A DNA stretch of 41,175 bases from Bacillota bacterium (GTDB lineage: Bacteria; Bacillota; Clostridia; Oscillospirales; Oscillospiraceae), in contig JALFUQ010000021.1 in NCBI GenBank assembly GCA_022784505.1, positions 1 through 41,175 of the forward strand. The letters are read 5' to 3'. Shown here piece after piece: positions 1-41,175 of this stretch (positions are counted from its first letter, which is position 1; the number at the start of each line of letters is the position of its first letter). The notes under the pieces are model-generated. The model saw nothing but the letters and a program-made list of their open reading frames with translations, was not told the DNA's origin and made no database searches. A program made the translations under genes and the position numbers.

Positions 1-456
1 CTGCGTTCCGCTTCGGATATTACCGATACACATCGTTGTTGCAATGCCGTTGCCTCGGATTTTCCTGAAGCTTTCTACCTGAATTCCGCAGGCGAAGGAT
101 ATAAGCGAATTTGCGAGGATGTTCTGCGTCAGCGGGATAAACGCAACAGCCGTAAGTATAACGGCCTCGTTTATTACGGATATCTGCCGCCAGTGTAGAA
201 TGCGCTGTCTGCGCATGTGCACAAGCTCTGCGGCGGCAATGCCGAGAACAAAGGCGAGAACGGGGAAAAAGTATTGCAGCGCCCCGGCAAAATCGCCCTC
301 GGACAGCTTTACTCCGAACAGTAAAATGTTGCCCGTCTGTGCGTTGGCAAAAACTTCGTCACGCTGGATATATGAATACGCATCCATAAAACCGCCGGAC
401 ATGGCGAGAATTGCACCGAGCCGGATGGAGTCTGACATTTGCTTTGTACTTTTCAT
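1..456 (-). CDS. YoaK/DUF1275 family membrane protein (partial)
   Basis: This gene is absent from the ORF track because its end lies outside the window. Reading the minus strand from the ATG at 456 gives an uninterrupted frame to base 1, about 152 residues. Early residues include GGFMDAYSYI and AQTGNILLFG, the signature of the YoaK/DUF1275 family, a multi-pass inner-membrane protein of unknown substrate. Hydrophobic segments follow (PVLAFVLGIAAAE, VILTAVAFIPL). An AGAAGG ribosome site lies about 9 bases before the start. It begins 30 bases after the stop of the exonuclease gene on the same strand, so the two probably share a transcript. Family assignment is firm; function is not known. Confidence 0.85.
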   Translation of the reverse strand, partial: MKSTKQMSDSIRLGAILAMSGGFMDAYSYIQRDEVFANAQTGNILLFGVKLSEGDFAGALQYFFPVLAFVLGIAAAELVHMRRQRILHWRQISVINEAVILTAVAFIPLTQNILANSLISFACGIQVESFRKIRGNGIATTMCIGNIRSGTQ

Positions 457-486
457 GGGACTGCGCCTTCTTTAGCTGCATATTTC

Positions 487-1473
487 TTACTGCTTGCCAG
501 CGGGCCTGTTTTTCTTCGGCGAGCGGCCACTGCGGCCGCGGCGGCGGGAAAGCGCGGCCTTGGTTCTGTAAAAGTCGAGCGTATCGTCGTCGGCCTTGTA
601 AACGAGCCTGTTTGCTGCCCATGTGTCATCCTCCTGCTTGCGGAACTTGAGCCGCAGCAGATAGCTCCCGCAATCGGGGCAGGTGTAAATGTTCATGTAG
701 CGCTGGTCGCCCTGGTTTATCCACCGCTGGGAGGAAAGCTCGCTGCCGCAATCGGGGCAGGGGAGCTTCACGAGCTTTTCGTCAGCAAATGCTTCAGATT
801 TGCTGATATATCCGGGAAAAACAAGATGCTCGATAGGATCAGGACCGTTATTCTCGCCGGAGGACTGCTTGTGACTGCGCACAGAGAGCATCCTCGATGC
901 GTCCTCATACTCGGAAAGCCCCTTGGCGATGTCAAGCTTTGTGCAGACAAGCGCGGTGTTGTACGCATCGCCGAGAGCGTCGTGGGCAACTCTAGTCTGC
1001 TCAATGCCGAAATGCTCCATCGCAGTTGCGAGCGATTTTTGATTTTTGTCGCCGTCAGTCTGCATATTATATATAAGCTGCAAATTGATCCAGTTGGCAA
1101 TCCAGTCCCAGTCAAGGTCATGGATAATGATGTTCTGCTCCATGATGCCGCGGTCATCGCAGCCCCATGTTAGGAAAGTAACACCATCGCCGCACCATTC
1201 GCGGAACTGTTCAAAAGCGTCGCGGAAGCTGAGTCCTTTTGCCAGACGCTCCTTGTCAAAGCCGGTGAGCTTCTTGACCTTATAGTGCATGCGCTTAAAG
1301 TACACAGGTTTGACATCGATAGTAAACTCCTCGGCCGGCTGCAAATTCTCGTCAAGCTTGACTGCACCTATTTCGATAATTTCGCCTCTGAGCTTAATAG
1401 GGAGCTTGTTGAATACGGAGGATTTGGAGCTCATAGCCTGATTCCATTCCAAATCGACCACGATATAGTTCAT
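487..1473 (-). CDS. DEDDh 3'-5' exonuclease with C-terminal zinc ribbon
   Basis: A 328-residue protein. The N-terminal two thirds is an RNase T/DnaQ-fold exonuclease of the KapD/ERI-1-like type: ExoI motif DLEW (D7, E9), ExoII around WGCDDRG (D106/D107) and ExoIII HDALGDA (H164, D169), which together bind the two catalytic metal ions of DEDDh enzymes. After about residue 235 comes an extra module not needed for catalysis: two CPDCGS knuckles (C239/C242 and C265/C268) forming a zinc ribbon, then a basic tail rich in R, G and K. This suggests nucleic-acid binding. The substrate (RNA or DNA) cannot be told from sequence. AAGGATG precedes the ATG. It is the first gene of a two-gene minus-strand unit with the DUF1275 gene. 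Confidence 0.88.
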   Translation of the reverse strand: MNYIVVDLEWNQAMSSKSSVFNKLPIKLRGEIIEIGAVKLDENLQPAEEFTIDVKPVYFKRMHYKVKKLTGFDKERLAKGLSFRDAFEQFREWCGDGVTFLTWGCDDRGIMEQNIIIHDLDWDWIANWINLQLIYNMQTDGDKNQKSLATAMEHFGIEQTRVAHDALGDAYNTALVCTKLDIAKGLSEYEDASRMLSVRSHKQSSGENNGPDPIEHLVFPGYISKSEAFADEKLVKLPCPDCGSELSSQRWINQGDQRYMNIYTCPDCGSYLLRLKFRKQEDDTWAANRLVYKADDDTLDFYRTKAALSRRRGRSGRSPKKNRPAGKQ

Positions 1474-1507
1474 AATTGATCATCCTTGTCTTATATTACA
1501 AAACGAC

Positions 1508-1516
1508 ATTATAACA
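1508..1516 (-). promoter_or_regulatory. Extended -10 promoter of the exonuclease gene
   Basis: On the minus strand TGT precedes TATAAT (hexamer at 1508-1513), an extended -10 element 35 bases before the start codon. No good -35 box is visible at 16-18 bases, which is usual for extended -10 promoters. It is divergent from the ddl promoter. Confidence 0.5.
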
Positions 1517-1556
1517 TAACACTTTGCCTTATGCACTACTTTTTTAAAATATATAT

Positions 1557-1585
1557 TTGCCCTCAGAGGCACACTGTGGTATACT
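1557..1585 (+). promoter_or_regulatory. Sigma-A promoter of ddl-murF
   Basis: TTGCCT (1557-1562), a 17-base spacer, then TATACT (1580-1585) preceded by TGG as an extended -10. It lies 26 bases before the ddl ATG. Confidence 0.7.
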
Positions 1586-1611
1586 CGCCATATATGTTAG
1601 GAGGTGTCGTT

Positions 1612-2643
1612 ATGAATATAGCGGTAATATGTGGCGGATTGTCAAGCGAAAGAGATGTTTCCATCACAAGCGGAACAAATGCGGCAAGGGCGCTGCGAGA
1701 GCAGGGACATAAGGTCGTGCTGGTCGATCTGTTTTACGGTTATGACGGCGAGTATAACGACCCCACGGAGCTGTTCGAGCGTGAGCAGCAGGATATCCAG
1801 TACTCCGTCAAGGAGGAGACTCCGGATTTTGATAAGCTTCTCGAAGAAGGCAAGGGGTCGAGGATAGGCAGTAATGTCATCGAGATATGCCGCGCTGCGG
1901 ATATTTGTTTCCTCGCACTGCACGGTCAGGACGGCGAGGATGGCAAGATACAGGCAACTCTTGATATTCACGGTGTTAAATACACCGGCAGCGGCTACCT
2001 CGGCAGCGCAATTGCGATGAACAAGGAGCTGTCAAAGATAATGTTCCGTGCAAACGGCATACCCACACCGGCGGGGATAGTTCTTGAAAAGGGCGCAGAT
2101 AGGTACGACGATGTCGGCTTCCCCTGCGTAGTGAAGCCCTGCTCGGGCGGCTCAAGCGTTGGCACATCAATTGTCCGCAGCCGTGACGAGTATGATGCCG
2201 CACTTGAATTTGCGTTCAAGTACGAATCACATGTCTTGGTCGAAAAGTATGTAAAGGGCAGGGAGTTTACCGTCGGCGTTCTCGCCGGTAAGGCAATGCC
2301 TGTTATTGAGATAATCCCCAAAAACGGCTGGTATGATTATAAAAATAAGTATCAGGCCGGTATGACGGAGGAAATTTGCCCCGCCGAGATAAGCGCCGAG
2401 GACACCAACAGGCTTCAGCGTCTTGCCGAGCGTGTAGCTACGGCACTCATGATCGATGTCTACTTCCGTGCAGACTTCCTCATGGACGAGACTGACGGCG
2501 AGATCTATTGCCTTGAGGCTAACACCCTCCCGGGCATGACACCGACAAGCTTGGTGCCGCAGATGGCAAGAGAAATGGGCATGAGCTTTCCGCAACTTTG
2601 CGATAAGATCATTGAAGTTTCAATGGAGAAGTACGATAAATGA
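1612..2643 (+). CDS. ddl: D-alanine--D-alanine ligase
   Basis: A 343-residue ATP-grasp enzyme that joins two D-alanines for the end of the peptidoglycan stem peptide, in the cytoplasm. The ORF track starts 42 codons earlier, but TAGGAGG sits 5-6 bases before ATG 1612 and the protein then begins MNIAVICGGLSSERDVS, the usual Ddl N-terminus. ATP-grasp motifs are visible: VVKPCSGGSSVG (P-loop-like), REFTVGVL, and LEANTLPGMTPTSL (metal and substrate binding). The omega-loop motif YDYKNKY fits D-Ala-D-Ala rather than D-Ala-D-Lac ligases, so I see no sign of intrinsic vancomycin resistance here. The stop overlaps the murF start (ATGA), so the two are translationally coupled. Confidence 0.95.
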   Translation: MNIAVICGGLSSERDVSITSGTNAARALREQGHKVVLVDLFYGYDGEYNDPTELFEREQQDIQYSVKEETPDFDKLLEEGKGSRIGSNVIEICRAADICFLALHGQDGEDGKIQATLDIHGVKYTGSGYLGSAIAMNKELSKIMFRANGIPTPAGIVLEKGADRYDDVGFPCVVKPCSGGSSVGTSIVRSRDEYDAALEFAFKYESHVLVEKYVKGREFTVGVLAGKAMPVIEIIPKNGWYDYKNKYQAGMTEEICPAEISAEDTNRLQRLAERVATALMIDVYFRADFLMDETDGEIYCLEANTLPGMTPTSLVPQMAREMGMSFPQLCDKIIEVSMEKYDK

Positions 2644-3992
2644 GAGGTTTGCGCGTTTCTGATGCTGCCGCAATAGTCGGCGGTGAGCTCCACGACAGCA
2701 GAAATTCAGACAGCGAGATACTCGGCGTTGCGATAGACAGCCGCAAGGTCGAAAATGGCTTCATGTTTGCAGCCTTAAAGGGCGAGCGTGTCGATGGCCA
2801 CGACTACATTAACAAAGCATTTGAGCTTGGCGCTGTCTGTTGCATAGCCGAATGTGTGCCTGATGATGTCATTGGCGCGGTCATCGTTGTACCCGATGTT
2901 GCGGCGGCACTCAAGACACTTGCCGAGAACTACCGCAAGCGCTTTGACATTCCCGTTATCGGCATTGCCGGAAGCGTCGGCAAAACAACTGCAAAGGAAA
3001 TGGTCGCATCTGTGCTTTCGCAGAAGTACAATGTGCTCAAGACAGAGAAAAACCTTAATAACGAGCTCGGCGTCCCGCTCACCATCTTTAGAATTGAGCC
3101 GGAGCACGAGGCTGCGGTCATTGAGATGGGCATATCCGATTTCGGCGAGATGAGCCGCCTTGCCAAGATGGTGCACCCCACGATGGCGGTGTATACGCTC
3201 ATCGGCCATGCTCATCTCGAGCACCTGCACGACAGAAACGGCGTTTTGAAGGCAAAGACAGAGATGCTCGACTATATGCCCGAAGACGGAACGCTTTTTC
3301 TAAACGGCGACGATGACCTGCTCTCGACGCTTGACTGCTGTCAGCGCAAGGTCTTGTACGGCACGAACGCAAACGCCGATGTTAAGGCCGAGAACATTTG
3401 CTCTAGCAGCTTTAATGAGCTTAGCTGCGACATTGTCTCCGGCGATAGACGCATACATGTCACCGTGCCGTCCTATGGCAGCCACATGGTCTATGCTGCA
3501 CTTGAGGGCACGGCGGTCGGTATTGCGATGGGGCTGAGCGATGATGAGATCGCCGCAGGTGTTGCCGCCTATGAGATCGTCGGACGCAGGGCGAATGTCA
3601 CGGATACGGGCTATATAACGCTCGTTGACGACTGCTACAACGCAAACCCCGATTCGGTCATGTGCGCGATAGATTCCATCAAAGCCATAAACGGCCGCAA
3701 GGTCTGCATTTTGGGCGACATGCTCGAAATGGGGGAGAACAAGGAAGAGCTTCATGCCCAAGTCGGTAAGTACGCCTCCGATAAAGGAGTTGACTTGCTG
3801 CTCACGGTCGGTGAGCTGTCAAGATACACCTGCACGGCGGCTGAGGAAATAAGCTCCCTGCACTTTGAGACGAATGCCGAGCTTATATCGAAGCTGCCTG
3901 AACTCATCCACAAAGGAGATGCGGTGCTTGTTAAAGCCTCGCACAGCATGAAGTTTGAAGAAATATCGGAAGCATTAAAGCTTCTTAGATAA
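2640..3992 (+). CDS. murF: UDP-N-acetylmuramoyl-tripeptide--D-alanyl-D-alanine ligase
   Basis: A 450-residue Mur ligase that adds the D-Ala-D-Ala dipeptide made by the upstream ddl product to UDP-MurNAc-tripeptide, the last cytoplasmic step of peptidoglycan precursor synthesis. The three Mur domains can be followed: an N-terminal substrate domain; a central ATPase with GSVGKTT (P-loop, about residues 109-115), NLNNELGVPL, and EMGIS/GHAHLEHL (metal site); and a C-terminal domain with VDDCYNANPDS and LGDMLEMGE. These are typical of MurF. Start and stop give the normal family length. It overlaps ddl by 4 bases and is closed by a strong terminator whose A-tract includes the stop codon. Confidence 0.96.
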   Translation: MRGLRVSDAAAIVGGELHDSRNSDSEILGVAIDSRKVENGFMFAALKGERVDGHDYINKAFELGAVCCIAECVPDDVIGAVIVVPDVAAALKTLAENYRKRFDIPVIGIAGSVGKTTAKEMVASVLSQKYNVLKTEKNLNNELGVPLTIFRIEPEHEAAVIEMGISDFGEMSRLAKMVHPTMAVYTLIGHAHLEHLHDRNGVLKAKTEMLDYMPEDGTLFLNGDDDLLSTLDCCQRKVLYGTNANADVKAENICSSSFNELSCDIVSGDRRIHVTVPSYGSHMVYAALEGTAVGIAMGLSDDEIAAGVAAYEIVGRRANVTDTGYITLVDDCYNANPDSVMCAIDSIKAINGRKVCILGDMLEMGENKEELHAQVGKYASDKGVDLLLTVGELSRYTCTAAEEISSLHFETNAELISKLPELIHKGDAVLVKASHSMKFEEISEALKLLR

Positions 3993-4022
3993 AAAAGAGA
4001 GTGCATTGCACTCTCTTTTTTT
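3991..4022. terminator. Bidirectional intrinsic terminator
   Basis: AGAGAGTGCA, a one-base centre and TGCACTCTCT form a near-perfect hairpin flanked by A6 on the left and T7 on the right. It serves murF on plus and bofA on minus. Confidence 0.9.
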
Positions 4023-4030
4023 GCTATGTA

Positions 4031-4297
4031 TCAAAGGAAAAAGTTTTCGATAAGAAGCAGCAGAATAATACCCGGGATGCCAAGCACACCGGCAACTATC
4101 GCACTGAGCCAGCCGACGGTGATGCTAAGCCCGATAAAGCCACCGAGAAAGTTAAATACAAACAGCACTACGAAGCCCAAAACTGCGTTCAACAGCAACT
4201 TGAATGCCCACTTTATCGGCGTTGCAAAGATCTTGATGACCAGCCACAGCAGCAGACCTCCGATAACGACATAGATCGCAAGATTCAAATAATCCAT
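4031..4297 (-). CDS. bofA: BofA family pro-sigma-K processing inhibitor
   Basis: An 88-residue, almost wholly hydrophobic protein with two or more membrane segments, ending in GIPGIILLLLIENFFL, the typical C-terminus of the BofA family. In Bacillus subtilis BofA sits in the outer forespore membrane with SpoIVFA and holds the SpoIVFB protease inactive until the forespore signals. It lies directly downstream of a yaaL homologue, as in B. subtilis (recR-yaaL-bofA), which supports the call. SpoIVFA- and SpoIVFB-like genes are also in this window at 13070-14460. The RBS and ATG follow the yaaL stop by 9 bases. Confidence 0.9.
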   Translation of the reverse strand: MDYLNLAIYVVIGGLLLWLVIKIFATPIKWAFKLLLNAVLGFVVLFVFNFLGGFIGLSITVGWLSAIVAGVLGIPGIILLLLIENFFL

Positions 4298-4306
4298 ATG
4301 TGTCTC

Positions 4307-4516
4307 CTATTGCATTAGATTTTTTACATTGGCGACGGCATAGTTATACCGTGATTTGAGCGCGTTTATCTCAAAAATGCATGCGTCCATCATGTCGGGG
4401 TCGGTGACGGTGTCGAACGCTGCGTATGCGCTGTGCAGCTGTGAGCGAATAGCCTTCATTTCCTTTACGCGCTTATTGTACTCTGCCTTGAGTGCCTTTG
4501 TTTCCTTTTTAGTCAT
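4307..4516 (-). CDS. yaaL: YaaL/DUF2508 family protein
   Basis: A 69-residue, highly charged and probably helical protein with no membrane segment. Its middle (HSAYAAFDTVTDPDMMDACIFEINAL) matches the DUF2508/YaaL pattern of a small protein next to bofA in spore-formers. Function is unknown; family and position suggest a link to sporulation, but that is inference. AAGGAG lies about 11 bases before the ATG. Confidence 0.8.
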   Translation of the reverse strand: MTKKETKALKAEYNKRVKEMKAIRSQLHSAYAAFDTVTDPDMMDACIFEINALKSRYNYAVANVKNLMQ

Positions 4517-4545
4517 GAGAAAAGAACTCCTTATCTTTTCTCATT

Positions 4546-4573
4546 ATTATATTCAGCCTGTCCGTCATTTAAA
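4546..4573 (-). promoter_or_regulatory. Probable promoter of yaaL-bofA
   Basis: On the minus strand TATAAT (4546-4551) with TTTAAA (4568-4573) 16 bases upstream. The -35 matches only four of six bases. A sporulation sigma promoter for bofA alone was not recognisable. Confidence 0.4.
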
Positions 4574-4629
4574 CGGCCATGGCAATATATTACCACGGTT
4601 ATAATGAAAAATCCATGCAATAATATTAT

Positions 4630-4772
4630 CAGACGGCAAAAAGTGTCCGTGAGATAGAAAGAACCGGGCAGAATGAGAGCTCTTATCACCGTGATAATGA
4701 GAACATTCAGACTTTTTCGTCTGCCGATCTTGGGTCGGCTTTGGGGACAGAGTGCGCTCTGTCCCCGTTTTT
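4630..4772 (+). ncRNA. Candidate structured RNA ending in a perfect terminator
   Basis: This stretch has no credible protein gene but a dense series of inverted repeats: a long stem around TTATCAC/GTGATAA with flanking CTC/GAG and AATG/CATT pairs; CAGAC/GTCTG; CCGA/TCGG; and a final 10-bp GC-rich terminator. CAGACGGCAAAAAGT near 4631 can also pair at a distance with ACTTTTTCGTCTG near 4711, competing with the local CAGAC/GTCTG hairpin, so two folds are possible. It could be a small RNA or a 5' regulatory leader of the topoisomerase operon. No Rfam class is recognised. TATAAT at 4600-4605 is a possible -10 without a good -35. Confidence 0.4.
4743..4772 (+). terminator. Strong intrinsic terminator
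   Basis: GGGGACAGAG, loop TGCG, CTCTGTCCCC, then GTTTTT. No protein gene ends nearby on plus, which is why a small RNA or attenuator is suspected upstream. Confidence 0.85.
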
Positions 4773-4782
4773 GCTGTCATAC

Positions 4783-4811
4783 TTGATTTTTTAGCAAAAT
4801 TATAATATACT
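4783..4811 (+). promoter_or_regulatory. Promoter of the topoisomerase operon
   Basis: TTGATT (4783-4788), a 17-base spacer and TATACT (4806-4811), just after the terminator. It leaves a 5' leader of about 65 bases before the ATG at 4885. Confidence 0.55.
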
Positions 4812-4884
4812 AAATAATCTAAGTTATCAAGGAATTTATAAGGCACTAAACACAAGATGTTGTATTCAAGGGGAATTTCGGAAA

Positions 4885-6879
4885 ATGAGTAAAACCACCG
4901 CACAATACGGTAATGAAAGCATTTCTCAGCTCAAGGGAGCGGACAGAGTCAGAAAGCGCCCGGGCGTTATCTTCGGCTCGGACGGGCTTGATGGCTGCCA
5001 GCACGCCGTGTTTGAAATTTTGTCAAACTCCATTGACGAAGCTCGCGAGGGTCACGGTAATCTCATCACGCTGACTCGCTATGCCGATAAATCGATCGAG
5101 GTTGAGGACTTCGGCCGCGGCTGCCCGGTAGACTGGAACGCAAACGAGAAGCGCTATAACTGGGAACTCGTTTTCTGCGAGCTGTACGCAGGCGGTAAGT
5201 ATTCAAACAACGAGGGCGAAAACTACGAGTACTCCCTTGGCCTTAACGGCCTTGGCTCATGCGCAACGCAGTATGCCTCGGAATACATGGATGTCACCGT
5301 CTGGCGTGACGGCAATAAATATGAGCTGCACTTTAAAAAGGGTAAGGTCGTCGGCAAAAAAGGTCAGGAGCTTCAGATAAGCCCTGCTGACCGCAAAAAA
5401 ACCGGCACGACCATCAAGTGGAGACCCGACCTTGAGGTCTTTACGGATATCGACATTCCCGAGGAGTTTTTCAAAGATGTCCTGCACCGTCAGGCAGTTG
5501 TTAACGCGGGTATAACCTTCAGGTTCCGCAACCAAAACGGCAACAAGTTTGAAGTAACAGATTATGTGTACGAAAACGGCATCCTCGACTATGTCCACGA
5601 GATAGCGGCTGACAGCCCGCTCACTTCACCGTATTTCATCAGCGCCGAGCGCCGCGGCCGTGACCGTGAGGACAAGCCCGAGTACAAGGTCAAACTCTCG
5701 GCTGCCTTCTGCTTCTCAAACAAAGTGAGCCTCACCGAGTATTACCACAACTCATCGTGGCTCGAGTACGGCGGCGCACCCGAGAAGGCGACGAGAAACG
5801 CCTTCGTCTACGCCATCGATGCCTACATAAAGAAGATAGGCAAGTATCAGAAAAACGAAAGCAAGATAAGCTATCAGGACGTGGCCGACTGCCTGGTTCT
5901 TGTGACAAACTGCTTTTCCACGCAGACCTCGTATGAAAACCAGACCAAGAAGGCGATAACAAACCGCTTTATCCAGGAGGCAATGACCGATTTCTTCAAG
6001 GAGCGCTTGGAAATATACTTCATTGAGAATAAGCCCGAGGCGGATAAGATAGCTGAGCAGGTGCTTGTCAACAAGCGAAGCCGTGAGGCGGCGGAAAAGA
6101 CAAGACTTGGCATGAAAAAGAAGCTCTCCGGCAGCATAGACATCGCAAACCGCGTGCAGAAATTCGTTGACTGCCGCAGCAGGGATCCCGAAAAGCGCGA
6201 GATATACATCGTCGAGGGAGACTCGGCACTGGGCGCATGTAAGCTTTCCCGTGACGCTGATTTCCAGGGCATCATGCCCGTTAGAGGCAAGATACTAAAC
6301 TGCCTCAAGGCCGATTATGTGAGGATATTCAAAAGCGATATCATCACTGACCTTTTAAAAGTCCTCGGCTGCGGGGTCGAGGTGCAGGTCAAGGGGAAAA
6401 AAGATCTAAACGCCTTTGATATCAACAACCTGCGCTGGAACAAGGTCATCATCTGCACCGATGCCGATGTTGACGGATTCCAGATAAGAACGCTCATTCT
6501 GACGATGATATACCGTCTTGTGCCCACGCTCATCCATGAAGGCTTCGTGTATATCGCAGAGTCGCCGCTGTATGAGATAGAGAGCAAGGGTAAGACCTAT
6601 TTTGCCTACTCCGACAAGGAAAAGGCGGATATCGTCGCATCGCTTAACGGCGCAAAGGCCAGCATCAATCGCAGCAAGGGCCTTGGCGAAAACGATCCTG
6701 ACATGATGTGGATGACTACCATGAACCCCGAGACGCGCAGGCTCATTAAAGTAATGCCCGAGGATGCCGAGCGCATGTCGCAGATGTTTGACCTTCTGCT
6801 TGGCGACGACCTTGCAGGCAGAAAAAATCATATCGCCGAAAACGGATACCTGTATCTTGACATGGCGGATATATCCTGA
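4885..6879 (+). CDS. Type IIA DNA topoisomerase subunit B (GyrB/ParE-like, divergent)
   Basis: A 664-residue ATPase subunit. GHKL motifs are present: EILSNSIDEA (E44, N48, D51), DFGRG, AGGKYS and SLGLNGLG for the ATP lid. The TOPRIM metal site is intact: EGDSALGA (E444) and DADVDG (D526, D528, D530). PVRGKILN and KGLGE motifs are recognisable but altered (KGLGENDPDMMWMTT). With the A subunit at 7188 it would form an A2B2 enzyme that passes one duplex through another. Many motif positions differ from ordinary GyrB or ParE, and no GyrA box is present in the partner, so it resembles topoisomerase IV or a Clostridia-specific second topoisomerase more than gyrase. AAGGGGAAT precedes the ATG. Confidence 0.88.
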   Translation: MSKTTAQYGNESISQLKGADRVRKRPGVIFGSDGLDGCQHAVFEILSNSIDEAREGHGNLITLTRYADKSIEVEDFGRGCPVDWNANEKRYNWELVFCELYAGGKYSNNEGENYEYSLGLNGLGSCATQYASEYMDVTVWRDGNKYELHFKKGKVVGKKGQELQISPADRKKTGTTIKWRPDLEVFTDIDIPEEFFKDVLHRQAVVNAGITFRFRNQNGNKFEVTDYVYENGILDYVHEIAADSPLTSPYFISAERRGRDREDKPEYKVKLSAAFCFSNKVSLTEYYHNSSWLEYGGAPEKATRNAFVYAIDAYIKKIGKYQKNESKISYQDVADCLVLVTNCFSTQTSYENQTKKAITNRFIQEAMTDFFKERLEIYFIENKPEADKIAEQVLVNKRSREAAEKTRLGMKKKLSGSIDIANRVQKFVDCRSRDPEKREIYIVEGDSALGACKLSRDADFQGIMPVRGKILNCLKADYVRIFKSDIITDLLKVLGCGVEVQVKGKKDLNAFDINNLRWNKVIICTDADVDGFQIRTLILTMIYRLVPTLIHEGFVYIAESPLYEIESKGKTYFAYSDKEKADIVASLNGAKASINRSKGLGENDPDMMWMTTMNPETRRLIKVMPEDAERMSQMFDLLLGDDLAGRKNHIAENGYLYLDMADIS

Positions 6880-6890
6880 GAGGTGCGGAT

Positions 6891-7172
6891 ATGAAGTTTG
6901 ACAGAGCCAGAAATTTAGTTAAGTTCCTGCTCGCGCTGTGCGTCATGTTCGGCGTCGTGGGTGTTATCACGAACGGCAATGGCACGGTGCTGCCAATGTA
7001 TTCGGCGGTGCTGTCGCTTGCGTGCTTTGTGCTGTCGTTCGTCGTCATATTCCTTTTCTGCAAATGCCCCTACTGCGGAAAAGTGGTCTATTTGGGGCTG
7101 TTCAAGGCTACGCATTGTCCCAAATGCCGCCGAAGCTTTGAGACCGGCGCAAAGAAAAAGGGCAAGCGTTGA
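6891..7172 (+). CDS. Small membrane protein with C-terminal zinc ribbon
   Basis: A 93-residue protein not recognised as a named family. It has two predicted membrane segments (about residues 9-27 and 37-57), then a cytoplasmic tail with CKCPYCGK and HCPKCRRS knuckles that should bind one zinc, ending in a basic KKKGKR stretch. It sits 11 bases after the topoisomerase B gene and 15 bases before the A gene, in the same operon. A membrane-tethered zinc ribbon between topoisomerase subunits is unusual. A role in placing the enzyme is only a guess. Confidence 0.65.
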   Translation: MKFDRARNLVKFLLALCVMFGVVGVITNGNGTVLPMYSAVLSLACFVLSFVVIFLFCKCPYCGKVVYLGLFKATHCPKCRRSFETGAKKKGKR

Positions 7173-7187
7173 AAGGAAAAGTTCTAA

Positions 7188-9425
7188 ATGGCTAAAAAAC
7201 AAGCTCCCGAGCAGAAAAAATTCAATAATCCCAATGTCATCGGCCTTAGAGCCGAGGTTTTAGAACAGCCGATAACCGAGACGCTGGAGCAAAACTATAT
7301 GCCCTATGCGATGAGCGTTATCATCTCCCGCGCCATACCTGAGATAGACGGCTTCAAACCCTCGCACAGAAAGCTACTGTACACCATGTATAAGATGGGA
7401 CTTCTAAACGGCGGCCGCACAAAGAGCGCAAACATCGTCGGCCAGACGATGCGCCTTAACCCGCACGGTGACGCTGCAATATACGAGACCATGGTGCGCT
7501 TGTCAAAGGGCAACGATGCGCTGCTCGTCCCGTTTGTCGACTCCAAGGGCAACTTCGGCAAGGTGTATTCAAGGGACATGTCCTTTGCGGCTTCCCGTTA
7601 CACCGAGGCAAAGCTTTCTACCATCTGCGCCGAGCTTTTCGGCGATATCGATCAAGATACAGTCGAGTTTGTCGATAACTACGACGGCAGCATGAAAGAG
7701 CCTACGCTTCTGCCGACATCTTTTCCCAATGTGCTCGTGTCGAGCAACACCGGCATCGCCGTCGGCATGGCAAGCCAGATATGCGGCTTTAACCTTGAGG
7801 AGGTTTGCCGCTCGACTATAGAGTATCTGTCAGATCCCGAGTGCGACCTGCTCTCGACCATGCCTGCACCCGATTTCTCCACCGGCGGCGAGATCGTCTA
7901 CGACCGCGCGGAGATGGAGAATATCTATAACACCGGCCGCGGCAGCTTCAAGGTCAGAGCACGATGGCGCTATGTGCAGAAGGAAAATATCATCGAGATA
8001 TACGAGATACCCTACACGACCACGACGGAGGCTATCGTCGACAAGGTTGCAGAGCTTATTAAGGCCGGCAAGCTGCGCGAGATAAACGACATGCGAGACG
8101 AGACTGATCTAAGCGGTCTTAAGCTCGCCATTGACCTCAAGCGTGGTACCGATCCCGAAAAACTCATGCAAAAGCTTTTCAAGCTCACTCCTCTTATGGA
8201 CAGTTTCCCCTGCAACTTCAACATCCTTGTCGCCGGCAACCCCAAGGTCATGGGTGTGAGAGAAATACTCAGCGAGTGGTGTGCATGGCGTATGGAATGT
8301 GTACGCCGTCGTGTGTACTTTGACCTTTCAAAGAAAAAGGACAAGCTGCACCTGCTCAAGGGCCTTGAAAAAATTCTTCTAGACATAGATAAGGCGATAG
8401 AGATAATCAGAAACACCGAGCTTGAGTCTGAGGTCGTTCCCAACCTCATGATGGGCTTCGGTATCGACAAGGTGCAGGCCGAGTATGTTGCGGAGATAAA
8501 GCTGCGCAATATAAACAGGGAGTATATCCTCAAGCGTGTGTCCGAGACCGAGGAGCTTGAAAAGGCGATAGAGGAGCTTGAGGAGACGCTCAAGAGCCGC
8601 CGCAAGATAAAGAGCATCATTGTAAATGAGCTCAAGCAGGTTATAAAAAAATACCCCTGCCCCCGCAGGACGGGCATCGTGTACGCAAACGAGATAGAAG
8701 AGTTTGAGGAAACCGACCTTGTCGAGGATTACCCTGTAACGGTATTTATCTCGAACGAGGGGTACTTTAAGAAGATAACCCCGCTGTCGCTTCGCATGAG
8801 CGGTGAGCAGAAGTTTAAGGACGGGGACAGGCTCAAAATGTCCTTTGAGTTGTCAAATCGCACGGAGCTTTTGTTCTTCACCGATCAGCAGCGCGTGTAT
8901 AAAACAAAACTATCCGACTTTGAGAACTCCAAAGCCTCCGACCTCGGCATTTACCTGCCGACGAGGCTTGAGATGGAGGACGGCGAACGCATCGTGAGTG
9001 TCGTCTGCCCGGGCGACTACAAAAAGCAGCTGCTGTTGTTCTTTGAAAACGGCAAGATAGCAAGGCTCGAAATGTCGGCATACGAAACAAAAACCAACCG
9101 CAAGAAGCTCATTAACGCATATTCCGATAAGAGCCCGCTTGTTGAGGTCATGCCGATAACCGAGGATATAAATGTCGCCATGTTCTCAACGGACGGCAGG
9201 GCGCTCGTATTCAACACCTCGCTTTTGCAGCTCAAGACCAGCCGAACCACGCAAGGTGTTGCCGGAATGAGTTTAAAGAAAAATCATAAACTGAATTCGG
9301 CGGCACAGCTCGAATCGACCGTAATAAAGAATGTCTCCCGCTACCGTGTCCGCAGCCTTCCGGCAGCCGGTGCGTTGCTCAAGGATGAGGACAGGGGAGA
9401 GGAGCAGCTGTCACTTATAAACTGA
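7188..9425 (+). CDS. Type IIA DNA topoisomerase subunit A (ParC-like, divergent)
   Basis: A 745-residue breakage-rejoining subunit. SRAIPEIDGFKPSHRKLLY and GQTMRLNPHGDAAIYETM correspond to the winged-helix DNA gate, and ASRYTEAKLS carries the DNA-cleaving tyrosine (Y138). A coiled-coil tower region follows (EELEKAIEELEETLKSR), then a C-terminal domain of beta-propeller-like repeats. No QRRGGKG GyrA box is present, so negative supercoiling activity is unlikely and decatenation or relaxation is more probable. The position equal to E. coli GyrA Ser83 is Ala (A96) and the Asp87 position is Glu. It is the partner of the subunit at 4885. Confidence 0.88.
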   Translation: MAKKQAPEQKKFNNPNVIGLRAEVLEQPITETLEQNYMPYAMSVIISRAIPEIDGFKPSHRKLLYTMYKMGLLNGGRTKSANIVGQTMRLNPHGDAAIYETMVRLSKGNDALLVPFVDSKGNFGKVYSRDMSFAASRYTEAKLSTICAELFGDIDQDTVEFVDNYDGSMKEPTLLPTSFPNVLVSSNTGIAVGMASQICGFNLEEVCRSTIEYLSDPECDLLSTMPAPDFSTGGEIVYDRAEMENIYNTGRGSFKVRARWRYVQKENIIEIYEIPYTTTTEAIVDKVAELIKAGKLREINDMRDETDLSGLKLAIDLKRGTDPEKLMQKLFKLTPLMDSFPCNFNILVAGNPKVMGVREILSEWCAWRMECVRRRVYFDLSKKKDKLHLLKGLEKILLDIDKAIEIIRNTELESEVVPNLMMGFGIDKVQAEYVAEIKLRNINREYILKRVSETEELEKAIEELEETLKSRRKIKSIIVNELKQVIKKYPCPRRTGIVYANEIEEFEETDLVEDYPVTVFISNEGYFKKITPLSLRMSGEQKFKDGDRLKMSFELSNRTELLFFTDQQRVYKTKLSDFENSKASDLGIYLPTRLEMEDGERIVSVVCPGDYKKQLLLFFENGKIARLEMSAYETKTNRKKLINAYSDKSPLVEVMPITEDINVAMFSTDGRALVFNTSLLQLKTSRTTQGVAGMSLKKNHKLNSAAQLESTVIKNVSRYRVRSLPAAGALLKDEDRGEEQLSLIN

Positions 9426-9435
9426 GGGCTCTATT

Positions 9436-10305
9436 ATGATTAAAAATAAGAAAATCAAAGCTATCACGATCAAGTATCTGATGATAATCGTCGGCTCAGC
9501 ACTGTTTGCGGCGGGCTTCCAGTTCTTCCTGTACCCGAACTCGATAATCGTCGGCGGTGTCAGCGGTATCGCAATGATCATCAATTTGTTGACCAAGCTC
9601 CCCGTCGGTCTGCTCACCATCGTGCTCAATATCCCGCTGTTTATCATAGCGTGGCGCTATTTCGGCACGGACTTTATCGTCGGCTCGCTCGTCGGCATGC
9701 TGCTCTCGTCTGTGTTCGTCGACCTTTTTGCACTGCTTTCGATATCGCCGACAAACGATATGCTGCTTGCCTGTATAATCGGTGGCGCTGTCAAGGGCCT
9801 CGGCCTCGGCATCGTTTACTATGCCGGTGCTACCACGGGCGGCACGGATATTATCGCAAAGTTTATAAGGCTCAAGTTCCCGTACCTCAACTTCGGTACT
9901 GTTGTCCTCATAACCGACTGCTTTATAATCGTCGCATTTGCGGCTATCTTCAACAAAGTTGAGTCTGCAATGTACGCCGTCATTACAATGTTTGTCGTGT
10001 CCAAGGTCGTTGACCTTGTGCTGTACGGCATCGACAACTCCAGTGTGTGCTACATCATCAGCGAAAAGAGCGATCAGCTCGTGACCGATATCACCGACCG
10101 CCTGCACCGCGGTGTCACCATCCTTGAGGGAGAGGGCGCATATTCGCATAAGAATAAGCAGGTGCTGCTGTGCGTTGTCAAGCGCACGCAGATAGCCGAT
10201 ATCAGGAAGATGATAAAGAGTATCGACGAAAACGCATTCTTCATCATCACCGATGCCAAGAATGTTTTCGGCAAGGGCTTTGGGGATATTGCAGATTTCA
10301 AATGA
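9436..10305 (+). CDS. YitT family membrane protein
   Basis: A 289-residue protein with five or six N-terminal membrane segments, including the family pattern FLYPNSIIVGGVSGIAMI and GATTGGTDIIAKFI, followed by a soluble C-terminal DUF2179 domain (about residues 210-285, with GVTILEGEGAYSHKNKQVLLCVV). YitT proteins are probably transporters or membrane regulators; their substrate is unknown. It starts 11 bases after the topoisomerase A gene and may be cotranscribed. The ribosome site (GAGGG) is modest. No terminator is evident before the tRNA-Gly promoter. Confidence 0.92.
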   Translation: MIKNKKIKAITIKYLMIIVGSALFAAGFQFFLYPNSIIVGGVSGIAMIINLLTKLPVGLLTIVLNIPLFIIAWRYFGTDFIVGSLVGMLLSSVFVDLFALLSISPTNDMLLACIIGGAVKGLGLGIVYYAGATTGGTDIIAKFIRLKFPYLNFGTVVLITDCFIIVAFAAIFNKVESAMYAVITMFVVSKVVDLVLYGIDNSSVCYIISEKSDQLVTDITDRLHRGVTILEGEGAYSHKNKQVLLCVVKRTQIADIRKMIKSIDENAFFIITDAKNVFGKGFGDIADFK

Positions 10306-10331
10306 ATTTGGCCGGAATATGAAAGTTTTGC

Positions 10332-10359
10332 TTGACAAATTTGATTTGTGTGGTAAAAT
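10332..10359 (+). promoter_or_regulatory. Promoter of tRNA-Gly
   Basis: Consensus TTGACA (10332-10337), a 16-base spacer, then TGG-TAAAAT (hexamer 10354-10359), 16 bases before the tRNA 5' end. Confidence 0.75.
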
Positions 10360-10375
10360 AATTAGTGTTCCGTGT

Positions 10376-10451
10376 GCGGGCATAGCTCATCCGGTAGAGC
10401 GCCACCTTGCCAAGGTGGAGGTAGCGAGTTCGAGTCTCGTTGCCCGCTCCA
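10376..10451 (+). tRNA. tRNA-Gly (anticodon GCC)
   Basis: A complete 76-nt cloverleaf: acceptor GCGGGCA/TGCCCGC, D arm GCTC..GAGC, anticodon stem CCACC/GGTGG around loop TTGCCAA, T arm GCGAG/CTCGT with TTCGAGT, discriminator T and an encoded CCA. It has its own promoter and terminator. Confidence 0.97.
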
Positions 10452-10486
10452 AAAAAAGCAGGCATCTTGTGATGCTTGCTTTTTTT
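10452..10486 (+). terminator. Terminator of tRNA-Gly
   Basis: A6, GCAGGCATC, loop TTGT, GATGCTTGC and T7, with one G-T wobble in the stem. Confidence 0.85.
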
Positions 10487-10506
10487 ACTTTTATCTATGC
10501 TACAAT
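10476..10506 (+). promoter_or_regulatory. Possible promoter of the 311-aa gene overlapping the tRNA terminator
   Basis: TGC-TACAAT (hexamer 10501-10506) is an extended -10. The only -35-like hexamer, TTGCTT (10476-10481), lies inside the terminator stem at a long 19-base spacing. AAGGAGG follows before the ATG at 10531. Confidence 0.35.
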
Positions 10507-10530
10507 GTACGAAAAGGAGGAATGTAGACA

Positions 10531-11466
10531 ATGGAAAACGACAAATGGTATACAAAGCTTCTTGCGGCATTGTTGCTCATCCTGCTTTCTCCTTTGATTT
10601 TGCTGTTCCTTGCGGGCGCGTGCATTGATATTCTTTTTCGGCGTCCAAGGGAGAAAAAGGAATACGAAAACTCGCCGTACTATAAGCAGTTTAAACAAAA
10701 GTTTCATCTCGGCATTGTTGATCTCGCCGAATACCGCGTTTACAACTCGGTCACTCGCCGCAGCCTGCCGATAGAGTATAAGTGCGTATCTGACGATTTA
10801 GATTATTTCGTTTACAATGACACGCTTTTTCTGCTTTCCTATTATGACCAGCTAGAATGGGATGATGAAAATAAAAAGTGGCTTATCGCTTACGACGGAG
10901 ACTTGTTTGACTTTGAAGATGGGTTTTCTAAAGTGAAGGAGCAACTCCAATATACCGGTGACATGCCGGTAAAACTGTTCATTGAAAGACAAATGATCGA
11001 TGTAGATGACCTGACCGCCACACCGCTGCCGGACGACGTCTATGTTACATGGAGCTATGACGACGCTTTAGAATATGACGATAATCCGTTCATGAAAAAG
11101 CTGCCGACGACAACGGGCGAGCTGTTTGATAAAATGCTCAAAATTCCCGACCTGTGCGGCGAGCTTGAGCTTGACGGCGACATTATTAAGTGGCGGCTGT
11201 ACGACGGCTATTTGGTGGAGCTGTCGCTTGACGGGAGCGACGGCTATGTAAGCATAGATAAGAAGATAAACATTATACACTGGATCCCATTGCAATTTGA
11301 GCTGTGCGACGCTGTGCTAAAAATGGGTGCACGGGGCAATGTGCTCGTCATCCGCTCAGGGCTGTTTTCATCAAAGACCCTATACTGCGGCAAAAAGGCC
11401 GACTGTCCATATACACCCGAGCAAAAGCCGCTTCTCGGTAAGCTGTATTTCTTGGAGACGGTCTGA
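10531..11466 (+). CDS. Hypothetical membrane-anchored acidic protein
   Basis: I do not recognise this 311-residue protein. Residues 9-35 are a single hydrophobic anchor followed by RRPREKK, so by the positive-inside rule the body is probably cytoplasmic. The rest is rich in D, E, Y and W, with segments such as WDDENKKWLIAYDGD and WRLYDGYLVELSLDGSDGY that suggest beta-strand repeats. No catalytic motif stands out. The start is supported by AAAGGAGG 10 bases upstream. It lies in the accessory stretch between two tRNA genes, beside a broken acetyltransferase gene, so recent gain is possible. Confidence 0.6.
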   Translation: MENDKWYTKLLAALLLILLSPLILLFLAGACIDILFRRPREKKEYENSPYYKQFKQKFHLGIVDLAEYRVYNSVTRRSLPIEYKCVSDDLDYFVYNDTLFLLSYYDQLEWDDENKKWLIAYDGDLFDFEDGFSKVKEQLQYTGDMPVKLFIERQMIDVDDLTATPLPDDVYVTWSYDDALEYDDNPFMKKLPTTTGELFDKMLKIPDLCGELELDGDIIKWRLYDGYLVELSLDGSDGYVSIDKKINIIHWIPLQFELCDAVLKMGARGNVLVIRSGLFSSKTLYCGKKADCPYTPEQKPLLGKLYFLETV

Positions 11467-11490
11467 CCGTTGCTTTTCAAGATCATATAG

Positions 11491-11898
11491 ACATCTCTTT
11501 GCCGATATGACAGCTTAGCGGTTAACTGCATAGTCAAGAACAAGACCGGCGAGGTCAGCTCATGTGACGTGCCGTACAGCGATGATCTGCGGCAGTTCGA
11601 GCGTGATTATCTCCGCTTGACAACACAGGTTGCCGAAAGCTGCAAAAATCACGATATACATGACAAAATGGCCATCGGCACATCCGCTGTCGTTGACACA
11701 GAGCTTGAATCCGCCGTGGGAATGTACAGCGGAATTTTCAACAATCCCTTTATCATCTGGGGCAGATACCGCAGCAGACTTTTAAAAACAACGCTCACGG
11801 TCTCGTTCCAGTTCCACCACACGCAAATGGACGGTGCTCACGCAGACCATTTTCTTTCTCTTCTTCAAAAATGCATCAAAACAGCCGACCTATCATAG
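11491..11898 (+). pseudogene. 3' remnant of a chloramphenicol acetyltransferase-like gene
   Basis: An open frame from just after a stop at 11488 to 11898 encodes about 135 residues with no convincing start; the track places a GTG start at 11569, but similarity seems to begin earlier (SLAVNCIVKNKTGEV). The end contains VSFQFHHTQMDGAHADHF, matching the HHxxxDG catalytic motif of trimeric CatA-type acetyltransferases, where the second His is the general base. Family members are about 210-220 residues; the N-terminal 80-90, including part of the substrate pocket, are absent, and the upstream 60 bases have stops in the frames examined. It is probably inactive. Whether the parent acetylated chloramphenicol or another substrate is unknown. 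Confidence 0.65.
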
Positions 11899-11910
11899 AC
11901 CGGCTGTTTT
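11878..11910. terminator. Bidirectional terminator between the CAT remnant and the SDR gene
   Basis: AAAACAGCCG and CGGCTGTTTT form a 10-bp stem with a 13-base loop, lying between converging genes and overlapping the last codons of the CAT remnant. Confidence 0.7.
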
Positions 11911-11930
11911 GTAATATTAATATATATGAT

Positions 11931-12725
11931 TTATTTTGCGTATATCCTGCCGACGATCCAATTTGAAAGCCGGCGGGGCAGAAGCTTTGCGAGCATAGCT
12001 GCACCCTTGTAGGCAAATCCCAAGGCGACCAGCGGGCGGCTGCACTTTTTAAGCGCATACTTTGCAACGAACCTTCCGGCGTATTCCGAGGTCATGCCCG
12101 TACGCTCGTCATGCTCCATGACGGCGACCGAGCGCTCGATGCGTCCGGCGTAAACATCGTCGCCCTCCGATATTTTGTACCTTGCGGCGGTAAATCCCGA
12201 GGAAATGTCGCCGGGCATGATGGCGCATACGCTGATATTGAACGGCCGAACTTCGTTCTGAAGCGCAAGAACATATGAAATCACAGCCGATTTGCTCACG
12301 GAGTACCAAAGCTGAAAGGGGATGGGGACGATGCCCGCAATGGAGCTCATACACACAATCCTGCCGCCGCCCTGCGAGCGCATGACCGGCAGCACTGCAC
12401 GGGTGACATTGTCCATGCCGAATAGATTTAGCTCAAGCTGCGCATGGGAAGCGCCGCTTTCGGTGAGCTCGGCAGCACCGGATATACCGAAGCCGGCGTT
12501 GTTTACAAGAATGTCTATCCGACCTTCCTGCGCCGTCACGGTATTGATTGCAGCTTTGACCTGCTCTTCGTTTGTAATATCGGCGGTGATGTGCTTAATG
12601 CCGTCGGCCTTGACCTCGCGGCGTGAAAGCTCATAAACCGTGCAGCCTGCATCCCTTAGCGCCGCGGCGGTGCAGCGCCCTATGCCGCTGCTTCCTCCGG
12701 TCACAACAGCCACTCTGCTTGCCAT
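11931..12725 (-). CDS. Short-chain dehydrogenase/reductase (SDR)
   Basis: A 264-residue classical SDR. TGGSSGIG (residues 9-16) is the Rossmann dinucleotide loop, NNAG (about 74-77) stabilises the fold, and the catalytic set is N99, a serine in MSSIAG (S126/S127), Y140 and K144 (YSVSK). A C-terminal hydrophobic and basic tail (AMLAKLLPRRLSNWIV) resembles membrane-associating SDRs. The substrate cannot be predicted. The track starts at a GTG one codon earlier; GGGAGG is 7 bases before ATG 12725, which is preferred. It is a single-gene unit on minus between a terminator and tRNA-Pro. Confidence 0.92.
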   Translation of the reverse strand: MASRVAVVTGGSSGIGRCTAAALRDAGCTVYELSRREVKADGIKHITADITNEEQVKAAINTVTAQEGRIDILVNNAGFGISGAAELTESGASHAQLELNLFGMDNVTRAVLPVMRSQGGGRIVCMSSIAGIVPIPFQLWYSVSKSAVISYVLALQNEVRPFNISVCAIMPGDISSGFTAARYKISEGDDVYAGRIERSVAVMEHDERTGMTSEYAGRFVAKYALKKCSRPLVALGFAYKGAAMLAKLLPRRLSNWIVGRIYAK

Positions 12726-12856
12726 CACAAAGCCTCCCTTACTTAAAAAATTTTAAATAATGTAATCATAATACTCGGCAGCCGAGCAATTGTCAAGTCA
12801 AGCCTTGTATTTATTTCTCTGACTGTCCGCTTTTTCAGCGTTACTCTCTATAAAAG

Positions 12857-12888
12857 AAAAATCCTGTCGAAAATACGACAGGATTTTT
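12857..12888 (-). terminator. Terminator of tRNA-Pro
   Basis: AAAAATCCTGTCG and CGACAGGATTTTT form a 13-bp stem with a 6-base loop, beginning 5 bases beyond the CCA end of the tRNA on the minus strand. It has T/A tracts on both sides. Confidence 0.88.
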
Positions 12889-12892
12889 CTTC

Positions 12893-12968
12893 TGGTCGGA
12901 GTGGGGAGACTTGAACTCCCGGCCTCTTGGTCCCGAACCAAGCGCGCTACCAACTGCGCTACACCCCG
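12893..12968 (-). tRNA. tRNA-Pro (anticodon CGG)
   Basis: A minus-strand 76-nt cloverleaf: acceptor CGGGGTG/CACTCCG (one G-T), D arm GCGC..GCGC, anticodon stem CTTGG/CCAAG around TTCGGGA, T arm GGGAG/CTCCC with TTCAAGT, discriminator A and an encoded CCA. The CGG anticodon reads proline CCG. Confidence 0.97.
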
Positions 12969-12982
12969 AAATCAGCTTTATT

Positions 12983-13011
12983 ATTATAATAAGACAAACC
13001 GGAGTTGTCAA
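12983..13011 (-). promoter_or_regulatory. Consensus sigma-A promoter of tRNA-Pro
   Basis: On minus: TTGACA (13006-13011), 17 bases, TATAAT (12983-12988), a full match to consensus. Confidence 0.9.
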
Positions 13012-13022
13012 GAATTATTTAC

Positions 13023-13051
13023 GAATTTGTCAGCCACGACCTAAATACAAT
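13023..13051 (+). promoter_or_regulatory. Possible sigma-E-type promoter of the spoIVFA-like gene
   Basis: GAATTTG (13023-13029), 14 bases, AATACAAT (13044-13051) resembles the sigma-E pattern (GNATATT, about 14 bases, CATACANT). In B. subtilis spoIVFAB is sigma-E dependent, which is why this was looked for. No sigma-A promoter is seen on plus here. Confidence 0.35.
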
Positions 13052-13069
13052 TAGTTGAGGTGACAAGCC

Positions 13070-13873
13070 ATGAAGGATCTGAAGCTTTATATTTCGGCGG
13101 GCATATTCATAGCGCTGACGGCGATAAAAATGCTGTTTCCGTCTCTGTCTGATGAGATACGTGACGGCATCACAGATGTACTGCGTATGGAGGATGAGCA
13201 GACACAGGCGATAATCGCACTGGGCTCGGAGCTTACAAGGGAGGATATTATAAACGCCTTTGATTTCACAAAGGACTTCAAGCCCAAGCCTGCGAGTGCA
13301 GTTGTTGCCGCGACCCCCACACCGACCGCTGCACCTGCTCCGACCCCGAGCCCGACTCCAACTCCAACGCCTACCCCTACGCCCACGCCGAAGCCCACAA
13401 CGCCGCCAAAGGTTGCGGCGTTTTACGAATCGCAGAAGGCATTTTCAAGCTATGCCGTGCCGGCCAATGTGTCATATGACTATTGTGCACTTCCGTTTAA
13501 GTATACAAGCCCTGTTGAGGGCATGACTTCCTCCGGCTTCGGCTACCGCATGCATCCAATTCAAAACGAGGTCAAGTACCACTATGGCACGGACTTCGCG
13601 GCAAACACCGGCGAAACGGTGCACGCCTTTGCAGACGGCACGATATACGCTATCGGGGAGAACGACAGCTATGGCAAGTATGTCATCATAGACCATGCTG
13701 GCGGCTACCGCACGCTTTACGCCCATTGCAGCAAGCATTTGAAAGGCAGCGGCAAAGTCAAAAGGGGAGAGGCGATAGCCCTTGTGGGCGAGACGGGAGC
13801 TGCCACCGGACCGCACCTGCATTTTGAACTTATGAAAGGTCAAACCTACCTCAACCCCGAGTTTTACATATGA
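13070..13873 (+). CDS. SpoIVFA-like LytM/M23 domain protein
   Basis: A 267-residue protein: an N-terminal membrane anchor (about residues 6-24), a short acidic region, a Thr-Pro linker (about 82-113), and a C-terminal M23/LytM domain. The zinc ligands look complete: H171 and D175 (HYGTD), H219 (YAHC) and H249-H251 (HLH). Its immediate coupling (4-base overlap) to a SpoIVFB-like protease argues for the SpoIVFA role, anchoring and controlling SpoIVFB at the outer forespore membrane. In B. subtilis SpoIVFA the LytM metal site is degenerate, so an intact site is notable. A plain peptidoglycan hydrolase is the alternative. GAGGTGA lies 8 bases before the ATG. Confidence 0.8.
   Translation: MKDLKLYISAGIFIALTAIKMLFPSLSDEIRDGITDVLRMEDEQTQAIIALGSELTREDIINAFDFTKDFKPKPASAVVAATPTPTAAPAPTPSPTPTPTPTPTPTPKPTTPPKVAAFYESQKAFSSYAVPANVSYDYCALPFKYTSPVEGMTSSGFGYRMHPIQNEVKYHYGTDFAANTGETVHAFADGTIYAIGENDSYGKYVIIDHAGGYRTLYAHCSKHLKGSGKVKRGEAIALVGETGAATGPHLHFELMKGQTYLNPEFYI
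13312..13408 (+). repeat. Hexanucleotide-like repeat encoding a Thr-Pro linker
   Basis: Tandem ACNCCN units encode TPTPTPTP between the anchor and the LytM domain. The third codon positions vary (CCA, CCT, CCG, CCC), so it is maintained at the protein level and is not a perfect slippage tract. Confidence 0.85.
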
Positions 13874-14460
13874 AAAGGGTAGATATCAGCGCCGGAGCAA
13901 TACTTTTGCTCTCGGTCATTTACTTTTTCGGGGGCATGACGAGTCTCGTGGCGCTGACACTTGCAGTTTTAGTACATGAGCTTGGACATATCGCAGCGAT
14001 CGTACTATGCGGCGGCAGGGTGCACAGGCTTAAAGTGACGTTAAGTGGCCTTTGCATCAGCTGCTCCGGTGTGATGGGCACGGAGAAGTCTGTGATATGC
14101 CTCTGCGCCGGCCCGGCTTCAGGCTTCGCTCTTGCCTATGCCGCGTCATATCTCGGCAACCTGAGCCAAAACCTGCTGCTTATCAAAACTGCCGGGTTCA
14201 GCCTCGTTTTATCGGTGTACAACTCGCTACCCGCCTTGCCGCTTGACGGCGGGCGGGCGTTAGAGTGCCTCGCCGAAAGCCTTGGCGGCGTGGGCTTTGC
14301 AAATGCGCTTCTTGAGCTTACGGGCATGCTTATGGGTGCGGCGCTGCTGTTTTCTGGCGCGTATTTTATACGCCAATCCTTCGGTGCAGCTCTGCTTATT
14401 GCCGGAGTGTGGGTATTAACGGCGCAAACGGGTATTGTAAAAAACGGTTCAATGTTGTAA
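13870..14460 (+). CDS. spoIVFB: SpoIVFB-like site-2 protease (M50)
   Basis: A 196-residue polytopic intramembrane metalloprotease. HELGH (H36, E37, H40) in the second membrane segment and the LPLDGGRALE motif (D126) supply the zinc ligands and the M50 signature. In B. subtilis SpoIVFB cleaves pro-sigma-K in the mother cell. The start ATGA overlaps the stop of the LytM gene, matching the spoIVFA-spoIVFB order. The B. subtilis protein is about 288 residues with a C-terminal CBS domain; this one ends soon after the last membrane segment and has none. The gene symbol rests on context; a general site-2 protease is possible. Confidence 0.82.
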   Translation: MKRVDISAGAILLLSVIYFFGGMTSLVALTLAVLVHELGHIAAIVLCGGRVHRLKVTLSGLCISCSGVMGTEKSVICLCAGPASGFALAYAASYLGNLSQNLLLIKTAGFSLVLSVYNSLPALPLDGGRALECLAESLGGVGFANALLELTGMLMGAALLFSGAYFIRQSFGAALLIAGVWVLTAQTGIVKNGSML

Positions 14461-14492
14461 AATCATTAGGAAATTCATTTTGGAGATACAAC

Positions 14493-16328
14493 ATGGACAA
14501 AAAGCTTGAGCGCATACTGCCAAGAGTGCAGAAGCCTGCGCGCTACACCGGCGGCGAATATAATCAGATAATAAAGAACAAGGACGAGGTCGATGTCAGG
14601 GTCGCATTCTGCTTTCCCGATACCTACGAGATAGGCATGTCGAACCTCGGCATGGGCATACTCTATTCAACGATGAATGAGCTGCCATATGTCTGGTGCG
14701 AGCGCGTGTATGCGCCTTGGGGAGACATGTATGAGGAGATGAAAAAGGCCGATATCAAGCTCTATGCGCTTGAAAGCGGTGACCCCATTTCCGAGCATGA
14801 TGTGCTTGCCTTCTCCGTCGGCTACGAGATGGCATACACCACGGTGCTCGACATGATGGACATGGCGGGACTGCCTATCCACAGCGCCGACAGGAATGAG
14901 CTTCTGCCGCTTGTTCTAATTGGCGGCACGGCCGCATTAAACCCTGAGCCCATGGCTGATTTTGTGGACATTTTCCTTCTCGGCGAGGGGGAAGAGATGA
15001 ATAACGAGCTTTTGGCGCTCATCCACGAGGCGAAGCAAAATGGCTGGAGCAAGGCCAAGTTCCTTAAAAAAGCCTGCCAGATAGGCGGCGTTTATGTCCC
15101 GAGCCTTTATACGCCTGTTTATAACGACGATAACACGATAAATCACATTGAAGTCGCGGAGGGCGCACCTGAGCGCGTCACGAAGCGCATTATAGCTGAC
15201 CTTGACAAGGCGCATTTCCCGCTGCATCCCGTTGTTCCGTCGACCGAGGTCATCCACGACCGAGTTAATCTTGAGCTTTTCCGCGGCTGCGTGCGCGGTT
15301 GCCGTTTCTGTCAGGCGGGCCATGTTTACAGACCCATACGGGCAAAAAGCCCTGAGCTGCTTGTTGAGCAGGGCAAGGCACTTCTCAAAAATACCGGCTG
15401 TCAGGATATCACACTCCTGTCGCTCAGTTCAAGCGACTACAGGCATCTATCCTGCATCTGCGACGGCCTGCTTGAATACTGCGAGCCACGCAGCATAGGT
15501 CTGTCCTTGCCGTCACTGCGAGCGGACAACTTCTCTATCGAGATAATGCACAAGCTTCAGAAGACCCGCAAAAGCGGCCTGACATTTGCACCCGAGGCCG
15601 GAAGCCAGCGCCTGCGTGACGCGATAAATAAAAATGTCACAGAGGAGGATCTTTTAAACACCTGCCGCCTTGCATTTGAGGGCGGCTGGAACAATGTTAA
15701 GCTCTATTTCATGCTCGGTCTTCCCACCGAGACCGAGGAGGATATACTCGGCATAGCAGAGCTTGCAAACCAGGTCCTGCACACATGGCGGCTTTATGCC
15801 AAAAACAAAAACAGGGGAGTGCGCATAACCGTGTCGACCTCTTGCTTTGTCCCGAAGCCGCACAGCCCGTTCCAGTGGGAAAAGCAGAACACCATGGACG
15901 AGTATATCGCCAAGGTAAACCTCCTGCGTGAGAATATAAAGGCCAAAAATGTGGTCTATAACTGGCATGATCCGCAGACAAGCTATATCGAAGCGACCCT
16001 TTCACGTGGTGACCGCCGCATGGGCAAGGTAATCGAGAAAGTGTGGCGCAATGGCGGCAGACTCGAGGCGTGGACGGACTATTTCTCGTTTGACCGCTGG
16101 ATGCAGGCGTTTGACGATGCGAGCGTTGACCCGACGTTCTATGTGCACCGTGAGCGCGATAAGGACGAAATTATGCCCTGGGATGTTGTCGATGTCGGCG
16201 TGCGCAAAGAGCATTTATGGCACGAAAAGGAGCAGTGCTACCGCTCCGAGCTCTCGCCCGACTGCCGCAAGCAATGCTCTGCCTGCGGAGCTGCAAAGCT
16301 TTTGAAGGGAGGACGCTGTGATGGATAA
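14493..16328 (+). CDS. TIGR03960-type radical SAM protein
   Basis: A 611-residue protein. The N-terminal third resembles a B12-binding-like fold (VAFCFPDTYEIGMSNLGMGILY, IGGTAALNPEPM), and the centre is a radical SAM barrel whose cluster motif is CVRGCRFC (CxxxCxxC). The C-terminus holds extra cysteines (CRKQCSACGA) that may bind a second metal. The ORF track starts 28 codons upstream; TGGAG lies 8 bases before ATG 14493, and the family N-terminus (MDKKLERILPRVQKPARY) starts there. It is paired with the DUF2344 gene, as is usual; in many genomes this pair sits near rng and rplU and an RNA or ribosome modification role has been suggested, but the substrate is unknown. Confidence 0.9.
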   Translation: MDKKLERILPRVQKPARYTGGEYNQIIKNKDEVDVRVAFCFPDTYEIGMSNLGMGILYSTMNELPYVWCERVYAPWGDMYEEMKKADIKLYALESGDPISEHDVLAFSVGYEMAYTTVLDMMDMAGLPIHSADRNELLPLVLIGGTAALNPEPMADFVDIFLLGEGEEMNNELLALIHEAKQNGWSKAKFLKKACQIGGVYVPSLYTPVYNDDNTINHIEVAEGAPERVTKRIIADLDKAHFPLHPVVPSTEVIHDRVNLELFRGCVRGCRFCQAGHVYRPIRAKSPELLVEQGKALLKNTGCQDITLLSLSSSDYRHLSCICDGLLEYCEPRSIGLSLPSLRADNFSIEIMHKLQKTRKSGLTFAPEAGSQRLRDAINKNVTEEDLLNTCRLAFEGGWNNVKLYFMLGLPTETEEDILGIAELANQVLHTWRLYAKNKNRGVRITVSTSCFVPKPHSPFQWEKQNTMDEYIAKVNLLRENIKAKNVVYNWHDPQTSYIEATLSRGDRRMGKVIEKVWRNGGRLEAWTDYFSFDRWMQAFDDASVDPTFYVHRERDKDEIMPWDVVDVGVRKEHLWHEKEQCYRSELSPDCRKQCSACGAAKLLKGGRCDG

Positions 16329-16980
16329 GTACAGACTTCTGTTTTCCAAGACCGGCAGGGCGGTCTACATCTCGCATCTTGATCTCATGCGAACCCTCAC
16401 TAGAGCGTTCCTGCGCGGCGAGTGCCGATTAAAATACTCCGAGGGCTTTAACCCCCATCCGCAGATATCCATTGCGCTTCCGCTTTCCGTCGGCACTGAG
16501 AGCGTGTGCGAGATAATGGACTTTAAGCTTCTTGAGGACAGGCAGCCTCAGGATATACTTGACGCACTGTCAAAGCAGCTGCCCGAGGGGATAGAGGCTA
16601 TCGATGTGTACTCATCCGAACGCAAGGTCAAGCAGCTAAAGTGGCTCAAGATATCCGGCGTTTTTGAGTACGACGAGCGCAGCGCCGAGAAAATGTCGGC
16701 AAAGCTCGATAAGTTTTACGAACATGACAGCATTGTCATCACCAAAAAGACGAAGCGCGGCATGGGTCAGAGCGATATAAGACCCGCCATCAAGGAGATA
16801 TCTTTTAAAGCCGACGGCAGTGATGTACGCCTCAATGCAATCATCTCCGCGCAGGAGCCAACGCTCAACCCCGAGCTGCTCGCCGAGGCGACTAGGCAGC
16901 TTTGCCCAGATATAGCGCCAGACTTTGCGAAATTCCGCAGGCTTGAGGTATTTGACGAGAATATGAGCGTTTTCCGCTAA
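16321..16980 (+). CDS. TIGR03936/DUF2344 radical-SAM-associated protein
   Basis: A 219-residue protein beginning MDKYRLLFSKTGRAVYISHLDLMR, the conserved opening of the DUF2344 family, with CRLKYSEGFNPHPQISIALPLSVG as its second signature. It has no cluster-binding motif of its own; the family accompanies, or is fused to, TIGR03960 radical SAM proteins. ATG 16321 is preferred over the GTG at 16318 because GGGAGG is 8 bases upstream. It overlaps the previous gene by 8 bases. A 9-bp hairpin (AAATGCTTG/CAAGCATTT) just after the stop has only a short T run and overlaps the next promoter. Confidence 0.88.
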   Translation: MDKYRLLFSKTGRAVYISHLDLMRTLTRAFLRGECRLKYSEGFNPHPQISIALPLSVGTESVCEIMDFKLLEDRQPQDILDALSKQLPEGIEAIDVYSSERKVKQLKWLKISGVFEYDERSAEKMSAKLDKFYEHDSIVITKKTKRGMGQSDIRPAIKEISFKADGSDVRLNAIISAQEPTLNPELLAEATRQLCPDIAPDFAKFRRLEVFDENMSVFR

Positions 16981-16987
16981 AAAATGC

Positions 16988-17016
16988 TTGCAATACAAGC
17001 ATTTGTGTGATAATAT
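16988..17016 (+). promoter_or_regulatory. Promoter of rplS
   Basis: TTGCAA (16988-16993), 17 bases, TAATAT (17011-17016) preceded by TGA. The -35 box lies in the small hairpin after the DUF2344 stop. Confidence 0.6.
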
Positions 17017-17024
17017 ACTATGGC

Positions 17025-17118
17025 TTGTGCAGATTGTACGAGCTATCAAGCGGTCCTCTGCCGAGACCCAAAGGGAGTCCTCCGGCACGAACGCCTTAAG
17101 TAAAGGAAGGATTAGACT
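17025..17118 (+). promoter_or_regulatory. Structured 5' leader of rplS
   Basis: About 95 untranslated bases with nested pairing: GCCG/CGGC around GACCC and GGGAGTC. Ribosomal-protein L19 leaders occur in Firmicutes as autoregulatory RNAs, so this could be one, but I cannot align it to the known family. AAAGGAAGG precedes the ATG. Confidence 0.4.
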
Positions 17119-17460
17119 ATGGATCTGATCAAAGTTCTCAGCGAACAGTACATGAAGCCCGAACTGCCCGAACTGAATGTCGGCGACACCGTCCGCATCA
17201 CCGTTCGCGTAAAGGAAGGCAGCCGTGAGCGCAACCAGGCTTTCGAAGGCACTATCATTGCCAAGAAGCATGGCGGCATCAACGAGACCATCACCGTTCG
17301 TCGTATCTCCTACGGCGTAGGCTGTGAGAAGGTCTTCCCCGTACACTCTCCCTCCATCGTCTCCGTAGAGACAGTTCGCCGCGGTAAAGTCCGCAGAGCA
17401 AAGCTGTACTACCTGCGTGAGCGTGTTGGTAAGAGCGCAAAGGTCAAGGAGCGTCTGTAA
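17119..17460 (+). CDS. rplS: Large ribosomal subunit protein bL19
   Basis: A 113-residue protein of normal L19 length. [27 protein letters not shown] and the following [18 protein letters not shown] are near-universal L19 sequences; [16 protein letters not shown] is the C-terminal signature. It lies at the subunit interface near the 30S contact. Codon use is strongly biased to C-ending codons, as expected for high expression. It is a monocistronic unit with its own promoter, leader and strong terminator. The downstream order lepB-rbgA-rnhB is the common Firmicutes neighbourhood of rplS. Confidence 0.98.
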
Positions 17461-17481
17461 GCTCAAGACCCACAAATGGTC

Positions 17482-17509
17482 AAAAAAAGAGGCTACTGCC
17501 TCTTTTTTT
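17482..17509 (+). terminator. Terminator of rplS
   Basis: A7-GAGGC, loop TACT, GCCTC-T7: a perfect 12-bp hairpin including the A/T tracts. Confidence 0.93.
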
Positions 17510-17510
17510 G

Positions 17511-17540
17511 TTGCCTAAATGCGGGAAGTGAGTGTATAAT
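17511..17540 (+). promoter_or_regulatory. Promoter of the lepB operon
   Basis: TTGCCT (17511-17516), 18 bases, TATAAT (17535-17540), directly after the rplS terminator. Confidence 0.7.
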
Positions 17541-17572
17541 GGAGAGAAACAAATTTATCAGAGGTAATGCAA

Positions 17573-18142
17573 ATGAAAAAAGCTGATAATAAAAATAAGA
17601 AAGCCGAGGAGGTCGTGTCCGGCAGGGCGGAGATATATGACTGGATCCAGTGCATCGTCTATGCGCTCATCGCCTGCGTTATCGTATTCGTGTTTTTTGT
17701 CCGCCTCGTCGATGTTGTCGGCTCTTCGATGCACCCCACGCTCGAGGAAGGTGACAAAATGGTCGTCACGAACTTGTTTTATAAGCCCAAGCAGGGCGAT
17801 ATCATCGTATTTCAGAAGGATGACTATGCCGATTATGCCCTTGTAAAGCGCGTTATAGCAACTGAGATGCAGACGGTGGAGATAGACTTTGATAAGCACA
17901 TCGTGTATGTTGACGGCAAGGCGCTGGACGAGCCTTATATCGCCGAGCCCACTGCAAATAAGATAGATTTTACCGGCGTTCAGATAGTGCCGCCCGGCTG
18001 TGTTTTCGTCATGGGAGATAATCGAAATGATTCGACCGACAGCCGTGACGAGCGCATCGGCATGGTCGACACACGCAATATCATCGGCAAGGTTATGTTC
18101 ATTTCCTTCCCATTTGATCATATAGGCTCGCCTTATACGTAA
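17573..18142 (+). CDS. lepB: Signal peptidase I
   Basis: A 189-residue membrane serine protease that removes signal peptides from secreted proteins. One N-terminal membrane segment (about residues 24-44) is followed by the catalytic serine box GSSMHPTL, the lysine box around ALVKRVIA, and box E GDNRNDSTDSR. This is the compact single-anchor form typical of Gram-positive bacteria. The track starts two codons earlier, but GAGGT is only one base from that ATG and 7 bases from ATG 17573, so the latter is preferred. It is the first gene of a lepB-rbgA-rnhB-yraN-thrC run with gaps of 15 bases or less. Confidence 0.94.
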   Translation: MKKADNKNKKAEEVVSGRAEIYDWIQCIVYALIACVIVFVFFVRLVDVVGSSMHPTLEEGDKMVVTNLFYKPKQGDIIVFQKDDYADYALVKRVIATEMQTVEIDFDKHIVYVDGKALDEPYIAEPTANKIDFTGVQIVPPGCVFVMGDNRNDSTDSRDERIGMVDTRNIIGKVMFISFPFDHIGSPYT

Positions 18143-18147
18143 TTGCC

Positions 18148-19020
18148 ATGGCAGATATGAATTTTGAAAAAATGAATATTCAGTGGTTTCCCGGCCACAT
18201 GACCAAGGCTCAGCGCATGATCGAGGACAGTATTAAGCTTGTCGATGCCGTGTGTGAGATATTGGACGCAAGAATACCTAACTCGAGCCGCAATCCCGAT
18301 ATAGACAGACTCGCTGCCGGTAAGCCGAGGCTTATCATCCTAAACCGAGTTGATCTTGCCGACCCCGCTGTGACCGCACAGTGGAAAAAGTACTTTGAGG
18401 CGCAGGGGATAAAGATACTTGAGACCGATGCCAAGACCGGCAAGGGCGTTAACGGCTTCGTTCCGGCGCTCAGGGAATTGCTGGCGGATAAAATCGCCGA
18501 CTACGCAGCCAAAGGACAGGTGTCACGTCCGCTGCGCGTGATGATCCTCGGTATCCCCAATGTCGGAAAGTCTACATTTATTAATAAGGTAGCAAAGCGA
18601 AAGGCCGCCGTCGCAGGCGACAAGCCCGGCGTTACCCGCGGCAAGCAGTGGATAAGCATCGACCGTGGGCTTGACCTTCTTGACACTCCGGGCATACTTT
18701 GGCCGAAGTTCGACTCGCAGGAGGTTGGCGAAATGCTCGCCATAACCAATGCGATAAAGGCCGATGTCCTCGACAAAGAGACTCTTGGGGCTAATTTCAT
18801 GCTCAGACTGCGCGAAATGTACCCCGATGCGCTGACGCAGCGATATAAATTCGTCCCCGACCCGGACATGAACGGCTACGAGCTGCTTGAGGAAGCGGCA
18901 AAAAAGCGCGGTTTTTTGGTGTCAAAGGGCGAATATGATATTGAACGAATGGCAAATACCCTGCTCGGCGAGTACCACGACGGTAAGCTCGGCAGGATCA
19001 GCTTGGAGAAACCGGAATGA
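18148..19020 (+). CDS. rbgA: Ribosome biogenesis GTPase RbgA (YlqF)
   Basis: A 290-residue circularly permuted GTPase that assists late 50S assembly. The order G4 (NRVD, in place of NKxD) - G1 (GIPNVGKST) - G3 (DTPG) shows the permutation. [13 protein letters not shown] and [11 protein letters not shown] are the family's N-terminal signatures. No clear ribosome site precedes ATG 18148, which is 6 bases after the lepB stop, so translation is probably coupled; M at 18157 or 18172 are alternatives, the latter closest to the B. subtilis start. A 4-base overlap (ATGA) joins it to rnhB. The Arg for Lys in G4 is a mild oddity. Confidence 0.94.
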
Positions 19021-19616
19021 GTGAGCTTTGGGCGCTTGAAAACGAGATATACGCCGAGGGCTTTGACCTCATCTGCGGTGTTGACGAGGCCGGACGTGGC
19101 CCACTTGCGGGGCCGGTATGCGCCGCGGCGGTCATCTTGCCCAGAGGCATCGAGATAGCAGGTCTCAACGACTCAAAAAAGCTCACGGATAAAAAGCGTG
19201 AGGCGCTGTACGATGTTATCTGCGATAACGCTCTTACCTACGGCATAGCCTTTGCAAGCGTCGAGGAGATAGAGAGCATCAACATATTAAACGCTGCTAT
19301 GCTTGCTATGAACAGAGCAATAGAAAAGCTCTCTCCTCAGCCGCAGCTTGCACTCATTGACGGTAACCGCAACAGCGCGATAAACGTACCGAGCCGCTGC
19401 GTCATAAAGGGCGACGCAAAATGTGCCGATATCGCTGCGGCGTCGATACTCGCCAAGGTCACCCGTGACCGCTACATGCTCGAAATGGCCGAAAGGTACC
19501 CGGAATACCATTTCGAAAAACACAAGGGCTACGGCACAAAGCTGCACTACGAGGCTCTGCGTAAGTATGGCCCGAGCGAGATTCACCGCCCGAGCTTTCT
19601 GAGGAAGATGCACTGA
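19017..19616 (+). CDS. rnhB: Ribonuclease HII
   Basis: A 199-residue enzyme that cuts the RNA strand of RNA-DNA hybrids and starts removal of misincorporated ribonucleotides. [14 protein letters not shown] contains the DE acidic pair; [18 protein letters not shown] and [22 protein letters not shown] carry the remaining acidic residues and the family signature; the C-terminal [13 protein letters not shown] is also typical. The length is normal. It is coupled to rbgA upstream and shares its stop/start region with yraN (one-base overlap). Confidence 0.97.
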
Positions 19617-19972
19617 TGGATAACAGGCAGCTTGGCGCATGGGGCGAAAAGAAGGCTGCAAATTATTTGCGCCTGCGCGGATATAAGATAATTGACATGA
19701 ACTGCCGCTACAGGCAGGGGGAGATAGATATCGTTGCCTCAAAGCGTGGTTACATCGTTTTTGTCGAGGTCAAGCTCCGCAAAAACGACAGCTACGCCGA
19801 GGCAAAGGAATTTGTCACCGCCGCAAAGCAGCAGCGGGTGATGATTGCGGCGCAGCTTTGGCTTCAACAAAATGAGACCGAGCTTCAGCCGCGGTTTGAT
19901 GTGATAGAGATATATGCGCCTAACGGCGAAAAGGGCAGGATCAGGATAAATCACATCGAGAATGCATTTTAA
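19616..19972 (+). CDS. yraN: YraN family (UPF0102) putative endonuclease
   Basis: A 118-residue protein with a predicted Holliday-junction-resolvase-like nuclease fold. LGAWGEKKAANYLRLRGYKI, GEIDIVA and VFVEVKLRK correspond to the E...D...ExK nuclease core. Family members usually follow rnhB, as here. Its cellular role is not established. The start overlaps the rnhB stop by one base. Confidence 0.9.
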   Translation: MDNRQLGAWGEKKAANYLRLRGYKIIDMNCRYRQGEIDIVASKRGYIVFVEVKLRKNDSYAEAKEFVTAAKQQRVMIAAQLWLQQNETELQPRFDVIEIYAPNGEKGRIRINHIENAF

Positions 19973-19984
19973 CAGGTGATTAAA

Positions 19985-21454
19985 ATGATGTATAACAGCA
20001 CAAGAGATAAAGCTTGCCGTGTCAGTGCGGCACATGCCATTGTTCACGGACTTGCACCCGACGGCGGCCTTTTTGTGCCCGAGGAGCTTCCGCAGCTCAG
20101 CCTTGCGCAGATAGAGGCTCTCAGCAAGACCGATTACCGCGGCAGGGCAGAGGAGATTCTTTCTTTGTTCCTTGATGAGTTTGATAGAGCGGAGATAAAG
20201 CGTATCGTCAGCGCAGCCTATGACGATAATTTTGACGATGCCGCCGTTGCTCCGCTTCATATAATTGACGGCAAGACCGCTGTTTTGGAGCTTTGGCACG
20301 GCCCGACATGCGCATTTAAAGACATGGCACTGCAAATTCTGCCGCACCTGCTCACCGCATCGCTCAAAAAATGCGGCGAGATGAGAAAGGTATGCATCCT
20401 CGTCGCCACGAGTGGCGATACCGGTAAGGCGGCGCTCGAGGGCTTTGCCGATGTTGAGGATACAAAGATACTGGTGTTTTACCCGCACAACGGCGTGTCC
20501 GATGTACAGAAGCTGCAAATGGTGACCCAACGTGGCAAAAATGTCTCCGTTGCGGCGGTCAACGGCAACTTTGACGATGCTCAGACCGGTGTTAAGACTC
20601 TGTTCAGCGATACGGAGCTTGCTCAGGAGCTTTCCGATAAGGGCTGGTTCCTGTCGTCTGCAAACTCTATAAACTGGGGCAGACTTCTGCCGCAAATAGT
20701 GTATTATTTCTCGGCGTACTGCGATCTTCTAAACTCAAATGGTTTAAAACTCGGCGACGCGGTCGACTTTGCCGTTCCCACCGGCAACTTCGGTGATATC
20801 CTCGCCTGCTGGTACGCAAAACGGATGGGGCTGCCTGTCGGTAAGCTCATCTGCGCATCTAATGAGAACAATGTCCTCGCCGATTTCTTCAATACCGGAA
20901 CATACGACCGCAACAGAGCTTTCCACACGACGATATCCCCGTCGATGGACATCCTCGTTTCGAGCAATCTCGAACGCCTGCTGTACTCCGTCTGCGGTGA
21001 TGACAAGCTCGTTTCCGAGTATATGCGCAGGCTTTCTGAAAAGGGAAGCTACACCGTAAGCGATGCGATATTCAAGGTCTTGTCGGATAACTTCGTCGGC
21101 GGTTTCTGCACCGATGTCGATACAAAGGCAACCATTGCCGATGTGTACAATGAGCACGGCTATCTTATCGATACTCATACCGCAGTTGCGTACAAGCTCA
21201 TGCAGAAATATAAAACGGACAGACAGACGGTCGTTGTCTCAACCGCAAGCCCGTTCAAGTTTTGCGACAGTGTGCTTGACGCTCTCGGCGAAAAGGCCGA
21301 CGATTCCGGCGTGAAGCTCATAGAAAAGCTTGCATCATTTACCGGAAATGCCGCACCCGCTCCTCTGTGCGGCCTTGATAAGCGCCTCGTGCGCTTTGAA
21401 ACCGTCATAGAAAAGCAAGCTATGAAGCAGACAGTCACAGAGTTTCTAAAGTGA
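19985..21454 (+). CDS. thrC: Threonine synthase
   Basis: A 489-residue PLP enzyme converting O-phosphohomoserine to threonine. The N-terminal YNSTRD, PDGGLFVPEE and the PLP-lysine motif HGPTCAFKDMALQ (K112) are characteristic, as are ATSGDTGKAALEGF (phosphate cup) and AVPTGNFGDILACWYAKRMGLP. The length matches the long, fungal-like/E. coli-type class. The track uses an earlier GTG; AGGTGAT overlaps that GTG and lies 4-8 bases before ATG 19985/19988, so one of these is the start. It ends the lepB run; a short GC hairpin follows. Confidence 0.95.
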   Translation: MMYNSTRDKACRVSAAHAIVHGLAPDGGLFVPEELPQLSLAQIEALSKTDYRGRAEEILSLFLDEFDRAEIKRIVSAAYDDNFDDAAVAPLHIIDGKTAVLELWHGPTCAFKDMALQILPHLLTASLKKCGEMRKVCILVATSGDTGKAALEGFADVEDTKILVFYPHNGVSDVQKLQMVTQRGKNVSVAAVNGNFDDAQTGVKTLFSDTELAQELSDKGWFLSSANSINWGRLLPQIVYYFSAYCDLLNSNGLKLGDAVDFAVPTGNFGDILACWYAKRMGLPVGKLICASNENNVLADFFNTGTYDRNRAFHTTISPSMDILVSSNLERLLYSVCGDDKLVSEYMRRLSEKGSYTVSDAIFKVLSDNFVGGFCTDVDTKATIADVYNEHGYLIDTHTAVAYKLMQKYKTDRQTVVVSTASPFKFCDSVLDALGEKADDSGVKLIEKLASFTGNAAPAPLCGLDKRLVRFETVIEKQAMKQTVTEFLK

Positions 21455-21459
21455 TATGT

Positions 21460-21479
21460 ACGGGACAATGTCCCGTTTG
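21460..21479. terminator. Weak terminator after thrC
   Basis: ACGGGAC, loop AAT, GTCCCGT, followed only by TTGG. It also lies just downstream of the DUF1540 gene on minus. Confidence 0.45.
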
Positions 21480-21480
21480 G

Positions 21481-21663
21481 TCAGTCGCAGCAGCCTCTGG
21501 GGCAGAAAGTGCCGCAGAAGGTCTCGGACTTTGTGGTCGCTCTCTCGTTCTGAACCTTGATCTGGGAAGCAGCGCACTTGTTGTCGATGGTGTTGTACTT
21601 GCATGTGCTTACATCGCAGCCAACGCCGGTTATCTCGCTATGGTTCATTTTCTTTTCACTCAT
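21481..21663 (-). CDS. DUF1540 domain cysteine-rich mini-protein
   Basis: A 60-residue protein with eight cysteines in the DUF1540 pattern: GCDVSTCKYNTIDNKCAAS, then ETFCGTFCPRGCCD. Such proteins are thought to bind metal and are common in Clostridia; function is unknown. GGAGGTATG lies 5-10 bases before the ATG, a very good ribosome site, so it is a real gene and not a shadow. It converges on thrC and diverges from the phosphoesterase gene. Confidence 0.85.
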   Translation of the reverse strand: MSEKKMNHSEITGVGCDVSTCKYNTIDNKCAASQIKVQNERATTKSETFCGTFCPRGCCD

Positions 21664-21739
21664 TGATTCATACCTCCGATAGTATTGCCGTTGGGCAGTA
21701 TTATTGTCTGCTTATTAATCATTAATATACGGAGGCGTT

Positions 21740-22426
21740 ATGTCTTTATATGCGATAGGCGATCTGCATTTGTCGCTCGGCACCGATAAACCGATGGATG
21801 TTTTCGGCGGCAGATGGGAAAACTATGTAGAAAAAATCAAAAAAGGCTTTTCGACCTTAAATGACGATGACCTCACGGTCATATGTGGTGATATAAGCTG
21901 GGGAATGTCATTGGACGAGACGCTTGAGGACTTCAAGTTCATCGACCGTCTGCCGGGCAGAAAGATTATTTTAAAGGGCAATCACGATTATTGGTGGTCA
22001 ACGGCAACAAAGGCAAAAAATTTTTTTACCGAGCACGATATTACGACGATAGATATTCTTCACAACAACTGCTTTAAATATGGAAATGTCGCCCTGTGCG
22101 GGACCCGAGGCTGGTTTTACGAGGAAAGCAAGGGCGATGAGCATGACAAAAAGATCATGAACCGTGAGATCATGCGATTAGATGCCTCGCTCAAGGCAGC
22201 AGGTGAGGTAGAGAAGTATGTTTTCCTGCACTACCCGCCGAAATACTATAATTACGAGTGTCCAGAGATACTGGAGCTTCTGCGCAATTACGGTGTCAGG
22301 CGCTGCATTTACGGCCATATTCACGGCCCGGGCTGCGCATTTGCCTTTAACGGAATGTACGGGAACGCGAAATTTGACCTGGTTTCTGCCGATTATATAC
22401 AGTTTGAGCCCAAAAAGCTGCTGTAA
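21740..22426 (+). CDS. Calcineurin-like metallophosphoesterase
   Basis: A 228-residue protein with the five phosphoesterase blocks: GDLHLS (DxH), GDISWGM (GDxx), KGNHDYWW (GNHD), LHYPP and YGHIHGPG (GHxH). These bind two metal ions. It resembles the COG1768 group of predicted phosphohydrolases; the substrate is unknown. CGGAGG sits 4-5 bases before the ATG. It is a single-gene unit, divergent from the DUF1540 gene across a 76-base gap. Confidence 0.92.
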   Translation: MSLYAIGDLHLSLGTDKPMDVFGGRWENYVEKIKKGFSTLNDDDLTVICGDISWGMSLDETLEDFKFIDRLPGRKIILKGNHDYWWSTATKAKNFFTEHDITTIDILHNNCFKYGNVALCGTRGWFYEESKGDEHDKKIMNREIMRLDASLKAAGEVEKYVFLHYPPKYYNYECPEILELLRNYGVRRCIYGHIHGPGCAFAFNGMYGNAKFDLVSADYIQFEPKKLL

Positions 22427-22451
22427 ATACACATTATTAATATAAAAAACA

Positions 22452-22480
22452 TTGCTTTTAGCGGGATAATCTGCTATTAT
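22452..22480 (+). promoter_or_regulatory. Promoter of tig
   Basis: TTGCTT (22452-22457), 17 bases, TGC-TATTAT (hexamer 22475-22480). I see no CIRCE or CtsR-like heat-shock operator around it. Confidence 0.65.
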
Positions 22481-22521
22481 GCTTAAGTGTTTGAAAGAAC
22501 ATTATTAGGAGGAAGACATAA

Positions 22522-23823
22522 ATGCAAGTAAGAAACGTAGAAAAAAACGAAAATAATACTGCAACTTTTCAGGTTGAAGTTGATCCTGCCGAGTTTGACA
22601 AGGCTGTCGACAAAGCCTTTAACAATGTCAAGGGCAGTATAAATATCCCCGGCTTCAGAAAGGGCAAGGCTCCCCGTGCAGTCGTTGAGGGCATGTACGG
22701 CGCAGACGCTTTCTATCAGGACGCTATCGAAGTTGTAGCTCCCGACGCATTCGGCTACGGCATCGACAACAGCGGCCTTAAGATGATCGGCAGACCCAGC
22801 ATGACCGATTTTGAGATCACCGATGACAAGTCCCTCGTCCTCACCTTCAAGGTTGACCTGTTCCCCGTGATCACCCTCGGCCAGTACAAGGGCCTGAGCG
22901 CACAGAAGGGCGACGCAACTGTCACCGACGAGATGGTCGAGGCTGAGATCAATGCTGACCGCAAGCGTAACTCCCGCTTTGTTGATGTTGACCGTGAGGC
23001 TCAGGAAGGCGACACCGCAAGCATCGACTTTGACGGCTACCTTGACGGCGAGAAGTTTGAAGGCGGCTACGGCGAGGGATACCGCCTCGAAATCGGCTCC
23101 CACACCTTCGTCCCCGGCTTCGAGGATCAGATCATCGGCATGAAGGTCGGCGAGACCAAGGATATAAATATCACCTTCCCTGAGGATTACGCTGCCGAGC
23201 TGGCAGGTAAGGACGTTGTCTTCAAGGTAAAGCTCAATAGTCTCTGCGTTGCAGAGCTTCCCGAGCTTGACGACGACTTTGTACAGGATGTTTCCGAGTT
23301 CGAGACCGTCGACGAGTACAGAGCTGACCTGCGTAAGGAGATGGAGAAGAGAGCTGTCGAGAATGTTGAGGCTGCTTTCCGTTCCGACATTATCAAGCAG
23401 GCATGCGAGAACATGACCGTTGATATCCCCGAGGTCCTCATCAACGCCAAGGTCGAAGAGCTTGTACACACCTATGCTAACAACTTCGGCGTCACCGACC
23501 CCAAGCTCACCACTGAGGATATCATCAAGATGATGGGTCTTGACGACGAGTCGCTCAATAACACCATCCGTCCCGTCGCCGTCAACCAGGTAAAGCAGGA
23601 GCTTCTGCTTGAGGCTGTCATCGAGGAAGAGGGCATCGACATCTCCGGTGAGGCATTTGACGAGTATGTAAAGACCACTGCCGAGTCCGTCGACGCTACC
23701 CCCGAGTCCATCCTCAACTACTTCGGCGAGGAGTTTATAAAGAACGAGTATAAGAGAGAGCAGGCCACCAAGATCATTATGGATTCTGCGATCGTTGCCC
23801 CCAAAGAGGAAACAGCTGAATAA
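22522..23823 (+). CDS. tig: Trigger factor, ribosome-associated chaperone and prolyl isomerase
   Basis: A 433-residue protein of normal length. The N-terminal ribosome-binding domain has the signature PGFRKGKAPR; the FKBP-type isomerase domain (about residues 150-235) includes GDTASIDFDGYLDG and GSHTFVPGFEDQIIGMKVGE; the rest is the helical chaperone arm. It meets nascent chains at the exit tunnel. Codon use is strongly biased, as for rplS, consistent with abundance. TAGGAGG is 8-9 bases before the ATG. It heads the tig-clpP-clpX-lon block, so folding and degradation genes lie together. Confidence 0.98.
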   Translation: MQVRNVEKNENNTATFQVEVDPAEFDKAVDKAFNNVKGSINIPGFRKGKAPRAVVEGMYGADAFYQDAIEVVAPDAFGYGIDNSGLKMIGRPSMTDFEITDDKSLVLTFKVDLFPVITLGQYKGLSAQKGDATVTDEMVEAEINADRKRNSRFVDVDREAQEGDTASIDFDGYLDGEKFEGGYGEGYRLEIGSHTFVPGFEDQIIGMKVGETKDINITFPEDYAAELAGKDVVFKVKLNSLCVAELPELDDDFVQDVSEFETVDEYRADLRKEMEKRAVENVEAAFRSDIIKQACENMTVDIPEVLINAKVEELVHTYANNFGVTDPKLTTEDIIKMMGLDDESLNNTIRPVAVNQVKQELLLEAVIEEEGIDISGEAFDEYVKTTAESVDATPESILNYFGEEFIKNEYKREQATKIIMDSAIVAPKEETAE

Positions 23824-23880
23824 TTGTCGGATTATTCGGATATGATCTCCTGGATAGGCTAATTATGAAAGGAGACTATT

Positions 23881-24462
23881 ATGAGTTTAGTACCTTATGT
23901 CGTGGAGCAGACAAGCCGCGGCGAGCGTTCCTATGACATCTTTTCCAGACTCCTCAATGACCGCATCATCATGCTGTCCGAGGAAGTCAACGATGCAACT
24001 GCAAGCCTTGTTGTTGCACAGCTTCTTTACCTCGAAGCACAGGACCCCGATAAAGACATACAGTTTTATATCAACAGCCCCGGCGGAAGCGTCACGGCGG
24101 GTATGGCTATCTATGACACCATGCAGTATATAAAGCCCGATGTTTCTACTATCTGCATCGGCCTTGCCGCCTCCATGGGCGCATTCCTGCTTTCCTCCGG
24201 CGCAAAGGGAAAGCGTCTGGCACTTCCCAATTCTGAGATCATGATACATCAGCCCTCCGGCGGCAGCCAGGGTCAGTGCACCGATATTCAGATACAGGCT
24301 GAGCAGATCCTGAAGATAAAGCATAATTTGAACCGCATCCTTGCCGAGAACACCGGCAAGGCTATCGAGGTCATCGAGCGTGACTGCGAGCGTGATCACT
24401 TTATGTCTGCGCAGGAAGCTGCGGAGTACGGTATTATCGACAAGGTAATAACCAAGCGTTAA
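23881..24462 (+). CDS. clpP: ATP-dependent Clp protease proteolytic subunit
   Basis: A 193-residue serine protease forming the tetradecameric barrel. The catalytic triad is visible as S99 (GLAASMGAF), H123 (IMIHQPSGG) and D172 ([11 protein letters not shown]). The N-terminus [18 protein letters not shown] is nearly universal. AAAGGAG precedes the ATG. It lies 57 bases after tig and upstream of its ATPase partner clpX. Confidence 0.98.
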
Positions 24463-24468
24463 GAGCTG

Positions 24469-24493
24469 ATGGGGGAACGCATAGTTCCCCCAT
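24469..24493 (+). promoter_or_regulatory. Hairpin between clpP and clpX
   Basis: ATGGGGGAAC, loop GCATA, GTTCCCCCAT: a perfect 10-bp stem followed by ATTTATA, not a true T run. It may act as a partial terminator or mRNA-protecting structure setting the clpP:clpX ratio. Confidence 0.5.
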
Positions 24494-24522
24494 ATTTATA
24501 CAGCACGGTTTGAGGTAAAACT

Positions 24523-25764
24523 ATGGCAAGAAATGACGATAAAAGAAGTATAAGATGCTCGTTCTGCGGCAAAACGCAGAATATTGCAAACAGGCTCATT
24601 GCCGGAAACGGCGCATACATCTGCGATGAGTGCATCCGCCTTTGCATGAGCATCATTGCCGACGATGTAGACGAGCCGGAAGCGGTAGAGGAAAGTCCTG
24701 AGCTCGATTTTGACAGTCTTCCCAAGCCAGCGGATATCAAGGCAAATCTCGATGAGTACATTGTCGGGCAGGACAGGGCAAAAACCGTCCTTTCCGTAGC
24801 TGTCTACAATCACTATAAGCGCATTCTGTTTGCAAGCTCAAACGATGTTGAGCTGCAAAAGAGCAACATATTGCTCATCGGCCCCACCGGCAGCGGCAAA
24901 ACGCTTTTTGCACAGTCTTTGGCAAAGATGCTCAACGTTCCGTTTGCCATCGCTGATGCGACGACGCTCACAGAGGCAGGCTATGTCGGCGAGGATGTCG
25001 AGAACATACTTTTAAGACTACTGCAAGCTGCCGATTTTGATGTTGAGCGTGCCGAAAAGGGCATTATATATATCGATGAGATCGATAAGATTGCCCGCAA
25101 GAGTGAAAATACATCCATCACGCGTGATGTTTCCGGTGAGGGCGTGCAGCAGGCACTTTTGAAGCTGCTTGAGGGCACGGTCGCAAATGTCCCGCCCCAG
25201 GGCGGACGCAAGCACCCGCATCAGGAGTTTATAAAGGTCGATACTACCAACATTCTCTTTATCTGCGGCGGCGCGTTCGACGGCCTTGATAAGATAATTG
25301 AAAAGCGCACCGACAAAAAGAGTATGGGCTTCGGCGCTGAGATAAAAAGCGCCACCGATCGTGATGTCGGCGATATCCTCGCTCAGGCACAGCAGCATGA
25401 CCTTCTCAAGTTCGGCATCATCCCCGAGCTCATTGGCAGGCTGCCGGTCATCGCTCCGCTGTCCTCTCTTAAGCGTGAGGATCTTGTTCGCATACTCACC
25501 GAGCCCAAGAACGCCATGACAAAGCAGTATAAGGCGCTTATGAGTTATGACGGTGTTGACCTTGAGTATAACGCCGATGCACTTGAGGCGATAGCCGACA
25601 AGGCCATTGAAATGAAGATTGGCGCCCGAGGCCTGCGCAGCGTCATGGAGGGCATTATGACTGATATCATGTACAGCGTCCCCTCCGAAAAGGATGTTGA
25701 AAAGGTTATCATTACAGCTGACTGCGTGAATAATAACACCAGCCCCGAAGTAATACGCAAGTAA
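24523..25764 (+). CDS. clpX: ATP-dependent Clp protease ATP-binding subunit ClpX
   Basis: A 413-residue AAA+ unfoldase that feeds substrates to ClpP. An N-terminal zinc-binding domain has C12, C15, C34 and C37 (CSFC, CDEC); Walker A GPTGSGKT (about 120-127), Walker [12 protein letters not shown], pore loop GYVGED and the sensor region [12 protein letters not shown] follow. All key residues are present and the length is normal. TTGAGGT lies about 6 bases before the ATG. It is separated from clpP by a hairpin and from lon by a strong terminator. Confidence 0.98.
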
Positions 25765-25776
25765 AATATTTTTATA

Positions 25777-25810
25777 GCAAGGCGGGGCATGAGTCCCGTC
25801 TTGCGTTTTT
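25777..25810 (+). terminator. Intrinsic terminator between clpX and lon
   Basis: GCAAGGCGGG, 8-base loop, CCCGTCTTGC, then GTTTTT. It ends 4 bases before the lon ribosome site, so it may stop clpX transcripts or attenuate lon. Confidence 0.8.
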
Positions 25811-25827
25811 CCCAAGAGGTTTTTTCT

Positions 25828-28230
25828 ATGAGTAATGTATTTGAGATCGAAACCCGTGCACTGCCCGTTTTGGCACTGCGCGGTCTTAACATATTTCCCG
25901 GTATGCTCTTAAATTTTGATGTGGAGCGGCCGATATCCGTTTCGGCGCTCAATTCCGCGATGGATGCCGATCAGGAGATATTCCTTGTAACTCAAAAGGA
26001 TATCGCGACCGATATTCCCGATGAGAGTGACCTTTTCAAGGTCGGCGTTGTCTGCCGCATCCGTCAGATGATACGCCAGCCCGGATCAAAGCTGTGTAAG
26101 GTCATGGTCGAAGGTCTCCAGCGAGGCCGTATCGTCCAGCTGACTGCTTCAAATCCGCACTTTGTCGGCGAGATTCAGCTGCTGCCGGATAAGCGAGACC
26201 ATGGAGACAGCGCAAAGCGTGACGCGCTCATGCGCACCTGCATAGGCATGTTCGATGAGTATGTGCAGCTGGCGGGCAACATGCCGCCGGAGATGCTTCT
26301 GAGCATCGTCGTCAGCCGTGACCCGGGCTATGTCGCCGATTTTATAGTGCACAATCTGCGCATCGATTACCGTGATAAGCAGCAGATGCTTGAGCAACTG
26401 CATCCCATGAAGCGGCTTGAAATGCTTATCAAGATACTAAGTCACGAGATCGAGGTTATGACCATTGAACAGGAGCTCAACGATGCGACCAACGAGCAGA
26501 TGAACCGCAATCAGCGCGAATATTTCCTGCGTGAGCAGATGAAGGTCATCCAGCAGGAGCTCGGCGAGGACGACAGCTACGACGATATCGGCGAGTACCG
26601 CAATAAGATACGCGCTCTCAAGCTCAGCTCCGAGATAGAGGAAAAGCTTTTAAAAGAGGTCTCCCACCTTGCAAAGCAGCCATTTGGCTCAACTGAGGCG
26701 ACCGTTATCAGAGGCTATCTCGACACCTGCCTTGAGCTGCCGTGGAATACAAAAACCGAGGAGACCGACGATATCGAGCTTGCAAGAAAGATGCTTGACG
26801 AGGACCACTTCGGACTTGAAAAGGTCAAGGAGCGCGTAATAGAATACCTTGCAGTGCGCAAGCTTGCACCCAAGGCAAACGGAAGCCTCCTGTGTCTTGT
26901 CGGCCCTCCGGGCACGGGCAAGACCAGTATCGCAATGTCCATCGCAAGGGCGACAAACCGCAATCTTGTGCGCATTTCGCTCGGCGGTGTGCACGATGAG
27001 GCCGAGATACGCGGTCACCGCAAGACCTATGTAGGCTCTATGCCCGGCAGAATAATCGGCGGTATAAAGCAGGCCAAGAGCTCAAATCCCCTGATGGTGC
27101 TTGATGAGATCGACAAGCTCGGCTCGGATTACCGCGGCGACCCCTCGGCAGCGCTTTTGGAGGCGCTTGACCCCGAGCAGAACAAAACCTTCAGGGACAA
27201 CTACCTTGAGGTGCCATACGACCTGTCCGACGTGTTCTTTATCACAACGGCAAATACGACCTCGACCATTCCCAAAGCGCTGCTCGACAGGATGGAGATA
27301 ATTGAGCTTTCAAGCTATACCGATATGGAAAAGCTCAGCATCGCAAAGAACTATCTGCTGCCCAAGCAGCGTAAAAAGCATGGTCTTAAGGCTGCGCAGC
27401 TCAAGATAAGCGACGACGCTATCCGTGAGATAACCAGCCTCTACACCCGTGAATCCGGCGTGCGAGAACTTGAACGCCAGATTGGCACTATCTGTCGCAA
27501 GACCGCCGTCGCAATAACTAACGGCGAGCGCAAAAGCCTGAGCCTTAGAGCCGGTATGCTAAAGCCCTACCTCGGTGCGGAGAAATTTAAGCCCGAGAGT
27601 CGCCGTAACACAGATGAGGTCGGCCTTGTGCGAGGGCTTGCATGGACATCCGTTGGCGGCGAGGTGCTTGATGTCGAGGTCGCAGTGCTCGACGGCAGCG
27701 GCAAGATCGAGCTTACGGGCAATCTCGGCAATGTGATGAAGGAGTCCTGCCAGGCGGCGGTGACATTTATCCGCAGCCGGGCAAAGGCTTTGGGCATTGA
27801 CGAGCAGTTTTATAAAAATAAAGATATCCATATTCATTTTCCCGAGGGTGCAGTACCCAAGGACGGCCCCTCGGCAGGCATAACCGTCTGCACGGCGATA
27901 GCTTCCGCCCTGACCGGCAGGCCGGTGCGGCGTGATATTGCCATGACGGGCGAGATCAGCCTGCGCGGCCGCATCCTCCCGATAGGCGGCCTCAAGGAAA
28001 AGACTATGGCAGCCCTTCGAAACGGAGTTAACACCGTCATCATTCCGGCCGATAACGAGCCTGACCTTGACGAAATTGACCCGACTGTGAGGTCCGCTCT
28101 CAACTTTGTGCTCTCCGACAAGGTCGACAAGGTGCTCGACATTGCACTGCTTCCCAAGGCTGACGAGCCAAAGAACGAGGCGAAAACTCTCAGAGCGGCA
28201 AAGAAGACCCGCTCGGATATCAGACAGTAG
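25828..28230 (+). CDS. lon: ATP-dependent Lon protease (LonA)
   Basis: An 800-residue AAA+ protease for damaged and regulatory proteins. An N-terminal LON substrate domain (LPVLALRGLNIFPGML) is followed by a coiled coil, Walker A GPPGTGKT (359-366), Walker B LMVLDEIDKL, and the C-terminal protease domain with the Ser-Lys dyad S682 (KDGPSAG) and K723 (GGLKEK), near the E. coli positions. The track starts 13 codons earlier inside the terminator; AAGAGGT lies 7 bases before ATG 25828, which is chosen. No separate promoter is evident in the 63-base gap, so expression probably depends on readthrough of the terminator or a promoter inside clpX. Confidence 0.97.
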   Translation: MSNVFEIETRALPVLALRGLNIFPGMLLNFDVERPISVSALNSAMDADQEIFLVTQKDIATDIPDESDLFKVGVVCRIRQMIRQPGSKLCKVMVEGLQRGRIVQLTASNPHFVGEIQLLPDKRDHGDSAKRDALMRTCIGMFDEYVQLAGNMPPEMLLSIVVSRDPGYVADFIVHNLRIDYRDKQQMLEQLHPMKRLEMLIKILSHEIEVMTIEQELNDATNEQMNRNQREYFLREQMKVIQQELGEDDSYDDIGEYRNKIRALKLSSEIEEKLLKEVSHLAKQPFGSTEATVIRGYLDTCLELPWNTKTEETDDIELARKMLDEDHFGLEKVKERVIEYLAVRKLAPKANGSLLCLVGPPGTGKTSIAMSIARATNRNLVRISLGGVHDEAEIRGHRKTYVGSMPGRIIGGIKQAKSSNPLMVLDEIDKLGSDYRGDPSAALLEALDPEQNKTFRDNYLEVPYDLSDVFFITTANTTSTIPKALLDRMEIIELSSYTDMEKLSIAKNYLLPKQRKKHGLKAAQLKISDDAIREITSLYTRESGVRELERQIGTICRKTAVAITNGERKSLSLRAGMLKPYLGAEKFKPESRRNTDEVGLVRGLAWTSVGGEVLDVEVAVLDGSGKIELTGNLGNVMKESCQAAVTFIRSRAKALGIDEQFYKNKDIHIHFPEGAVPKDGPSAGITVCTAIASALTGRPVRRDIAMTGEISLRGRILPIGGLKEKTMAALRNGVNTVIIPADNEPDLDEIDPTVRSALNFVLSDKVDKVLDIALLPKADEPKNEAKTLRAAKKTRSDIRQ

Positions 28231-28237
28231 GTGCAAA

Positions 28238-28828
28238 ATGAATACACTTAATGTAAATAAGGCGGAGTTTATAAAATCCGCCGCCGATCCCTCGGGCTTT
28301 ATAAGAAGAGAGCTTCCGAATATCGTTTTCTCGGGAAAGTCGAATGTCGGCAAGTCGTCTGTTATTAACAGACTTCTAAACCGCAAAAACTTTGCAAGGG
28401 TAGGGCAGTCCCCGGGAAAGACGATACATGTAAACTACTTTCTTATAGATAAGAAGGCTTATTTTGTTGACCTTCCCGGCTACGGCTACGCGAAGGTATC
28501 CCGCACAGAAAAAGAGCGCTGGGGCAAGCTTATGGAGCAGTTTTTTGCTGCCGAGGGACTTATAACGCTCGGCGTGATGATCGTCGACTCCCGCCATAAA
28601 CCCACCGCCGACGATGTCACCATGGCGCAGTGGTTCAAAAGCACCTGCTGCCCGATGGTGGTCGTCGCAAATAAGTGCGACAAGCTCAAGAAAAGCGAAA
28701 TTGAGCCGAACATGGCGCTTATTCGCGAAACTCTCGAGCTGCCGGAGGATACGGTGCTGATACCGTTTTCCGCTGAAAAGGGAAACGGTAAGGACGCGCT
28801 CATGTCGGAGATACTTAAATATGTCTAA
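28238..28828 (+). CDS. engB: Ribosome biogenesis GTP-binding protein EngB (YsxC)
   Basis: A 196-residue TRAFAC GTPase needed for 50S maturation. FSGKSNVGKSS is G1, GKTIHVNYF carries the G2 threonine, DLPGYG is G3 and ANKCDKL is G4. The track start is 44 codons upstream inside lon; TAGGTG spans the lon stop and lies 6-8 bases before ATG 28238, where the normal protein starts. The lon-engB order is common in Firmicutes. The stop overlaps the site-2 protease start by 8 bases. Confidence 0.95.
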   Translation: MNTLNVNKAEFIKSAADPSGFIRRELPNIVFSGKSNVGKSSVINRLLNRKNFARVGQSPGKTIHVNYFLIDKKAYFVDLPGYGYAKVSRTEKERWGKLMEQFFAAEGLITLGVMIVDSRHKPTADDVTMAQWFKSTCCPMVVVANKCDKLKKSEIEPNMALIRETLELPEDTVLIPFSAEKGNGKDALMSEILKYV

Positions 28829-29522
28829 CACCCCATCTTTTGTGAATGTACTGCAAGGACTTGACTGGAGCGTTCTTTTGAACCTGCTCCTGTCGGTCGT
28901 TCCTGCACTCATATGCATCACTCTGCACGAGCTCAGCCACGGCTATGTCGCCTATAAGCTTGGCGATAATACCGCAAAGCGCATGGGCAGGCTCACGCTC
29001 AACCCCATAAAGCATATCGATCTTGTCGGCCTTATTATGATGGTCGCCTTCAAGTTCGGATGGGCAAAGCCCGTGCCGGTCGATATGCGCAATTTCAAAA
29101 ATCCCAAACGTGACATGGCGATAACCGCTCTGGCAGGCCCCTTGGCAAATGTCGTCATCTGCTGCGTGTTTCTGTTCATTTACGGTCTTGTATACATACC
29201 GCTGACACTCGCCGCGATCGATGTCGCAAAAGCCGTGCTCGACATGGTGTACCTGACCGCATATCTAAGCATTGCGCTTGCAATTTTCAACATCATTCCC
29301 ATCTCGCCGCTCGACGGCTCAAAGATACTGTTCTCGTTTTTGAGTGATGAGGGTTACATGAAGCTCATGCGCTATGAGCGCTACGGCATGATCGTTCTGC
29401 TCGTGCTCGTTGTGACGAATGTTTTGAGCAACCCCTTGTATACAGCGACCCAATTCGTTTTTGATAAACTATTTGTTTTTGCCGACTGGGGCTTTGCCTT
29501 AGTCAAGGCGTTGTATGTGTGA
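28821..29522 (+). CDS. Site-2 protease family membrane protein (M50)
   Basis: A 233-residue polytopic protein. HELSHG (zinc ligands) lies in the first hydrophobic region and IPISPLDGSK supplies the third ligand in the later LDG motif; AGPLANV is the usual conserved turn between. This group is routinely found upstream of scpA and scpB in Clostridia, and its substrate is unknown. It is distinct from the SpoIVFB-like protein at 13870. It is embedded in an overlapping gene string (engB, this gene, scpA). Confidence 0.92.
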   Translation: MSNTPSFVNVLQGLDWSVLLNLLLSVVPALICITLHELSHGYVAYKLGDNTAKRMGRLTLNPIKHIDLVGLIMMVAFKFGWAKPVPVDMRNFKNPKRDMAITALAGPLANVVICCVFLFIYGLVYIPLTLAAIDVAKAVLDMVYLTAYLSIALAIFNIIPISPLDGSKILFSFLSDEGYMKLMRYERYGMIVLLVLVVTNVLSNPLYTATQFVFDKLFVFADWGFALVKALYV

Positions 29523-29523
29523 T

Positions 29524-30306
29524 ATGGAAAATCCGACCTTTCATCTTGAGGGCATAGTCAAGGATAAAAATGAGCTCCAGGACTTTTCCGGGCCTTTAAG
29601 CCTTATCCTAATGCTTCTTTCTAAAAACAAAATAGAGATACGAGATATAAAGATCTCGGAGATCCTTGACCAGTACCTTGAGTACCTTGCTGAGATGGAG
29701 CGCATGGATCTTGAGATAGCAAGCGAGTTTGTCCAGATGGCATCGCACCTGCTGTTTATCAAGACACGCACGCTGCTTGCAGGCGACGAGGAGGTCAGCG
29801 AGCTTGAAGAGCTAATGACCTCACTTGAGCAGTTAAAGTGCCGTGATATCTACACAGCGGTGCAGAAGGTCATACCCGAGCTAAAAAAAGCATCTGAAAC
29901 GGGGCTGTTATATTTTGCAAAGCAGCCCGAGCCGCTTCCGAAGGTAAATCGTGAGTATGAGTATCAACACGAACCGGCAGACCTGTTCAAGGCTTTGTAC
30001 ACCGTTGTGACCCGCGGCGGCAAGCCGATTGAGCCGGAGTATTCCCGCCGCCTCGCACCGGCAAGGATAGTTTACGAGGTGCGCACGAAAAGCCGCGAGC
30101 TTATAACGCTTTTGCAAACAGCACCTGCTAAGCTCAATGACCTGTACGCTCAGTGTGAAAGCCGCTCGGAGATAGTTGCGACATTTATATCTATACTTGA
30201 GCTTTGCAGCATGGGCAGCGTTGAGATAAGCGGCGAGGAAAGCGACTATACCGTCACATTTATTGGCGGAAATGTTGAGGATATCCTCGAAAGAATAGTT
30301 GAGTAG
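29524..30306 (+). CDS. scpA: Segregation and condensation protein A
   Basis: A 260-residue kleisin that links the SMC heads of the bacterial condensin with ScpB. The N-terminal FSGPLSLILMLLSKNKIEIRDI and ILDQYLEYL are the SMC-neck-binding region; the C-terminal winged helix (SRSEIVATFISILELCSMGSV) binds the SMC head. The track's ATG (29515) overlaps the preceding gene and has AAGGCG 4 bases upstream; ATG 29524 follows the preceding TGA and gives the more usual N-terminus MENPTFHLEG. Either is possible through translational coupling. Confidence 0.93.
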   Translation: MENPTFHLEGIVKDKNELQDFSGPLSLILMLLSKNKIEIRDIKISEILDQYLEYLAEMERMDLEIASEFVQMASHLLFIKTRTLLAGDEEVSELEELMTSLEQLKCRDIYTAVQKVIPELKKASETGLLYFAKQPEPLPKVNREYEYQHEPADLFKALYTVVTRGGKPIEPEYSRRLAPARIVYEVRTKSRELITLLQTAPAKLNDLYAQCESRSEIVATFISILELCSMGSVEISGEESDYTVTFIGGNVEDILERIVE

Positions 30307-30316
30307 GTATTTTTTT

Positions 30317-30919
30317 ATGGATGACATGAATATAAAATCAGCAATTGAGGCTATACTCTTTGCAGCGGGTGAACCTGTACCGGCCGCAAGGATATCGCTC
30401 ATCCTCGGAGTTAGCGAGGATGAGGTGTATGCTGCGGCAAAGGAGCTTTCCGATGAGTACAGCTTTAATCTGCGCGGAATAAGATTGCTTAAGCTTGATA
30501 AAAATCTTCAGCTTTGCTCGTCTCCTGAGTATGCATCGGTCATCACGAAAACTCTGGAGCACCGCAAGCCGCCGATGCTTTCGCAGCCTGCGCTGGAAAC
30601 TCTCGCTGTCGTTGCGTATTTCCAGCCTGTGACGAGGGCGTATATCGACCAGGTGCGCGGCGTTGACAGCTCGTATACCGTCGGCGTTTTGCTCGACAAG
30701 GGGCTTATAGAGCGCTGCGGCAAGCTTGATGTTCCCGGTAGACCATCGCTTTTGCGCACAACGGACGTGTTCCTGCGCACGATGGGTGTCAGCGAGCTGT
30801 CAGAGCTTCCCGAGCTTCCCGATATTACGGCCAGCGACGGGGCAAAGAAGCTTGAGGATGCAATAGAAAAGCTTAACACCGTCGGTGAGAACCAGCTCAG
30901 TATCGAGGAAATACAGTAA
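30317..30919 (+). CDS. scpB: Segregation and condensation protein B
   Basis: A 200-residue, tandem winged-helix partner of ScpA. KSAIEAILFAAGEPVPAARI starts the first winged helix; QPALETLAVVAYFQPVTRAYIDQVRGVDS is the family signature, followed by LIERCGKLDVPGRPSLLRTTDVFL. The track begins at a TTG at 30299; AGTAGGT is 8 bases before ATG 30317, which is preferred. It lies 10 bases after scpA, so the condensin accessory proteins are coexpressed. Confidence 0.95.
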   Translation: MDDMNIKSAIEAILFAAGEPVPAARISLILGVSEDEVYAAAKELSDEYSFNLRGIRLLKLDKNLQLCSSPEYASVITKTLEHRKPPMLSQPALETLAVVAYFQPVTRAYIDQVRGVDSSYTVGVLLDKGLIERCGKLDVPGRPSLLRTTDVFLRTMGVSELSELPELPDITASDGAKKLEDAIEKLNTVGENQLSIEEIQ

Positions 30920-30934
30920 AATCAGGTGGTGCAA

Positions 30935-31513
30935 TTGAAAGCATTGTTTCTTATTCTGCTTGCGATTGCACTGCTTTTTTATATAAAGATCAGTCTGCAC
31001 GCAAGCTATGACAGCTCCGGCGCGGCGGCCTTTATAAGCGTTCTCGGTATGACAAAACAATTATTACCGCGCAAAAGTATGTCTGAGACGAAGCAAAGGC
31101 AAAGCCTTAAGGATATATACTGCAAATCAAATGCGGCGCTCAAAGCATTTAATAAGATAAAGCACAGCATTGTTATAGAGCATATTGATATAAGCTGCAT
31201 TTGCACAGACGTGGACCCGTATACGGCGATCATGAAATTTAACGTCGTAAATGCGTTTAGCTTTTCGCTGCTGAGCTACTTGGAAAGCTGTTTTAAAATC
31301 AGGAGCCGAGAAGTAAACATAGATACGGACATGAATGTCGACAAGCCTACAACAGAGCTTTCGGCGCAATTATCCCTCAGACTGGGGCAGGTAGTTTATT
31401 TCATATTGATATTTTCATATGAAACGATAAAGCTCAAAAGGAGACTTTGTAATGGAAAGCAAACTCAGCGAAATGATGCAGTCGGCAATGAACAGCGTGA
31501 AGCGGCTGGTTGA
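30935..31513 (+). CDS. DUF2953 domain protein with TTG start
   Basis: A 192-residue protein with an N-terminal membrane segment (KALFLILLAIALLFYIKI) and a C-terminal hydrophobic stretch (GQVVYFILIFSYETIK). The pattern and the position between scpB and gerW match the DUF2953 family of Clostridia; function is unknown, though the link to gerW hints at sporulation. AGGTGG is 5 bases before TTG 30935, whereas the track's GTG at 30926 lies inside that ribosome site. The last 62 bases overlap the gerW start. Confidence 0.75.
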   Translation: MKALFLILLAIALLFYIKISLHASYDSSGAAAFISVLGMTKQLLPRKSMSETKQRQSLKDIYCKSNAALKAFNKIKHSIVIEHIDISCICTDVDPYTAIMKFNVVNAFSFSLLSYLESCFKIRSREVNIDTDMNVDKPTTELSAQLSLRLGQVVYFILIFSYETIKLKRRLCNGKQTQRNDAVGNEQREAAG

Positions 31514-31805
31514 GGTCAATAATATTATCGGCGAGCCCATTAACACCGCAGATGGCCTGACTCTTGTGCCGATATCCAAGGTTAGCTTCGGCTTCGGCGG
31601 AGCGGGCGGCAGACTGCCAGGAAATAATAAGGATGACTTCGGCGGCGGCAGTGCGACCGGTGTTAAGATCGAGCCCATCGGCTTTCTTGCGGTAAAAGAG
31701 GGCGGAGTGCGCATGATAAATGTCATGCCGCCTGCGCAAAACAGCGTTGACAGACTGTTCGAGCTTGTTCCGCAGGTACTTGATAAGGTCAACTTCAAGG
31801 ATTAA
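31452..31805 (+). CDS. gerW: GerW (YtfJ) family sporulation protein
   Basis: A 117-residue protein with the conserved TLVPISKVSFGFGGAGG and a Gly-rich DFGGGSATGVKIEPIGFL core followed by GGVRMINV. In B. subtilis GerW is a spore protein needed for germination with some nutrients. AAAGGAGAC lies 6-9 bases before the ATG, inside the end of the DUF2953 gene, so the two are translationally linked. Confidence 0.93.
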   Translation: MESKLSEMMQSAMNSVKRLVEVNNIIGEPINTADGLTLVPISKVSFGFGGAGGRLPGNNKDDFGGGSATGVKIEPIGFLAVKEGGVRMINVMPPAQNSVDRLFELVPQVLDKVNFKD

Positions 31806-31874
31806 AACGAATAATTTCCGTCAATAATAGCACTAACCCTTGTCAACCGAGGGTAACGAAAGGTGGTGCTTTTT

Positions 31875-32999
31875 TTGAAGAAAATTATAAGTTTAATAAT
31901 TAGCATGGCGGTCATAGCCTCCGTGCTTACGATAAATGCCTTTGCAGTGCCGAGCGACATTTCCGCCAAAAGCGCGATCCTCTACTGTGCAAATACCGGG
32001 GAGCCGCTTTATGTGAAAAACGCAGATGAGCACAGACTCATAGCAAGCGTCACAAAGATAATGACCGCCATCGTCGTTATTGAAAACTGCGATCTGGAAG
32101 AGGAAGTGAAGCTCAAACCCGAGTGGTGCGGCGTCGAGGGCTCAAGCATGTATCTTGATTATAAGAAAACCTACACCGTCAGGGAGCTTCTGACCGGCAT
32201 GATGCTTGTTTCCGGCAACGATGCCGCAACGGCGCTTGCCTGTCACATATCTGGCGACGAGCGCAGCTTCTCGGCAAAAATGAACGAAAAGGCAAAGCAG
32301 CTCGGCTTGGAAAACAGCTCGTTTCGTAACCCTCACGGCCTTGATGATGATGAGCACTACTCAACAGCAAGAGACCTAGCAAAGCTTGCCGCCTACTGCA
32401 TGGAAAATGAAGATTTTAAGCAGATAGTCTCAAGCTATTCGGCAACGATAAAAGACCAAACCTACTATAATCACAACAGACTGCTCGTCGAATACGACGG
32501 CTGCATAGGGCTCAAGACCGGCTATACCATCGCTTCCGGCAGAACACTTGTAAGCTGCGCCGAGAGAAACGGCATGCGCCTTATCTGCGTCACACTCAGC
32601 GCACCCGACGACTGGAACGACCACAAAAAGCTTCTTGACTATGGCTTTGATAACTATAGGCTCACGAGCTACAGCGAGGATAATTTCAGGCTTTACCTGC
32701 CGGTGTCGTCGGCCATTGAGGACAAGACCTCGGCGATTCCCGAAAACGATATATTGCTTCTCACGGGCAAGGATGACAGCGTTGATATGCGCCTTGAGGT
32801 GCCGAGAATACTGTTTGCAGGCGGCGTTAAAGGCGAAAGAGTCGGAAAACTCAAGGTATTTGTGAACGGAGAGCTTGCGGCGGAGGAGAACTTGGTTTAT
32901 ACTGAGAATGTGTCGGTCGACAGTTCGGAGCATTTAACTACATGGGAGCATTTGCAGCGGCTGCTCAATGAGGCCACCAAACCCTTGTATGTTTCGTAG
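31875..32999 (+). CDS. D-alanyl-D-alanine carboxypeptidase (PBP5/DacF type)
   Basis: A 374-residue secreted or membrane-attached enzyme that trims the terminal D-Ala of peptidoglycan stems. A signal peptide (MKKIISLIISMAVIASVLTINAFA) is followed by the active-site motifs SVTK (SxxK), SGND (SxN) and LKTGYT (KTG), then a C-terminal PBP5-like beta domain. The start is TTG 31875 with AGGTGG 8 bases upstream; the track's GTG at 31863 lies inside that site. With ddl and murF in the same window, both making and trimming of D-Ala-D-Ala are represented. The position after gerW suggests the sporulation DacF, but vegetative use is equally possible. Confidence 0.92.
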   Translation: MKKIISLIISMAVIASVLTINAFAVPSDISAKSAILYCANTGEPLYVKNADEHRLIASVTKIMTAIVVIENCDLEEEVKLKPEWCGVEGSSMYLDYKKTYTVRELLTGMMLVSGNDAATALACHISGDERSFSAKMNEKAKQLGLENSSFRNPHGLDDDEHYSTARDLAKLAAYCMENEDFKQIVSSYSATIKDQTYYNHNRLLVEYDGCIGLKTGYTIASGRTLVSCAERNGMRLICVTLSAPDDWNDHKKLLDYGFDNYRLTSYSEDNFRLYLPVSSAIEDKTSAIPENDILLLTGKDDSVDMRLEVPRILFAGGVKGERVGKLKVFVNGELAAEENLVYTENVSVDSSEHLTTWEHLQRLLNEATKPLYVS

Positions 33000-33006
33000 G
33001 AGCGCT

Positions 33007-33723
33007 ATGAAAGAGAGATTGCAAAAGATAATATCGGCGGCCGGTCTTACATCGCGCAGGGCTGCCGAGGAGCTTATAAAAAACGGTAAGGTCACCGTGA
33101 ACGGTCATACGGCCATGCTAGGTGATAGTGCTGATATAGATACGGATAAGGTCTGCGTTGACGGCCGTTTACTCGGCCGCCGCGCGGAGAATACATACAT
33201 AATGCTCAACAAGCCACGCGGCTATGTGACGACGTTAAGTGACGAAAAGGGAAGACACTGCATAGCAGAGCTTGTTAAGGACATCGGCAAAAGAGTGTAC
33301 CCCGTCGGCAGACTGGACATGTACTCCGAGGGGCTTCTTATCCTCACAGACGACGGCGAATTTGCAAACAGACTCATGCATCCCTCGCATGAGATCACAA
33401 AGACCTATCATGCGTGGATAGCCGGCAGGTGCAGCGACACAGCGTTAAATAGACTGTGCGAACCGTTTGATGTTGACGGTTACGAAACTAAGCCCGCCGA
33501 GGTGGAGGTTATATACGCCTGCGATGACTACACGCAGCTGTCTATAAGCATCCACGAGGGTAGAAACCGGCAGATAAGAAAAATGTGCGAGCAGGCTGGA
33601 TTAAAACTCACAAAGCTCAGGCGTGTAGCCGAGGGAAAACTCAAATTGGGCGACCTGCGCCCCGGCAAATGGAGAGCGCTCACAGAACGCGAATTGCAAG
33701 AGCTGTCCGAATTTAACAGTTAA
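33007..33723 (+). CDS. Pseudouridine synthase of the RluB/RsuA family
   Basis: A 238-residue protein. An N-terminal S4 RNA-binding domain (RLQKIISAAGLTSRRAAEELI...GKVTVNG) is followed by the catalytic domain with VGRLDMYSEGLLILTDDG, whose Asp in RLD attacks the uracil, and GRNRQIRKMCE near the end. RluB-type modification of 23S rRNA is most likely. The track starts inside the upstream gene; TAGGAG is 4-5 bases before ATG 33007 and overlaps the upstream stop. Confidence 0.94.
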   Translation: MKERLQKIISAAGLTSRRAAEELIKNGKVTVNGHTAMLGDSADIDTDKVCVDGRLLGRRAENTYIMLNKPRGYVTTLSDEKGRHCIAELVKDIGKRVYPVGRLDMYSEGLLILTDDGEFANRLMHPSHEITKTYHAWIAGRCSDTALNRLCEPFDVDGYETKPAEVEVIYACDDYTQLSISIHEGRNRQIRKMCEQAGLKLTKLRRVAEGKLKLGDLRPGKWRALTERELQELSEFNS

Positions 33724-33741
33724 ATTCAATACATAAACCGA

Positions 33742-33787
33742 TTTTTTGCCCCAAACAAGCTTAATTTTGCAAGTTTGGGGCAAAAAA
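33742..33787. repeat. 15-bp inverted repeat before the RpiR-family gene
   Basis: TTTTTTGCCCCAAAC and GTTTGGGGCAAAAAA are perfect complements around a 16-base AT-rich loop. The T tract is on the 5' side and the A tract on the 3' side on both strands, the reverse of an intrinsic terminator. It ends 14 bases before the -35 of the regulator gene, so an operator role is possible. Confidence 0.75.
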
Positions 33788-33801
33788 ATTGCAAAAAGCT
33801 A

Positions 33802-33830
33802 TTGCAATTCAGTGAAAATAAAAGTAAACT
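33802..33830 (+). promoter_or_regulatory. Promoter of the RpiR-family regulator
   Basis: TTGCAA (33802-33807), 17 bases, TAAACT (33825-33830). A second TTGCAA lies 13 bases upstream. Confidence 0.5.
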
Positions 33831-33861
33831 AGGTCCATGTTTTAAAACGGAGATGAGTCTT

Positions 33862-34725
33862 ATGGAAAAAGATCTTCTTAGCATCCTATCAGAGGGAAGC
33901 CGCAAGTTTTCCAAGGGTCAAAGGATCATTGCAAAATATATATTGACTAATTACGATAAGGCTGCGTTCATGACCGCCGGACGTCTGGGCAATATAGTCG
34001 GCGTGAGCGAATCGACCGTCGTCAGATTTGCCTCCGAGCTTGGCTATGACGGATACCCGAGCATGCGCAAGGCTTTGCAGGAGATGATACGCAACAGGCT
34101 CACCTCTGTGCAGCGCATTGAGGTTGCTAAGGACATGATAGACGATACGGATATTGTACGCTCCGTCATGAACAGCGACATTCAGAACCTTCAGGCGACG
34201 CTTGAGATATTGGAAGAGAACAGCTTTAACGAATGCATCGACTCGATAATCGAGGCGAATAATATTTTCATTGTAGGCATGCGCACATCTACATCATTGG
34301 CCACGCTTTTGGGACTGTACCTGAACCTGCTGCGCAATAATGTCAATGTCATTCACGATGTAGGCGCAAGCGAAATTTATGAACAGATAATCAGAATAGG
34401 CAAGGGCGATCTGTTTGTCGGCATAAGCTTCCCGCGCTATTCCAGCCATACGGTAGACGCAATGCAGTTTGCCAAAAAAATGGGCGCAAAGGCCATTGCC
34501 ATCACCGACAGCGCCGCATCCCCCTTTGAGGGTATCGCAGACCTCAGTCTCCACGCAAAGAGCGACATGGTCTCGTTCCTTGACTCGCTCGTTGCGCCCA
34601 TGAGCCTTATAAATGCGATAATAGTTGCTGTCGGCATAAGAAACAAGGAAAATGTTTCTCAGACCTTTGAGAGACTCGAGAGAATTTGGCAGGAGCATGA
34701 TGTCTATGAGCCGGCTGAGCGCTGA
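33862..34725 (+). CDS. MurR/RpiR family transcriptional regulator
   Basis: A 287-residue regulator. The N-terminal helix-turn-helix (GRLGNIVGVSESTVVRFASELGYDGYPSMRKAL) is the RpiR signature; the C-terminal SIS domain (FIVGMRTSTSLATLL, VGISFPRYSSHTVDAMQFAKKMGAKAIAITDS) binds phosphosugars. Relatives control sugar or cell-wall amino-sugar use, but no sugar genes are nearby, so its target is unknown. The track starts 29 codons earlier; GGAG is 9 bases before ATG 33862. It overlaps the flavoprotein gene by about 26 bases. Confidence 0.92.
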   Translation: MEKDLLSILSEGSRKFSKGQRIIAKYILTNYDKAAFMTAGRLGNIVGVSESTVVRFASELGYDGYPSMRKALQEMIRNRLTSVQRIEVAKDMIDDTDIVRSVMNSDIQNLQATLEILEENSFNECIDSIIEANNIFIVGMRTSTSLATLLGLYLNLLRNNVNVIHDVGASEIYEQIIRIGKGDLFVGISFPRYSSHTVDAMQFAKKMGAKAIAITDSAASPFEGIADLSLHAKSDMVSFLDSLVAPMSLINAIIVAVGIRNKENVSQTFERLERIWQEHDVYEPAER

Positions 34726-35935
34726 CGTGGTCGTGATAGGCGGCGGCGCATCGGGAATGATGTGCAGCGCCGTGGCAGCCGAGCGGGGACTTGATGTTAT
34801 CCTGCTGGAACCGAACAAGGTACTTGGCCGCAAGCTGCGCATAACGGGCAAAGGCCGCTGCAATGTGACAAACAACTGTGATATCAAAGATTTTTTGACG
34901 AACATTCCTGGTGACGGCAGGTTTTTATATTCTGCCCTTAACAGGCTTTCGCCCCGCGACACGATGGAGCTGTTCGAAAGCCTCGGCCTCAAGCTCAAAA
35001 CCGAGCGGGGCAACAGAGTTTTTCCCGTGTCGGATAATGCAAACGATGTTGCCGGAACGCTCCAGCGCTACATGCACCGAAACGGCGTGAGGATTGAGCA
35101 CTGCTCGGCAAAGCACATTTTGACTGAAAATTCAGCCGTTATCGGAGTTCAGACCGATGCAGGCGTTATCGACTGCCGAGCCGCAGTCATATGCACCGGC
35201 GGCCTGTCATACCCGCTCACAGGCTCAAAAGGCGCAGGCTACAAAATGGCGCAAGAGCTTGGACACACGGTGACCGAGTGCCGCCCCTCGCTTGTCCCAC
35301 TTGAGAGCGACGACGATTATTGCGCGCAGATGCAGGGCTTTTCGCTCAGAAATGTGACGCTTTCGGCGTTTGAGGACGGCAAACTCATATACAAGGAGCT
35401 TGGCGAAATGCTGTTTACGCATTTTGGTGTGAGCGGACCGCTGGTTCTGTCTGCAAGCTCGCACATGCGCAATTTCGGCAGAGCAAATTACGCGCTTTCC
35501 ATTGATCTCAAGCCCGGCCTGGATGAAAAAAAGCTTGATGCGCGCCTTTTGCGTGACTTTGAAAATTACGCAAACCGTGACTTTGCAAACTCCCTCGGCG
35601 GCCTAGCGGGCAAGGCTATGATACCCGTGCTCATTGAGCTGTCGGGCATTCCGGCCGACACTAAGGTGAACTCCATTACCCGCGAGCAGCGGCATGCCCT
35701 GCTTACGCTATTTAAAAACTTCCCTGTGAGCATTTCGGGACCCAGACCCATTGACGAGGCTATAGTCACCTCCGGCGGAGTCGTGACAAAGGAGATAAAC
35801 CCGAGGACGATGGAGTCGAAGCTCATAAGCGGCCTGCATTTTGCGGGCGAGGTAATGGATCTAGACGCATACACAGGCGGCTTTAATCTTCAGATCGCAT
35901 GGTCAACGGCGTACACCGCCGCAAATTCACTCTGA
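34700..35935 (+). CDS. BaiN/HI0933-like NAD(P)/FAD-dependent oxidoreductase
   Basis: A flavoprotein of about 411 residues. VVVIGGGASGMMCSAVAAERG is the FAD-binding GxGxxG, KLRITGKGRCNVTNN is the hallmark of the HI0933/YhiN (BaiN-like) family, and the C-terminal GLHFAGEVMDLDAYTGGFNLQIAWSTAYTAA closes the FAD site. The physiological substrate is unclear; bile-acid chemistry has been shown only for some relatives. AGGAG at 34691 allows starts at 34697, 34700 or 34706. The gene often precedes cmk in Clostridia, as here. Confidence 0.9.
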   Translation: MSMSRLSADVVVIGGGASGMMCSAVAAERGLDVILLEPNKVLGRKLRITGKGRCNVTNNCDIKDFLTNIPGDGRFLYSALNRLSPRDTMELFESLGLKLKTERGNRVFPVSDNANDVAGTLQRYMHRNGVRIEHCSAKHILTENSAVIGVQTDAGVIDCRAAVICTGGLSYPLTGSKGAGYKMAQELGHTVTECRPSLVPLESDDDYCAQMQGFSLRNVTLSAFEDGKLIYKELGEMLFTHFGVSGPLVLSASSHMRNFGRANYALSIDLKPGLDEKKLDARLLRDFENYANRDFANSLGGLAGKAMIPVLIELSGIPADTKVNSITREQRHALLTLFKNFPVSISGPRPIDEAIVTSGGVVTKEINPRTMESKLISGLHFAGEVMDLDAYTGGFNLQIAWSTAYTAANSL

Positions 35936-35945
35936 GAGGTAAGAT

Positions 35946-36635
35946 ATGATTTCAATTGCACTCGACGGACCATCCGGCGCAGGCAAAAGCACCGTCGCGA
36001 AAAAATGTGCTGAGCGCTTCGGCTTCAGATATGTCGACACCGGCGCAATTTACAGGACTATTGGGTTAGCGGCCTTTAATAGGGGAATCGACACCAAGAA
36101 TAGCGCCGCAGTCGTCAGCATGCTGCCCGAGCTTGACATCGATCTTAGCTACAACGAAAGCGGCGAGCAGCGCATGATACTAAACGGCAGCGATGTTTCC
36201 GAGGAAATACGCAGTCCGGAGATATCCATGTGCGCATCAAATGTCTCGGCTATTGCCGCGGTCAGGGATTATCTTACCGATATGCAGCGCAATATGGCGA
36301 AAAAATACGATGTCATAATGGACGGCAGGGATATCGGCACGGTCATTTTGCCGAACGCCGATGTAAAGGTGTTTCTTACCGCGAGCGCCGATGCCCGAGC
36401 CGCCAGGCGATATAAGGAGCTAATTAAAAAGGGACGCGAGATAAGCTTCAACGAGGTTTTGAGCGATATGAAGCTTCGTGATGAGCAGGACACCAAGCGT
36501 GCAGCAGCACCCTTAAAGGCTGCCGAGGACGCAGTTTATCTTGATACGAGCGATATGAGCTTTGACGAAAGCGTCGATGCTGTGGCAAAGCTCATCATCG
36601 AGAAAACAGGCAGAGTGCCTGTTATGGAGCGATAA
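35946..36635 (+). CDS. cmk: Cytidylate kinase
   Basis: A 229-residue nucleoside monophosphate kinase that phosphorylates CMP and dCMP. LDGPSGAGKSTVAK is the P-loop, VDTGAIYRTIGL binds the nucleotide base region, and MDGRDIGTVILPNADVKVFLTASADARAARR contains the LID and CMP-binding signatures. GAGAGGT is about 5 bases before the ATG. The cmk - ispH/S1 order is a well-known Firmicutes arrangement. Confidence 0.97.
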   Translation: MISIALDGPSGAGKSTVAKKCAERFGFRYVDTGAIYRTIGLAAFNRGIDTKNSAAVVSMLPELDIDLSYNESGEQRMILNGSDVSEEIRSPEISMCASNVSAIAAVRDYLTDMQRNMAKKYDVIMDGRDIGTVILPNADVKVFLTASADARAARRYKELIKKGREISFNEVLSDMKLRDEQDTKRAAAPLKAAEDAVYLDTSDMSFDESVDAVAKLIIEKTGRVPVMER

Positions 36636-36636
36636 T

Positions 36637-38673
36637 ATGGAGAAGGTTATAGTTGCAAAAAGCGCAGGCTTTTGCTTTGGTGTGAGCAGGTCTGTCGATA
36701 TGGCCGAGGAGCTTTTGCTTGACGGCAATGCCTATTGCCTTGGCCAGCTTATCCACAATGACGACGTTGTAAATGCCCTGGCGGCAAAGGGCCTCGGCGT
36801 TATAAACAGCCCCGATGAGTTGCCGGAAGGTGCAAGAGTCATGATCCGTTCGCACGGCGTTGCCAAGAGCGTATACAATGCGCTCGAGAGCAAAAACGCA
36901 GTCATAATCGATGCGACCTGCCCTAAGGTAAAAAAGATACATGAGATTGTGTCGAAGGCGAGCGGGGACGGCCGCTTTGTCGTCATCATCGGTATGCACC
37001 ATCACCCCGAGGTCGAGGCGGTGTGCGGCTGGTGCGGCAAGCATACCGTATGTGCAGACGCATCCGAGCTGGAATCATTTTTTGATGAGTGGACAGATTT
37101 ATCGGCAAAAGCAATAACCATGGTTATTCAAACGACGCAAACTCGTACTAATTTTATAGAATGTTCGAATTTCTTAAAAAAAAGATGTACAAACGTAGAA
37201 ATATTTGATACAATATGTGGCGCAACATCCATGCGTCAGAAGGAGGCCGCAAAACTGTCGGTCGAATGTGATGCAATGGTCGTGATAGGCGGCCGGCATA
37301 GTGCCAATAGTGTACATCTTGCCGAAATTTGCAGGCAGGAATGCGACAACGTCCAGTTTGTCAACAATGCGGAAGAAGTTGACTTGGACAGGCTCAAAAA
37401 TGCCCGCACCGTCGGTGTCACGGCAGGCGCATCCGCTCCTGCATGGATAATTAAGGAGGTAAGTAACAAGATGAGCGAAGAAATCAAAATTGATGCAGCC
37501 GCAGCAGAAGAGAAGGAGATGTCCTTCGACGAAATGCTGGAGGACTCCATCAAAACTATATATAATGGAGATAAGGTGACTGGCGTTGTCGTTGCTATTA
37601 CCGGCACTGAGATAAGTGTCGATATCGGCACAAAGTACTCGGGCTTCATTCCCACCACCGAGTTCACCGATGACGGCATCAAGGTCGAAGACGCTGTCAA
37701 GGTCGGCGATGAGATCGAGGCAGTCGTTGTCCGCGTCAACGACGTTGAAGGCACCGTTATGCTTTCCAAGAAGCGCCTTGACGCAGCCAAGAGCTGGGCA
37801 GCAGTTGAGAGCGCTGTTGAAGACGGCACTATCCTTGAGGGTGTTGTCACCGAAGATAACAAGGGCGGTATCGTCGTCAATGTCAAGGGTGTAAGAGTTT
37901 TCGTTCCTGCATCCCAGTCTGGTCTGCCCAAGGATGCCGAGATGAGCCAGCTGCTCAAGCAGAAGGTTCGCGTTAAGATCACTGAATTCAACCGTGCACG
38001 CAAGCGCGTTGTCGGCTCTATCCGCGCCGTCGCTCAGAAGGAGCGCCGTGAGCGCGCAGAGGCTATCTGGAACGAGATCGAGATCGGCAAGAAGTATCAC
38101 GGCGTTGTCAAGTCCATGACCAGCTATGGCGCATTTGTCGACATCGGCGGTATCGATGGCATGGTCCATGTCTCCGAGATGAGCTGGAGCCGCATCAAGA
38201 ACCCCGCAGAGGTGTTCTCTGTCGGCGACGAAGTTGATGTTTATGTCATCAACTTCGATAAGGAAAAGCGCAAGATATCCCTTGGCTACAAGGATCCTGC
38301 CGAGGATCCCTGGGCAAAGTTCACCGCTGCATATGAGGTCGGTTCCACTGCTGAGGTCAAGATTGTCAAGCTCATGACCTTCGGCGCATTTGCAGAAGTT
38401 CTCCCCGGTGTTGACGGTCTTATCCACATCTCTCAGATCGCAAACCGCCGCATCGGCAAGCCTGAGGAAGTTCTTTCTGTCGGCGATGTTGTCGAGGCAA
38501 AGATCACCGCTATCGACAATGAGAACCACAAGATCTCTCTGTCGATCCGCGCTCTTTCCGAGCCCGCTCCCGCAGCTGAGCCTGTTGAGGACGAGCCCGA
38601 GTCCGGCGAGGACGCACTCGTTTATGAGGTCTCCACGACCGGTGAAGCCACCGGCAAGATTGTCGAAGACTGA
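36637..38673 (+). CDS. ispH: Fused HMBPP reductase (IspH) and ribosomal protein S1
   Basis: A 678-residue fusion. Residues 1-278 are IspH, the last MEP-pathway enzyme (HMBPP to IPP and DMAPP), with the three [4Fe-4S] cysteines C13 (AGFCFGV), C95 (DATCPKV) and C194 (TICGATS) close to the E. coli positions, plus RSHG and HHHPEV. Residues 280-678 carry four S1 RNA-binding repeats (e.g. GAFVDIGGIDGMVHVSEM, GAFAEVLPGVDGLIHISQI). This fusion is known in Clostridia. The track's start is 25 codons too early; GGAG lies 8 bases before ATG 36637. The S1 half has stronger codon bias than the IspH half, and an internal ribosome site and ATG sit exactly at the junction. Confidence 0.96.
   Translation: MEKVIVAKSAGFCFGVSRSVDMAEELLLDGNAYCLGQLIHNDDVVNALAAKGLGVINSPDELPEGARVMIRSHGVAKSVYNALESKNAVIIDATCPKVKKIHEIVSKASGDGRFVVIIGMHHHPEVEAVCGWCGKHTVCADASELESFFDEWTDLSAKAITMVIQTTQTRTNFIECSNFLKKRCTNVEIFDTICGATSMRQKEAAKLSVECDAMVVIGGRHSANSVHLAEICRQECDNVQFVNNAEEVDLDRLKNARTVGVTAGASAPAWIIKEVSNKMSEEIKIDAAAAEEKEMSFDEMLEDSIKTIYNGDKVTGVVVAITGTEISVDIGTKYSGFIPTTEFTDDGIKVEDAVKVGDEIEAVVVRVNDVEGTVMLSKKRLDAAKSWAAVESAVEDGTILEGVVTEDNKGGIVVNVKGVRVFVPASQSGLPKDAEMSQLLKQKVRVKITEFNRARKRVVGSIRAVAQKERRERAEAIWNEIEIGKKYHGVVKSMTSYGAFVDIGGIDGMVHVSEMSWSRIKNPAEVFSVGDEVDVYVINFDKEKRKISLGYKDPAEDPWAKFTAAYEVGSTAEVKIVKLMTFGAFAEVLPGVDGLIHISQIANRRIGKPEEVLSVGDVVEAKITAIDNENHKISLSIRALSEPAPAAEPVEDEPESGEDALVYEVSTTGEATGKIVED
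37186..37214 (+). promoter_or_regulatory. Possible internal promoter for the S1 part
   Basis: TGTACA (37186-37191), 17 bases, TGA-TACAAT (hexamer 37209-37214) in an unusually AT-rich patch (about 37130-37225) inside the IspH coding part, about 260 bases before the internal ATG. Confidence 0.4.
37453..37473 (+). promoter_or_regulatory. Internal Shine-Dalgarno and in-frame ATG for free S1
   Basis: AAGGAGGT (37453-37460), a full anti-SD match, is 10 bases before the ATG at 37471. That ATG is in frame (codon 279) and would yield a 400-residue protein of four S1 domains (37471-38673). Confidence 0.65.
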
Positions 38674-38689
38674 TAATTCAACAAAATGT

Positions 38690-38724
38690 AATTGCCTGCT
38701 GGCTTGTCAGCAGGCAATTTTTAT
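38690..38724 (+). terminator. Terminator of ispH-S1
   Basis: AATTGCCTGCTG, loop GCTTGT, CAGCAGGCAATT, followed by TTTTATTG. Confidence 0.9.
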
Positions 38725-38740
38725 TGATTTGACTGCTTTT

Positions 38741-38768
38741 TTGAATTTGAATGCTTGCAAAAATTCAA
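38741..38768. repeat. Inverted repeat over the carD promoter
   Basis: TTGAATTT and AAATTCAA are separated by 12 bases and enclose the -35 box of the carD promoter, so they could be an operator. Confidence 0.4.
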
Positions 38769-38783
38769 CAATTTGTGTATAAT
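38755..38783 (+). promoter_or_regulatory. Promoter of carD-ispD-ispF
   Basis: TTGCAA (38755-38760), 17 bases, TATAAT (38778-38783). Confidence 0.75.
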
Positions 38784-38816
38784 TGTATATAGAAAAAGCA
38801 GATTGGAGGGATAGTC

Positions 38817-39290
38817 TTGTTTGTTATCGGTGATCACATCGTTCACCCGATGCACGGCGCAGGCATCATTGAAAATATAGTCAGCAGGAGAATCAGCGGT
38901 GATGAGCGAGATTATTATGTCCTGAAGCTCCCCGCGGGGGATATGGTTGTCATGGTTCCTGTCGATGGCTGTGAGAATATTGGCGTAAGACCCGTCATAA
39001 GTCATGACGAGGCTGTCGGCATTCTTGATTCTTTCCCTAAAATTGAAGTAAACATGACGCAGAACTGGAACAAACGGTACAGAGAGAATATGGATAAGAT
39101 CAAAAGCGGCAATCTGCTCGAGGTCGGCGAGGTCGTAAAGGGACTTATGTGCCGAGACCTTGAGCGTGGCCTTTCGACAGGTGAGAGGAAAATGCTCCAT
39201 TCAGCAAAACAGATCCTCATCTCCGAGCTCGTTATCGCACTTGATACTGATTATGACCAGGTCGAGCAGAAACTCAGCGCGGCCATCTGA
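38817..39290 (+). CDS. carD: CarD family transcriptional regulator (TTG start)
   Basis: A 157-residue protein. The N-terminal FVIGDHIVHPMHGAGIIENI and the following YYVLKLPAGDMVVMVPVDGCENIGVRPV form the RNA-polymerase-interacting domain shared with TRCF/Mfd; the C-terminal half is helical. In other bacteria CarD/CdnL binds the RNA polymerase beta subunit and steadies open promoter complexes, especially at rRNA promoters. The start is TTG with GGAGGG 6 bases upstream. It lies 11 bases before ispD, in the same operon, a frequent arrangement of carD with ispD and ispF. Confidence 0.93.
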   Translation: MFVIGDHIVHPMHGAGIIENIVSRRISGDERDYYVLKLPAGDMVVMVPVDGCENIGVRPVISHDEAVGILDSFPKIEVNMTQNWNKRYRENMDKIKSGNLLEVGEVVKGLMCRDLERGLSTGERKMLHSAKQILISELVIALDTDYDQVEQKLSAAI

Positions 39291-39301
39291 CAGAGGTAAT
39301 T

Positions 39302-40036
39302 ATGTCTGTAATTGATAAGTTTTTTAAGTTTAAGTCCAATTCCGTCGATTTCTGCTCGGCTGTGATCGTTGCTGCGGGCAATTCGCAGCGCATGGGCAGG
39401 GACAAGATAATGATGCCCCTTGGGGACAGACCGGTCATCGCACATACGCTGGCAGCATTCGAAAATTGCGAGCATATTGACGAGATCATCGTTGTCACGC
39501 GACCTGAGCGGCTTCAGGAGATAGCGGATATCTGCCAGAAGTATCACATCGATAAGATCAGCAAGATAATCGTCGGTGGCAAAACCAGGGCGCAGTCGGC
39601 ATATCTGGGCGTTTTGGAAGCCAACGAGAAGGCGACACTTATAGCGATACATGACGGGGCACGCCCGTTCGTGAGTGAATCGCTCATTGACAGAGCGGTC
39701 AATTCCGCAAAGCAAAACCATGCAGTCGCTCCGGCTGTTTATGCTACCGATACCGTAAGGATAGTTAACGCAAAGGGCGTTGCAGTTTCTACACCGAACA
39801 GGGAAACGGTCGCACATATCCAAACTCCGCAGGTGTTTAATGCAGAGCTTATCAAAAATGCGCTCACAAAGGCGGTCAAGAACAACCTGCGCATCACCGA
39901 CGACTGCTCGGCGGTTGAGGCGATGGGCGTTAAGGTTACTGTCGTCGCCGGTGAGCAGACTAATATTAAGCTGACCTCTGCAATAGATGCATATCTTGCC
40001 GAAAAGATCCTTGCAGACAGAGGTACGGATAAATGA
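39302..40036 (+). CDS. ispD: 2-C-methyl-D-erythritol 4-phosphate cytidylyltransferase
   Basis: A 244-residue MEP-pathway enzyme that attaches CMP to [20 protein letters not shown] is the CTP-binding loop with catalytic Arg and Lys, VVTRPER and [10 protein letters not shown] are family signatures, and [13 protein letters not shown] and [11 protein letters not shown] complete the site. The first 18 residues ([18 protein letters not shown]) are longer than usual, but AGAGGT lies 4-6 bases before this ATG. The stop overlaps the ispF start (ATGA). Confidence 0.96.
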
Positions 40037-40506
40037 GAATTGGTCACGGATATGATGTCCACAGGCTCGTCAATGGCAGAAAGCTCATACTCGGCGGCGT
40101 TGAGGTAGAGTACGAAAAAGGTCTGCTCGGTCACTCCGATGCCGATGTTTTGACCCATGCGCTGATGGATGCGCTTTTGGGCGCGGCAGCATTGGGTGAT
40201 ATAGGCAAGCTCTTTCCCGATAATGACGACGCATTTTTAGATGCTGACAGCGTTAAGCTCTTAAAAAAGGTGTGCGCGGTGGTGAAAGAGCATGGCTACA
40301 AGCTCTGCAACGCCGACTGCACGATCATTGCGCAGCGCCCGAAGCTGGCGCCGTTTATTGATAAAATGCGTGAAACTCTTGCGTCGGCAATGGATGTGCC
40401 GGTTTCGGCGCTGAGCATTAAGGCAACGACCGAGGAAAGGCTCGGCTTTACAGGCGAAGGACTCGGCATAGCAGCTCACGCCGTTTGTTTAATTGAAGAA
40501 ATTTGA
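40033..40506 (+). CDS. ispF: 2-C-methyl-D-erythritol 2,4-cyclodiphosphate synthase
   Basis: A 157-residue trimeric zinc enzyme that cyclises CDP-ME-2-phosphate. GHGYDVHRL gives the Asp and His zinc ligands, [31 protein letters not shown] is the family signature, and [22 protein letters not shown] ends the active site. It overlaps ispD by 4 bases. With ispH in the neighbouring unit, three MEP steps lie within 4 kb. A mobile-element-like repeat begins 11 bases after the stop. Confidence 0.98.
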
Positions 40507-40516
40507 GCAGTCACTT

Positions 40517-40796
40517 GGGCGGATTCAGATAAGGATAAATCGCCCTGTAAAAAGCCTTTTTCCCCGATGCTGCGTTAAAGCTATAGGCCATATATGTCCA
40601 TTATGCCCGTCAAGCTTTGCCTTGCCACGAGAAAAAATCCGATTTTACATGGTGTGCAGCAGTTTTGACAGAGTTATTTTTCGTCAAGACAAAACAACAA
40701 ATCTCCGGCAATACTTTGTGTATTACCGGAGATTTTTGTGAAGTATGGGCGGAAAAGAGCCGGTCAAAACCGATTTATCCTTATCTGAATTCGCCC
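40517..40796. mobile_element. MITE-like 280-bp element with 26-bp terminal inverted repeats
   Basis: The ends at 40517-40542 and 40771-40796 are inverted copies differing at one base (core ATTCAGATAAGGATAAATCG). Nothing between them looks like a transposase; the two small track ORFs here are composition-poor and read into the inverted ends. Inside are a strong hairpin at 40699-40737 and a GTTTTGAC/GTCAA pairing. No clear target-site duplication is visible. It may be a non-autonomous transposable element or a large interspersed repeat carrying a structured RNA. It is the only content of the 495-base gap between ispF and yabP besides a doubtful minus-strand ORF. Confidence 0.6.
40699..40737 (+). 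terminator. Terminator-like hairpin inside the repeat element
   Basis: AAATCTCCGG-C-AATAC, loop TTTGT, GTATT-A-CCGGAGATTTTT: a 15-bp stem with one mismatch and a T tail. It may terminate ispF transcripts. Confidence 0.7.
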
Positions 40797-40812
40797 TTTT
40801 AGGGAGCTTTTT

Positions 40813-40965
40813 TCACAGCCTGTGGTCTCTTGGCATGGCGTTGTAGTGCTTCATCATGGGCTTTTCGAGTGCCTTGACGAGCTTGGTGTCGAGATTGAAC
40901 CAATACGCCGCCACGGTGAACAGAAACAGTGAAAATGCCGTTATCGATGCAGTTTTTAATATCAC
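40813..40965 (-). CDS. Doubtful small membrane peptide
   Basis: The end of a minus-strand frame encodes about 50 residues if it starts at GTG 40965: one hydrophobic segment (TASITAFSLFLFTVAAYWF) then a charged tail (KLVKALEKPMMKHYN). The amphipathic layout looks protein-like, but no ribosome site or promoter is visible and the region upstream is the yabP start. The track version starting at 41151 runs antisense through yabP and is not credible over that part. Confidence 0.25.
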   Translation of the reverse strand: MILKTASITAFSLFLFTVAAYWFNLDTKLVKALEKPMMKHYNAMPRDHRL

Positions 40966-41002
40966 GGCATAGTCTTGTACAAAAAGCAAAGGAGCACAGA
41001 CT

Positions 41003-41175
41003 ATGGCATACGAGGAAAAGGAAAAGCTGAAGCCGGCGGTAAAGCCGCATTCGGTGAGCATGGACGACAGATGCAGGCTCAATGTCACGGGGGTCGATGA
41101 TGTTGAGAGCTTTGACGAGGCGACCATCGTCATGAACACCTCGCAGGGCACTCTTATCGTTCGGGGCCGCGGCCT
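41003..41175 (+). CDS. yabP: YabP family sporulation protein (partial)
   Basis: A gene cut by the window end and absent from the track; 57 residues are visible. HSVSMDDRCRLNVTGVDDVESFDEATIVMNTSQGTLIVRG matches the YabP/YqfC family, mother-cell proteins needed for spore assembly in B. subtilis, usually followed by yabQ. AAAGGAG is 9 bases before the ATG. CATAGTCT at about 40969 faintly recalls a sigma-E -10, but no matching -35 was found. Confidence 0.88.
   Translation, partial: MAYEEKEKLKPAVKPHSVSMDDRCRLNVTGVDDVESFDEATIVMNTSQGTLIVRGRG

Follow-up and report, generated by a model that had tools for sequence, protein, structure and literature searches.

Sequence evidence for a probable ribosomal protein S1 gene nested within the ispH-rpsA fusion of Clostridia

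The ispH-rpsA fusion gene and its junction

The window analyzed here, that is, the whole stretch of DNA of 41,175 nucleotides, contains an ispH-rpsA gene whose reading frame is continuous over positions 36637-38673, with no stop codon at the junction of its two parts. The encoded protein satisfies the domain order of IspH-RPS1 fusions, with a LYTB domain (residues 4-279 of the fusion in the Pfam match) in first place and, in the same frame, four S1 domains after it, encoded at 37567-37773, 37819-38025, 38077-38292 and 38335-38550. The LYTB match was the only one in the genome, which is 97.7% complete, indicating that there is no other ispH gene. Frameshifting or readthrough at the junction was discarded as unneeded, the frame being open here as in the 249 fused genes analyzed below. 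The main features of the gene are as follows:

36637..38673 (+): ispH-rpsA fusion reading frame, 678 aa, 73.5 kDa; Pfam LYTB plus four S1 domains
36646..37473 (+): IspH (LYTB) domain, Pfam E-value 6.5e-91; the match stops at the internal ATG codon
37453..37460 (+): internal Shine-Dalgarno (SD) sequence AAGGAGGT
37471..37473 (+): internal start codon ATG, in frame, codon 279 of the fusion, at the IspH/S1 boundary
37471..38673 (+): predicted nested rpsA, encoding free ribosomal protein S1 of 400 aa, 43.4 kDa, pI 4.8
38690..38719 (+): terminator-like hairpin of 13 pairs with a T-rich tail, located after the S1 stop codon and ending the unit

The upstream gene, cmk, ends one base before the ATG of ispH. 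Directly after the fusion gene, positions 38817-40506 hold a gene of the CarD family with a TTG start, ispD and ispF, so that three genes of the isoprenoid pathway are clustered at the fusion locus, beside cmk. Rfam matched nothing in the window except two tRNA genes, at 10376-10448 (+) and 12896-12968 (-).

The codons at the border of the two parts read ATT AAG GAG GTA AGT AAC AAG ATG, and the spacer between AAGGAGGT and the ATG of codon 279 is 10 nt long, AAGTAACAAG. A preliminary description of this DNA had proposed an SD sequence 10 bases before an in-frame ATG at codon 279, right at the IspH/S1 boundary, and had pointed to a stronger codon bias in the S1 half; every position was confirmed, and the effective number of codons (Nc) drops at the border from 56.8 in the IspH part to 35.6 in the S1 part. 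The SD AAGGAGGT occurs as a single copy in the 41-kb window when both strands are scanned, and only 6 of 1774 in-frame ATGs located elsewhere in fused genes are preceded by an SD this good. The association of SD and ATG in ispH-rpsA is thus more than a product of chance. A second AAGGAGG is found inside ispH, at 37240-37246 (in the stretch encoding RQKEA); no in-frame ATG lies at a distance that would work, and the site forms no peak in the conservation scan described below.

The predicted minimum free energy of the 50 nt around the internal ATG was 0.0 kcal/mol, to be compared with -11.9 ± 3.6 kcal/mol along the gene, and the start region was less structured than the average of its gene in 92% of 100 fusions; the low GC content of this stretch explains part of its missing structure. 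The internal SD averages 7.5 matched nucleotides, as against 4.0 for the best one at the start of ispH itself. The codon-bias step recurs among relatives, with the S1 half being the more biased in 93.5% of 245 fusions. The contrast was drawn within the fused gene and not against the other ribosomal proteins of the genome. It fits with a heavier translation of the S1 half, and would not be given by a single full-length product.

Conservation of the internal Shine-Dalgarno sequence and start codon

Loci of ispH-rpsA were gathered by a scan of GTDB genomes and by whole-genome searches within the genus, order, class and phylum. From these, 249 loci of Clostridia and neighbouring classes were truly fused in one frame (the split locus L206 was left out). 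Lack of conservation of the SD or the ATG at synonymous sites would, according to the preliminary description, have refuted an internal start; the test was run, and the in-frame ATG with its SD was found in 248 of the 249 fusions. The SD reads AAGGAGGT in 175 of them and GAGGAGGT in 49, and L143 carries AGAGGAGGT and the ATG. The GAGG core lies 11 nt from the ATG in 234 fusions and 8 nt in 13; the remaining one, L094, was incomplete in the distance count, although AAGGAGGTA...ATG is present in it. As the two spacings, 8 and 11 nt, are one codon apart, the fusion frame is kept in both. The lone exception is L297 (G370:C1:1353200-1355700), which has no internal ATG and whose junction reads GAAGAGGTGGTAAAACATCTGGAAGAA; internal initiation may have been lost there or have moved to another codon.

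The preliminary description had also cautioned that part of the SD match could be imposed by the residues KEV at the end of IspH. Codon counts in 170 divergent representatives point in the opposite direction. Glu is encoded by GAG in 169 of them, 68.8 being expected from the usage of each gene, and wherever the preceding residue is Lys its codon is AAG (113 out of 113, versus 58.7 expected). That residue is itself variable (K in 113, E in 41, R in 6 and Q in 5 of the 170), and G is the third base of its codon in 164 of these 165 cases (AAG, GAG, CAG or AGG, with one AGA). It is therefore the nucleotides that are held and not the amino acid, since the codon of the varying residue still keeps the SD. 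In addition, the stand-alone ispH genes of the phylum that were examined end without a KEV-type tail. A protein-driven origin of the SD was ruled out on the basis of the codon counts and of the K/E/Q/R substitutions that preserve it.

Conservation at synonymous sites was scanned over the full length of the gene in 171 divergent fusions, with representatives picked to share less than 15% of their 10-mers, and two peaks emerged. One covers codons 273-279 (37453-37473), that is, the SD and ATG, with a z value of 12.0; the other covers codons 187-193 (37195-37215) within the IspH part, with a z value of 11.4. Outside Oscillospirales these values were 10.6 and 5.7, respectively. The z values are scaled on the variation among windows within a gene and include no correction for the common descent of the sequences. 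As judged from the genomes compared, conservation of the SD and ATG is phylum-deep and that of the second block, which corresponds to the putative promoter described below, is restricted to certain clades.

In a few lineages the two genes are split. The frame between ispH and S1 is broken in L202, L206, L265, L266 and L277-L279, and in all of them a start codon in the S1 frame follows the same SD inside the end of ispH, being ATG in L202, L206 and L277-L279, and GTG in L265 and L266. That the same SD precedes the S1 start where the frame is broken indicates that the SD/start pair is likely the start of separate S1 genes in these relatives. In L265, L266 and L277-L279, rpsA starts inside the 3' end of ispH in another frame, which makes them overlapping genes with no fusion. 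Loci L207, L260 and L261 were split by other routes.

A putative promoter within the ispH coding sequence

At and around the second conservation peak, the sequences are arranged as in a promoter:

37174..37185 (+): A-rich tract TTAAAAAAAAGA, UP-element-like, upstream of the -35 and conserved within the order; its function is inferred
37186..37191 (+): -35 hexamer TGTACA, found as TGTACA in 46 and as TATACA in 19 of 84 representatives of the order
37206..37214 (+): extended -10 TGATACAAT, with TACAAT at 37209-37214
37221 (+): transcription start, inferred only, ca. 7 nt past the -10; the position is approximate and there are no 5'-end data

The hexamers TGTACA (4 of 6 matches) and TACAAT (5 of 6) are separated by 17 nt, within the 16-18 nt spacing of sigma-A promoters, and a TG one base upstream of TACAAT generates an extended -10. 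The -10 region reads GATACAATA, a synonymous version of which would be GACACCATC. These elements stand in a patch (37081-37215) with 29.6% GC, in contrast to 53.8% upstream and 54.7% downstream. The preliminary description had reported TGTACA, 17 nt and TACAAT in an AT-rich patch of the IspH coding part, which is what the DNA contains, and had tentatively taken them as a promoter. A consensus scan of this sequence alone yielded 4 promoter-like sites in 2.8 kb, compared with 2.4 ± 1.4 in shuffled sequences, which is not above chance, and a promoter call from the consensus alone was dropped. For this reason, the case for the promoter rests on comparison. TACAAT is present in 122 of the 158 representatives of all lineages that encode D/N-T-I-C at this place, versus 28.2 expected. 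Among the Oscillospirales representatives, 74 of 84 carry TACAAT, with the A-tract upstream and a 17-nt spacer that is variable in sequence. The promoter sequence is also found in three loci with a separate S1 gene, L202, L206 and L207. Many lineages that retain the SD and ATG lack the block or have it in an altered form. A promoter inside ispH, although predicted and not mapped, has strong comparative support limited to Oscillospirales and several other clostridial lineages.

It could be argued that only the internal start works and that the AT-rich block is a binding site or some other DNA or RNA element. The imperfect -35, the chance-level result of the single-sequence scan and the absence of the block from many lineages with the SD and ATG would be compatible with this. 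However, the A-tract, the hexamer, the 17-nt spacer free to vary in sequence and the extended -10 stand in the order of a promoter, and no Rfam family matched at the block or in the leader, so that a known RNA element there was discarded. An element other than a promoter is considered unlikely.

A probable free S1 beside the fusion, and its relation to known systems

Other explanations concern the SD and ATG themselves. SD-like sequences within genes have been proposed to slow elongation, and the one studied here sits precisely at the border between domains, where a programmed pause could assist the folding of IspH or the receipt of its cluster without any initiation taking place. A pause, however, requires neither an ATG at a fixed distance of 8 or 11 nt, nor an unstructured start, nor an internal promoter, and does not account for the same SD lying before the start of a separate S1 gene in the split relatives, which makes this explanation very improbable. 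Even less tenable is the idea that SD and ATG are a relic of formerly separate genes, or a by-product of the KEV residues, in a gene with a single bifunctional product, as the annotation has it. The full-length fusion of C. thermocellum, expressed in E. coli, was indeed active when purified (Rao et al. 2015, PMC4746011), and the fusion frame is retained in nearly all relatives. Over the depth sampled, however, the synonymous sites of a relic would have decayed, and yet GAG is found in 169/170 and AAG in 113/113 cases; the SD stays when the residue changes, and stand-alone ispH genes lack the tail. A fusion relic was accordingly ruled out by the depth of conservation.

The explanation that best accounts for these observations is a nested rpsA gene, from which a free S1 of 43.4 kDa would be made alongside the fusion of 73.5 kDa; in the absence of expression data, we give it a probability of about 0.9. 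Ribosomes would bind AAGGAGGT, inside the ispH part at its 3' end, and initiate at the ATG of codon 279 to produce the 400-residue S1, and initiation at the weak start site of ispH would produce the fusion of 678 residues. A sigma-A-type promoter in the ispH coding sequence, with TGATACAAT as its -10, would add, in this organism as in many relatives, an S1-only transcript ending at the terminator behind the gene. The level of an abundant RNA-binding protein would in this way be uncoupled from that of a low-abundance Fe-S enzyme, with some of the enzyme still joined to S1. What the sequences show is the elements themselves and that they are conserved more than codon choice would require, a start region predicted to be unstructured, the change in codon bias at the border and the SD before split S1 genes. 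Activity of the start site and of the promoter in cells, the coexistence of the two proteins and the proportion between them are inferences. Ribosomes translating the upstream ispH part might disturb internal initiation. Because the frame is kept in most lineages, we infer that cells also make the fusion and benefit from it. Fusion-carrying Clostridia would very probably make free S1 too, rendering the usual one-protein annotation incomplete.

Clostridia, among them species of the gut, very commonly carry a fused ispH-rpsA gene, and its product is annotated as a single bifunctional protein. If these genes do yield free S1, such annotations miss a separate ribosomal protein, and the idea that every S1 carries IspH onto the ribosome is wrong. 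The puzzle of a low-level enzyme fixed 1:1 to an abundant ribosomal protein would also be resolved, as there would be no such 1:1 ratio, and ongoing expression of S1 would have to be taken into account when the ispH part is targeted by knock-down or deletion. Retention of the fusion frame beside a full nested gene raises the question of the role of the fused fraction. A speculative reading, to which we attach little likelihood, is that the dual output acts as a regulator, the internal promoter and start setting the ratio of IspH-joined to free S1 on ribosomes and the Fe-S enzyme reporting the redox state to translation. Were this true, an oxygen- or iron-sensitive enzyme would ride on a fraction of the ribosomes, and selection would act jointly on the nested start and on the intactness of the frame.

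The IspH-RPS1 'Rosetta stone' fusion has been described, with one example purified, and treated as one bifunctional protein (Rao et al. 2015, PMC4746011). It is the same fused gene, with the same domain order and the same kind of host, anaerobic Firmicutes; 'internal' and 'Shine' are not among the words of the main text of that paper, and in contrast to its one-protein description, a nested S1 gene is evidenced here at the level of sequence. Carriers of the fusion were stated there to have no other rps1 gene. Six genomes, all of family f38 (G039, G065, G089, G111, G133 and G151), are at odds with that statement, as they contain a second S1-like gene, separate from the fusion. No report of an internal start in ispH-rpsA was found in the literature searched, with many subscription papers outside reach; a proteomics paper on C. 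cellulovorans held nothing on it, and the ispH-rpsA junction was not discussed in the portion available to us of a Ribo-seq and transcription start site paper on C. ljungdahlii (PMC6203783).

In-frame internal starts giving shorter proteoforms are known for infB (IF2 alpha/beta), cheA and clpB (cited in PMC11005335). The likeness lies in one gene and one frame with two start codons and two proteins. In those cases, however, the short form is a truncated version of the same protein, whereas in ispH-rpsA it would be a ribosomal protein in its own right, complete and different in function; a putative internal promoter is a further addition in many clades. In the cmk-rpsA operon of E. coli, promoters of rpsA lie inside the upstream gene. 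The placement of an rpsA promoter within an upstream coding sequence is common to both systems, but in E. coli that sequence is cmk and the genes are separate, whereas in ispH-rpsA the predicted promoter is inside the reading frame of the product itself. Both the fusion and in-frame internal starts were known, and what is new is a whole, functionally different ribosomal protein predicted to be nested in a class-wide enzyme fusion.
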